NCBI RefSeq assembly: GCF_900496995.4
Contig: NC_044016.1
Location: 18,828,932-18,892,931 of the forward strand
DNA: 64,000 nucleotides
Reading direction: 5' to 3'
DNA from: Aquila chrysaetos chrysaetos
Taxonomy: Eukaryota > Chordata > Aves > Accipitriformes > Accipitridae
A program made the position numbers and the translations under genes. Positions 1 through 64,000 of the stretch are shown in pieces. The notes beneath the pieces were generated by a model, which was not told the origin of the DNA, ran no database searches, and saw only the letters and a list, made by a program, of their open reading frames with translations. The stretch's first letter is position 1; each line of letters opens with the position of its first letter.

Positions 1-301
1 TTCCTGTAGAAAGGATTGATGTGCTTTTACTGTCTGTCTCAATATGGAGGGAAGTTGACTCAGCTAAGCCTGAGCATTCAAGGTGGGGTCTGATCCCTGG
101 TACCTTCTTACTTATGTAGGTACTCCAAGATAGAAGGAATCTCCATGCAAACACTTTCTCTTCAAGGACTGCCATATATTTAGACAGGGACAAGGCACAG
201 AATTGAATAAAACTAACTTCAAGGCAAGTTTTGAAAATCTGACATAAAAAAAGAGAGCCTGTCCATTCACCCTATAGTTGAGCAGCCTTTGCTAGTCTCT
301 C

Positions 302-324
302 TTTTTTTTTTTTTTTTTTTTTTT
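302..324. repeat. Poly-T tract (23 T), possible poly-A tail on the minus strand
   Basis: An uninterrupted run of 23 T. Read on the minus strand it is a poly-A run preceded by AATAAA five bases upstream, so it could be the 3' end of a retroposed transcript whose body would lie to the right of 325. The signal-to-tail spacing is shorter than usual and I could not find flanking target duplications, so a simple homopolymer is equally possible. Confidence 0.6.
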
Positions 325-1435
325 GAGTCTTTATTTTAATATCTTTAGAGAAATATCTTCTTTGGCAGTGAAAATTAAAATAAAACTTAAGAAGAAAAAT
401 CTAAGGCTACAGAGCCAAGCATTATGTATGGATAGATTAGAGTTAAGGCTCATTTGCAGTAGAAAAGCCAGCATAATATTTGCAGTGAAAAGAATAGAAA
501 GGATCTTGCCCCCACTCTTTCATTTAATAGAGGTAGTTTGTGGAAAATTTCTAATGAATCTTATCCAACCATAAAATCATGTAGAAAATGAATCGTATCT
601 GACAATAAAATAAAAGTGAACCAAATTACAAGGTTCCTATATTCGCAGGACAAATTAATTTCATGTTTGGAATACTAATTGTTCACTGTAGGGCCTGCAA
701 CTATTTATTGTCATTGCTTCATTTGTCATCAGAAGAAATTTTACACATGCAGAATGGTATGTTTTTGGCTGTAGCATCAAAGGGAAGGGAACAAAGTCTT
801 GTGGAGCAGAAGGGAGAGCTTCCCATGTGCCACCTCCTCTGCTTCCTGGGACAGTTACTGGAAAGGCTTTTGAAGGGTGGGTGATTTGTCCTTTGAAGTT
901 GGAGGTAGAAGGAAAGCAAACCTTGATGGGAGTTGTAATTGGCCCTCAAGGACACCATCTGATACATGTTCACCAAACTCCTTATGAAAGACAGAGGGAG
1001 CAGACGTGGCCAGTGAGCCCAGTGTCTTGGAGGACCCTGGTTATCTCCCCACATATAGCATACCCTTAAGATCTAAGAGGCAGCTATCATTTGACATGGC
1101 TTCAAGGATCAACTGGTCTTTGGTGCCTGGAGGAAAACTGCAAAGAGGCTCAGGTAGGTCAAAGGAAACACCAAGACAGAAAAAAATGTGTTTGTACCAC
1201 ACTGAATTGTAGTCAAAATATACAAATAAACAACTCCTTCCCCCAAATCAAGAATATTTAAAAAAATACACAGTAAAATTTTGTTTAACTATGTGAAGAC
1301 TGTGTGTGCACATAGTTAAAAAATGTTTTTAATAAAAAAAACAATTACACTCATAAAGCAACTTAAAGAAGTGATAATTCAGTGGGGAAGGTTGAATGCT
1401 CAATTCCATGATGATTTACGTTAATATGACTGTTT

Positions 1436-2262
1436 CTAGGAGAGAGAAATGAGAAGTTATTGCACCCAATAGGGAGCTTAGAACAATCATCTTTCCTGAA
1501 GAGAGTTCATTTTGAAATGCAAGGCTTCTCCTGAGCTGCCAGTGTCTCCCTCTATCTCCTAAACATTCAGGTATGTTACTGACTGACAGCTCTAATGGAC
1601 TGCTTTTGCATGTCACCAAAGCCACCTGATATTTTAATTTATTTCAGTTGCATGACTGTGTCCATCCTCCCTAGGACCTTCTAGCTGTACGCTCTCCACT
1701 CTTGATGAATTCCCCTCTGAGGCAAAGTTAACCAAAAGAAAAGACTGGGCTCCAGTGACCAAGATTATTTTGGGCACCTCTAAAATTGTTGAATAGCCTG
1801 GGCAATGCAGTGTTGAAAATGAAGCAAACTGCAAGGACTCCCACTTGTCCAGCAGCTCTGTCCCAGCACGAACTTATCCTCCACTGAAGCAAAGGCAATG
1901 CTGGGGAATTTCTTAGGTAGGGCAAGCAAGGCCTAAAAGAGCTGAAGCAGAGAGCTGTCTCCAGGATCCCTGCAGGATGGGAGATGTGCTTAGCTATTCA
2001 CATGCCCTGTGAAAAAAGGGGGCCAAACATGAGAAGTGGTGGTTGTCTAGGGAAGGCTGAGTGCTGCAGCCCTTGTCTCTCAGTGTTGTGGTGGGACGCT
2101 TCAGTGCTCCTGCTTCTGACGGGGAGAAATGAGATGTTATGGGACCCGGCAGGGTGCTTAGAACAACCATTTTCCTTGAAGATAAAATTATAAGAAAAGA
2201 TCTGAATCACAAGACAGCAGAAACTCAATGTTTGTCTCTAAGGCTTCTCTTCCACTGTGGGA
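1436..2262 (+). repeat. Diverged local direct duplication
   Basis: The block starting near 1441 (gagagaaatgag, then gcttagaacaa, then cctgaag) and the block starting near 2124 (ggagaaatgag, then gcttagaacaa, then ccttgaag) align base for base over about 60 bp, at roughly 75-80% by eye. A shared aaggcttctc stretch follows in each. The copies lie about 680 bp apart in the same orientation. This could be an old tandem duplication or two fragments of one unrecognised repeat. Confidence 0.5.
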
Positions 2263-3355
2263 TAGAGGGGGGGGCCTTTGGCAGGCCAGAGGGAATCGTT
2301 TGCGCTGCACACCCTGTTTCATTTCAGTCCCTTCACACTAGTCTATCTTCTATGTTCCATCTTCTCTTAGTAAGCTAAACTCATATTTGAGGGGGCTTGG
2401 ACCGGTTCCAAAGCTGTCTTGCATCAGAGGAACTGTTTTCCTATTGACTGAGATGAAGTTTTGACTGAGAGAATGCATATGCTTCTCATGTTTTCCTCCT
2501 GCTTGTCTTTGCCCAAATCCATGGCTTGTTCCATGTGATGTACCAATGTGTTACGCACTTACTTGCTCATCCCCCTGATCCCTTTCTTTTAGGTGTTTAA
2601 AGTGCTGCTCTCATTCTATGTAAAACCAATTTTAGACACTTTGACAGGATTTCCCACAACTTACAAGGATTTGTGTTTAAAATACGTGTCTGCCAAGAAA
2701 GCTCAGGTTTATTGTGGCAAGGGCTGTAGCCTTACACTTGCCACTCGGTCCTGCTGATTCAGTATTGCCCCCCACCAGGCATGCAGACCTGCTTCTGTGG
2801 CATGTAAGTGGCTCCCGAGCTTCTCCTGCAGCTGAATCCATCCAGCATGCTCTTTCTTCACTTGAAGTTCAATTCATCTAGAGGGAGATGGATGGGCTGC
2901 CCTGGGACTCCCAAGAGAGAAAAAAGAATTAATTGAGTTTTCATAAGAAAGGATTTTAAATGGATGAGAGATCTCCTTCTGAAAAAGGAAACAGAAGGCA
3001 TGCAGAAGTAATGCAAGAACACCAAGGAAAATAACTGCTAAAATTCCTGGAAAGTGTTGAATGACTACAGAGAAATAATTTCAGAATGAATGGGATGAGT
3101 GGATGAAACCTAGGTTGGAAGGACTAGTGGGATGGGTAGAAGAGAGAAATGTTGCGCACAGAAGTGATGGCTTCATGCATTTTGTTCCAATGGATTTGAC
3201 CCTCCCTACTTGAAGCACTTAGGCTCTGAAAATTTTCTTAGAGTAAGAAAAAGGAAAATCTGCCTTCACCTTCACAGAACAGAGAAACAAAGTCCCTCTC
3301 ATACTTTTACTGAAGAAGAACACAGTGTTCTTGTTCAATTCTTCTGTCTTTACAG

Positions 3356-3935
3356 TGTCCTAGTTTCAGCTGGGATAGAGTTAACTGTCTTCCTAGTAGC
3401 TGGTACGGTGCTGTGTTTTGAGTTCAGTATGAGAAGAATGTTGATAACACTGATGTTTTCAGTTGCTGCTAGTAGTGTTTAGACTAATGTCAAGGATTTT
3501 TCAGCTTCTCATGCCCAGCCAGCGAGAAAGCTGGAGGGGCACAAGAAGTTGGCACAGGACACAGCCAGGGCACCTGACCCAAACTGGCCAACAGGGTATT
3601 CCATACCATATGACGTCCCATCTAGTATAGGAACTGGGAAGTGGGGGCGGGGAATCGCCGCTCGGGGGACTAGCTGGGTGCCGGTCGGCGGGTGGTGAGC
3701 AATTGCACTGCGCATCATTTGTACATTCCAATCCTTTCATTATTGCTGTTGTCATTTTATTAGTGTTATCATTATCATTATCCGTTTCTTCTTTTCTGTT
3801 CTATTAAACTGTTCTTATCTCAACCCGTGGGTTTTGCTTCTTTTTCCCGATTTTCTCCCCCATCCCACTGGGTGGGGGGGGAGTGAGTGAGCGGCTGCGT
3901 GGTGCTTAGTTGCTGGCTGGGGTTAAACCACGACA
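3356..3935 (+). mobile_element. Solo LTR, avian ERVL-like family, copy 1
   Basis: The element runs from TGTCCTAG to ACCACGACA and is flanked by a 5-bp duplication, tacag, at 3351-3355 and 3936-3940. A 5-bp duplication fits the ERVL class. An ATTAAA polyadenylation-type signal lies near 3803, followed by a GT-rich stretch, which supports plus orientation. No internal retroviral sequence is attached, so this is a solo LTR left by recombination. A second copy of the family lies at 20957-21539 in the opposite orientation. I recognise the ends as those of a common bird LTR but cannot give the library name. Short open frames inside it are not genes. Confidence 0.85.
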
Positions 3936-6900
3936 TACAGTAATAGCATACTCTAAGGGGTTTACCAGGCATGAAAAGAAGGATATAGAAGTAGAGATAG
4001 GACCTTTACCAGAGATCATATTGCTGCAGATCTAGAGAAAAGAGTGGAAGATTAGAGAAGGAAAAGAACAGGAAGGGAAGGAGAAAGAGATCAGGACTTT
4101 GTTAGAAGAGACTTCATCTAAAATTTCAGTAAGAGTGAAGAGGAATCTGTCCTCCAAAATATTGGAGGTATATGTTAGAGAGTTACCTGTGTTTTTACAT
4201 TACCACTGAAGCCTAATAATTCCTTTTGAACTTTAATTTCTGCTTTGTCTGAGTGGATATGCTGTTAGCTCAGCAAAATAACAATTGATAGCTGAAAATA
4301 TGGGGGAATTTAATAGACAAATTTACTATCATTATAACTATCAAATAATGTTCTCAGTAACAGTGTTCTATTCTCCTCACCCAGCCACCAGAAATTCAAG
4401 AAAATGTGAGTAACATGCTCTGGGAAGTATGAATGTAAGACTCTTCTTACCAAAGACATAGACATAGACAACTTCTTGTGGATGTGGTCAATACTGTGGA
4501 CATGCAGCCTGGGATAGTTGGAGCCGTGGACTACCAAATGAGCAGACCTCCCACTGTCATCTCCAGAGGCCTGGCATGGTGACCAGTTGAGATCCTCCAC
4601 TGGATTCCTGCAGATCCTGCACAACATACAGGAATGGGAAACACCGCCTCTCTTGGAAACAAAATAATTTACCTTTGCCAGAGACAGCCAACTCCCTGAT
4701 CCATCTGAGCCCAGAACTCAGTAGCAACCAGGATCAAGTAGTTCTGCACACAAAAAAGGTATCTCTAATTAGCAATTTGTTGTCTTTGGGCAAGCCAGCA
4801 GTTCATGCTATCAGGGAACCAGAAGCAGCTCCTCCATAGAGGCAATATACCATTGGCTTGCTGATCAGTGGTCTCTGATTTCTGCATGAGGCCAAAGTCC
4901 AGAACCGTATTGCCAGCCCAAGTCTGAATGTGTTGGTGATGTGAACATCTCCCCTGAATGTCCATGCTGGTCAGAGGTGGCAGTTCATTGACTTTCTTGT
5001 CTGACCGTGGAAGGGGTGCAGCAGCAGTGAAAGCTACATGCTAACCTTTTCACTGTGCTGCAGGGATATTACCATTATTGAGCACCAAGTCATTAAGTCA
5101 ACCAATTTTTCTGTGGCTGTGACATGAGTGCTAAGGCATGTGCTGTGTGGGTTGGTTTCAGTGGTATGGACACATGTTTTGGGTGGTGTGAACTGAGATC
5201 ACAAAAATCATAGCACACTCTCTGGCAGCTTCTTATGAGTAAAGGGAGGAATAAGCTTTACACCTATAACGGGAAAGGAAAAAGCTGCAGGATTTCTTAT
5301 TCAGCCAGTTTGCCAGTAAACAAGTATTTATGGAGCAAGACCTACAAGACCTACAAGAAAACATACTGTAAGTATTTGAAAAGATGAACTTAAGACCTTT
5401 AGAGAAAAGGAAAGAATAGAAAATTTTCTTTTTGTGACACTCAAAACTCCTATTTTACCATGATAATAATCATCATCATCATTAAAAAATGTGCCCTTTA
5501 TGCTTGAGGTTACAAAGGAGGAAAAATATCAGATGTCATTGAAACATTGCATCTCGAAACCCAGTGCAAATAAAAAGGAGTTTTATAACATAATTACATT
5601 CCCATTAATATGTTAATCTCTTATATACAGACATAGGGAAGCAAACACATTACATTAAATAATTAACTCTGTAGTGAGGTTTTATTGCCGGGAAAGAAGA
5701 TTTCTCTGTGGAAGGGTATTTAACATTTTAATTAAACTTTTTGATAGATGTTTACTGTTGATTCTGTTTCTGCTTAAAACAAAACCATACGATTAGGAGA
5801 AAATGTAATTTTGTCACAAGAAAGGAATGATTTCCATCTGAAGGAAGGACTAAGGTTCCCTATTCTTTGCTGTCTAGTTAGTGTACTGCAATGCTATAGT
5901 GTGTTTTAAGAGACATGCATTTCTTATGGAAAGGTTCCATTTTGCTTTCTTGTTTCCTTCCAATTATTTCTTTCTTTCTGTGCCACTGAACATTGCCATT
6001 GTATTTGACATACCACTAGAAGGTTGCTTATGTTTTGGTGAGAGAAGAGAACTCAAGAAGGTTGTAAAAAAACCCCCAGATGCTTCTCAGAAAAAAGCTG
6101 CTAAAGGGACCAATAGCATGGGAAAAGTATCCTTAAGGAATTGCAGAATCACAGGATCTAGGCAGGAGAAATGAAAAAAATGGACAAAAAAAGAACAGGG
6201 TTGAAAGGCATAAAGAAATGAAAGGCCTAGTAAGGATTTCCAGGCAGAGAATCTGGACAATGTACTGATCTGAAAAGAAGTCAGCAAACTTTATGCATGA
6301 ACTGGCACTTGAGCTTGATACATAAACTGATAATTGAAAGCCTTTGCAGATAGACACCTGCTTTCCAGACCTGAAAAGGTGGATGCAGATAAGCTAACCC
6401 TGCACTGACTTTCTCTGGTGAACTTAAGTGTGATGCTAGGAAAAAAACTTCTGAGGGAGAAAAAAACATATGGTCTCCACAGTTCATAGACAGTGCTTGA
6501 AGCTGCCAAATGGAAGGGTCAGATCTAACGACGGCTTGTGTCAGCATGGCACTCGGTCCCACTAGAAACGGTCCTGCAAACCCCCACTTCATTTCATATA
6601 AGTTTCCGGATAGCCAAGGTATGGGACACAGACTGTTTGAAACCCAGGCAGCATGTGAGATAAACAACAGATCAGCATTTCATTTCTGGTTCCCTGAGCA
6701 AACCAATAGCACCTTCTCATTTTGGTCCTCTCACCTGAAAAGATTTAGAAGTCATGCCAGTGATTTCAGAACAAATCTATAGACATAGGTTTTGTAAAAG
6801 CATGAAAAGTCCTACAGATGACAAACATGAGACTACCTGTTCTGTGAGCATCTAGACACCACATGCACAAGATCTGTGTTGAATTATTTACATGGGAAAA

Positions 6901-9587
6901 TGCCTTTCAGGCACTTGTAAGAGCTCTGGATTCTATTCAGCAACAAGGAGAGAGGAGCAGTGAGGCTATTTGCCTTAAAAGGAATTAAATAGATACAGGA
7001 AAGCTCTGTTAAAGTAGCATTTGAAATGCTTTATTGAAAAAAATAAATGAAGCCAGAAGTCTAGGCTACTCTGCCCACTCACTGATAGTGATTCTAGGTA
7101 CAGAAAAATACACAGATACTAAAGCAAACACCTCAGCCTCAGCAGACTTGTCCTGCAAAAAGCCACAGGGCTCTGGAGCCTGTCTCTGGTTCTGGGACCT
7201 ATCAGGTTATGGTGTGGACCAGCTCATTTAGTTCCTGGAGATAAGCTCTCATTGAACATGTAAACCCTCTAGCATTGGCTAATACAGCAGCTATCACTCA
7301 TACACTACAAATCCATCTCCTGGGGGATGGCTGGGCAAGCATGAGCAGCATGACTCGAACTGACACAACAGCAGGGCATTTTCTAGATCTATTTCTAATG
7401 CACATGCTTATGAGTTGAATGGATGGGGATAGAGAGGACAGGAAATCATGGAGGGTACATTTCTTTATCCTAAAGAGAAACTACAAAATGGGCCCACATT
7501 CGAGACTGCAGGACAGCACTGCATAGGAGTCTCCCACACTACCTGCCTGTGAGCAACCTGATGAATAAACCTGCTGAGGTCCATGTGCATGTCAGGTTAT
7601 CCACATTAGCCTACAGACAGCAAGGAGGATAAGGCCTCATAAAATATTTTTTTCTGAGTTCACCACTAAGGGAGGAGGAGATGGAAAAAGGCAGTCACTT
7701 TGGGCAGGACTGCAGCAGGGAAGGTCATTGCTGATTCAGTCGGATGAAGTGGCAAAGGGGAGCAAGGAGTGTAAACAGCATTGTCTTTGCACCTGCATGT
7801 CAGGCTGCAGCTTTCAGCTCATCTTTGAAAGAGGCAGCGGGCAGGGGGTCTCAGGAGATACAGGTTTGATTGGTATTCTCCTGAGATACCTATTTTCTTC
7901 TGATCTGGAAGTCACACAGAGATTGGTGAGCTCTGTACTACATGCTTGTGTCATCTGTCATCATGTCTCTTCTGGAGGCAGAGCAGACATGGTCCCAAGG
8001 CTACCAAAACACTGCCACAAGCTAAAGTTAACATCATGGGAAAATGACAACAAGGTAGTTGCTCTGTGACCAGGTAGTATTTTTCCTGATGCAGCAGACA
8101 AGGAGCCACATCTGAAAAGGAAAGCTTTGACCACCAATACTGACCACTCATTTACAAGGATAGCAAGATAGTCATTAGACTAAAATCACTTATTATGACA
8201 AGAAGTCCAAAAATACCTTTTCTTTCTGGGAGTCCATTTCACAGCTACTACCCATTGATCAACTCCAGGCAACTCTGTGCCTTGTTTCTCTGCACCCTTT
8301 CCACCACACATTCAAGGCAGATTTCCCTACCCTTACTCCTGTTGGGTAGTACCTTGCTGCAATTTCAGTGGCATTACTTGCAGATATAGGATGCTAATCT
8401 ATATGGTAACCACGTGTTTCCCTTCTCTGTGTACTTATTTTCTCTTCTTCAGACATCATCTTGAGGGGTTCTGATACATGAGTAGTATGAAACTTCAAAT
8501 CTCTGTCTTAATTTTACAGGATGGTCTGTACCTTTGTTTATATCTGCAAGTGTAACACACAAAACTGTGAACGCTTTGTCTGAAGAAAGCTAAGCAAAAC
8601 AAAGATGTATTTCACTGCCAGGATGTTTTTAACCAATTCCTGAAGAATTTCCTCTTCCTGTAATAAGATCATCAATAAGGAAAGAATAAGGCAGTTATTT
8701 AAGAATAAGACAGGCTTTTACTTTTGATTTGGAGAGCGCAAAAGCCAAGAACAAACAAAAACCAAGTCACCACAAAAGAGCAGCATGTCTTCTCTGTGAG
8801 GTACAGAGGAAGAAATGGCTGCCAGCAGGTACTTCAGTGATCTCAGGGTACAATACAAAGAAAAAAACCCAACTCTATGAGCCAGACATCGCAGCAGTTA
8901 AGCCCATCATTTGTACTTTCACATCCTCCCCGAGTCCCCTTGTGGACTGGCTGTCCAGCAGGCACTGGACCAGCCCTCCTGTTCATAAAGGTTGGTGGCC
9001 ATCAGTGCTGAGGTGCTACTGCCTCTGCTGCAGATCCCTCCATGTTTCCCATACCTGGCTGTAAGGGGTACAGCTGGCAAACTATGAAAAAGAGTGTCTT
9101 TGCTGTGTGCTGCGCTCAAAGGTAGAAAAGGATATGATACTTATGTCCCTGGGGCAGTGCAGAGGGAGGACACTAGGTTTGCTGTCCTCATAGCAAGAGC
9201 TGTCGTCCTTCAGCTCTCCCCCTCCTCTACCTCTTCCTCTCTGAAGGACAATTAAAGCTCTCGCTCAGGCATTATGTAAATATAGCAGCTGCACCCCATG
9301 CTGTGAAAGTATCATGAAAGAAAGTACAAAAGGCTCTGTGGCCTCATGAAGTGCTGAAGAGAAGGAGACATTTTGGCAGTGCAATATCATCACTCTCCCT
9401 CCTCAGCTCTGTAAGGGCAACACTATGTGAGCCCTTTGCCATTACAGAGGAATACCATAACACTCATTTTAAATAAATTCTAGCATGTCTTTATGATGGG
9501 GAAAAGCAAAACCAGAATCCTCGTGGTGTGATGAACTCTAATTTTTCAGAGATAACAACAGGCAATTTTCAAGGAAGGCCAAGAGAC

Positions 9588-9703
9588 TTTATTCTCATTC
9601 AACAGATGAAGGGAAATGGGCAAAGAGGTGCAGTTCCCTGACACCATCTGGACAAATAATGATAGAAGGAGGATTATTGTGGACCCTAAAGTGAATAGTC
9701 CTA
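9588..9703 (+). mobile_element. MIR-like ancient SINE fragment
   Basis: The order of motifs (attctcattcaacagatgaa, then gggaaatgggcaaagaggtgcag, then a region ending in gtggaccctaaagtgaa) follows the core and 3' part of amniote MIR elements. The match is by eye and heavily diverged. It is probably an old neutral relic. Confidence 0.4.
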
Positions 9704-12700
9704 GTCACAAACTATATTGAAAAAAAAAAAGTATTCAGTCTGAAGAACAATAACCAATTAGCAACATATCCCTGGGTCCATTAGCAGCTCTCCCAGGCTC
9801 CTGCAACCTTGGTCACATCACATCCATTGTGTCTCAAATCTCCTACCTCCAAAGTGAGGATGCACTGGTAGCAGCATCACTACCAGACATGAGTGACTGT
9901 TCCTGAAGCTCTCTGAGAACCTCGAATGCAAGAGGTGGATTGCAGTGCAGAGTTGCTAATTATTTTAAAGCCCCTTCTTGTTCATATTAATCAAAGTGTC
10001 AAGCTGATTCTCTCTAATCTAACTAAAGAAGACAGAGCTTTTACAGTGGAAAATGCTTTGAAGTTCACCATGCTTGCATGACAAGTTTACTGTATGCTTC
10101 CAGCTTGCTGACTCTGTATGCCTGTGTGAATTTCTTTTGCTGTTTCTACTAATTGTCAGAACTACTTCCAGTGGCTTTAAACAAATGTTGACTCAATCCT
10201 GCTGTGACATCTCAAAGCTGAAAGTTTGATATTACAGTTTGCTAGGAGACACAGATATAGAAATGAAATGCTACTCGAGATCCTACCTGATTGGTGCAGA
10301 GTGGGGCTATGAAGACACAGCTTGACCCAGAAAATGTGTTTAATAGACCAAAAAGGAAGCTTTTAAAAAATGCATAAATACATGTATAAGTGGATCTAAA
10401 ATATGCATTTGCAGAAGCCAAAACAAGATATTCCTAGAGAGAATGGGCTATCTCCTGGGAAAACATTGCATGTTTCATAACCTTCCATGGATGGTTTGAT
10501 TTTGCTTTAGGAACCATGAAGAAATTCAGTGCAAAACCAGATGAATCTACATTTCATTTAAACATTGCCAGTGAAACAAAAGATTTGATGCAAACTGACA
10601 AAAGCCAGGAGATGCCAAATGCATTCCCCCTACTCTTGCTCCTGAGTTCACGTCTCTAATGATAGTATGTATTTGTGTGGCACCAGGCAGTATGTGGAGT
10701 GTCAGCTGTAACACTTTTCCTAGGCATTTTGTCATTTTGATCACGTCTCCCATTGCTGGGAACTGTTTGAACCAAAACACCAGACCCAGACAGCCAAGCC
10801 ATTCCCACTTTCCTCTCTGTCAGTGCATCCTGTCACTGGTTGTGCTGGTCCCCAGAAGGGACTGAGGTTTTGTTGAGCAAGGGGCTGTGGAAAGGAGAAG
10901 GTGGACAAGGTAATTACAAAGCATGGGCATCATCATACTGCAGCATTGATCAAGATATTAAAAAACAATGGTCATAACTTACTGTTAGCCTCAGTGATGA
11001 CAAGATGGGTGATGGTAAAGGATTTCTTCTCTCTAAGAAGATCCCCATTTATTCCTGTCTGCATGATGAAGAGCATCATGCAGATGATGACCCTTGGGAC
11101 ATAGCGTAGTAAGAGCTGGAGTTTGAACTGTACATAATTCCATTTTCTTACCTGAAGCTATAGCTATTTTCACCAGTACTAATTAGCTGAAGTAATATCC
11201 AGTGAAGGGATCTGATTTCTATATTCCATGCCAACCTCTAAAACTATGTTTCTGTCTTCTCTATTTTTTTCACTTGAAGGACTTCAGTCTTGTTTAGGAG
11301 AAAAAGCCATAGGTCACCAAATACTGTGGGTGGAAGACCTGTCATTTGCAATGATAAAACGTTATTAATTTAAAAAACAGCCTGTTTTTTTAATTCACTC
11401 CTCACTCCCACTCACTGCTGGTTTGGGGAGGGGATTCTAAAATTATTTGCATGTTTCTCACAGCCATGTCAAGCATTGACATCCTACTGGTCCGTAGGAT
11501 GAGGTTTTTTAAAGCTGGTTAGGGAATATAACCAGAAGCATTCCTACGAAATCCACTAGAGCCTGGATACAGACAAAATTTTATATCAAAATGCCTACGG
11601 TCTTTGTTTTAAACAAAACAGAGAACAACAGCAAACCAAGGCAAGTGGGTCCACAAAAAAAGACAGAAGTTTTATGAGTGTAAGAATTTTTCTTGTTAGT
11701 TGCTTCCCTCCTAGTCCCCCATGCAGTCACAGCAGCTACGCTTTGCAGTGGTAAAGGGACAATTTGGGGGGGAGAGGGTCAGTCAGTGGTACCTGTCATT
11801 CAGCTCATGGTGCCCTGGAAGGTCCGACTTTCCAGATTTCACCCATCAATGCAAAGCAGGGGACAAGCTCTGGGAGAAAAGTCCTGCTGGTGGTAATCCA
11901 GCTGCAGAGGATGCTTTGCTTTCCGGAATGGCAGTCTGGCTCATTGCACTGCCACTGAATTCACTTAGAGAAAAAGAAACAACAACAACAAAAGATGTGG
12001 GGTTTGTTATGAGTTGAGTCCTGTCTCTGATGTAAGACTTCATTAAAAAAAAAATGCCAGACTCCTTAAGTGAAGCTGAGAACTAGCTGACATTCACTTC
12101 TGGTAGTGCATCAGAGACATTTGGGGGATAAAATCAAGACATAGATAACATGAAAGTTTGGCAGTCAGGCCAAGAAAACAAACAGGGCTTAGGAAGTGAT
12201 TTAAGTTGCCTCAAAATGGTTTTGAACCTCTTAAGAACCAGCAGTAGAAATGAACTAATTTATTTCAGAAAAAGACAGTTTGTGGATTTCCATCTAGCAG
12301 ATAGTGTGTGTTTTTTCATCGCATGACAGAGCCTGGAGGCTAGCCTGAGCCTGCCTCTCTGTGACCTTTGAAAGATAAGAAAGGTGGTACTGCTGCAGGG
12401 TGAAGGGTGCTGAGCAGCCCGCAGGTGGTTGTGAGAAGTGCCAGTGATGGCTGCTGGAGTGAGGAACATGCACCGCATGCCAGCTCTGCTGACACCATTT
12501 TTTTCTAGCAGAGCTCACAGAGATGAGAACTGTACTTTAAAAAAGAGAAAATAATGCATTCCTGAAAAATAAATGCTTTATTGAATTCTTTTTCCTCCCT
12601 TCTTTTTCCACCACACACACATCAGAGTCAAACGCCAAACATTTTTTGCTGGAGTTTCTACTGCTGGAAGAATGCTGATATTTTGTGAATGTGTATACAA

Positions 12701-15700
12701 TTATGTGATTCAAATAGCTCTGCTCTTTCCATAACTGGGTTTGGCTTGGAAATTTCTGTTACATTCACTTGTTATTCATGTTATTTTTCTACTTCCATTG
12801 TTATTGTTGCAAAGAGAGAAGATGTCTTCCCCAAGAAAAAAGAAAACTAATCTATGGCAGATGGTGCAGAGGTCTAAGGGCAATACTGAAACCAGTCATC
12901 TCTGATGACTTCCTGTTCTGTTTCACAGTATGGGTTGTAGGCTGCATTTTTTTCCTCTATTTTTGCACTGCTACAAAGCTGGGTAATTTGACCCAGCTTC
13001 TCCCAATCCATTCACTTAGTTCATGGCTAAGTCTGGTCCAGATACCTGTCTCTGGTTCCCCAGTAGTTTCTCATTTACCTCTGCTCTTTGATGGAGCACC
13101 AGTCTACCAGAAGCTGCTGACAAAGTCATATTCGTTGATCTGGGCTCCTCTATGAGATGAATGGAGCACATCCCCATGACACCAGGTCAAAGGATTAGAA
13201 ATTATAATTTGAGATATGGAAGAATTAAAAACAACTGCTTTTTTTTCTTTTCTCGTCTAGTATTATCCTCCGTGTACTCACCCTGTCCACTGAGATATCT
13301 ACTTTACCAATTGGATCTAAATATAGCTAAAAGTTCAAGTCAGATGTTGCTATTGGAATCAGTAATCATCAAAAATCTCCACTGAGACATGACTTTTGAT
13401 CTACAGTTTGAAATAGCCAGAGGTTAAACTGAGACCTTGGATCAGATCATGCCTGGGATGCAGGCTTTCCAGAAACTGAATTCAGCCTTACAAGTACAGA
13501 ATTTCAGCAATAGATATCTATAAAGGCAGAGAGAAAAACACCTGCTAAACTCAGGAGTTAGGACCCAACCTGCTTTCATTTACTAATGAAATGCCAGCCT
13601 CTGTATGCGGGGCAGGAGACCAATGATTAGATCCCTTGTGCAGCTTCCCTGGAGACAACGGAGAGGCTGGTTTACACCAGACAGGGCTCTGCCTTTCTGT
13701 TTTCATGTCCAGCCACATTTTCCTCTAGAAGTACAAACCTGTTGCTGCCTCCTGGTGTAATACAAAATCACCATTGTGCTTTATAACTTCAGCAAAGAAT
13801 AAATATGCGTCTACTCAGTAGCTGCTTAGTGTTGAGTGGAGACAATGTATGAGCACATGTTTCTACTATCTGGATTTATATAGTCTATGAACATTGGGCA
13901 ACACTTTGTAAAAACTGTCAGATTAATAGTCCTTCCTTGATACCCATAGTAGCAACAATAATCATGGCGAACCCTTTGTTGATGTTTCCATGGAAATCAT
14001 AGGCAGCTGTGTGGGAAGTCCATCCGTCTTCAGAAGGCATTAGTGTTCAAAGCCCAGAGCCATCCAGGGACAGTCCAGAACCACCTCTGGTGCAAATGGT
14101 TCCCAATCACACACAGAGCTTAGGTGATGAGAATGGACGTGACTGGCTATGACAGGCTAATGTTAGTAAAATCAACCTGTCACTGTTGTGCAGGCTTGGG
14201 AGGAAGGTTCTCACTGCATGTCATTGTACAGATTAAGGGAGACACCCTGTTTAAAGGATATTTATTTTAGTGGGCAATATTCACCAGACTATGTGACACA
14301 ATATAGAAATCAGTTCAAAGAAATCTTGCTTCAGAGGGATGCATGTGCATGTCTCATCTTACAAGTAAGGGAACCAAAGGGATTTGTAATTCGCAATCAT
14401 GCCAGATTAAAAATGTTAATCAATATATTCATCATGCTGATCCAAAACCCTGAGGACACTTACCTAGGCAATAAGAGAAACCAATAGCTTACTCTGTCTC
14501 TGTTTTTTTGAAAGAGCTAATACTGTGTAAAGCTGGAAGTGAGATAATGGATAGGTGGACTCAAGAATGCATTAGGAAAGGATAAACTCAATTTGGTATT
14601 GCTAGTCAGATATACATGGCATCTGCTGATCCTGATGTCTTCATTCACTCTGGGTGAAGTTCACCCTTCTTTAGACTATCAGCTCAAAGTCTTCAGATTA
14701 TTTATAGTATCAGAGATAAGGCTTAACTGAGTATTTGAATTATTTGTAAATCTTATGCTTGTGCTGTACATAGCAGTGAATAACCTTTCAAGGAGTAGTT
14801 TGCATTTATGGATGTTCAGTTCTGACCCTCACTGTAGCAGGAGTTTCTCTTATCAGCTCTCTACCCAAAAAGTAGGAAGGCATTACTCCTCACTAAGTGC
14901 GGTTCCTTAGCACACGTTTTTCAAGCATCTAATATCAGCCCTGTGTGAAAAAATATGGGTAGAGTATGGTTTTAAATTGTCTCTCCCCTGTTTTGCAGAG
15001 ACTCCTGTGGAGGCTTTTGAAATGGCAGGATGGATCTTGTTGGAAACTCAAAGCAGCTCATCAGTACGATTCTTCAGAAAGTTACAAACATACCATTCTG
15101 CAGTTATAATGGGAAAGGCTTTGTAATATCAGCTATAATATTTTTTGTCATAAAGCTGCACAACCTGGTTTACTATCAATTCCAAAAGAGAATTTAAAAG
15201 TGTTTCTTTGGCATCAGATGAAACATCTGTTCAAATCTCAAGCATTTATAAACACATTTAAATTAAAAATAAGAAAAATATAAACCAGAAAGTTATTTTT
15301 AATGAGGAAACCTAAATTCAAATTCTTCAGAAAATGTCAGATTTATGATATTTTTCCCTCTGCATGATTTTCTTCCTCTCCCTATTCCATAAATAAAGAC
15401 TTTGGTATTACAGATTGAATCAAAGATTAATAACAATATTCTCAGATCTTTCCCCAAAAGCATTTATGTTGAAGAAGTTTGGCCAGTTTTGCTGTTATAT
15501 AAATTTTATGAAAAAAAACCAAACAACAAACAGATGCAGACTGATGGTAGTTAATACTGATTCACACAAATAATGTTATGTCCTTTATTGATTATAAAGC
15601 TATGTGAATAACATAATTCCCTTACATGAAGGGTTCTTAGTCCAACCTAGTGTTAACCTTTATACAGAATATGGTAATTCCCTGTGAGGATCTTATACAC

Positions 15701-16045
15701 AGAGAGACAGAGTAACACCCCAGCCCTTTTTGGGGTGGATAGTAGCTTGCCTTCACGAATAATATACTGCTTAAGTGGGAAGGGAATTTTTTATTGTGAG
15801 AGATACCTTCCCACGTTATATGTCTTAAGTTCTTTAATGCTAGTAAATGGAGTTTACATATCTCAATGAATTTATCTGGGTGCTAATTATTAAATAAAAC
15901 TAATAATCAACAGCAAAATTGGTGCCACTAATTAGCTCTTAAATATGTTTTTCCTACTTCCCAATCTCAGTGCACTTTGAAAATCTTTGAAGTAATAAGC
16001 CCCAAAATACCTCTACTAGGTATGTTAGGAATTTGTTGTTCTCTC

Positions 16046-16170
16046 TTAATATTAGAAAGGGAAACAATGACACAAGGGCATTTAATGATTCACCCAAGGT
16101 CATAGAAAAAGATCTTGTCAGAGCTAGATTAGTACCTGTGTCTTTTTATTCCCAGTTCCTGTTCTCACCA
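16046..16170 (+). mobile_element. MIR-like ancient SINE fragment
   Basis: Motifs resembling the MIR consensus appear in order: gaaacaatgacacaagggca, then cacccaaggtcatag, then gtcagagctagattagtacc, then a cccagttcctgttctcacca stretch. This is the clearest of the MIR-like fragments. It is diverged and carries no sign of recent activity. Confidence 0.5.
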
Positions 16171-18990
16171 CAAAACTGGGCAGTTTCCTCAAAGCAGCAG
16201 GCTGTCTGGTAAAGGTACATCAAGACGATAAGGGAAATACGAGCAGTAGAGAATACAGGAAAGCAACGAAGTGGGAAAGCATTAAATGAGACTTGCAAGT
16301 CCAGCAAGGAATTGACCTGGGGATCTTTTCATCTCAGAGTAGCAGGGCTACCTATTGTGCAAAAGAAGCAGCTCATTAGGTGAAATCATTAAGAGCAAGC
16401 ACAGAGAAGCAACAAAACAGAGACTACCAGCTATTCACAGCGGTCACTCATCCAAACTGCTGAGAGGCCTAAATCAGCTTAGCTTCTATACAGAGACAAA
16501 ATCAGGCACCAGTGGGCTGTTTACTCTCTGTCAGCCAAGTGAGTTTCTGTTTGCCACCCCTGACAAACACTGGCTGCTCACATGTTCGATATTTGTCACA
16601 CTGAGGGGCAAATTAATCAGAGCACAGGGCCAGAGAGTGGGTGTCTGTCTACCCCAACTGAAGACCACCTCTGCACCCGGCAGAAGGTGCCGTGGTCCTG
16701 GCTGCAGCCCTGGCTAACACCTAGCTGATGTGGTTTGCTTGTAGTACTGTGGTCTCCCCAAAGTAGCAATCTTACCAGTACCCAAGGAGTATTCCTGAGT
16801 CCTGGGTTGCTGGGAGACCATGCAGTGTTGGTAGACACACTTTACCACACTAACAATAATGGGGACAGGAAAGGACTTGACATCCATCATTTCTTTTCCT
16901 ACCAGCTTTCCAGGTGTGTATAACTGGATCATCTCTGAACTTTTTCCAGACTGCCTGGTTAGAGCTTGCTGTGACCATTTCAGCCCAGGCTGGGGAAGGA
17001 TGATACCATGTTGAACTCACATATAAACTGAGTGAAGACAAAGGGTGCAAGATTAATTCTGACTTTCATAATTTTGAAGTGATTCATTATGCTGTCTTAA
17101 TATTGCTTAAGAATGCAATCAGATTCTATAGGCATTTTATGACTGTTACTGTGTTAGTACTACTAGACAACATCCCGATAAAATCTTTCTGTTCAGCACC
17201 CGTGAACATGTCTTTTGTTAGTCTACATTGTGCAAATAAACAAGGTCCACTTCCAAAAAATAATCAAAAAAGAAGCTGACTCTTTTAATATGGAGACTTC
17301 TGAGCATTAAAACAAGACTATTGTCCACAGTCTAACAAAGAGATTCACCTTACATGACATCTTAAGAGGTTACAACCTCATACTTTTTTTTTCCAAAAGG
17401 CAGCGCCTTTAGCAGCATGGCACTTACAACATTGCCCTGAAACAGTGGTTTGGTGCTAATTCAAGGGGAGGATTGCCACTCACTGAGTCTGCAAAACCAC
17501 CACCCACAGTGCTTTCAGATTTCTTTCAAGTGAGCATCCATCCAGTTCAATTTAAGAGCACTGACAAAAAAAATCACAGGCTGAGGCGTGTGGGAACTAT
17601 AAGAAAACAGCTGCATTTAGCCATAGCTAAATCATCTTCCTGGTTACATCCTAAATAAATGAAAAAATTAATGAATAAATTAGTAAATAAATGTAAATAA
17701 TCCTGTAGGAAACAGTGTTGTGGAGAGCTACAGAAATAAACAGAAATGAGTTAAAAGCATCATTTGAGGAGTAAAATGAAATACCAGAAGTCAAACAGCA
17801 GGGCTGATTTAAGGTCATCATAATGGAATTTTCAAATATATTTGCAGTTGAAAGCTATAGAAAGCAAGAGAAAAAATTGGACCACTTAGAAATAACAATA
17901 ACAGTGGAGTGGAAACTGGATGCGGAAGCAGCAGACCTGTGGAAAAGGTTCTTTCTTCTTTGCTTCCATCTCTGCTCATCAGGAGGAGGCATTTAGCCAT
18001 GACCGGGGGTCAGATCCCACTGCCTTATAGAAGAGGCTTTAGAAAGTGTGTGGAGAATTAATGCCAAGGGGAAGATGATGTCTGAGAGGCCTTTGTCTTG
18101 AACACCAATGCTTTATCTCAAATTCACAATGTGAAAATACAGGACATGCCTAATGATGAATCTCTGTCATTTAAGATGGTAAAAATTCTCAACAGCATAG
18201 CCCTTTCCCAGAGTTCACTTTAGCTGGCTGTGATGAGTGTCAAAAGCTCCAGAGAATGGACCAAGGCATTTCTAGAGAGGTGGATTTATCCCTCCTTCCT
18301 TGCACCTGAACGGAAGCAGCAGCTCAGGTAACTGACCTAGTGCTTATGTATGTGTACACCTATGGCAGCTGCCAAGGACCACCTGGAAATAACCCTGAAG
18401 GAGGCCACACTCACACTCAGACATGAGAGGTTCCTTGGTTGTGGCAGCTTCTCACATTTTATCCCAGAAGTAACATGAGCACAGATTCTATTCAGAGCTC
18501 TCCATGCACAGAAATTTGTTTCTGATTTTAGCTCACTAAGATCCCAGTCTGCTTAGACTGGGTCACTGCTTGAAACTTGCCACATGTGTATCTGGTGTGG
18601 AGCAGGACTAGTTGCAGAAAAGACTATGGGTAGCTCAAGTCCTTGAGTTAAGTGCTTTCTGCTCCATTAAGAGCCTCAAAAACTAGTCTGTATCCAGGTC
18701 TAAAGGTCAGGTAGACATCGCAGTAGTGGGACCCAGTCTTCTGGCATCTCATATCTTGGCCTCTGCCTTCCCCTTGCCACCGGTGCACCAGAAGCAGCCA
18801 TGCTTCCTGTGCAGAGAGCCAAAGCCAGTGAGGCAGCAGCTCTTCACTTACAATTGCAGAATGTGCTGCTAGAAGCAATATGGGGATTTTAGTAATTTGA
18901 CATCTGTAAGAAAGGTTAAGAATATAAGAGCAGATATAACTGGGTCAGGGCAAAAATTAACCTAGCACGGTATGTAGAACTTCCTCCACA

Positions 18991-19015
18991 CTGCCCCCCC
19001 CTGCCCCCCCCCCCC
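18991..19015. repeat. Cytosine-rich tract
   Basis: Two runs of C (8 and 12 bases) separated by TG. On the minus strand this is a G-rich stretch that could form a quadruplex or slip in replication and sequencing. Confidence 0.8.
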
Positions 19016-20819
19016 TTAAACTTTTTCAGGTCAGGGACTTCCTGACCTAAGACAAATGAGGTTTCTGCATATTTATTAAGCCTCAGTAGGTTTCTTTTCC
19101 AAACACTTTCCAGTTTCCCGTTGAGGCCACATGACCATCCTTGGCTCCAGAGCTCCACTATGTGTCACGTGAAATCTTTTGCTCATTTTGAATCTGACTA
19201 CCACTATAATGGTAGTATGATGGTAGATGAAGTTATCAACAAAACAGGAGTGAAAGGCAGGAGAGACATTCCTCACATGAGAGAGTGCTTTTGGATTCTT
19301 GCTCTGCTAACCCTGTGAGTTAATGCAGGTGGAGTTTGGCCCTGTGTCTCTAGAATTTAAACATTAAATAGGAGGTTCTAGCTCTGAAGAGTAACCTAAA
19401 GTCCTCTTTTCAAGCATCCAATACAGGGAAAGGAAGCAAGATGAGTGTTTTCTTTCCATCACTTTCTGGTCTCATTTTCTTCCCATCAGTCACAGAGGAA
19501 AACTGACACTTCCACACTGGATGGGGAGGGTGCCAACACTTAATACTCTGCCCTGTGATGGCCAGCACCACGCCACGTGTTTCCATCAGTCCTTTCAAAT
19601 CCCCTGTCCCAGATCAAGGGCAAAGCCTCAAGCAGCTCAGCACTATGGGGTATGCTTCTTGCTGGGGCCCTGGGCACCCAAAGGAAGCTGCTGCAAGGAG
19701 TGCTGCCTTGGCCACAAACCAAACACCACTCTCCCTATAGTGTGAAGACAGATCCACTGGCATCCTTCATTCACCTGACCCACAGGGGAAGGGTGACATC
19801 TTGGCTTAGTGGCAGGGGCCAGCATCCTGAGCACTGTGGCTGGTGGGGACCTTTGCTGCCCAAAATGATGACAATTCCCTCTGACCTTGGTGAGCTTTGG
19901 CTTTGCACGTTTCCTGGCATGCAGTGTGATAGTTACTGCTGAGGGAACAGAAATGTTTCATCCTCACATGAAATCACATTTGCTCACTGCCAGTGGAGAC
20001 CTGTTTCTCTATCTAAGATTTCAATGATGGATGCAAATGGATGGCTTTGCATCTCTGGGCATTGCATCCAAGGCTCATTGATCATAATTCAGCACACAGG
20101 CAGTTTACTCCAGCAAGCAGCATAGGAACTACTCCACCTGGTCTGCTGTCTCATAGGAAGAAGATTTCCATGTGCCCTTTCCCCCTTCATTTTCAAAGCA
20201 GGTAATTAAAAATATCAAAGGGAAGTATCACTGTCTCATTACATTCTTCATTTATACAAATATAATATGCCAGAAAATTGTTTCAAGTATGAAAGAAAGA
20301 GGAAAAGCAGCCTAGCAGTGGTCCAGTCCAATGCTGCAATTTTGTAGATAAGAGAATGGAGACCTAACTCTTAATAATTTTTTTTTAAAAATAACACTTT
20401 AGCATAAGTAAAGAATTAAAATAATGGATACACTACATATATTTCTATTATTAACTGGCTGTGCAACTCATTTTTTCAGTAGGTATAAATTAAGGTCCCT
20501 AATAGTATAAGCATTTATAATTGTTTACAGTTTGCAGTACCTCAAATCAGTCTTGTCCTAATAATTACTCATTTTTCAGTGTTGAAGTGAAGCCATTTAA
20601 TAACACTTTTGTCAAATTAGAAGTTTAATGTAAAAAGAGGCTTATTATCAGCACGCCAGCACTTGTGTCCCAAAACTGTGTGCTCGTCTACTTTGCTGAG
20701 GCAATACACTAGAAGAGCTAATAGGAAAGAGAAAGAGGTAAAACAAAAAAAAATGCATGTAATTGGACAGTGTGTCTGGGAGTGAAATCCAGGTGTCCTG
20801 CTGTTTTTTCGTAGCTCTG

Positions 20820-20935
20820 TTGCCAGCTTTCTGTTGGATGCAAGATTTCCCATTTGTAAAATAGGAATATCATTGCTGAAACACTAGTAATGAAAAGGAC
20901 TATTTGTAGGACTGGCATGTGCTTAATGCTCATGA
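20820..20935 (-). mobile_element. MIR-like ancient SINE fragment (antisense)
   Basis: The plus strand carries a cccatttgtaaaataggaat motif, then a diverged middle and an aggactggcatgtgctt segment. This is the order seen in the reverse complement of MIR. It ends about 20 bp before the ERVL-like LTR. Assignment is by eye only. Confidence 0.4.
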
Positions 20936-20956
20936 GCAGTTCCATTGATATCAGTG

Positions 20957-21539
20957 TGTCGTGGTTTAACCCCAGCCAGCAACTAAGTACCATGCAGCTG
21001 CTCACTCACTCCCCCGCCACCCAGTGGGACAAAGGAAAAAAAATCAGGAAAAGAAGTAAAACTCGTGGGTTGAGATAAGAACGGTTTAGTAGAACAGAAA
21101 AGAAGAAACTTATAATGATAATGATAACACTAATAAAATGACAACAGCAATAATGAAAGGATTGGAATGTACAAATGATGCGCAGTGCAATTGCTCACCA
21201 CCCGCCGATCGACACCCAGTTAGTCCCCGAGTGGTGATCCCCCACCCCCACTCCCCCCAGTTTATACACTAGATGTGGCGTCACATGGTATTGAATACCC
21301 CATTGGCCACTTTGGGTCAGCTGCTCTGTCTGTGTTCTGTGGCAGCTTCTTGTGTCCCTCCAGCTTTCTTGCTGACTGGGCATGAGAAGCTGAAAAATCC
21401 TTGACTTTAGACTAAACACTACTCAGCAACAACTGAAAACATCAGCGTTATGAACATTCTTCGCATACTGAACTCAAAACATAGCACTGTACCAGCTACT
21501 AGGAAGACAATTAACTCTATCCCAGCTGAAACCCGGACA
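20957..21539 (-). mobile_element. Solo LTR, avian ERVL-like family, copy 2
   Basis: This is the same family as the LTR at 3356, reversed: it starts TGTCGTGGTTTAACC and ends CCCGGACA. A 5-bp duplication, cagtg, flanks it at 20952-20956 and 21540-21544. Length (583 bp) is close to the 580 bp of copy 1, but the two differ at many sites and by small indels, so they are independent, moderately old insertions. No internal ERV sequence is attached. Confidence 0.85.
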
Positions 21540-21544
21540 CAGTG

Positions 21545-23476
21545 TGACACCACAAATGGTGAGCTAAACAGAAGATCACTTCAAGGACTTAAATATATAG
21601 ATTTTGTCAGCACTCTTTTAAATACATTAAGTGCTTTAAATCTGCAGTGTTTATTGACAAGGGTCAGTTTTCCCATTAAAGTGTAACAATAAAATATTCA
21701 TACACCTTCACAGAAAAGTGACACAGTGGAGAAAACCAAGGCTAGATATCTAATACATACTGTCCTAAACAAAGCAACAAGAGCAACAATTCAGCACAGA
21801 AGCCTTAATCTGGGAAGTAGCATGAAATAACAAACATAGGAAAAAACTGCCAATTTTTGCAGCCCTCTTCGTTCACCTCTGTCAAAGATGGAGAGAAGTC
21901 AACAAATTTAAAGAAAACATTAAATTTGACTGTAAAAAATATTTTATTGTTTTTATTACAATATCACCTAAAAAACCCAATAGGGATGTATAAAAGTATT
22001 TATACATGTAATTTTAAAACTGATCACTGTAATTAATGAATGATTTTGCAGAGCTTATATATTCTCTGAGGAAAGTGTAAACTCCACAAGTTTCATGGTT
22101 GCAAGAAGCTGCACAACAATAGCCTCCAGGAGTTAATTGCAAGGGCAAAGGCAAGACTTGGACTGTCCTTCTCCTGACAAAGCACTGACTGGCACTGCTT
22201 GAGCTCAAAGGGAATTATTTATAGCCACTGGCAAAAGTGTCCTGGTAACTTTCCTCCAATGGGTGGATTTTTAGGTTGTAGGTTAGTTATACCACTGATA
22301 CAAAGATACCTGTGATAGCTACATGCAGAACCAGCTCAACTTGAGTAGGCTTCATACTCAGGCAGAGCAGTACAGGAATAAAGCTGTATTATTCTGGGGT
22401 CAGCTCATGTCCAAATGTTCTTTCTTTGCATCAGTTTGTGCAGGCTCCCCTGCAGGACCCAAACTGGTCCCTTGCAGAGCCAGCATCTACAGCAAGGCTT
22501 ACTAATACCAGTTGATCTCTTGCTTTGGCTTGACATCATACAAACTCCCCAAGGTTTCATCTATGCTAGTAAGCTAAATGGGGAAGGTCACAGGCATATG
22601 TATGGTCTCATGAGCACCTCTGTTGTGCAACCATTGGCATGCTTCTTGATGCATCCAGGCCAAGGAAGATTTTCCCACATAATGCTTATTACAACATAGG
22701 GGTTGTTATGGATGAGTAAACAGTTCTAACAGGCATTTTGGAGTTGATCACCCTGTGTTTGGGATGAGGTATGCTCTATGAAGGCCAGCATTACTGTGTC
22801 ATTTGGCCTCAGTTCCAAACAACAATCCATGGATATTTTATTTCCCAGTATAGATGTTGCATGAATGGCTACACCCTCCACTCTTCAGAGCTCCTCTGCT
22901 TGGAAGGGCGTAACACTCATGTGCAATGCTGCCTAAATGTCCAGGAGCGCAGGGTCCATCACTGTGCTTGCCACAAGCCCTTCCAGAATGGAGAGCATGG
23001 GAGGTGATATGCAGAAATGGGTTAGCTCCTGGAGAGCTGCTTAAATCTGGAAGGAAAAGCATGAAGACAGAGCTCGGAAGTCCTGTGGGACTGCAGGTAA
23101 CTGTACACAGGTATTTTCACATCACACTTCAGTGGGTTGCATAGTATTTATTGATCTGGCATGACAAAGGCAGGTGTGGCAGGACCTTGTTAAGTGACAC
23201 CAAATATGGTGGACTTAAGATCTGGGGGATTTGTCCTCCCTGGTCTTCTTTGCTACTGTTCCCCTTGGCAGATCCAGCCAATAGCGAGGCTGAGTGTGAA
23301 CTCCAAAAATGAAAAAAACCACCACACAATACACTTATTGCCAAGCACACACACCAATGTGGACAGAGAGGAGATGCCTTTATCAGCACCCACATAAGCA
23401 CACACAACACTTCTATCAACAGCAGCAGCATAGGCGCCTGATCCTGCTCCTTCTTGCCAGCTCACCAGGGCCACTG
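21545..23476. other. Host DNA without a recognisable gene
   Basis: Nothing recognisable between the second solo LTR and the foldback element. Open frames are short and do not resemble known proteins. Confidence 0.55.
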
Positions 23477-24507
23477 TATTGGGTTTGCATGGCAACGTTT
23501 TGATAGCAGGGGGCGGGTACAGGGGTGGCTTCTGTGAGAAGCTGCTAGAAGCTTCCCTTATGTCTGACAGACCCAATGCCAACCAGCTCCAAGATGGACC
23601 TGCCGCTGGCCAAGGCCGAGCCAATCAGCGATGGTCATAGCACCTCTGGGATAACAGATTTAAGAAGAGAAAAAAGTTGCAGTGGGCACAGAAACAGCAG
23701 CCAGAGAGAGGAGTGAGAACATGTAAAAGAAACAACACTGCAGACACCAAGGTCAGTGAAGAAGGAGGGGGAGGAGGTGCTCCAGGCGCCGGAGCACAGA
23801 TTCCCCTGCAGCCTGTGGGGAAGACCATGGTGAGGCAGGCTGTCCCCCTGCAGCCCATGGAGGTCCATGGTGGAGCAGATATCCACCTGCAGCCCATGGA
23901 GGACCCCATGCCAGAGCAGGTAGATGCACCCGAAGGAGGCTGTGACCCTCTGGGAAGCCAGCGCTGGAGCAGGCTCCTGGCAGGACCTGCGGACCCATGA
24001 AGAGAGGAGCCCACGCTGGAGCAGGTTTTCTGGCAGGACTTGTGACCCTGCGGGTAGACCCACGCTGGAGCAGTGTGCTCCTGAAGGACTGCACGCCATG
24101 AAGAGCCCCATGCTAGAGCAGTTTGTGAAGAACTGCAGCCTGTGGGAAGGACCCATGTTGGAAAAGTTCATGGAGGACTGTCTCCCATGAGAGGCACCCC
24201 ATGCTGGAGCAGGGGAAGAGTGTGAGGAGTCCTCCCCCTGAGGAGGAAGGAATGGCAGAGACAATGTGTGATGAACTGACCACAACCCTCATTCCCCGTC
24301 CCCCTGCGCTGCTGAGGGGGAGTAGGTAGAGAATCCAGGAGTGAAGCTGTGCCCGGGAAGAAGGGAGGGGTGGAGGGAAGGTGTTTTGAGACTTGGGTTC
24401 ATTTCTCATTACCCTACTCTGGTTGACTGGCAATAAATAAAGTTAATTTTCCCCAAGTCAACCCTGTAGCGCCCCTGCTATCAAAACGTTGCCATGCAAA
24501 CCCAATA
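23477..24507. mobile_element. 1-kb repeat element with LTR-like body and inverted ends
   Basis: The left end (TATTGGGTTTGCATGGC...) and right end (...GCCATGCAAACCCAATA) are inverted copies over about 45 bp, matching perfectly for the first 35 or so and with small gaps after. The interior holds repeated copies of a cca(t/c)gctggagcag motif near 23961, 24011, 24061, 24111, 24153 and 24203, and a caataaataaag polyadenylation-like signal near 24434. The interior looks like a dispersed avian LTR-type sequence I recognise but cannot name. Inverted ends are not normal for an LTR. Alternatives are a nonautonomous DNA transposon (TA flanks the inner ends) or an LTR fragment with a foldback end. I saw no clear target duplication other than TA. 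Confidence 0.6.
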
Positions 24508-27504
24508 GAAAGCCACAGTGTAATACTGAATGACGAACATGATATTATGCACAGTTCATTAGAAATTATTGCTGTCTGAACTAATCTAGGATGGACAGTC
24601 CTAGACAATGCTGTGTTAAGTATATAGATTATTATTGTTTCCTGACATGTAATGCTAAACAGAGCCATTAAGCAAAGTTAGACAGGGCATGTGTGGAACC
24701 ATTTGCATATTCTTTTGAAAAGCAAAATAAGTCTACACTGAATTTTCACCATCTGGCAAACCAGAAAACTGTCAACATTTAACAGCACTGTCAACCCACT
24801 GTAGAATGAATTACGGAGATATAAGATGGTGGAAGCAACACCATTATCATTTGCTGGGAAGTTTTACTCCTGAGCAGAAAAAAGAGATGGTTTGCCCATA
24901 GCAGGAACTCATGTGGCAGGGACTCTATGACAGAAGTATCAGTCTAAAACAGAAGAATAATAATTCATTGTCTTGTTGAGACGTATTTGTTGTTGCTTTT
25001 GTTGAACACAGAAGACAATATTGCAAAGATGCTCAAAGGAATTCACAAGATGTGGATGTTTTTCTGACCTTTCATCAGCTTCATTATACAAGATCATTGA
25101 ACTTCTTGCCATAGGTGCTTCCTCCTCTTCTCTTCTTAGTCATAAAATGCTTCTTGGAACCACACAAGAACATGAATGATCATATTGCAAAAGACATAAC
25201 ACTGCCAATATTTTTATCACTTGTGTTAGAAGAATATCAGGCATATTAATTAAGACATTCTACAGAGAAGCTATAAAACAACCCAATGCACTTACAGCTT
25301 AGTTTATTGCAGTATATAGTGGGTCAACTAGATCATAAACAAGGAAAGATCAATTGTAGCTGTTGGGAGTTATATTCAAACTTGGATAAAGTTCTGGGGC
25401 AATGAGACTTTTCCAGGAATTTATTAGGCTAAGTTCCATGTGAGAGTGAATTGAGTAGCTTTATTGAAGTCAGCTGAGTTTTATCAGTAGCAGCCAATGG
25501 AGAACTGAAGCCAGGTAATATAATGAACTTTCAGCTCAGGTGTGTGTCTAGCTGCTGAGTTTGGGAGTGCAGCAATTTTATGATTCTACAGAAAAGTAGG
25601 GTATTGGTAAGTAGTGCTTTTAATAACAATTTTTCTGGGCAGTCAGGGGGTCAGAAGAGTGTGATGATGTCTCTGTGTTGTGTTATAGGTACTGTTGAGG
25701 ACATGTGGCAGGGGTCATGAGGCAGTTGGTATTGTATGTCTATATCTAGGCACTGTGTTTAGCTAGAGAAGTGTAACATGCTCCCAGCAAGGGGGGAACA
25801 CTAGTGTATTCTCTAAGAATTTGTAGAAAAACTATCAGGTAGATTAATCAACTTACTAACAGGAGGTGAAGAGCATTAGCCTTCACAGTTGAACATGTGA
25901 TGCTGACTTGTAAATTTCAAGTTTTGCCTTTTTAAGGAAACCAGACTCAATGTACTTTGCTAAATGTAAGCTCAGTTCCCTTATGTGACTTAATCTCACT
26001 GGGGAATGGTGAATAAGTGTGGTGGGGAGCAGGCTCAAGGCCCTAAAGTGACTTTAAAATAAAAATCTTTTGAGCTTTCTCAGCTCCAAATGTCAGGTGG
26101 AAGGGACCTTGCTGGTGCTGCTGATTCCCATAGTGTGTCACACACAAACACATATGCAGAACATAGGCAAAACTCCCAAGAGAGCTGGTACAAGACACAC
26201 CAGAACCCCATGCAAGGCAGCAGTCTGAAAGAGCCCAGCCCTTCTTCGCTCCTGGGCTCACTTATGTGCCTGTTCAGTGAGTAAACAATTGTTGGAAGCT
26301 GAACTGGAATAACTTTGGGTTTTCTGAGGGGGCAGGGTAGGAAGACAATTTTTTTCCTGTCAGCTCATACTGAAACTCTCTATTTTGGCATTTTCTTAGA
26401 GTTTTAGGTTTGCCTAATAAAGATGAATGCAGGGAGGAGGGCAGTGTTTAGCTCACTTGCCTCTCCTTTACCAGCCAAACAAGCAGTTTTCCCTAGTCCT
26501 TTTCTGAAAGTAGGCTAGCCAGAGGCCAAGTTATTCTTAAAATAGCTACACCTTTGGAGACTTACCCTTTCTCTAAGTTATAAGAGAGTGTGAGAGAGTT
26601 AATGCCTTTGAGGAAGAAGTAGAGTAGAAAAACATGCTTTCATGTAGGAGGCTGAGTAAACAATTACTCAGTCACCCTGTCCCTCACTTTCCTACATCCA
26701 AGTGCAGTTTCTTTATGCCTTCTCCACCAGGCTGGTAAAGGTTTGCAGCAAATCTTCAATGGATAGCTTGCAGTTGTGACCATTTATTATATGAAAAATT
26801 TATTTCAAAATGAAATGTCTTTCAAAGTGTTGTGTTACAACAGTAGAGTTCTTCAGTCTTTCCTCCCTCCTCCAACACCTTGCAGAATATAATTGTAAGC
26901 AATTTCAGCCACATCTTATTCCAGTTACCAGGGAATAAGCTGTTCACTTTCTCCATTTGCCTAGTCCTGCTACAGTGTTTCTAGTCACCAGTTTTTCTCC
27001 CCCAATATGTTGAAGTAAAGCAGCAATGGTAAAGGAAGAAGAAAGGTGGAAGAAGTATGCTGTATACTTGAAATGAGGTGATTTCTTGTTCTGGTCAAGA
27101 GGAAACAGAATGATCTGTACATGTTTAAGACTAATAAATATTAGTCTTATTAAATATTAGTCTTATTTATTTAAGAGCAATTTTGAACAGGGGTTATTCT
27201 TGCAGCAAGCAAGAATAATGGGTGAGGATATCCTCTCTGGGCTGATATTAACCAGGAGGAATGCCAATATCTGGCATTACAGATAAGTGTAACTTGCAGG
27301 AGGGAAGAGAATTGGGCCTGGAGTTACTTGTGCTGACAACAACTGTATGCAGTGTCCCAGGTAGGAGCTCATACTGAGGCCAATGGCCACAGGACAAAGG
27401 GAAGGCTGAAAGCTAAGGAGCTGAAGTATGACTCTACTTTGAAATATGGTTGTGAAACCAGCACTTTCTCATGCAACATTTTGCCAGTTGATATTTTACA
27501 GAGT
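24508..27504. other. Host DNA without a recognisable gene
   Basis: No gene or young repeat recognised apart from a small palindrome at 27127-27148. The sequence is AT-rich and unique-looking. Confidence 0.55.
27127..27148. repeat. Perfect 10-bp inverted repeat
   Basis: AAGACTAATA and TATTAGTCTT are separated by two A. Half of the palindrome (aaatattagtctta) is then repeated directly about 16 bp further on. It may form a cruciform or reflect templated slippage; no function is implied. Confidence 0.75.
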
Positions 27505-27715
27505 GATTGAGGTTCGAAGAGACTTCTGGAGTTCATCTGGTCTAGCCCTGCCCTGCTCAAGCAGGCTGTCCAGGACCATGTCCAGATGGTTTTTGAACAT
27601 CTCCAGGGATGGAGACTCCACAACCTTTCTGGACAGCCTGTACTAGTGCTAGGTCATCCTCACAGTGAAAAAGTGTTTCCTAGTGTTCAGATGAAGCCTC
27701 CTGTCTGCTCTGACT
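27505..27715 (-). mobile_element. CR1 LINE 3' fragment (antisense)
   Basis: The plus strand carries the typical reverse complement of avian CR1 3' sequence: ggttcgaagagacttctgga, then ctggtctagccctgccctgctc, then a run through catctccagggatggagact and ccacaacctttctggacagc to a ctcacagtgaaaaagtgttt region. The fragment is 5' truncated and diverged. The terminal CR1 tail repeats are not preserved at the left edge. Confidence 0.8.
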
Positions 27716-30700
27716 TCAATAGCAAAAATTGACCAAGATGCCCCAGAAAGTAAATTCTGAGACATAAGACTATCAAGGAGCTCAGTGGGGCTTGTCTTAA
27801 AATCCTTTGTCCAAGACACTTCCTCCATATGGCAAGTAGTCCAGAGGGAAGGCTTCCTTCCTATCCTTCACTTGTACTAGCATTAAGGGATAGGGGTTAT
27901 AACCTCTTCAAGATACCACCATTAAGAAATACAATATTACTGTCTGGGTTCTTGGAGACACATCTTCTCCTAATGAGCTTCTAATTCTCTGTCATACTTA
28001 AAGTAAAAAGCTCAGTAAACAATCTAACATTACCCAGTGCTGCCTGTCCACAGCAACCACTGGATGTCAAAGCTTTTTTGAAAAGCTATTTGCCTGTACT
28101 CACAGTGAGTTTATTACATTGCATTGCATTCTAAATATGCACCTTGAGGTTTGAAGCACTTGTTGCTTTGCAAAAACTGGCCAGGGACTGGGTCCTGCTT
28201 GGCTTTTGCTTCTGCTGTGGTATCCAGCCTCAGTTCTGCCCACTCCTTATTCTGAGTGGCTTGGACCTGGCATCTCTCATCACTGGCCTATGCTTGGTGT
28301 TTGTTTCAGGCAAGATCTGTTTTCTGTCAAATTCACCATGCACCATTAGCTATGGTGAAATGCCAAGGTCTAACCCATATATTTCCATATATTTCAACTA
28401 TCACATAAACCGTCTTTGAGAAAACACTATTGCACTGATTAAGGGGTTATACAATGCTCATAAATCTTCTGCTTCTCAGTTTGCACTTGATAAATTGGGC
28501 TTGGCCATAGTTGGAGAGGCAGATGACTGCCAAATGCAAAATACCCATCCTGAAGGCAACATCTAGGGCATGGAGTTGAAGGTGGCCAAAATCATAATTC
28601 ATGCAAAATAATCTCCTCGGATGCTCCAGCTTTTGTAGCCAATTCCTACAATACTGCCAGTTTGTTTAACTGTAAGTAGCAATGCACATTTTGCTAAATC
28701 AAGCTCCAGACAAGGCAGCTGGGGACTGGAGGAAACTTCTAATGTATCTCTTTCTCTGGCAGTCCTGTGAGCAACCCAGCCAGGCTGACAATAGACCAGC
28801 AGACTTGCTTACTGTTGTATGTATGCACAAGAAATAAAACTTGTTCTGGTAGTCCTGCAAGAGGACAGTCTTATCTATATGTCCTTCTCCTTTTTGACTC
28901 TAGTGAGCATGACCCCAGGCGTAGCAAACAACTTCACTGCTTTTCTCAAAGGCAGCAAATTAGAAGATCACAGAATATTGGGAGTGACAGGAAAGTTTGG
29001 GTTTTTTTTTTATGACCATTTCTGATGAGAATTACAAGGCCCCTGATAATTTAGCAAGTAAAAGAAATCTAACCTTATACCTAGTCTCTTCCTGGAACTC
29101 ACTAATTTCTTTAAGTGAAAGTGACATTTTTCATGAAGCAGTGTAAGATCCTTCTTTCTTTCCTTTTGCAATAGTATAGGTGAGAGGACAGACCCTCCGC
29201 AAAATATCTCAGGCCAATGAAACACTTCTTTTGTATCTAGTGACTAACCTTGTCCAAGCTTTTGTATGCTGTCTGTAACAGAGGATTTGTGCATAGCAAA
29301 AACTTTTAAAGTGAATCCTCAGTTCCTTTCCCTTGTGTCCTCTGCTGAGCCTCAGTATTGTTCCTCTCTTCACATTATGGGCTACAAGATTAACAGTATC
29401 CCGCATTCCCTTCATCATGGAAACAAATATTCTGGGTTTTTCTGTCAGTTGTGCCTGGTCAGAGTAGTATCAGTGTATATTGCAACAGATTACTTTAACT
29501 TTGCTTGCATGGTTTCCTGCATGAGGCACCTCTATTGCCTCTTGCAAGCACTCAAATTGTCAGTGTAATATAAAAAGCACTGCAGTAGAACAAGAACAAG
29601 TTGTCATTTCTGGCCAATTTGGATATGTGAGCTAGGTTCCGGTGGCTGGGCTGTTTGTTCATGTGCATCTCCTTTGGGGAAAACACCAAAGTATATGACT
29701 CATGGCAGGACAAAGACAGTGATATGCATGTCCAATATGCTCAGTACAGTTGGAGCAAGAATTCTCTTTCAGTAATGTGCTTAGGAGGAGATTTTTGATT
29801 TCACAATTCAAACATGAGAATCTGGCTTTCTGAAACAGAATTTCAGAATTCCCTAAGAACAGTAAACAGTTGCATCCAAAACAGCAGTATGTCATACATG
29901 TTTGATTCCTTGCCGAACACATCTGTTTTTTCACATGAAGGTGCTCTCCAGGACAATCCTGTGCCTTATTTTGATGCCTATTAAAAGCTGTCCTAGTATA
30001 GTATCTTGCAGTCTCATGGGAATCTCTAGGTGAAATGTGGTGCATGAGAACAGCTTTTAAGTGAAGTTGAGAATTCAGTAGATTGAGTTTGGGTTCAGAT
30101 TTTAGGATCAAAAAACAGACTAAATCATTGTCACAGCTTAATAAGTGAGAATATTTATTAGCACCTTGCTAGACTATACCACTATATATGAAGACTTGCA
30201 GAATTTCTGGATTTGTCCAAATTCTTCCCTTTTACAACTCTTATGCTGTCAGATGGCTATACCTCATGAGGGATCTTCCTAACAGTTTAACAGAGCTCTA
30301 CAGCCCTGTATTCTCACCCCTAGAATCCTGCTGAGCCCTGCAGGTTGCCATTACCAAAGTCAGAAATGGAAGAGCTGAGTCATACTTGAAAAGCAGAAAA
30401 TCCTGGAGATGCTGACTTAGGTGTTATAACAGCTAAGAGGTGGTCAATGTCTTTAAGAAGTGAAAGGATCATGCACACTTATGTTCTGCTAAACTCCTTT
30501 GATAAACTAAAATGCACTATGCAAAACTGCAGTTTGAGGTGAAAGCAGCATCATTCTTCCAGAAGAGAACCTGAGAACAAAGCACAATCCCATCCTAAGG
30601 GAAATGCTGTGCTTCTAGCCTTTGTTTAGGCTTGTTTATTGACAGGGATTTGCGCTGAAAGCAAAGGAAGAATCAATGCATGCAGTTCTGGGTTGGCTTG

Positions 30701-33700
30701 CTGTGTTAATATCTGCAGTAGTGACTAATGTCTGTTGTCGCTTATTCCCACAAGGAATAACATCCCAGCCAGTGAATTCTGAGATAGTACCAGGAAGCCT
30801 TTGGCACTCCATGTTCAAACAGTTTGGCATTTTCTGTACTAGCAGTGAATACAATACCCCTAAATTTCATTTTGACCCAGCTTGGAAAAAGTGAAATGAG
30901 CCCAGAATGGCCAACTGTTTCCAGGCTTGTACTTTGTCCCTGAGTACCATCACTCTACTGAGATTTGAGATTGTTTTTAATGCATCTGTCAACATGTTCA
31001 GCTGAGATGAATGTTAACTGGATCTATTAAAGGCAGTATTACTGATCCATTTCATCAGAGTTGATCCAAACTCCAAAGGTGATACAGAATAACCAATGTT
31101 TTCCCAACAGTCCACATAGGCTGTTGTATAAATTGTCAGGTAGAACATTTCTGCACTTTCCTCCCCAGAAATTTAAACCCCATACCATTGTCAAATCTTC
31201 CCCACATTAACATTGATTATACGTGTGATAGTGTCTTCTAATTCAAGCACATGACCTGCCTCCATCTCATGCTTCATTTCTAAAAAGGATCTGGGAGCCC
31301 TCAATTTTTTTCTGTCATTCTTAGCACCTTCACAGAAACAAACACTGTTGCCTCAGGCTTTGGGCACTGGTCAGATACTGGGGATGCTGAACAGGTGATT
31401 GGACTTGTTCTCCCTTATTTTAGCTCTGTGGTTCCTAACGAAGCTAGCTGATCCACAGAACAGTATGTGCTCATGAAGTTGTGCAAGGTGGATTAATTCA
31501 TGGGGAGGAATATGGATGCCTCAATGCAAAGTTTTCTCTTCTTCCATTAGTGACCCTTAAAGAGACTTCCTAAGCCTTTGAAACCAACCTAACATATTAA
31601 GTTTAATTTATTATTATTTTAGTAGATTATTATTCCAGATTATTAAAATACTTTGAATTTTAAAAAAAAAGAATCCTGGAATAACAAGGAGGCTCATTTG
31701 TAAACTCGGCGTGAGGGTAGGGCAGCCCCTCATCTTTGTTTTTGAAACAAAATTACCTTGCAGCACTGTTTGCTAATGCTTACCTCTTATCATGACAAAG
31801 CTTAAGTGAGCCCATGGTTGTGCTCCTGTCTGCTGAGATGGATACAGAACAGAGATGGATGATTCTTCTCTCAAAAAAAGAGTGAAATCATAGTGGCCCG
31901 CTGTTATTGTACTCTTTTGTAAGAATGAGAGCGCTGGGAATAAATTTAGGATATAATATTAGGATATAATTTCAAACAAATTCATTTCATCTTGTTTGCA
32001 AGATCATCTTATTAAATTCAGCTGGAGGAAAATTTCCCTCTTTTCCCCAAAAGGAGTTATTTCAAAACATTCATATAGTCCTGTAACATTTACACAGTGC
32101 TCTACACTGCTGACATGCTTCTTACCTGGGTGAGTAGAGACAAGAGAAATACATGGATGATGAGCCATTACTGATGAAAAGGAAGGAGAGAAATGAAGCA
32201 GAATGATTAAGGAGGAGCAGAGCACTGAGCTATGGGCAAACTGGGGCTGAACCTGGAGGGAAGTTACTGCAGAACATAGAGGAGGAAAGCTAAATTATTT
32301 GCATGTGAGAAAGAATGAGAAAGCAGATCAACAAAGCATTGTAAACATGGGAAGAGCAGATGTCTAATTAACCTAATATATTTTTATTTCTTTTTTTTTT
32401 TTTTACAGCAAAGTCATTCCTAAATGTCTCTACAGAAGTGTGAGCTATTTGCCAGGAAACACTGCTAGTTAAATTAATGTAGCAGTGACATTATGTTTAG
32501 AGACAATAGAGGCCCAGTTATCTTCTTGAATACACCCACTTAAATCAGCTGAAATCAGAATTACATGCTATGGTAAAAACTATGCAAAGAAGGAAAGCAA
32601 GCCCTGGGTCTGTGCTGCTTAGGAATTACTTCCACCGTGCAAGGATAAAGAGAGTGTGGCCTCTGCTGTATACGGACTCAGAGTGCAGGAGGGAGATCTC
32701 ACTCATCTTGTCACCTATCTGCTGTGTTATACCTGAAATTACAAAAGTATTTTAGGCCTAAACTTGATCAGAAGCCCTGTTTTATCACAAGTGAGGCTAT
32801 AGCTCAGAGTAAGGAATTACTAGAGAGCTTTTTATATATAATATGACTTCACACATTTCCAATATATAGTGTAATTTGGAAATTATAATGTAGGGTCTCC
32901 TGGCCTTTTTCACACAGAAAATTCAAACTAAACCCTGAATGCTTGCTTGCATTAAAGGCTGCCTAAGAATCCGATAACACTGCCAGCTTACACAGGCTGA
33001 GGATATAGTCAAATCACTTGTATTAAAGGTGGATTGCAAAAGATGAGGTATTTGTACCACAGGTCTGTGTGAACAGTATTTAAAAAGTTGGTTGCATTCA
33101 TGCAGTTGGCTGCCTGTCACTTGTGAATTGAATTTTGTTGGGTTGAGTTCCTTCAACATGATTGTTTCTTGCATCAAGCCTCTTATGCTCTATGGACTTC
33201 TTTCTCACTGAAGTCAGTGAGATTAGTAAAATCCAGGGAATGAGAATGCCTGAAATCTTCATGGTACTCCAGATGGAGATTTAGTTTCCCTTTTCCACAG
33301 AGAGAGACAATTTGTACATGTTGATACATCAGGATCTGTGGAGAGTTAGACAAAGCATTCAGTTTTCACTCCCTTTAAGTGTATTGTCTCCAAGGGCTAC
33401 TTTCTTATGTTTTAAGAGCTTCAAAAAATGTTGGAGGTCTCTTCTGGATTTTGTTACATTGGCTCAGAGATTCTACTTAGAGAAAGTGGAAACAAAATGG
33501 TTAAATTATTGAAGTGGATGTGTCTATTGCTTTGAGACTGAGGAAAAATAAATAATTTGTATACATAACTTCAGTGTCCCCTACCCCCCAAGAATAGCTG
33601 TAATATAAAACCAGAAAGTTGTTTTCTGAAGACCTGGGACAGACTTACTATTTAAGCCAGTGGGGTAGTCCCCAGGTGGATCCAAGATTCCTGATGCTAG

Positions 33701-36700
33701 AAAACACTTGTATTGGAGAACCTTGTCTTTAATAAAGCTCCAGTTCCCTAAAGCCCTACAGAGCCAGACTCAAGAGTTTCAAAGCAGCACATTACCTGTA
33801 TGAAGAGGTCTTCTTTAATAACATGAAGATGGGATTAAGTATATATTACTGCTTTTTCTTAAAAACACTCAAAGTCAAAAATCCATCATCCATTTGAAAT
33901 GGTTCATTCTTTCTTACAAAGGATCTTGATATGTCCAGCATCACAAAGAGGTGAAGGCTAGATGTATCTGGGAGGGGTGTTGGCTGGGTAGGATTGTTTG
34001 AGACCAGGTACAGTTGGAGGCACAGGATGGTCAAGGATGAAAATCTCCTCTCAAATTTGGTTGAGAGAGATGACAACATTTGTGGCCATTCACATACACA
34101 TACAGAACTTACATTCCCTGCTTCCCTCCTGCCCTGCCTAAGTAGGTGCAGGCTTATGGGTGTTGCCACGCGGACTACCTGCTCAAGAGCTGCCACGCTC
34201 CTTTACTTGCTGTCATCAGGTTAAGTATATGGTACCAAATAATAACTGAAGAAGACGGACATCTATATTTGTAAAAGGTAAACCTTGTGTGAAAGGTGTT
34301 GCTCTTTCTAACTATGAACAGTGAAGGGGGTGGGAAAAGTCAATTTTTCCCTATAAAGGAAGATAGGTAACATTGCACCTATCCTAAAGCAAGGATAGAG
34401 GTGACTTGGTGTTGTAATTCCTGAAAGCATAAGGTTATACTTTACTCCCCCTGGCTGCTACCACATCTTTCTCATCCTCTTGCTGTCTGAGTCATATTAA
34501 ATGAAGTATCAAATAAAATTCATGATCTGACCTAACTGCCTCCCTCTATCTAAGGGGTTGCAATGAAAGGCGTCCATATCAGGATCCAAAAAGAGCTAAG
34601 GAGGGAGTGAATTTATGGAAAGCATATCTGCCTCATTAGGGATATTAATGTGAAGGAAAAGCACATTTATTTGGAAGGCACAGTGCTGGAGCAGATGCTG
34701 TGGGCAGGAGGGGAAAATGTTTGGCCAGAGCAAAAGCTGTCACCACAGAAGGAAAAGGAGAGAGAAACAATCTTTCACACTTAGCAAAGGATGCAGGAAG
34801 ACCAGGGACCTTTCTGCCTTCTGCAGGAGAATTGTCTTTAAAAATAAAAAAAAAAAAAAAAGATAAAATATTTTCATTCAAGGTTTTAGAGCCCTGTGGC
34901 TCTTTTTGTCTTCATCTCTGGCTGAATAAATATAGACCATCTACCCTCTCTGACACAGGTGTTAGGTGAAACGTATTTGGCACCCATTGCTTCCTGCTGT
35001 TATGTTGCTCTCATTTGCACCTATCCAGTTTGCCAATGAGTCTGCAGCATGTACTGCTAGCTGGCAGGGTTTGCCAGTCCCCTTGCTATTGGAAATAAAA
35101 TACAGAAGAGGGAGTGACAGTCTTCTCTGTATATCTGGGTTCATCTGATGTCACTGATGTTTAGAAACCAATGTGTTTGGCAGATGTGGTTGAAAAAGAA
35201 TGCTCTACCCTGCAGTTCCTCAGACATTATTTCTAATAGATATTCTTGGGGCTGCCTGGGCTAATGTTCTCCATGTATCCTGGAGTATAGCAGCACAGTG
35301 GTTATTCTAACCTTTATTTCTGGGAAGTCTCATAACTATGATCTCTGAATACTCAGCAGCAAATGAACTATGATGAGGAATCCAAGAGCTATCTACAGGG
35401 CACTTTATCTCTGGTATCTCCTTACAGTGTTTTGCTGCTGAGTTATTAGTGGATTTTTTTTATATCAGTGCTGCTGATGAAGGTGAACTAAGTCACTGAC
35501 TTCTTGACCAAAAGCACATTAATATCTTCTTTTCTACATGGTAGCTCATGATTGAATGAAGCCACTTCATTGAAATTGAAGATTGAATGGTTTAGGCAAA
35601 TGAATTGAAATAATCCAGGGAATTTTCAAAGGAGAATGGAACTAAACTGTATTAGTGTGATCAAAAAGGTCTTACGTTGAGTAATATATAACTGAAATGA
35701 GTCAAATGTCAGTCAGTGTTGTTTGGGCATCTGTAAACTTCATCATAGGTTCACTCCTTGGGAAGTTTTGACACAAACCCAGCTTTGATGTAATGCTCAG
35801 GGGTCAAGCTTCCAGAGGCAATTCAGGCAGATTCAGCATAAGGGGAGGTGGTGAGTGGTGAGGCCACTCCAGAAATGAATCTAATCTCATTTAAGTTATT
35901 TTTAGGAAAAAAATTCAGGGTCATTGTGTGGGAGAAATTTGTGGTGTTGCTGCTATGCAAATCTTTTGCTAGTATCTGCCATGTGTTACCATCTCTTATC
36001 TGGAACAGATCAAGAACATTAACTTGGAAAGAAAATTGAAAGAAGCATTTTGTGATGAGAAAAACATGGTTACTGAGGGCTTTTTTTAGAATGACATAAT
36101 TTTTCATACACATTTTAAAATGAAGAAAACCATTGCTAATTATTTTATAAAAACTTTAATGCAAATGTGTAAAAGCACCGTTCAAACATGTAAAACAAAA
36201 TGTTCTACAGGGAAACAAATTATAAAGTAGTCTTGACCTGCTAACTTAGGTCTTAAATGCCTGTCTTGTTCAGTTTGGGATCTCAATAACACTGCAGTAA
36301 AGGTAGAGCAATCATATAGCCAACAGAGGACAGGTAGAACAGAGAGGTGAGTTGAAGAGACTCGAGGTCAGCAGGGTAAATGCAAATTCTGCCTGAGCAA
36401 CACAGAGGTAGCTTTCTGGGGCCAGAGACTTTCAAATGATTGTAAATTTGTGTCTGAATAGGTCAGGTAAATACTAAGTTTAGAGGCACTCTTCTGAACC
36501 CCAGTACATAACAGGGAATAGGATCATTATAGTATAGCTTTTGCTTTCAGTTTAATCATACCTAGATTTGTGACTCTGAGGGCTGGTTTGTGTCACACTG
36601 GATAGCATTGGCTGGACAATGTGGGGTCTTAGAGCTGGAGCTAGAAGTGCCGCCCCCCCCCCCCCCCCCCCCCCCCCCTTTGGAGTACTGTAGAGCTTTG

Positions 36701-39700
36701 GGACTGGGGCTGGGAGTATTTTATGTGTTGGGACTGAGAAGCATCCACATGCTGTGAGGAGCTATGTGGCAAGAGATGGCATTCCTCATATGTAAAGGAC
36801 GCTAGAAGAGAGGATACACTGAAGGGCTGGTCTTTCCCTGATATTTATCCACATGTGCTTAGTCTCAGGCAGCTGCTTTTGTAAGGACATGAGCTTTCAT
36901 TGAGCTTGTGTGGCCACTAACTAAATCATATTGTTAATTCTGGAGAAGATACTGGAGTGAGTGGAGTGATGGGGAGCACTGGTGAATTCAGCAGGCCTTA
37001 TCCAGCATCTGAGCCTGACAGTCTTCTACTGTGTGTTTGTCCACAGCTCTGGAGTTGAATCTTGCTGTGCCATTCTGTCTCCTGTATGTAAGTCCTCACA
37101 GCTATTTTTTTTTCCCCTTTGCATGTAGGCTGCTGCTTGATCTCTCTCCCTGCACTGCCTTTCCTTTTGTACAGACAGCCAGGAAGGATGAGGGGAACAG
37201 GCAGAGAGTTACCTATGGGGCAGAGGAAGCAGAGTAGATCTTACTGGAAAGTGCAGCATAAATAAAAGTAAAATCATGCCATTTATACTTCAGGGCAGAC
37301 ATAGTAGGGGCTGGTGTTCAGCACACAGTCCCAGACCCAATGCAGGTGGTACCTGTAAAACTCATGAACGTGATGGCTTTGAGGATTGTTTTGAAACCAA
37401 AGTCCCTATTTATTGCAAGTTGCATGTGTCTCAGAGCAGTTCATAATAAGTTGTAGCTGTTGACTGGGGTCTGGCCCTGCATGCTCCTCAGATGATGTCT
37501 CTGATTGTAAAGGGCTTCCCCTTTCAGGGGGATTTGGCAGTGTCTGTGCCTTTGGCTGGGGAGCACTGGCTGGAAAGGCTCTGCTTCCATTTTGCTCACA
37601 GTTCTTAATCATTGCCTGTGATGTGACTGTTTGGTCATGGGCAGCTGTGTGCAGGCCTTTCCAGGCACATTAAGCAGCCAAATGCTTTCCATGGCTTCAT
37701 AAACTGTTCCACACAGGCAGCTATCAGTGTAAAGAAAATAACATTCGGGTGCAAGCAAGTGAGGACAGACTCTGTAGTTTAATAAAATATTGCTTATACT
37801 GCAACACTCAACAAGCTTCTAAACTCATGTTGAAAAACACTTCCTGTTTTTCCTGGCCTTTCTGTTCACTTGCAGCTTTTCAGTAAGTGGAGTGTGGCAT
37901 CCAGGTGTTCCAGCACATCCTCTCTGATGGTGGGCAGCACTGGGAATTTTGGAAGAGTTTCCAGAAACCATAGAGATGTGATATAATCTTGCAGTTCCTA
38001 TAGTCTCCTGAACTTTCAGAAACTGGCTTAAGCCTGAAAGTAACAGATTTTGTGTCTTGCAGTTGTCTTTCCCTTCTTCCTTCCACATACCTCCTTTAAA
38101 AAGCAGCTGTTATAATTCTGGATATTTTTGCTATGCATAATTTCCCCCTTTGAATCCAGTCTGAATCTTGGCATGTTGGCAATGAGTTCCCCAGCCTGAC
38201 TTCACACTGCATGAGCAATGCTCCTTTGTCTTTTTTCCACCTTTCAGCTTCCTTTGTTCTCACCCTGTGAGACAGGGAGACTGGATGCTCCCAGCCCCCT
38301 TTTTCAGGCTGTGCACGGTTCTATAAATTCTTTCTTTCCTTTTTTCACTAGTTTCCCAGTCCAGGTCTTTTGTATTTTTTTATTGGATAATAGCTTTTTT
38401 CACTAAGCAATTGCTCATTTTTATCACTATTCTGAGTCTCTTCTACTTAAGAGATGTCTTACTTGGATGGTGTGACCATCACACACAGTACTCCAGGGAA
38501 GGCTGTGCTGTTACTTGCTGCTCTAAATTCCCTGTCTAACAGAGACTTAATAGCCTATAGAAGATAAACAAAGGAGTTTAGAATTGGATGTGACCCAGAA
38601 AGCTGGATCTAAGCACCTTTAAGCTTCAGGGAAGCCTGGATCCAGATCAGAGGGGTTTTAGCTCATATTTGGAGTATAGTCAGCAATTACTTCCATGACT
38701 GCTGAACCCAAGCAAAACTTTAGCAGAGGGTTATGTGTAGCTCCTTTAATCTACTTTGGAAAACTGCCCATTCCTGTGCTAGTCAAAGACTGAGGAATTG
38801 AAAAGGTCACCTAAAGCCACCTCTGCCTCCTTAGCTCTTGCAGGGAAGACAACTTGCTGCACTAGCAGAACCATCCATTTGCTTTTCTTGTGCATGCTTA
38901 CCCCTCTTGCACTGCCTACAATTCCTGTGTTGTGCCAGTCCCCTTGATTTCTAAACGGTGCTGGAGGATTAGAGACCTCCTGAGTACCTGTGCCCAGCCT
39001 CCTGTGAAGAAATATCCTCTTTCTGAACCTTTGTGTCACCATGTGTATGTAAGTGAAATGGTCGAGAGAAACTAATGTTCAGATCTGGACATGCTTTGTT
39101 TTCTTCATGAATAAAATTATCTAGAAGGAGCATGAACCTCCCAACTGGAACTGTGAAACCTCCAGGAATAGAATATTGTAAAGAAATGGTAAGGTTGGAC
39201 TGGTGTGAAATACAAGATGTCAGAAATGGAAGCTCAAACGTTACTGAAAAATATTTTTGTTCCTTGCTAAATTTTTCAGTTAAAGCCCCACAACTCAGGG
39301 TTGAGGTGAGGTGGTGAGCTGATCCTGCTGGGATCTAGCAAAAGAGAACACCTGCTTCTCAGCTCTGACTTTGAAGTATTGACAGGAATTTGCTTTTGCC
39401 TCCCCTCCCCCTTTTTCTTCTCCTCTTTGAAAAATGTGTCCCCTGCTGAGGAGTTGTGGTTAGTTGCAGGATGTCCATATTCTTATTGCTGACACTTTTC
39501 GTATAAGTAAGAGCAAAGCATTGGTCTTATAGCTGAGAGACTGATTTATGCTATAGTCTTCCACCCTACAATTTCAGTCAGAAAACTGTAGTGTGTGTGG
39601 AAGGGCATGGTGTTTACCATGTTTACCATGTTGCCTGTTTAGGCAAGGGCTGTTGGTAGTTGAAACTGGAATTTTCAATGTTGCCAGAAAATGTATGTGA

Positions 39701-40744
39701 TCTTAAACATAGGAATATTTGTAAAGGTAATACTATTTTTCTCATTCTGAGAAAATGTAGAACTATCATTCCTAAGGATTAAAACCTTGGATATTAGAAT
39801 AATGTAAGGAAGACAATAATGTAAGGAAGACAGTAGAAGGCAAAATGTGGTAAAGGTGGTACATATGCAGTGCTTTCACTCAGGCTTCATACTGTAACAC
39901 TGTTCCACTGGCTAAAGTGTACCTGCATTTCTGTCAGCTATTTAGTAGAACAGTATTGGGGTTGTTTTTTCCCCTTTTGGGTTACATGAGCCTTGGAGAG
40001 GGGAAGAAGTCTCATGCCACATTTTCTACTGCATTCTCAATGGCTGTTGCTACCAAAACAGCTTACGAGGCTTCTGGTGGCAATACTTTTCCTAAATCTT
40101 TCCGAAAATTGAAATTAATTCTTCAGGTGAAGCTAGTACACTAAATGTTCATAGAGTCTTTAGGCAGATGGAACATGGATGGATCAAGGAATGAAAGAGG
40201 TTAAAAGGGAAAGAAATTGCTGCTTCCTCTTTTTTTTTAATGCATTAAACCTCAGACTCAGTCGAGGACAAAGGAAAAGGACAGAATTTTATCACTCTCC
40301 TTAAAGTTTCCTGTTCTTAGTGCCAAACTCTCCCCTCCAACTTATTGTTTGGTACAGATCCCTTTTCCATTCCACAGAAGCACCCTCTCTAGCAGTTCTT
40401 TTGCAGCAGGATGTCCCCTGGACTCCTGTCCTTCACTGCAATCTTCCAAGCACTTTCTTTAAGTTTACATAATCCACATCAAAATTATTTGGGCTCAGAA
40501 GATTGAATCCCCTCCCAGCTGCACCTCCCAAGTAAACAGTTTAACTGGGTTTACTTTCTTTTGTTCTTGCTTCCAAGGGGTTGAGTACCCAATCGTTTTG
40601 TTGCAGGGGAAATACTTCTGCCATGTTATTGTTCTCAGTGGAAGCTGAGGTTGCCTGTGTAATTACAAAACTTGTAGTGTTGATTCACCTGAATAGACCT
40701 ATTAAGGCATGGCTAAAGATAACTTGGAGAAGTGGTAGCACCTG
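27716..40744. other. Host DNA without a recognisable gene
   Basis: About 13 kb of unique-looking sequence up to provirus A. It holds a 26-base poly-C run at 36653-36678, an A-rich tract near 34843-34862 and a pyrimidine run ending in TTTACAG near 32391-32408 that resembles a splice acceptor, but no exon follows that I can support. No recognisable protein is encoded. Confidence 0.5.
36653..36678. repeat. Poly-C run of 26 bases
   Basis: An uninterrupted run of 26 C, unusually long for a vertebrate genome. The other strand is a G run able to form quadruplexes. Homopolymers like this are unstable and also a common place for assembly error. Confidence 0.9.
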
Positions 40745-40749
40745 GCAAG
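40745..40749. repeat. Target site duplication of provirus A, left copy
   Basis: gcaag directly before the left LTR, matched at 46732-46736 after the right LTR. Confidence 0.85.
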
Positions 40750-41183
40750 TGTTATAGATGCTCGTGACAAATTGGAGGAGCCAATTTGTATTAAATAAAA
40801 GATCGAATTTATTAGCAAGCGATAAAAGAGCAAAACAGCGCTGGGCGGCCGGGGAGACAGTGCTCCGCCACAAGCTCGCACCCAAACAGGGGAAGAGCCT
40901 CTTTATTTATACAGTCTTTTTAGTCCCTGATACGTGAAGGCTGGCTGGTATCTTCGGTATCTTGTGCCATCAGGTGTTAAGTGGTCGTAATTTGCCTTCT
41001 GGTGGTTGTTGGGATGAAGGCCGAAGTCTTCCTCAGCTGTTCTTTAGGTGACTCAAGTCCCATTCATGCTCTGTAAACGTTTCTCTACATATGCTAATCA
41101 TCGGTACTCATGGTCTTAGATAAGTGAAGAATATCCCTACCTCCACATGCGATTTCATGAACAAAGTTAACCCGTTCATTACA
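40750..41183 (-). repeat. 3' LTR of provirus A
   Basis: 434 bp, from TGTTATAG to CATTACA on the plus strand. On the sense strand a TATA-type box (TATAAATAAA) maps to 40902-40911 and an AATAAA signal to 40808-40813, giving U3, R and a short U5 in the expected order. By eye it differs from the 5' LTR at one site (T here and C there on the plus strand, near 40759), which is a G/A difference in a CpG on the sense strand. Confidence 0.95.
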
Positions 41184-43200
41184 ATCCCCCCTTTTCTATT
41201 TTATCCTGATTTTGTTCATTAAATCGATCTAATACTTCTTCTAAGCGCCCTTTAACAATAGCGATCAACTTATTAAAAATGCATGGCCCAAAAGTCAAAA
41301 ATAAGATCAACAAGATAAGGGGTCCTGTAATAGTTGACAATAGGGTGGTTAACCAGGGTGAATAATTAAACATAGACTCATACTAGCTCTGTTGTGCTTC
41401 CCTGTCTTTCTTCCGTTTTTCTAACCCCTCCCGTAGCTTGGCCATTGTATCTCTAACTACTCCAGTATGGTCAACATATACACAACACTCTTCCCGTAGG
41501 GCTGCACATAACCCCCCCTGCTGCATGAACATTAGGTCTAAGCCCCGTCTGTTTTGTAATACTACTTCTGATAAAGACCTAACAGACTGTTCTAGGGCTG
41601 TCATGGCTTTTTCTATCCTAGCCAAATCCTCGTCGACTGCTATTCTTAAGGATTGAAATTCTTGATTTTGTTGTATGAGGGAGGTTATTCCTGTACCAGC
41701 TCCAGCAGCTCCGACTGCTATGAGGGTTGCTACCGTGAGGGCTGTCAAGGGCTCACGTTTTTTGTATGTGATGGGCCTGAGTAGTTTGATAGTTATAAAT
41801 AAAATCTTCGGGATGGTAAATAAGCTTAGGTATTACAGTTACTTGTAAGATAGTAGTAGTCTGTACAATATTGTTATTATCATCTTCCTCTGTTACGACT
41901 GAATTTGGTCTTACACCAGAGGGTTTATTTGGCACCAGCTCTTTCCTTATCGTAATTATTCCCCCTTAATCTGCGCCTGGTTTTCAAAGTCTGACTCCCC
42001 ATGTTCTCTCGGTTAACCAAGCAGGATCTTTCGGGTTGGTTGCATTAATATAAACATATGGGCAATTTCCACTCCATAGTCCTGTTTGGCTTCCATCCCA
42101 ACCATGTGTACATCCATGAGGCCCCCACCTTACAGATAGGAATTTATCTGGACCTCCCCTAGGAATCCAATCAGAAGCTATAGTTTTGCAACCCCAATAA
42201 GCATAATAGTAAGAGTCGGGATGGTTGCAATACCCCTTTCCAGGGTTAGAACTGGGACAAAACTAAAAGCCTAAGTTATGTAGACATGGGTTCCTGGGTA
42301 TGATTTGACATAAGGATTGATTAAAGCTTGGGGCCCCGGCAGCAATTACTTGCTGTAGTATCTTTTGATCCTCCCACCTATAAAGCGTCTATTTGTAAGG
42401 TTGGTGGGGGTTCCCTTTGTCTTGGGTTGTCTCCATTAGCATTAGTAACAGTCCTATCATTCAAGTGCTTAATCTCAAGTTTGAGAAAAGTGGTGTCCCT
42501 TTACCCTTGCGACAGGTATTCCAAGGGTGCTGATAATCATTTTGATTTTTGTCTTCATCCCTGGTGAGAGATGGGAGACTTTGGGGAAGCTCTGAGGATG
42601 TTTTATTTGGGAGTAATAAGTCAAGAGGCTCCGTGAGCCTTCTCTGGAGGTAGTTCATCAACCTTAATCCCCACAGCAGTACGTCTCTGCCCTCTTCTCT
42701 GCCTACTCTGTTGCTTAGAGCAGCGAGGTATACTATCTTCTCAGCAGCAGTCGTATTCTTCAGGGGAACCTCCTTTATATTTACTTTGTTTTGACTTATA
42801 TGCGTCCCAGTTTGTATCCTTCACTTCCCAAGCTCCCCACCCCACTCTGACCACTGTTCGTCTGCGGGATACTTGCACTATTTCAGCCTTCGTTGGGCAT
42901 AACTCATTTACATAAAGACAACACCTCTCAGGGTTTATGCCTTTAGCAAAAATATCCCACCATTCTTTGGAGTCTTTTATAATTTTTCCAGTTGATATTC
43001 CCATACATAATGCTTGCTCAATTAATTCCTGTTCGTAATTATAACATTCGTGGCAAATGTCACTAGGGGAATACCCATAGGAGCAATGTGTCCACCACTT
43101 TTCTCTACAAAGTTTACGCCTGTAACATATAAAGATAACATATACAGTGAGGATTTTTACAAAAGACAGTCTCACTCCTCCACTTTTCTTCGGAGCTTGA
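41179..43200 (-). pseudogene. env of provirus A, broken
   Basis: The surface subunit starts in an open frame near 43175 with a hydrophobic signal-like N-terminus; no in-frame ATG was seen there, only GTG. Open pieces follow at 42461-42661 and about 41985-42250, the latter Cys-rich. A one-base shift in an A run near 41757-41762 separates surface from transmembrane subunit at a basic cleavage-like site. The transmembrane piece (41383-41748) has an Ala/Gly-rich fusion peptide, a heptad region and a CX6CC motif (residues 81-89 of that frame) after an immunosuppressive-type segment. A TAG at 41383-41385 cuts off the membrane anchor and tail (41179-41373). The last codons run through the polypurine tract, and the stop lies at bases 3-5 of the LTR. 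Confidence 0.88.
41184..41197 (-). other. Polypurine tract of provirus A
   Basis: The sense strand reads AGAAAAGGGGGGAT directly before the 3' LTR, the usual site of plus-strand priming. It is also part of the env reading frame. Confidence 0.88.
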
Positions 43201-43239
43201 TTTTCAAGCTGTCAGGGTCTTTGGTCACCTCTCAATGAG

Positions 43240-44974
43240 AACTCCGAATTGGTCCTTTGATCCTGCTTGCATGAGTCTATCCTCGTTCTGTAGTTCGGAC
43301 AGCAGTTTCTGTGGTAAGTAAAACAAGAAAGGGCCCCTCCCACCTAGGAGTGAGAGAGGATTTTTTCCAGGCTCTTATTAATACCATATCACCTGGCTTT
43401 ACTGAATTTCAGGGGTTGTTTTTCTTTGGTGTCCCTTAACATGTACCACAGTTATTCGCTTGGGCCCTCTTATTGCTTGTCTTGACTTCCTTTTCCCTGT
43501 TATTACTCGAGATGACCCATCAGCGAATAACTTTTCTCCCTCTCTCAATTTTACCTCTTCCAGATCTAGCCTAATTTTTGTTTGTTCTTCAATGGTCTGA
43601 AGGCAATTATGTGTTAATTCTTCTTCAGGACCCCCATACAAAAATTGCGCCGGATTTTTTAAGTTCGTTGTTCCGATCTCCAATTTAGGGGAATGGATTA
43701 GGATCCCCTTATATTTTAAAAGCCTAGCATCGGTGATCCATTTTTCAGCCTTTTGTTGGAGAACTCCTCGAATATTATGGGAGAACACCCTTAATTCACT
43801 TCTAAACGTTATCTTATTTGCTTCTTCCACTATCAGGGTTACAGCAACAACTGCTTGTAAACAGGTGGGCCACCCTCTACTGACGGGGTCTAATAATTTG
43901 GAAATATACCCTACAGGTTTCTTTTTCCCTGTCCACTCCTGGGTTAAAACTCCGTATGCTGTCCCCTCCTCAGTGGCCACAAATAAATAAAAGGGTCTCC
44001 TCACATCAGGCAGACTCAAGACAGGGGCGTTAACTAGATCAGCCTTGAGACTCTCTAATCTCTCTTCATCCTCCGGGGTCCATTTAAGCAACCCATCCAT
44101 AGTTAACTTTTGATACAAAAATCGTGCTTTCGCACTAAAGTTTTCAATCTACTGTCTACAATACCCAAATAGCCCCAACAATTGTCTAATCTGTTGTTTA
44201 CTCCTCGGGGCTTTCAGTGATAAAATTCCATTTACTCGTTCGGGGTCTAACTTCTTAGTCCCCTTGCTTATCCAGTGTCCTAAATATTTCACCTCCTTTT
44301 CCACAAACTGTAGTTTTGGCCGTGATACCTTGAGGCCTTGAAGGCCCAAGAAATTTAACAACCGTATGCTTTCTTTTCTGACTGTTTCTTGATTTTCTCC
44401 TGCTAACAATAAGTCATCCACATACTGTATTAGTATGACCCCATCCTGCAGTTGGTATTCCCGTAGAACCCGTTCTAGGGCTTGTCCAAATAAGTTTGGG
44501 GATTCTGTAAACTCCTGGGGGAGTACAGTCCACCTTAACTGCTGTCTCCTATGAGTGTCTGGGTCTTCCCACTCGAAGGCAAAATAATCTCTACATTCCT
44601 CCTTTAGAGGGCATGACTAGAATGCATCCTTAAGATCTATTACGCTATACCATTGGTTCTCGGGTCCCAATTGACTCAGCAGGGTGTGTGGGTTTGCCAC
44701 TACCGGGAACCAGTTGACAGTCCGTTTATTGATTTCCCTTAGGTCATGCACCAACCGATAGCTACCATCGGATTTTTTTTACTGGTAAAATCGGGGTATT
44801 AAAAGGGGACATGCAGGGTTCGAGTACCCCCTTTCCCAATAGTCTTTTAATCTCAGGTTTTAGTCCCCTTCTCCCTTCATTAGATAAGGGATATTGTTTA
44901 ACTCTCACTGGAATCTCTGGGTTCTTAATACCCACCTCAAATGGTTCAATCAAGCCATTCCATTGGGGTCTCAT
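43240..44974 (-). pseudogene. pol of provirus A, reverse transcriptase to integrase remnants
   Basis: Reverse transcriptase begins directly at the gag deletion joint. A run of eight A (sense) at 44773-44780 shifts frame, a TAG lies at 44617-44619 and another at 44149-44151. The YVDD active-site motif is encoded at 44413-44424. The open part 43399-44118 carries the connection region and the start of RNase H (DGSS) joined to its far end (VKGHQ), so the middle of RNase H is missing. After a frame change only the integrase C-terminal SH3-like segment remains (about 43255-43398), with a TAG at 43277-43279. The integrase zinc and catalytic domains are absent. Confidence 0.9.
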
Positions 44975-45906
44975 CTTTTTCCTGTGAGCCGGATCCTGAT
45001 TATTCCAGTTTGGCCGATTTAAGGGCCATTTTTGATCCGTTGCTGGGCCAGCCTGATGTTGCTGGTCCCACAGTCTCATCCCAGCCCCCCTAATCTTGTC
45101 CCTTTCTTCTACGGTAAATAATATGCCCAGGATAGACTGTAATTCATCCCACGTGTACAAATTCAGTCCCAAGAATTGATCCAACCTTTTGGCTACCCCC
45201 AGGGGATCATCTAACAGATTCCCCATTTCCTTCTTAAATTTTCTTACATCCCCTGTATTAAGGGGGACTGCCACATACCCCGTTCCCGGTCCTCCCTGTT
45301 CATCCTCACCAGGCACCAACATTTCCCGAAGAAGGAACAATCTTTCCTTTCTTTGTATTATTTTATTACGTGCAGACCTTCTGGGAGGGGGTGCCGGGGC
45401 TGAGGAATTAGGTTCCGAATCTGACCCTTCCTGGGCCTGGGCTATTTCCTGGCCTTGGAGTGGGTCCTGAGGAGGAGGGGCCTGAGGGGCATAGGGAGGG
45501 GGCCAAAGGGGGTCCTCATCATCTTTTCGAGGTTTATCTCTTTTCTCTTAAGGCAAAGAGGTATGACATTTCCCAGGATTGGGAAATCCATAAGGCAGCA
45601 TATTCACTTTCCTCTGGGCTGGCTGGTGGTCTCTTATTGTTTACCCATATATTTAATTGTTGACACACCCAATCCTCAGAGGACCCGAACACAGGCGAGA
45701 GTATATGAGGATTGCTGAGAGGTTTTCCACCCCAAATCTCAATACAATAACTAATCATCTTTTTCCTTAGACCTATCCTTTCTCCTTGGTGAACTGTCTC
45801 AATATCTTAACATCAGGCTTAGGGGACTGTCCGGGGGTATGTCTGGTAACTTATTTCCCTTCCCCGTCCCCATGGGTCCAGAGGGCTTGCTTTTCCTCTG
45901 TCCCAT
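44975..45906 (-). pseudogene. gag of provirus A, broken and 3' truncated
   Basis: The sense ATG at 45906 opens with Met-Gly-Gln, a myristoylation-type start for matrix. An in-frame TGA lies at 45799-45801, where gammaretroviral matrix commonly has Trp, followed by a one-base frameshift. The next open part (45534-45758) is matrix-like and ends at another frame change. A PPPY late-domain motif is encoded at 45491-45502 within a proline-rich segment. The open part from 45340 leftward is the N-terminal half of capsid. Around 44951-44983 this passes without a stop into reverse transcriptase, so the rest of capsid, nucleocapsid and protease has been deleted. Confidence 0.88.
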
Positions 45907-46081
45907 CTTCCGAGGTGCCCTTATCCACACACACACTCACTTCCCCTCGGTCGTGACTCGCTCCCTCGCGGGCTACGAGAACTGCACTACTGGAGGGTCC
46001 GCACTCGTGTGATCTCAGAGAGACCTCTCACACAATCGCACCTCGGGATAACCACCTCAACCAAACGGCTCACGCTTTATA

Positions 46082-46090
46082 TACTCACCC
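46082..46090 (-). promoter_or_regulatory. Candidate splice donor in the leader of provirus A
   Basis: The sense strand reads CGGGTGAGTAT, close to the donor consensus, between the primer site and the gag start. It would serve subgenomic env RNA. Position fits; use is inferred. Confidence 0.45.
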
Positions 46091-46275
46091 GCTGCCGGGG
46101 TCTTCGTTTGGTCTTCGTGCACAAAATTTAAGGGGTCCTGCAGGTTTTTTTGCTCAGTTATCGTAATTTAGAGGGGTTCGTGGGTCCAGGGTATGGCGGC
46201 GGCACCTCTTCAAGACGGGGCTATCCGGGGATAGGGCGCCTCCCCGCTTGCAAGGGTCCGCACAAAAGAACCTGT

Positions 46276-46293
46276 ATCCGAGTCACGGCACCA
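46276..46293 (-). other. Primer binding site, tRNA-His type (provirus A)
   Basis: On the sense strand the 18 bases read TGGTGCCGTGACTCGGAT, four bases inside the 5' LTR. This complements the 3' end of vertebrate tRNA-His including CCA. Assignment of the tRNA is from memory of tRNA 3' ends. Confidence 0.88.
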
Positions 46294-46297
46294 AGTT

Positions 46298-46731
46298 TGT
46301 TATAGACGCTCGTGACAAATTGGAGGAGCCAATTTGTATTAAATAAAAGATCGAATTTATTAGCAAGCGATAAAAGAGCAAAACAGCGCTGGGCGGCCGG
46401 GGAGACAGTGCTCCGCCACAAGCTCGCACCCAAACAGGGGAAGAGCCTCTTTATTTATACAGTCTTTTTAGTCCCTGATACGTGAAGGCTGGCTGGTATC
46501 TTCGGTATCTTGTGCCATCAGGTGTTAAGTGGTCGTAATTTGCCTTCTGGTGGTTGTTGGGATGAAGGCCGAAGTCTTCCTCAGCTGTTCTTTAGGTGAC
46601 TCAAGTCCCATTCATGCTCTGTAAACGTTTCTCTACATATGCTAATCATCGGTACTCATGGTCTTAGATAAGTGAAGAATATCCCTACCTCCACATGCGA
46701 TTTCATGAACAAAGTTAACCCGTTCATTACA
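46298..46731 (-). promoter_or_regulatory. 5' LTR of provirus A (promoter copy)
   Basis: 434 bp with the same ends as the left LTR. Its TATA-type box maps to about 46450-46459, so transcription would start near 46420-46430 and run leftward. It is the copy next to the primer binding site and so the promoter of the provirus. Confidence 0.93.
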
Positions 46732-46736
46732 GCAAG
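46732..46736. repeat. Target site duplication of provirus A, right copy
   Basis: gcaag directly after the right LTR, matched at 40745-40749. Confidence 0.85.
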
Positions 46737-46952
46737 TCTATGTCCTTGTTAGTAAGATGTGAGCTGGCACTGGTAGCTCTGAGCTGAAGCTGGACTGCAG
46801 AACAGGAAGGTGTGCTGAAGGGCATGGTCTAAACATGCCTACTGTTTCCTCAACACCCTCTACTCCATACCCAGCAATACCTTATTTCTTCAGGCTAAGA
46901 AATTTTTCTCTTCCTTTCTACTGACTTGGAACCTTTTGGACTAGTTGCACTG

Positions 46953-47067
46953 TATTTTTTATTGTACAAACTTGTTTTTATTACAAAAAACAATATTTAC
47001 AATATTGTTTACATATTAAAAACATTACATGTTTACAAAATTATTTACAATATTTTTTATTGTACAA
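46953..47067. repeat. AT-rich block with palindrome and 17-bp direct repeat
   Basis: The 17-mer TATTTTTTATTGTACAA occurs at 46953-46969 and 47051-47067. Between them a perfect 10-bp inverted repeat (AAACAATATT / AATATTGTTT, spacer TAC) lies at 46988-47010. The block is nearly all A and T and could extrude as a cruciform. Confidence 0.75.
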
Positions 47068-47139
47068 CTTTTCCACTGGAGGATCTCAATGTGGCTTCCA
47101 AGTATCACTAAATTTCTTTTTTTTTCTCTTATCGTACTC

Positions 47140-47275
47140 ATTTGCAGGAGGAGATGTAAGGTTTGCAAAGGTTAGGGAAATTGCACAAGATTACGGAGTA
47201 AAATGCCTATAGTCAGGAATAGAACTGGGAAATCCTGCTTCCCTGTCCCTTACAGCCTTCCCAGTAAGACCTTGA
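47140..47275 (+). mobile_element. Possible MIR-like SINE fragment
   Basis: Motifs such as gtcaggaatagaactgggaa, followed by cttccctgtcccttacagcc, resemble the 3' half of MIR. It is strongly diverged and assigned by eye. Confidence 0.35.
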
Positions 47276-47332
47276 AATGTAATCCTGAGGGTAACTAGCA
47301 GTCAAGAGAAGTTGTGTGATTTCCATTTTATA

Positions 47333-47336
47333 TAAC
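47333..47336. repeat. Target site duplication of provirus B, left copy
   Basis: taac before the left LTR, matched at 56798-56801. Confidence 0.8.
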
Positions 47337-48099
47337 TGTTACCGAAAAGCTCGGAATGAAGAACTTATCAACACCAATTTAGTGTAGATAAGCAGACACT
47401 TCTTTATTGACGGCCGGGTGCGCGGGCGAGTCCTCTCACGAACCACGCACACCTGTCTTCAAAACAATACACCTTATATTAAGACTTATAGATACATATT
47501 CATTAGATTTCCAAGAAAAGTTATACATATTCATTAGATTTTTGGGAAATCATTAGCATATGTGAATATCTTTTACGCAGGCGTAGTGAAGGTCTCTCCG
47601 AGGCGTGGTAAGTCTTGGAGGCGGGTAGCTTTTGACCAGGAGGTGTGTTTTGGTATTATAATGAAGCAAAGTTCGTCTAGAGTTTATGATTTCTTCATCG
47701 ATGTTATGGCAACAGGTGCAATCCATCCTTTTTGACAGTAGCTATGCGGTTATCTCTAACGGCTCTAGCCAGGGACCTTCCAGGAGCTTTGTACTGCACA
47801 TTCTATCCTTGGGGATCGGCCGCTGCGTTCCAAACAGGCCGTTGTCAGGTAACGTACTGACAACTCTTACACCACCCCGTTGTCAGGTATTTCTTTATCT
47901 TGTTATTTAAGTTCTAAATGTTCCTACTAGATGAATTTAGCCAATTTCTCCGGCCTTGATACGGGGCTATACAGGGGATTTTGCAGCAGACACTGGTTGG
48001 TGGTTAAATATATAAAATACAACATACATATGATTTTACTAAAATATTAAAACTAAATATGATTAATTCTAATAACAAATTAATGACAAATCAGTAACA
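47337..48099 (-). repeat. 3' LTR of provirus B
   Basis: 763 bp, from TGTTACCG to AGTAACA on the plus strand. On the sense strand an AATAAA maps to 47403-47408 and a TATA-type box (AATATAAGG) to about 47472-47480. It appears identical over its whole length to the 5' LTR. The 74-codon open frame shared by both LTRs on the plus strand is antisense to U3 and not taken as a gene. Confidence 0.95.
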
Positions 48100-48112
48100 T
48101 TTCCCCCCTTTG
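48100..48112 (-). other. Polypurine tract of provirus B
   Basis: The sense strand reads CAAAGGGGGGAAA directly before the 3' LTR, the expected plus-strand primer site. It lies 47 bases after the env stop. Confidence 0.88.
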
Positions 48113-48159
48113 AAAGTGTTGAAAATTATTTCAATACTTTCACATCATCTATCTAATAT

Positions 48160-49899
48160 TTATTTATTATTATTCTGAGAGTCAATATTTGTTTCGGCAT
48201 ATACTGGTGGTGGACTGCATTCTGGTGGAATAGTTGGAACTTCTCTCATGATCATGCGATTTACTGCAATTCTATTGGTAAATTGTTTCTTCAGACAAGC
48301 ATATAGTAGCATGATCATCAAAAAGACAATTAGTAACAGAAACAGAGTTTTGATTATTGACCGTAACCAAGAGCTCAGATTCCATCCTAATCCACTAAAA
48401 ATTTTTCCCAGCCAATCTTCTGATATATCTTCTCGAATAATTTCAGTTTCCTTTTCAACTTTGCTCAGTAGCTCCAAATCATGTTCTACGTCCTGTGTGA
48501 CATTAGGAATATGAATACAACAATGGTCCACTCTATCTTTGAGATACCCACACACTCCATGTTCCTTAAGCAAAAGTAGGTCCAAAGCCATTTTATTTTG
48601 GAGAGTCATCCTAGATGTAGCCTGCAACTGTACGTTCAATTCTTTGAACCCCTTTTTTGTGATGTTTGCTAATTTTTCTACCTGACCTGTTAACTGGTGG
48701 AGCCATTCTCTATTTCTATATGAAGCTATAGGGTTCAAAAGGGATTCAAGTGCCCAGCCAATTTTCACTCCTGTCGATGGTTCGTTCCATGTATCATCAT
48801 CTATTTCAGACCTCTTGGTTCGTTTTAGCTTCAAATTCTCCAAGGGTCTTTTGAATGGCGATTTCTTCCAAATCGGGCATAAAGTTGGCATGTCTAAAGT
48901 AACTTGTTTCACCGTGCCGTCTAATGATAAATGAGTTGTCCAGGTTCCATCACTTAATGCTCAAACTAAATGTCCTGGACTCTGAATGGTAGATTTTCTA
49001 CAACTGAAAAAGGTTCCCCTCCTGGGTATGAATGTTTCAGTTAATTTGAGATCATTTTTGAATCCTCTACACAAACAGCCATACTTCAAGGCCGCAGCTA
49101 GAGGAGGAATTCTTTCGATTGCTGGGTCTTTAGTACTACAATAATAAATTTTTTCACATCTCCACCAAGACACTAAATTTTCTTTTTCTCGTAATGTAGT
49201 TCCCCTGTCTTCTACTGATGGCCAGGCTGTATTAACTGACCCATCTCAAGTAAAGCACCAAGAAGTTTTGGCCATATATTGAAATTGAGACCATATGGCC
49301 ATGGACCATACTGAATCCCAGCTAACTGTTTTTTCTTCTGGTACGGTTTGATTGGCCTCTCCACATTTCCATTTCATAATGCTCCGGCTCTCATTAGTAT
49401 TGATTCGTACATCATATGAACACCAACCCATAGGGCTGCCCACTATAAACATGTCTCCTATAGAAGAGGCTGGTGTAAATTGATGATTTGATAATTTCAG
49501 ACAATCTTCTTCTCTACCCATCCATTTCCATTGTTTTCTAATGACCTTTACTTGTTCAGACCATTTAGTCACTGGCCTTTGTTTGCAATAGGTGGTTTTG
49601 TTTCTATGTTCTAAGGTAGTTAAATTCATAGTTAAAATTTCCCAAGGAACAGATTCCCCTACTGCTCTTGGTATCGGCAAACAAGCAGTAATTTGGGTAA
49701 CATTTTGTAGGCTGGCAAATCCCTTAATCAATCCCAACATCAAATTTTCTTCGGACATTTTTTCAGGAATGCCAATCAATTGTTCTGTTTCCACTTGTCT
49801 TTTGTTCCTGATCATTAAATTGGTCCGGGTTTCCACCATCATTATCTGCCGAACTAATATAAAAAGAACAAGCACAAACAGATATGAAAAATTAGACAT
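48160..49899 (-). pseudogene. env of provirus B, one frame with two UGA stops
   Basis: The ATG at 49899 overlaps the end of pol by 8 bases and begins a hydrophobic signal peptide. The single frame of 580 codons is interrupted only by TGA at 49246-49248 and TGA at 48961-48963, both in the surface subunit. A furin-type RTKR site lies near 48811-48822. The transmembrane subunit has no obvious N-terminal hydrophobic fusion peptide. It has a heptad region, then a Cys motif with nine residues between the first Cys and the CC pair, a membrane anchor (residues 188-206 of the 250-codon open part) and a tail with PPVY. Overall it is env-like with a clear class I layout, but the Cys spacing differs from the usual CX6CC. 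Confidence 0.9.
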
Positions 49900-52800
49900 G
49901 TTTCAGAGTCAGTTTTAAAGTCTTTGGATCTCGGTTAATAATCTTCCATGGAGTAGGTGCCTTCTTTACTCGAGTGTAGTGTATCCAAGCATCCGATTCT
50001 GCAATTTTAATAGCTGTGAAGGTGGTTAACAGTATTTGGAAAGGTCCTTTCCAACGTTCCTGCAGGGGTTCGGAAGTCCACGTTTTCACATAGACATAGT
50101 CTCCTGGTTGTAAGTCATGCACCGGAACTTCCAGGGATAGTGGTCTATTCCACACCACTGCTTTCCGAATTGCAGTCAAAGTTTTTCCTAAGGAAAGTAA
50201 ATAGTTATATACATCTTGTTTTCCTTTTACCTGCATGTTCGGGTTTGGTTCTGGAGATTCATAAGGTTTCCCATACAATAATTCATAAGGACTGACTGAG
50301 GTTTCACTCTTTGGTTGTACTCTGATTCGCAATAATGTCAATGGAAGTGCTTGAGGCCATTTTAAATTAGTCTCTTGACAAATTTTGCTTATTTGTCTTT
50401 TTAAGGTTTGATTCATTCTTTCTACTTTCCCACTGGATTGTGGCCTCCATGGGGTATGCAAATCCCATGTGATACCCAGAATTTTGCTAACATTTTGGAC
50501 CACTTCTGCAACAAAGTGTGGACCTCTGTCAGAAGAAATTCCAATAGGAACTCCAAACCTTGGAATTATTTCTCGTAGTAACCATTTTACTACTTCTTTT
50601 GCTTGTGTGGAACGACAGGGAAAAGCTTCTGGCCATCCTGTAAAAGTATCAACCCCCACCAGGATGTACTGATACCCATTCTGCCTAGGTAGTTCTGAAA
50701 AATCTACTTGCCAATAGTCTCCAGGCTCTGTACCAGATTTTATTCGACCCATTTGAACCTTTTTCCTGATTATTGGATTATTTTTCAAACATACTTCACA
50801 TTTTGCAGTTATTATTTTAGCTATTCCTAACATTCTAAGCGATACCACTTGTTTTTGTAGGGAAGTTACTAAGGCCTCTGCTCCCCAGTGACACTCCTGA
50901 TGCTTTGTTTGAATTATTTCTTTCATCAAAAAGGGTGGAACTACCACCTGTCCTTTAGGTGTTATCCACCATCCGGCTAGGTTCTTCTTAGCATTTAATA
51001 ATCGACCTAGCTTATCATCCTCCTCTGTGTATTTTGGTTCTTCCCTAGGGAGAGTTACTGTTTTGGAGGGAATTAATGCCATTTGCAATGCTCGTTCCTT
51101 TGCTACCTTTCTTGCTGTTCGGTCGGCTAAATTATTTCCAGCAATTTCCTTTGTGTTTCCAATTTGATGTGCTTTACAGTGCATGATTGCTACCTGATCT
51201 GGTTTCTGAACCGCTTGTAATAATTGTAAAATTTCATCTTGGTGTTTAATATTTGATCCCTGGGAGGACAATAATCCTCTTTCTTTCCACAATGCTGCAT
51301 GGACATGTACCACTCCAAAAGCATACTTTGAATCTGTCCAAATATTTACTTTCTTCTCCTCGCTTAGTTCTAAACCTCGAATCAAAGCAATAAGTTCCGT
51401 TTTCTGAGCTGAGGTGGTACTTGGTAATGCTTCTGCTTCTATAACTGTGGTGTCTGTTGTTACCGCATATCCAGTGTATCGAACTCCTTGTTCTACAAAG
51501 CTGTTACCATCTGTATACAGTTCCCAGTCCGGTCGCTCCAATGGTACATCCTTTAAATCTTCACGACTGGAATAAACATACTCAATAGCAGCCAGGCAAT
51601 CATGTTCCAATTGTCCTCCTTCCTGTATGGAACTTAAAAACACAGCTGGATTTGCCAGGTTAGTTGCTTTTAAAATTACATCATCTTGTTAAGTTAATAT
51701 TACTTGGTACTTCATCATTCTGCTCGGAGATAGCTAGTGTCCCCCCTTTTGTTCTAGAACAGTTTTCACCATGTGTGGGACATAGACTGTTATTGTTTTT
51801 CCCAAAGTCAATTTCCGAGGTTCTTGTATAATCATCACTGTTGCAGCCACTGTTCTAAGACAATTTGGCCACCCTTTACTCACTGTGTCCAGTTGTTTGG
51901 AGAAGTAGCCGACTGGTCGTTTCCAGCTCCCCATCTTCTGGGTTAACACACCAAGTGCCAGGTGTTGTCTTTCATGAACGAACAGCTGAAAACCTTTAGT
52001 TAAATCAGGGAGGCCTAAAGCAGGTGTTAACATTAAAGCGCGTTTTAACTCTGTAAAGGCCCTTTGCTGTTTTGGACCCCACACAAAGGAAGAGTTCTTT
52101 TGGGCCTCATATAACGGTTTAGCTATTAGACCGTAGTTCATGATCCAAAGACGACACCACCCTGCCATTCCCAAGAACGCTCTAAGTTCATGGATATTTT
52201 TTGGCTCAGGTATACTACAGATGGTTTCTTTGCGATCTTTTCCCAATTGTCTCTGCCCTTTTGAAATCTCAAAGCCCAGATATATCACAGTCTGACATGC
52301 TATTTGGGCTTTCTTCCTGGATACTTTGTACCCATTTAGTCCCAGAAAATTCAAGACATCAATGGTTACCTGTATGCAGGTAGATCTTTCTTCTGTAGCA
52401 ATCAATATGTCATCTACATATTGTAAAAGTAAATGTTCAGGCCTTGGTTTGTCCCGTTTCCAGACTTCAAGCTCTTTTGCCAGCTGGTTTCCAAAAATTG
52501 TCGGGCTATTTTTAAATCCTTGGGGTAGTCTTGTCCATGTCAGCTGCATCTTTCGCCCAGTTTGTGGATTTTCCCATTCAAAAGCAAACAACTTTCTGCT
52601 TTCCTTCTCCAAGGGTATGCAAAAGAAAGCGTCTTTTAAATCAAGCACTGTAAACCACTGATGAATCTCCTTCAACGCTGTTAACAATGTATAAGGATTT
52701 GTAACCACAGGATATGTGTCTTTGGCTATTTGATTCACTGCTCTCAAATCTTGCACTAACCTGTATTCTCCCGAGGGTTTTCTAACTGGTAAAATAGGAG

Positions 52801-53416
52801 TATTATATTCAGATTCACATTCCTCCAAAATTTTATACTTCAAAAATTTGTCAATCAATTTCTTTAACTCCTGCCTGACCTCTGGTTTAATTGGGTATTG
52901 TTTAATTTTTACTGTTCCTGCACCTTCTTTTAGATCTATTTTTACAGGTACTTCTAATTTTGATTTACCAGGAATCTCTGTTTCCCACACTGTAGGGATC
53001 ACTGCAAAATCCACCTCCGGTGGAATTTCTTGCCCCTCCACTTTTTCTTGTATCATTAGGATTTCTCCTGTTTTTGACTCAGGTATCTTCAAAAAGAGTT
53101 CTCCTTCCTCAAAAACAATTTGTGCATTTAATTTAGATGACAAATCCCTTCCTAACAAGGGTATCGGGCATTCTGGTACATACAAAAATTCATGTGTAAT
53201 TATTTTATTTCTAAATTTCAAATCCAGAGGTTGCAGGAATGGTCTGTTTTCTTCTTTCCCTGTTGCTCCTACTATGTTTGCCGTTTTTGTTCCAATTTTT
53301 CCTGTACAAGTATTTAATACTGAAAATGTCGCTCCTGTATTCACTAAGAATTTAACTTCTTTTTCCCCCAGCTTAATTATAACCAGAGGCTCAGCTGGGT
53401 TCCCCTCTGGTCCTCT
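49892..53416 (-). pseudogene. pro-pol of provirus B, protease active-site change and two stops
   Basis: The frame continues directly from the gag UGA, as in gammaretroviral stop-codon readthrough. Protease carries NTGA where the catalytic motif should be DTGA (codons near 53336-53344), which would abolish activity. Reverse transcriptase is complete, with LDLKDAF and YVDD (codon Y near 52420). A TAG at 51734-51736 and a TAA at 51689-51691 cut it before RNase H. The next open part (49892-51643) has RNase H acidic residues (TDGN, TEL, TDSK, LADR). It also has integrase with H248, H252, C282 and C285, a D314, D372, E408 triad with 35 residues between the last two, and a gamma-type C-terminus. All pieces are in one frame. 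Confidence 0.94.
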
Positions 53417-54931
53417 TCATTCATCCAAAACCATCATTCTGGCTACCTCTTTCTGAATATTTCCTCCTGAACACTGCACATTTTTAGGACAATCTCTTCT
53501 CCAATGTCCTTCCTCCCGACACAAAGCACACTGATTCACTCCTAAGGGGGTATTAAAATTCCGATTGCTAAAATTCATAAATCCTCTTCGTCCACTGCCA
53601 CCTCGTCCTCTTCCTCTACCTCGTCCTCTGTCTGCTGTTCCTGTGATTACGGCCAGTAATCTATTTTCTCTGATTTTCCTTTCCTCTTTTTCCCTGTTAT
53701 TATATACTTTCCATGTTGTCTCCAACATTTTATTCAAACTCCTTGAATCCTCTCCCTCCAGCTTCTGAAGTTTCTTTCTTATGTCCGGTGCCAAGTGCCC
53801 CATAAAAATCAAAGCCAACTGTATCTGAGCCGCCTCTGTTTCTACTCTTAAATCAGTATATTTTCTGGCAGCTTCCTTCAATCTTTCCAGAAACACTGAG
53901 AGAGATTCATTCTTATCTTGCCTCTCCTCATATAATTTAGACCAATTCAAAGATTTAGGCATAGCATGTTTAACTCCATATAAAATCCATTTCTGATACC
54001 GACTCAGCCTTTCTCTATGTTCTACTTTATTTGGATCCCACTGCGGATCCCCAGACGGAAAATTCTGCTCTAAGGTTCCACCTATTGTCCCACTCAATAC
54101 AGCCACTTCTGCCTGTGCTTTGCCAGTTTTTAGTACCATTTGCTTTTCTGTATCATCCAACAAATTATCCAAGATCACCTGTAAATCACTCCAGTCTGGA
54201 TTCTGCGTTCTAATTATAGTATCCACTACTCTGCCAACTCTCTCAAGATCTTCTCTATATACTCCAGCTGGCTGCTTCCAAGCCATCAAGTCCACAACCA
54301 AAAAGGGCACCTTTACATACGCTGGTCCATTGTTACCAACTCCCTGTCTCAAGGGAGCTATTGTTTGTGCCTGCTGTCGGGTCCTTCGAGAAATGGGGGT
54401 ATGAATCACAACTTCAGACGGTCCTTCCCCTGCATTCTCTATTCCACTGCTTTCTGGTTCTTCCATCTGTTCCCTATGCTCTAACTCCCAATTCCTTCCT
54501 CTCCTGGGAGGGGATATATCCAACTCTGGCCCTTCATCCTCTTTGGGGGCAATATCACATGCCAGACAACATTTCTTCTCTTTCTTATTATCAAAAGTTA
54601 TAGCCATTACCAAATTGTCCCTACTAACTAGCTTGCACTCATTCTGCCAATCTCTTCTCTGCCTTAAGTAAAAAAATAAATCCACATGAGGTACTTCATT
54701 TCCCTTCTCTTCTACAAAACAACATTAACTGCAGAATGGTGTCATAATTCAGTGTCCCATTCACGGGCCACCTTTCCTGATCCTCTAATGTATACAGAGG
54801 CCACCAATGATTACAATAGTCAATCATTTGATTTTTTTACGTAAATCATCATACAGTTCACCCAAATGTGCCAACAAACATCCCAACGGAGATGTTTTCG
54901 GTATCTTTCCATCAGTGGACAAATTTCCCAT
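53417..54931 (-). pseudogene. gag of provirus B, two frameshifts in matrix
   Basis: The likely start is the ATG at 54929-54931, opening Met-Gly-Asn as for N-myristoylation. The frame stops within about 35 codons, near 54824-54840, next to a run of seven A. Matrix-like coding continues in another frame, and a second one-base shift near 54695 brings it into the long frame ending at 53417. That frame encodes the rest of matrix, capsid with the major-homology type region, an Arg-Gly-rich stretch and one CCHC zinc knuckle (C386 to C399 of the 422-codon open part). No PPxY, PT/SAP or YPxL late motif is seen. The stop is a UGA in frame with pol. Confidence 0.92.
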
Positions 54932-54964
54932 ACTCTTACTCTTAAATAATTTGGCAAATGCCAT

Positions 54965-55135
54965 TATGTTTATACCCAATACCAAATATCTATTAAATAT
55001 ATAACAAATATCAAAAATCAATAATCAATTATCAGATGTTGAATACCAAATATCAAGTGCCAAGTATCAAATACAAAGTTTCAAATACCAAATACATATA
55101 TCAAACACCAAATATTAAATAAATACAAATAACAA
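54965..55135 (-). repeat. Degenerate short-repeat block in the leader of provirus B
   Basis: The plus strand repeats variants of ataccaaatatcaa about ten times with irregular spacing, almost free of G. In RNA sense it is a U-rich, unstructured segment just upstream of the gag start. It probably arose by slippage. Confidence 0.6.
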
Positions 55136-55372
55136 TTGTTGCCAGGTAATGGAGTCCACCTACTTGCCCAGGGCACAGACAAAGCCGACTTCCCTAAGCA
55201 AGAGTCATAACCAATATCCCCTGGCAAAATTATTAACCAGCAAATATATTCACACTTTATAACTTCCAACCTCAATAAGAGACACTACAATCGTTGCCAA
55301 GACTCACTTCATGCTCAATTGCACATCCCACACTTACAACACTCACGATACTTCCAAGTACACAATATATCT

Positions 55373-55433
55373 CACTTTTTTTTTTCTCCCTTTTTTTCTT
55401 TATTTGTTTTTGGTTTTTTTTTTTTTTTCCTTT
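55373..55433 (-). repeat. A-rich tract in the leader of provirus B
   Basis: The plus strand is almost pure T with a few C and G, which is a roughly 60-nt A-rich stretch in the RNA directly 3' of the hairpin array. An unpaired A-rich region beside structured repeats may matter for RNA folding or packaging; that is inference. Confidence 0.7.
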
Positions 55434-55437
55434 AGAA

Positions 55438-55862
55438 TTTGGGACTCAAACCCAAAATTTCCAAAATGCTTTTGAAGCTGGGACTCTAACCCAGAATCCT
55501 CAAAAGTTGTGGGACTCTAACCCACTCCCAAATTGTCCAACCCAGCAATAGCTTTCGCTTATGTCTTACGGGCAGACGCCTAGGCTTCTACTTCCTTCAG
55601 GATCCTTTTGTCCAACCTTGCGCAGCTTTCGCCGCGTCTGACAGGCAGACGATACCGGTGGGACTCTAACCCACTCGGGGGGACTCTAACCCCAAACAAT
55701 ACCGGTGGGAATCTAACCCACTCGGGGGGACTCTAACCCCAAACAATACCGGTGGGACTCTAACCCACTCGGGGGGACTCTAACCCCAAACAATACCGGT
55801 GGGACTCTAACCCACTCGGGGGGACTCTAACCCCAAACAATACCGGTGGGACTCTAACCCAC
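55438..55862 (-). repeat. Array of twelve T-arm-like hairpins, including 4.5 copies of a 47-bp tandem repeat
   Basis: Four full 47-bp units (55654-55841) and a partial fifth each carry the 13-mer GGGACTCTAACCC, twice per full unit. Three spaced relatives lie at 55438-55456, 55478-55494 and 55509-55525. On the sense strand each folds into a 4-6 bp stem with a 7-nt loop, TTAGAGT (once TTAGATT, once TTTGAGT). Stems vary in step on both sides (GTGGG/CCCAC, CTGGG/CCCAG, TTTGGG/CCCAAA, GGGG/CCCC). The loop matches the tRNA T-loop at positions 54, 55, 57, 58 and 60, and the stem-closing G-C matches 53-61. Sitting downstream of the candidate splice donor, it occupies the usual place of a packaging signal. 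Confidence 0.85.
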
Positions 55863-55886
55863 TATCCTTAATATTTAAAAGAAGTG

Positions 55887-55895
55887 TCTTACCAA
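55887..55895 (-). promoter_or_regulatory. Candidate major splice donor of provirus B
   Basis: The sense strand reads TTTTGGTAAGAC, with GT at 55892-55891. It lies between the primer site and the hairpin array, so the array would be kept only in unspliced genomic RNA. Use is inferred from consensus and position. Confidence 0.5.
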
Positions 55896-56012
55896 AATCC
55901 AGGGGACGTCGCAAAGAGCCTTATGGATCGGGGATCGATGGGTATCCCCGAGAAATCCTCGGTGCCGGCAGGAACCAATCGGTCCCCGACTCCTCCGGTC
56001 TCTCTCAGCGAG

Positions 56013-56030
56013 GTCCCATCTGGGTCGCCA
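56013..56030 (-). other. Primer binding site, tRNA-Arg(CCG) type (provirus B)
   Basis: The sense strand reads TGGCGACCCAGATGGGAC four bases inside the 5' LTR. From memory of vertebrate tRNAs this complements the 3' end of a tRNA-Arg with CCG anticodon, whose acceptor ends GGGTCGCCA. The more common Arg primer sites differ, so an exact search of avian tRNAs should confirm it. Confidence 0.8.
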
Positions 56031-56034
56031 AAAC

Positions 56035-56797
56035 TGTTACCGAAAAGCTCGGAATGAAGAACTTATCAACACCAATTTAGTGTAGATAAGCAGACACTTC
56101 TTTATTGACGGCCGGGTGCGCGGGCGAGTCCTCTCACGAACCACGCACACCTGTCTTCAAAACAATACACCTTATATTAAGACTTATAGATACATATTCA
56201 TTAGATTTCCAAGAAAAGTTATACATATTCATTAGATTTTTGGGAAATCATTAGCATATGTGAATATCTTTTACGCAGGCGTAGTGAAGGTCTCTCCGAG
56301 GCGTGGTAAGTCTTGGAGGCGGGTAGCTTTTGACCAGGAGGTGTGTTTTGGTATTATAATGAAGCAAAGTTCGTCTAGAGTTTATGATTTCTTCATCGAT
56401 GTTATGGCAACAGGTGCAATCCATCCTTTTTGACAGTAGCTATGCGGTTATCTCTAACGGCTCTAGCCAGGGACCTTCCAGGAGCTTTGTACTGCACATT
56501 CTATCCTTGGGGATCGGCCGCTGCGTTCCAAACAGGCCGTTGTCAGGTAACGTACTGACAACTCTTACACCACCCCGTTGTCAGGTATTTCTTTATCTTG
56601 TTATTTAAGTTCTAAATGTTCCTACTAGATGAATTTAGCCAATTTCTCCGGCCTTGATACGGGGCTATACAGGGGATTTTGCAGCAGACACTGGTTGGTG
56701 GTTAAATATATAAAATACAACATACATATGATTTTACTAAAATATTAAAACTAAATATGATTAATTCTAATAACAAATTAATGACAAATCAGTAACA
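56035..56797 (-). promoter_or_regulatory. 5' LTR of provirus B (promoter copy)
   Basis: 763 bp, the same as the left LTR. The AATAAA maps to 56101-56106 and the TATA-type box to about 56171-56178, so transcripts would start near 56145 and run leftward. Confidence 0.95.
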
Positions 56798-56801
56798 TAA
56801 C
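56798..56801. repeat. Target site duplication of provirus B, right copy
   Basis: taac after the right LTR, matched at 47333-47336. Confidence 0.8.
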
Positions 56802-59800
56802 TAGACACAGAATTTAAATGTAATCCTTAAAGAATAGCATTTTATACATGTTAAATATAAACGTTTTCAAGTAGGTCACAAACATAGGTAAACTGTTCAG
56901 TTTTCAAATGGGAAAGCATGTTCACTGTCATCTTTGGAATGGATGACCATAGGAAATTGAGTAAAATGGCTTAGGAGGATTAAATGAGGAGACAGGATTA
57001 GTCATTTAGTACATCTACTATTGCCCTATGGAGCGCAATTCACTGAACTATTAGTTTTAAATCATATTTGCTGCAGGTGAATTCCTGTTTTTACTTAAAG
57101 TTCCCAATCTGCCACTGGTTCTATGTCAATATATTGACAAATAAGCTATATGTAGATGTTTATCTACAGAAGTCTTTGGATGAATATTTTTGGAGTCTTT
57201 TTTCTGTTAGATATTTCACTTCACTTGTTGGATATTTGGTAGCTCTGTTGTCTGAGTGATTAACAAGAGATTGAAATGAAAAGTAAACTGTGAATTGCAG
57301 GTAGGAATTTGCAGATAAACCAAGAGATGAGTTGAGAATTCATGAGGCAATGGAATGAGCAAACTTTTTTGTAGATATTGGAATACTTATAAACTGGTAC
57401 ATTATTCATAAGACCTCATGTAGTACAAAACTGCGTATTCACTGTATCTTCAACTTTATTGTGCTTAGCATTACTATGTCAGCTATTTATTTAAAAAACC
57501 CCAAAACTCAGCTGTCATGTTTGAAGCCTTTTATTGCTTACTGTTTAAACCGAAGACTGTTTCCCATCTTTTCCCTTCTGGTCTTTACTGGTGCATTGTG
57601 CCAGTGGGTTCTTTGTGAATAAGTTTAACACTGCTTTGCAGATTTAGGTATCTATGTGGCCAACATATGCATCTGCTAGCTGTGGAAGTGTAAATTAGGA
57701 GGTTTGTCTTAATTACACTCAGCATCAACCTGCAACCATGTAACTTAGTAATTAGGAAGTGCTATTTGCAGGTGGTCTATTGTCACTTTGCTGCCTCATG
57801 TCTTTGACCTAAAGCAGACAGGCAACTGGTACCTCTGGAATAGATGCATGGTTTTTGACAGTAATTCAGATGTGGGGTATTTCTTCAAGTCTGAGCAAAC
57901 TTCCTGACCCCTGCTGCACCTCTCCTTGCCATTCCACTGTGTAAAATGAATGGCTGCACTCATCTTGGACTCTGCAAATGTATTTGCATTTTCAGTATTA
58001 GCACTATTATACACAGCCAGAAGATATGGTTTGCTACCAGGAAGAAGACCCAGGAATGGGATGTTTATGTAACTTGGTGGCGCTTCTCACTAATCAGAGA
58101 CAACCCTTTTCTAATTTATTGATGTATAAAAGTGACAAAATAAATTAGAAATTTAGTTCTCCATCTCTGAATCATCCCCAAAATGAGTAGTGGTGTTTGG
58201 AGGAAAATACATGTATACCAGTAAAAATGTATTATTACTTTTAAAGGAAGGAATTCAGCAGTGCTAGGTGGCTTGCTGGTACCCTATGGTCTTAATCTGA
58301 AATACCTCTTGGAAAAATACTCTCTGCTCATTGTGGCAATAACTAAGCACATCTCAGACTTGAGATATTTCTATTTATAATCCTGCATGGTATGTATTAT
58401 TATGCTATTTTTCTTAAGGATGGGGGACCCAAGACACCAGCTATCATGACAAGAGTTGGTAACTGCGTTTTTTTAAACAACATTGTCAGGGTAAAAACAA
58501 TTAGCTGCTCTCTCTTCTGAAAATATTTTCTCCTGTTTGTTGTAGGGGTATGTCAAATAAATGTGGTTTTGGAGAAACTGCCTCTCCTGGTGTGATACTT
58601 TTCATCGGATAAACAGGTTTTTACTCTCCAGAGCTGTACACTTTATTCCAAACCTATATTCTCATAGGAATTCATATTTAAATCATCTTTTTATTCTTCA
58701 CTTAGCGCAAGAGGCATTGACTTCCTTGATTGTCACTTTTGTATGAATGAATCTGTTCTGAGTTGTTTCTTAAACTGGCCATGAAAGCTATCAAGCTGGG
58801 TCCATTAGTGACAAATTACACATTAATGGTGTCTCATGCATTATGTCAGTTGTCACTGACATATCAGTCTCTGCCAGGTATTATGAATAATATGTAATTT
58901 ACTGTTTTAGGGTTTGACTAAGTGTATTGGGATGAGGGCTGCACTGGTAGCTGGAGGGCAACAGTAGTTGTGTGTACAGAGTAGTACAGCAGGTACTGGT
59001 GCTTCTAGCAGCTAATCTTTTGTGCGTGTTTTGCATATTAAGAGAGGCCATTGTTATGCAAAATACAGCCCCTGATTATTCCATTACAAGATTGTTCCTT
59101 TTCAAATGAAAAAGTAACTCATTTAAAGATATTTGAATGGATTCTACTTATATTATCTTGGGGAGGAAGAAGGAGCTTGAAACTTTGACTACTGACAAAC
59201 ACTATAGTGTGGTTTTGGTGGTAAGGGAAGCTGGTGATGTGATAGGGCAAAAGAAGTCCATCATTTCTGCACAGAACTGGTAGGGTACAGGCAAAACAAG
59301 CTGATGCTGCTTTAGTGTGCTCGTGTAGGAGATGCTGTGCCAAATGAATGTAATACTTTCTCTCATGCAATATCTAACAGCATATTTTTAACCTTTCTTC
59401 TGAGGACACATACTAGTTAATCACAGATGGACTAATTGATGCTTGGCATTTGGTTCTGAGTAAACACCTCTGCCTGTCTAAATATTTGTTCCTAGGACTT
59501 GGAAATTGCTCTGTGTACATGTTTAGTACTTGTACTATGTGGTTTTATAACTTAAATGGGACCAAAGATGAGTGAAATGAAACTCAGTTAAAAATATCTG
59601 TGGCTGGTTGCAATATCTCTTATAGGAAACACAAAACTTATGAGTGTCTACCACTCTATACTCTCTGTATTGAGTTTTATTCCTCTGTCTAGTGGCAATC
59701 TAAACCAAAAACTTGTTGTTACTAAATATTATAAAATGGATTAGAAAGATTGTAAAAAAGAAATTACCAGTTTTTGTTTTATTCTGTAGGGGATTTCCAC

Positions 59801-62800
59801 AGAACTTGTTCAGAACTGTTTCTCAGTTATTTGGAATAGCCTCCATTAATTGGATTGCTGGGGATTTTGTATCTTCACTGTCCATGCACCTTTGCCTTAT
59901 CAATATGATGATAAATGAGGGGTCAGGTAAAGATGCAGGCTGTTCTTTACTGTTACGGTTGACTTGTTTTATAATGTTCTTTTTTTTTAAAGTTTTTATT
60001 CTTCTATGGTAATGGTGTAATTTCACATTTCTGTATCAGGAAGTTTAGTTAGACCTTGAGGACTTTAAACAGCTTTGATCAAAACCATATCCATTTACTC
60101 AGTGGGAAGCAGCTTTATAATCAAGCGAAGAACTTGTGTAGAACTTCTTTAAACAAGAAATTCAGACTTTTGCACTCCCCTGCCCTCACATACCTAAAAT
60201 TTAGATACCTTTTAGTTTTGGAGTTCTTTCAGTTATTGAGTGAAAACTCAACATATTAAAAATACTCCTTAATGCATTTTTCTGGGAGGGTAAAAAAAAA
60301 GAATAGCTGAGGCAGTTAGAAAATATCCTTTCCCTTAAATGAGTGGTTAGCTGATTTCCAGAGGGATGAAGACTTATATCCTTCCAGAATGCATGTTAAA
60401 GAATATATATATGTAAAAACATTTATGGATGTTATGGATTTATACATTCTAATATCATAACTCTATACAGATATGTGGAACTCTATATATGAATGGAACT
60501 CTGTGGGGAGTTCCTTGTACATGGGACTCCTTCCTAGAAACTTGGTAAGTGCCAAGCCTTCATGATACCTTGAGGTAGAGAATTTGACCTTCTAAATACA
60601 TAGTGTGGCAAAAAGCATTGCTTTATGTCAGAGTATTCTACTTCCTGGTATGACTCAGTGTCCTTTTCCTCCTGTACTGTAACTGGGTGTCATTCAGTTT
60701 TCCTGCTGTGTTGATGTTACACGAGTTATTCTGATATTTTACATTTCTCTTCAGATTAATACAGTCTTTGTCAAAATATTTCTGGTTTTGAACTTCAGAT
60801 TCCCTGTCTCTGCACCCCTCTTCCCTATACACCCTCTTGTGGGGAAACAAAAAAAGCTGTTCAGGTCTGTTTTGTTTCCAAATGCTCTAGATAAAGCCTT
60901 ATTGTAACCTTTCTTTTTTCACCTCCCCTGCAGCAGCTTATCCAAGTCTCTCATTTTCTCAGCCAGAACAAAATCATCCACCTCACTGGATTCTCTCCCA
61001 CCTGCTCCTATGTGCCTCAAACTGATGTCCCATTGACTTTAATGCACACTCTTCTGCGTAAAGTGCATCAGTCTATTTGGCCCCGGGGGCAAAATAACAC
61101 CCTTGTCTCTAGAGAGCAGAATTATCTGCTAGGAGAAATCAAAGACCACAGCACATGTTTTCATCCCCTCTAGCCTGGCCTTCCAGTTTTATTCATTGAG
61201 CATCTTTATTCCACACAACAGATGCCCATCAGACCATTCACAAAGCAGTTCCCTTCAATAGTGTGGTGCTTCACCAAAGAGTTGCTTTGCCATGGGACAG
61301 ACTTCAGAGCCACATCTATTGCAGGTAGGAAAAAAAGCTGTTTAGGTTATGCTGGCCAATACATGCTTTGACAAGAACATCTTTTCTGTGGGCCTAGGTG
61401 CTGAATTAGGAACCAATGAGAGAGGAAAGCACAAAGAGTTTACTGGCTGAAGGCATATAGTCCTTTTCAGTAGGAATGATGAATTTGGTCTGAGGAGAGC
61501 TCCAAACCTCTCCTAGAGTGTTCACTTTAGGAAATGATGGATTGTGTTAAGTTTAATACTACAGAGCATGGTATGTTACTTGCCAAGTGGAGTTTAAATA
61601 GCTGTCCTGCAGAGCAGTCAAGGAAGGTAGCAAGATGGAGCTGGGCAACAGCACAGGGCTTATCCTTTGCAAACCAATAGCTTTTTCTCTTGATGACCCT
61701 TTTAAAACTCTCAGGCAGCTCTCAGTTCCCAAAAGCACTTTGCAGACAACATTTGGTAAGCAGATTAAGTGAAGCTATTGGAAGCCCTGTAAGGTGCAGG
61801 AGGGTCTGGGAGCCTTGTGGGGTTTCATACTACTGACGACAGTGCCTGGCAGCTGAGTGCCCACCAGCTAGTGCTAAACTCTGTGGGTGGGGAGATGGTG
61901 AGACAGTCAGGCACTCTGTGCTGCTTCTCTGTCAGCAGATCAGGCAGTGTGTGAGAAGGGATGTGACAGCACACTGTTATGGGTAGGAGGGTGAGGAGAG
62001 AGATGTGCAGCTGGCTGCAATTAGCAAGCCTTCCCAGAGTTGCCAGTGCCCAGAGAGATGTGGCACAGTGTGAACCTCCCTCCTTCCCTTAGTCCTCATG
62101 GAAATGTGGTTATGCTTAGGAAAGCTGGGTGATGGGGGAAGCTAAAGGGCTTGATGTTACTGGCAAAAGCACAGGATGAGTAGCTCTTTAAGAGAAAGGA
62201 AGGAAATGCTGAGGAGTGCTGGAGGCAGACAGAGGCCTGTGACCTCCTGTCAAAACAGCTAGAATTAGAAAACTCTAATTCTGCTGGGAAAGAACTAATA
62301 AAAAATGGGGCTAAAGTCCTTGGGAAAGCAGATTTTACAGGAGAAGTAATGGTGTTGTGTGGGGGAGTGAAAGAGCTTTGGCGGGGGGGGGGGTGGGGGA
62401 AGGAAACAAAACCATGAAACATCAAAAGAACTTTTTTTTTTTTTAAAAACCAGCAGGTTGAGAAGAGGGCACTGGCCAGGAAGCAGCTCAGTGGAAAGCA
62501 GGATTCTGGGCTCTGCTGTAGATCATAATCCAAACACAACTGGGCTTTGTCATGCTGTTGTAGTAAAGCAAGTAAAAGGGATGAATGGTATGTTGCCTGA
62601 AAGACATGAAGAATAAGGTGATCAGTGCTAGCAGTGCTTTACCAGGAAGCACGGTATGTTTTAGAGATGCATAAGCAGGGAGTATGCTGTGTGATAAATA
62701 TGAGCTTTTAACTTTTGTCATGGATGTCTCCATCTTTGTTTCTTTATGCAGTTACTTTCAATTGGGCTGGGGGAAACTGCAGTTTCTGTTTTCAGTATCT

Positions 62801-62818
62801 TCTCAGAATGCATGGACA
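56802..62818. other. Host DNA without a recognisable gene
   Basis: About 6 kb of AT-rich unique-looking sequence between provirus B and the last LTR. Open frames are short and unlike known proteins. A G-rich tract at 62383-62399 is listed separately. Confidence 0.55.
62383..62399. repeat. G-rich tract
   Basis: Eleven G, one T, then five G, shortly followed by a poly-T run. It could form a quadruplex; it is probably simple low-complexity sequence. Confidence 0.8.
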
Positions 62819-62822
62819 TATA

Positions 62823-63450
62823 TGTTGCAAATATTCTGGTAAAAAAACCAGAATTTAATCACATAGAAGAATTAGGTTTGATTAAGAAGTAAAATTGTGA
62901 AGCATAATGTATAGGATTGTTAAGTTTGAAATGTAGCCATAGAAACTTTAGGAACTGTGTTATGTGTGACTATAGGAACTTCAACATTGTTAAAGTTTGA
63001 AATAGCTAACCATAGAAACCTCACCAGGAAGTTACTGGTTTTTCTATGTTTTGTTTCAAGAAACTAAGGAAACTGTCATGGACACCAGTTTGCTGCTTGA
63101 AAACCCCCTTACCCTTCCCATCTTAATTTGAGTATCAAAGATTCCAATCAGTAAAGCTAAGTGTAACTGACCAATGATTGTTTTTTAAATAAGAATATTG
63201 ATAAGGTTATATAATCAAAGGACCAATCATTATAAAAGTTAAGAGCGAGCATAGTATGCATTTTTATGTAAAGAGCTTATGTAACAATGACCTGACAGAA
63301 AAAGTCTGTAAAAACTGATGGATTTTGATACTAAGTTGGACACACCTTTGGAGGAGCAATCCCCTGTGTCCCCAGCGCTGCAATAAACAAATTGCCTGCT
63401 TCTTAACTTCTCATTGCTGTTAAGGAGTTTTATTCTGGATTTCGGTAACA
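62823..63450 (+). mobile_element. Solo LTR, gamma-type ERV
   Basis: It runs from TGTTGCAA to CGGTAACA with the 4-bp duplication tata at 62819-62822 and 63451-63454, though tata in AT-rich DNA is weak evidence. Inside are two CCAAT boxes (about 63170 and 63219), a TATA-type ATTATAAAAG near 63230 and an AATAAA near 63381, in promoter-to-polyA order on the plus strand. U3 holds an imperfect direct repeat (gttaagtttgaaat near 62919 and gttaaagtttgaaat near 62990) like enhancer repeats. The right end is well supported, the left end less so. No internal sequence remains. Confidence 0.68.
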
Positions 63451-63454
63451 TATA

Positions 63455-64000
63455 TACTGACATTCTGGATTTTTTTTGTGCTTGATGTATAGGGAGATCA
63501 AGCTTAAAAAATAATGTGTATGTGCACATGTAAGAAAAGGGCTGAAAATGGTGAGAATAGTAGAATAGGGTGGCCTTGTTATAGATTATGAAGTGTTTTA
63601 CTTAAGTCATCTTTTAAGACTGTTTTGTCACTGGGGAAAACAAAAATGGAAAAAAATTTAAATTGCTATGAAAGTAATCCTTTTTATTTTCTTCATGGGT
63701 ATTTGTGGCTTTCTGGTAGAAGCATTCAGAATATGATAGGGTCACTGCATAGAAATGTTTATTAAAAAGTTTCCAATAATAGTTCCTATAAAAATCTTAA
63801 CAATTTAGCATAAAATCATTGAACAGTACTTTCAAAAAAAACTTTCATAGAAAGTTACTTTTGCCAAAAATAATAATTAAAAATATAGATAAATTTTTTA
63901 AGATGAGGAGTCACATTACTAGAAATAAAGTCTTAAAGGGCTACAAATACCAGGGGAATTTTGACTGTCTCCATTACCCAAATGGTGCTTGCTTCTGTGC
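63455..64000. other. Host DNA without a recognisable gene
   Basis: AT-rich sequence to the window end. I see nothing in it. Confidence 0.55.

What the first reader, a model, noticed from the sequence alone, without database searches (positions are those of the whole stretch)
55438..55862. Array of twelve tRNA T-arm-like hairpins in a retroviral leader
Seen: twelve hairpins with 4-6 bp stems and a 7-nt loop, nine of them in a 47-bp tandem array. Stems differ between copies but stay paired (GTGGG/CCCAC, CTGGG/CCCAG, TTTGGG/CCCAAA, GGGG/CCCC), as expected if RNA structure was selected. The sense loop TTAGAGT (variants TTAGATT, TTTGAGT) matches the tRNA T-loop pattern at all conserved sites except position 56, and the stem-closing pair is G-C as in tRNA. 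Known: tRNA-like elements near the primer site of some retroviruses help tRNA or synthetase recruitment. Inference: the array mimics T-arms to handle primer tRNA, to be bound by a tRNA-modifying or binding protein, or as a repeated packaging signal. I know of no described retroviral leader with such an array.
Basis: partly seen in the sequence, partly recalled or inferred. Interest (0 to 1): 0.9.

Follow-up and report, generated by a model that had tools for sequence, protein, structure and literature searches.

The report
T-loop hairpin array in bird retrovirus
The leader RNA of a retrovirus family lodged in a bird's genome carries 2 to 16 copies of a small hairpin that looks like one arm of a transfer RNA; its loop hardly changes between related copies while its stem changes in matched pairs, so it is probably a working signal of the unspliced viral RNA, with a partner still unknown.

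Summary
The minus-strand leader of provirus B holds twelve hairpins with a tRNA T-loop-like loop (UUAGAGU); no other hairpin in the 64 kb fits the same strict pattern, and all twelve appear in the predicted fold. The array is not private to this locus: 39 of 39 fetched family leaders carry 9-16 motif copies, and 14 diverged leaders (L060, L080-L092) carry 2-9. Among 11 of those 14, loop cells differ in 6 of 405, against 174 of 1633 other cells downstream of the splice donor, while the two outer stem pairs change on both sides. The array starts about 30 nt after a donor-like site, so it should be in unspliced RNA only, where gammaretroviral packaging signals lie. The core differs from the probable primer tRNA's T-arm only at position 56. 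But ten more distant leaders with the same type of primer site lack the motif within the ~600 nt fetched, so primer use does not require it. Best reading: a clade-specific, multivalent recognition (packaging or assembly) signal of genomic RNA. Structure is well supported; function is inferred.

The parts
56035..56797 (-). 5' LTR of provirus B (763 nt)
   Evidence: identical to the 3' LTR; target duplicate GTTA on both sides
47337..48099 (-). 3' LTR of provirus B
   Evidence: identical to the 5' LTR
56013..56030 (-). primer binding site TGGCGACCCAGATGGGAC
   Evidence: exact in 29 of 39 family leaders
55887..55898 (-). splice-donor-like site TTTTG|GTAAGA (cut 55893/55892)
   Evidence: TTTTGGTAAGA present in 38 of 39 family leaders; use not shown
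55652..55863 (-). 47-nt tandem array, 4.5 units, nine hairpins
   Evidence: motif copies per locus incl. the gag-side ones: 10 in 21, 12 in 9, 9 in 6, 14 in 2, 16 in 1, of 39 family leaders
55846..55862 (-). hairpin GTGGG-TTAGAGT-CCCAC
55819..55835 (-). hairpin (T)GGGG-TTAGAGT-CCCC(C)
55799..55815 (-). hairpin GTGGG-TTAGAGT-CCCAC
55772..55788 (-). hairpin (T)GGGG-TTAGAGT-CCCC(C)
55752..55768 (-). hairpin GTGGG-TTAGAGT-CCCAC
55725..55741 (-). hairpin (T)GGGG-TTAGAGT-CCCC(C)
55705..55721 (-). hairpin GTGGG-TTAGATT-CCCAC
55678..55694 (-). hairpin (T)GGGG-TTAGAGT-CCCC(C)
55658..55674 (-). hairpin GTGGG-TTAGAGT-CCCAC
55509..55525 (-). gag-side hairpin GTGGG-TTAGAGT-CCCAC
55478..55494 (-). gag-side hairpin CTGGG-TTAGAGT-CCCAG on a further 9-pair stem with a 3-nt 5' bulge
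   Evidence: lower stem p=0.0003 against shuffled flanks
55438..55456 (-). gag-side hairpin TTTGGG-TTTGAGT-CCCAAA on a further 8-pair stem with a 2-nt 5' bulge; loop TTCGAGT in 5 of 39 other family members
   Evidence: lower stem p=0.0015
55610..55650 (-). GAAA-tetraloop hairpin unit, copy 1
   Evidence: core string in 36 of 39 family leaders
55535..55577 (-). GAAA-tetraloop hairpin unit, copy 2
   Evidence: core string in 37 of 39 family leaders
53417..54724 (-). gag reading frame (Gag_p30, zinc knuckle) that places the element upstream of gag
   Evidence: Pfam; nearest proteins from birds of prey

Best explanation
The array is a lineage-specific cis-acting RNA element of a gammaretrovirus-like endogenous family in a bird. 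A variable number of short hairpins, each closed by a G-C pair and capped by a T-loop (UUAGAGU), begins about 30 nt downstream of a 5' splice-donor-like site, so it would be carried by unspliced genomic RNA and removed from spliced env RNA. I think it most likely works as a multivalent recognition platform that marks genomic RNA for packaging or assembly: many like T-loop knobs raise the avidity for a T-loop-binding partner, first of all Gag (matrix or nucleocapsid). Shown here: the hairpins, their spread through the family and a diverged clade, the near-fixed loop, stem changes on both sides, and the position after a donor-like site. Inferred: that the donor is used, that Gag is the partner, that the effect is packaging.
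For: 12 hairpins against a chance mean of 0.017; all 12 in the predicted fold; motif in 39 of 39 fetched family leaders and in 14 diverged leaders. Loop cells differ in 6 of 405, other cells downstream of the donor in 174 of 1633 (11 of the 14 leaders aligned; Fisher p 3e-11). Over 34 distinct hairpins pair 5 forms in 23 (shuffled mean 15.0, reached 12 of 5000) and pair 4 in 27 (22.8, reached 119 of 5000); G-U cells 16, A-C cells 5, as expected if the sense RNA folds. Donor-like site directly upstream in B (38 of 39 family leaders) and GGTGAG at the same place in L060. That gammaretroviral packaging signals lie just after the donor is recalled. HIV-1 matrix binds the tRNA elbow (PMC8473020, passages).
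Against: No binding, probing or packaging data. Ten more distant leaders with the same type of primer site have no such motif in the ~600 nt fetched, and L077/L078 have none, so packaging in this larger group does not need it. The copy number varies widely. Loop columns were picked because the majority reads TTAGAGT, and neighbouring repeats can homogenise, so the conservation test is partly circular. Pairs 1-3 never exceed shuffles because they hardly vary; two of five measures do not exceed shuffles (449 and 199 of 500). Inside the young family the loop is not clearly better kept than background (0.43 against 0.51 changes per column), and a subfamily (L056, L058) has lost the T-loop in one hairpin while keeping its stem.
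Confidence: 0.45

Rival explanations
1. The array mimics the T-arm of the virus's own primer tRNA and helps to gather, place or free the primer: by competing for a tRNA-binding protein, as the HIV-1 tRNA-like element does for LysRS, or by docking the tRNA elbow with paired T-loops.
For: The primer site implies a tRNA 3' end GTCCCATCTGGGTCGCCA; with the published primer TGGCGACCCAGATGGGACTC (PMC7393169, passages) the tRNA has G57 A58 G59 U60 C61 C62 C63 A64, matched by 8 of the 12 hairpins at all eight positions except one G59. Five of 39 family members have the full loop TTCGAGT in the last hairpin. Interdigitated T-loops dock tRNA elbows in 23S rRNA, RNase P and T-box leaders (PMC4810234, passages).
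Against: Ten distant leaders with the same type of primer site, and L077/L078, lack the array. The diverged clade mostly has C64, not A64. Outside the hairpins nothing in LTR-to-gag reads CCCAC, so no separate primer activation signal of that kind is seen. C56 is missing in 411 of 416 copies. The tRNA gene was not found or read in this genome (search did not complete).
Confidence: 0.25
2. The array controls splicing or export of the unspliced RNA: eleven UUAG loops and many GGG runs just after the donor bind hnRNP A1 or hnRNP H and hold back splicing.
For: Position about 30 nt after the donor-like site; the loop holds UUAG in 11 of 12. The binding preferences of hnRNP A1 and H are recalled.
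Against: One loop is UUUGAG; stems that change on both sides are not needed for GGG or UAG binding. No RNA data were available.
Confidence: 0.12
3. The array is a neutral tandem repeat grown by template slippage during reverse transcription from one ancestral hairpin.
For: Copy number varies from 2 to 16; array units are near-identical; L093, a distant leader, has one hairpin GGGG-TTAAAAGT-CCCC at the comparable place.
Against: Loop cells change far less than neighbours and outer pairs change together; gag-side hairpins outside the tandem block keep the form with other stems.
Confidence: 0.1
4. It is a DNA element: a palindromic transcription-factor site or a degenerate pol III B box repeated downstream of the promoter.
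For: The hairpin is a dyad in DNA; the T-arm coincides with the B box (recalled).
Against: G-U cells exceed A-C mismatches 16 to 5; two long lower stems of unrelated sequence lie under gag-side hairpins; C56, a key B-box base by recall, is absent in 411 of 416 copies. Against this argument: the antisense strand also folds better than shuffles.
Confidence: 0.06

Closest known systems
[quoted passage not shown]
   Same: tRNA mimicry in a retroviral leader that may serve a tRNA-binding partner
   Different: The TLE mimics the anticodon arm, is a single stem and binds LysRS (PMC11181671, passages); here T-arm-like hairpins are repeated 2-16 times, further downstream, after the donor-like site
Primer activation signal (PAS) of HIV-1
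   Same: a viral sequence related to the primer's T-arm
   Different: The PAS lies in U5 and is complementary to T-arm positions 48-55 (PMC3675109, passages); here the hairpins have the same sense as the T-arm
Gammaretroviral packaging signal (psi) with its stem-loops
   Same: stem-loops just downstream of the splice donor, in unspliced RNA (psi anatomy recalled)
   Different: many like hairpins with T-loops instead of a few different stem-loops; no binding known
Interdigitated T-loops of the L1 stalk, RNase P and T-box leaders
   Same: T-loop motifs next to each other
   Different: In those RNAs two interlocked T-loops dock the tRNA elbow (PMC4810234, passages); interlocking and tRNA contact are untested here

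Membership tests
T-loop motif | 7-nt loop UUNRANN closed by a standard pair | tested here: met
   12 of 12 in the window; in the family 413 of 416 loops are TTAGAGT, TTTGAGT, TTGGAGT or TTCGAGT and 2 more TTAGATT (a count that asks for TT and R57); lost in one hairpin of L056 and L058
T-loop motif | U54-A58 reverse-Hoogsteen pair and U-turn | not testable with these tools
   needs probing or a solved structure
tRNA T-arm | 5-pair stem, G53-C61, U54 U55 C56 R57 A58 | tested here: not met
   C56 is A in 11 and T in 1 of 12; C in 5 of 416 family copies; the GGGG type has 4 pairs
HIV-type tRNA-like element | lies in the PBS segment and mimics the anticodon arm | tested here: not met
   first hairpin is about 150 nt after the PBS and past the donor-like site; the loop is T-loop-like
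HIV-type tRNA-like element | binds the cognate tRNA synthetase | not testable with these tools
   no binding data
Primer activation signal | complementary to the 5' strand of the primer's T-arm, outside stable hairpins | tested here: not met
   CCCAC occurs in LTR-to-gag only inside the hairpins, 6 times
Gammaretroviral packaging signal | structured RNA downstream of the donor, before gag | tested here: met
   donor-like site in 38 of 39 leaders, predicted structure; donor use not shown
Gammaretroviral packaging signal | binds nucleocapsid and is sufficient for packaging | not testable with these tools
   needs an experiment; see referred step
Interdigitated T-loop tRNA receptor | two interlocked T-loops that stack on the tRNA elbow | not testable with these tools
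   no three-dimensional data
Tandem repeat of variable number | unit number differs between copies | tested here: met
   9-16 motif copies in 39 family leaders

The most novel reading that the evidence does not exclude
A retrovirus has evolved an RNA device of neighbouring T-loops, copied many times over in its genomic RNA, that docks tRNA elbows (its probable tRNA-Arg primer first of all) or takes the tRNA's place on Gag, so that genome choice or primer loading is governed by imitation of a tRNA T-arm which, lacking C56, the cell's T-arm enzymes may not modify.
Probability: 0.2. Interest if true: 0.88.

Novelty: new variant of a known kind. Interest (0 to 1): 0.64.

Why it matters
If the T-loops are what a partner recognises, this group of endogenous retroviruses is a natural series (none, 2-9, 9-16 copies) for asking how T-loop avidity changes the choice of genomic RNA, and whether retroviruses use tRNA-elbow mimicry for more than primer loading. 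I know of no other leader with an array of T-arm-like hairpins, and the searches (open-access papers only) showed none.

Tried and rejected
Capture of tRNA sequence by read-through of the primer: rejected, because that would leave the complement of the T-arm in the sense strand, and the hairpins have the sense of the tRNA. Block inserted by retroposition (an A-rich run follows the last hairpin): no direct repeat of 8 nt or more in the flanks tested. Kissing of the loop with another site: CTCTAA does not occur in the sense strand of provirus B. Rfam: no match at gathering score in the window; ARAGORN: no tRNA gene. IMG/VR: the pattern search gave 12 loci, 10 with predicted tRNA genes and 2 (L002, L011) without; none has the A56 motif; two protein searches confirmed no relative. 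GTDB contigs: 0 matches of the A56 pattern, no confirmed gag relative. Selection inside the young family (31 of 39 leaders): uninformative. Covariation on the window alone: suggestive only. In one search one of 42 hairpin rows was out of register by one base; one search repeats the count on 34 rows, and I use for pairs. Strand argument from fold energy: weak, since the antisense strand also folds better than shuffles.

Never answered: the tRNA gene in this genome, the gag search (93, 95, 97, 100) and the search with the gag-side leader (62, 64, 65, 68, 71, 73, 75, 77, 79, 85).

Full report
What is there. The window lies in a genome of 1.23 Gb in 144 contigs. Provirus B runs on the minus strand: LTRs 56035-56797 and 47337-48099, identical, with target duplicate GTTA; primer site 56030-56013; a splice-donor-like TTTTG|GTAAGA at 55893/55892; then the hairpins, 55862-55438; gag starts near 54.93 kb (read). 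Pfam finds Gag_p30, a zinc knuckle, protease, RT, RNase H, integrase with an MLV-type C-terminus and TLV_coat: gammaretrovirus-like.

The hairpins. Scans find twelve hairpins of T-loop form in the leader and none of the strict form elsewhere in 64 kb. All twelve are in the minimum-energy fold of the 612-nt leader. In the twelve T54, T55, G57, A58, T60 and G53-C61 are fixed; position 56 is A in 11 and T in 1; position 59 is G in 11 and T in 1; pair 50-64 is T-A in 8 and G-C in 4; pair 49-65 is G-C in 6, C-G in 1, T-A in 1 and a T-C mismatch in 4. Two gag-side hairpins stand on further stems of 9 and 8 pairs with a bulge on the 5' side only (p=0.0003 and 0.0015 against shuffled flanks); the other ten have at most 3 further pairs, not significant (p 0.09 to 0.67). 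Fold energy against shuffles: array z -5.3 sense and -4.2 antisense, gag-side trio -3.8 and -3.1, GAAA units -1.7 and +0.3, PBS-to-donor -3.1 and -4.5.

Family. One whole-genome search with the array gave 42 matches (101 candidates, 40 scored, so a lower bound). I fetched 39 leader pieces: the 42 matches less the window itself and two second fragments of loci already taken. All 39 carry the motif: 10 copies in 21 loci, 12 in 9, 9 in 6, 14 in 2, 16 in 1. This count asks for at least 10 of 13 core bases, not for pairing; 398 of 416 motif copies have at least 4 contiguous Watson-Crick pairs, and by that measure loci hold 7 to 16. The last motif of each locus has loop TTTGAGT in 33, TTCGAGT (the full tRNA form) in 5 and TTAGAGT in 1. 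The primer site is exact in 29 of 39 and the donor-like string present in 38 of 39. The copies are young: 96-100% identical over the gag-side leader.

Diverged relatives. In twenty 10-kb stretches of contig C30 one locus, L060, had a leader 77% like B over 104 nt, with primer site TGGCAACCCAGATGGGAC, donor-like GGTGAG and five hairpins, all with loop TTAGAGT and with other stems; none of 5000 Markov versions of that leader reaches five. A search with L060 gave 46 matches (121 candidates, 40 scored). I fetched thirteen leader pieces of nearer matches (L080-L092, 78-91% to L060) and ten of farther ones (L093-L102), not all matches. The 14 near loci including L060 hold 2-9 TTAGAGT motifs each; the ten far loci hold none within about 600 nt, though L093 has one GGGG-TTAAAAGT-CCCC and L099 one loose chance-like hit. 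L077 and L078 (gag 40% identical, primer site TGGCACCCCAGATGGGAC) hold none by the looser scan.

Selection. With 11 of the 14 near loci aligned (L084, L090 and L091 left out), loop cells differ from the majority in 6 of 405, stem cells in 37 of 572, other cells downstream of the donor in 174 of 1633. The loop columns were chosen where the majority reads TTAGAGT, so the test is partly circular, and the repeated part aligns imperfectly. Over 34 distinct hairpins (31 kinds from relatives, taken with loop exactly TTAGAGT, and 4 from B, one shared) pair 5 is formed in 23 (shuffled mean 15.0; 12 of 5000 reach it) and pair 4 in 27 (22.8; 119 of 5000); pairs 1-3 hardly vary and say nothing. G-U cells outnumber A-C cells 16 to 5 (binomial p 0.027, cells not independent), which favours folding of the sense RNA over a DNA dyad. 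On ten hairpins (five from B, five from L060) no shuffle of 500 reached three of five measures (share of paired cells, cells changed on both sides, covariation score), while the number of changed pairs and of pair types was no better than shuffles (449 and 199 of 500). These controls do not remove relatedness. Inside the young B family (31 of 39 leaders) stems show 0.15, loops 0.43 and background 0.51 changes per column, which is not informative for the loop; L056 and L058 have loop AAGGAGT on an unchanged stem in one hairpin.

Primer. The complement of the primer site, GTCCCATCTGGGTCGCCA, is the 3' end of a tRNA. PMC7393169 (passages) prints a primer pair for a tRNA gene, GACCCAGTGGCCTAATGGATA and TGGCGACCCAGATGGGACTC; the paper calls it pre-tRNA-Leu, while by recall the letters are those of tRNA-Arg(CCG). 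Either way that tRNA has G57 A58 G59 U60 C61 C62 C63 A64, and the GTGGG, CTGGG and TTGGG hairpins match all eight, save G59 in one copy. So the likeness is to the primer's own T-arm. One near relative, L087, has another primer site (TGGCGACCACGAAGGGAC, by recall of another tRNA-Arg) and keeps the hairpins. But relatives mostly have C64, and more distant leaders with the same type of primer site have no array, so a duty in primer handling is possible and not needed. The tRNA gene of this genome could not be searched.

How it most likely works. The position after a donor-like site, the near-fixed loop and the paired but changeable outer stem fit a recognition element of unspliced RNA in which the loop is read and the stem presents it. 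Gag is the first candidate partner: HIV-1 matrix binds the tRNA elbow (PMC8473020, passages). Direct docking of tRNA by neighbouring T-loops is the bolder reading: interdigitated T-loops do so in 23S rRNA, RNase P and T-box leaders (PMC4810234, passages). Neither was tested here.

Known or new. Searches of open-access papers (listings, and the passages cited) showed no retroviral leader with a T-arm array. Subscription papers are mostly not in that library. I file it as a new variant of a known kind: a structured retroviral leader element with tRNA mimicry.

Noticed in passing
40750-46731: A second provirus (A) on the minus strand; LTR match of 434 nt at 99.8%, primer site TGGTGCCGTGACTCGGAT (by recall tRNA-His, HERV-H-like), only fragments of gag and pol. 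Its leader has no hairpin of the strict T-loop form.
   Followed up: partly
47337-56797: Provirus B has identical LTRs, yet its matrix region changes frame and env is cut by two in-frame TGA stops; pol also falls into separate frames. Young insertion of an already broken copy, or assembly errors.
   Followed up: no
55535-55650: Two copies of a unit GTCTGCC..GCGAAAGC..GGTTGGAC that fold into GAAA-tetraloop hairpins between the two sets of T-loop hairpins; a related unit is in L060 and L093.
   Followed up: partly
55375-55430: Long A-rich tract between the last hairpin and gag, of different length in other copies such as L054-L058.
   Followed up: no
L087, first 40 nt: Primer site TGGCGACCACGAAGGGAC instead of the usual one, with the hairpins kept: a change of primer tRNA within the clade.
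   Followed up: no
L093, about 276-295: One hairpin GGGG-TTAAAAGT-CCCC in a distant leader without the array; possible ancestor or decayed remnant.
   Followed up: no
L060:2747-2830: Runs of about 19 and 11 G form the 5' arms of two hairpins.
   Followed up: no
L056, L058: A subfamily with TTGGAGT loops in the GGGG hairpins and loop AAGGAGT on an unchanged GTGGG/CCCAC stem in the hairpin equal to 55509-55525.
   Followed up: partly
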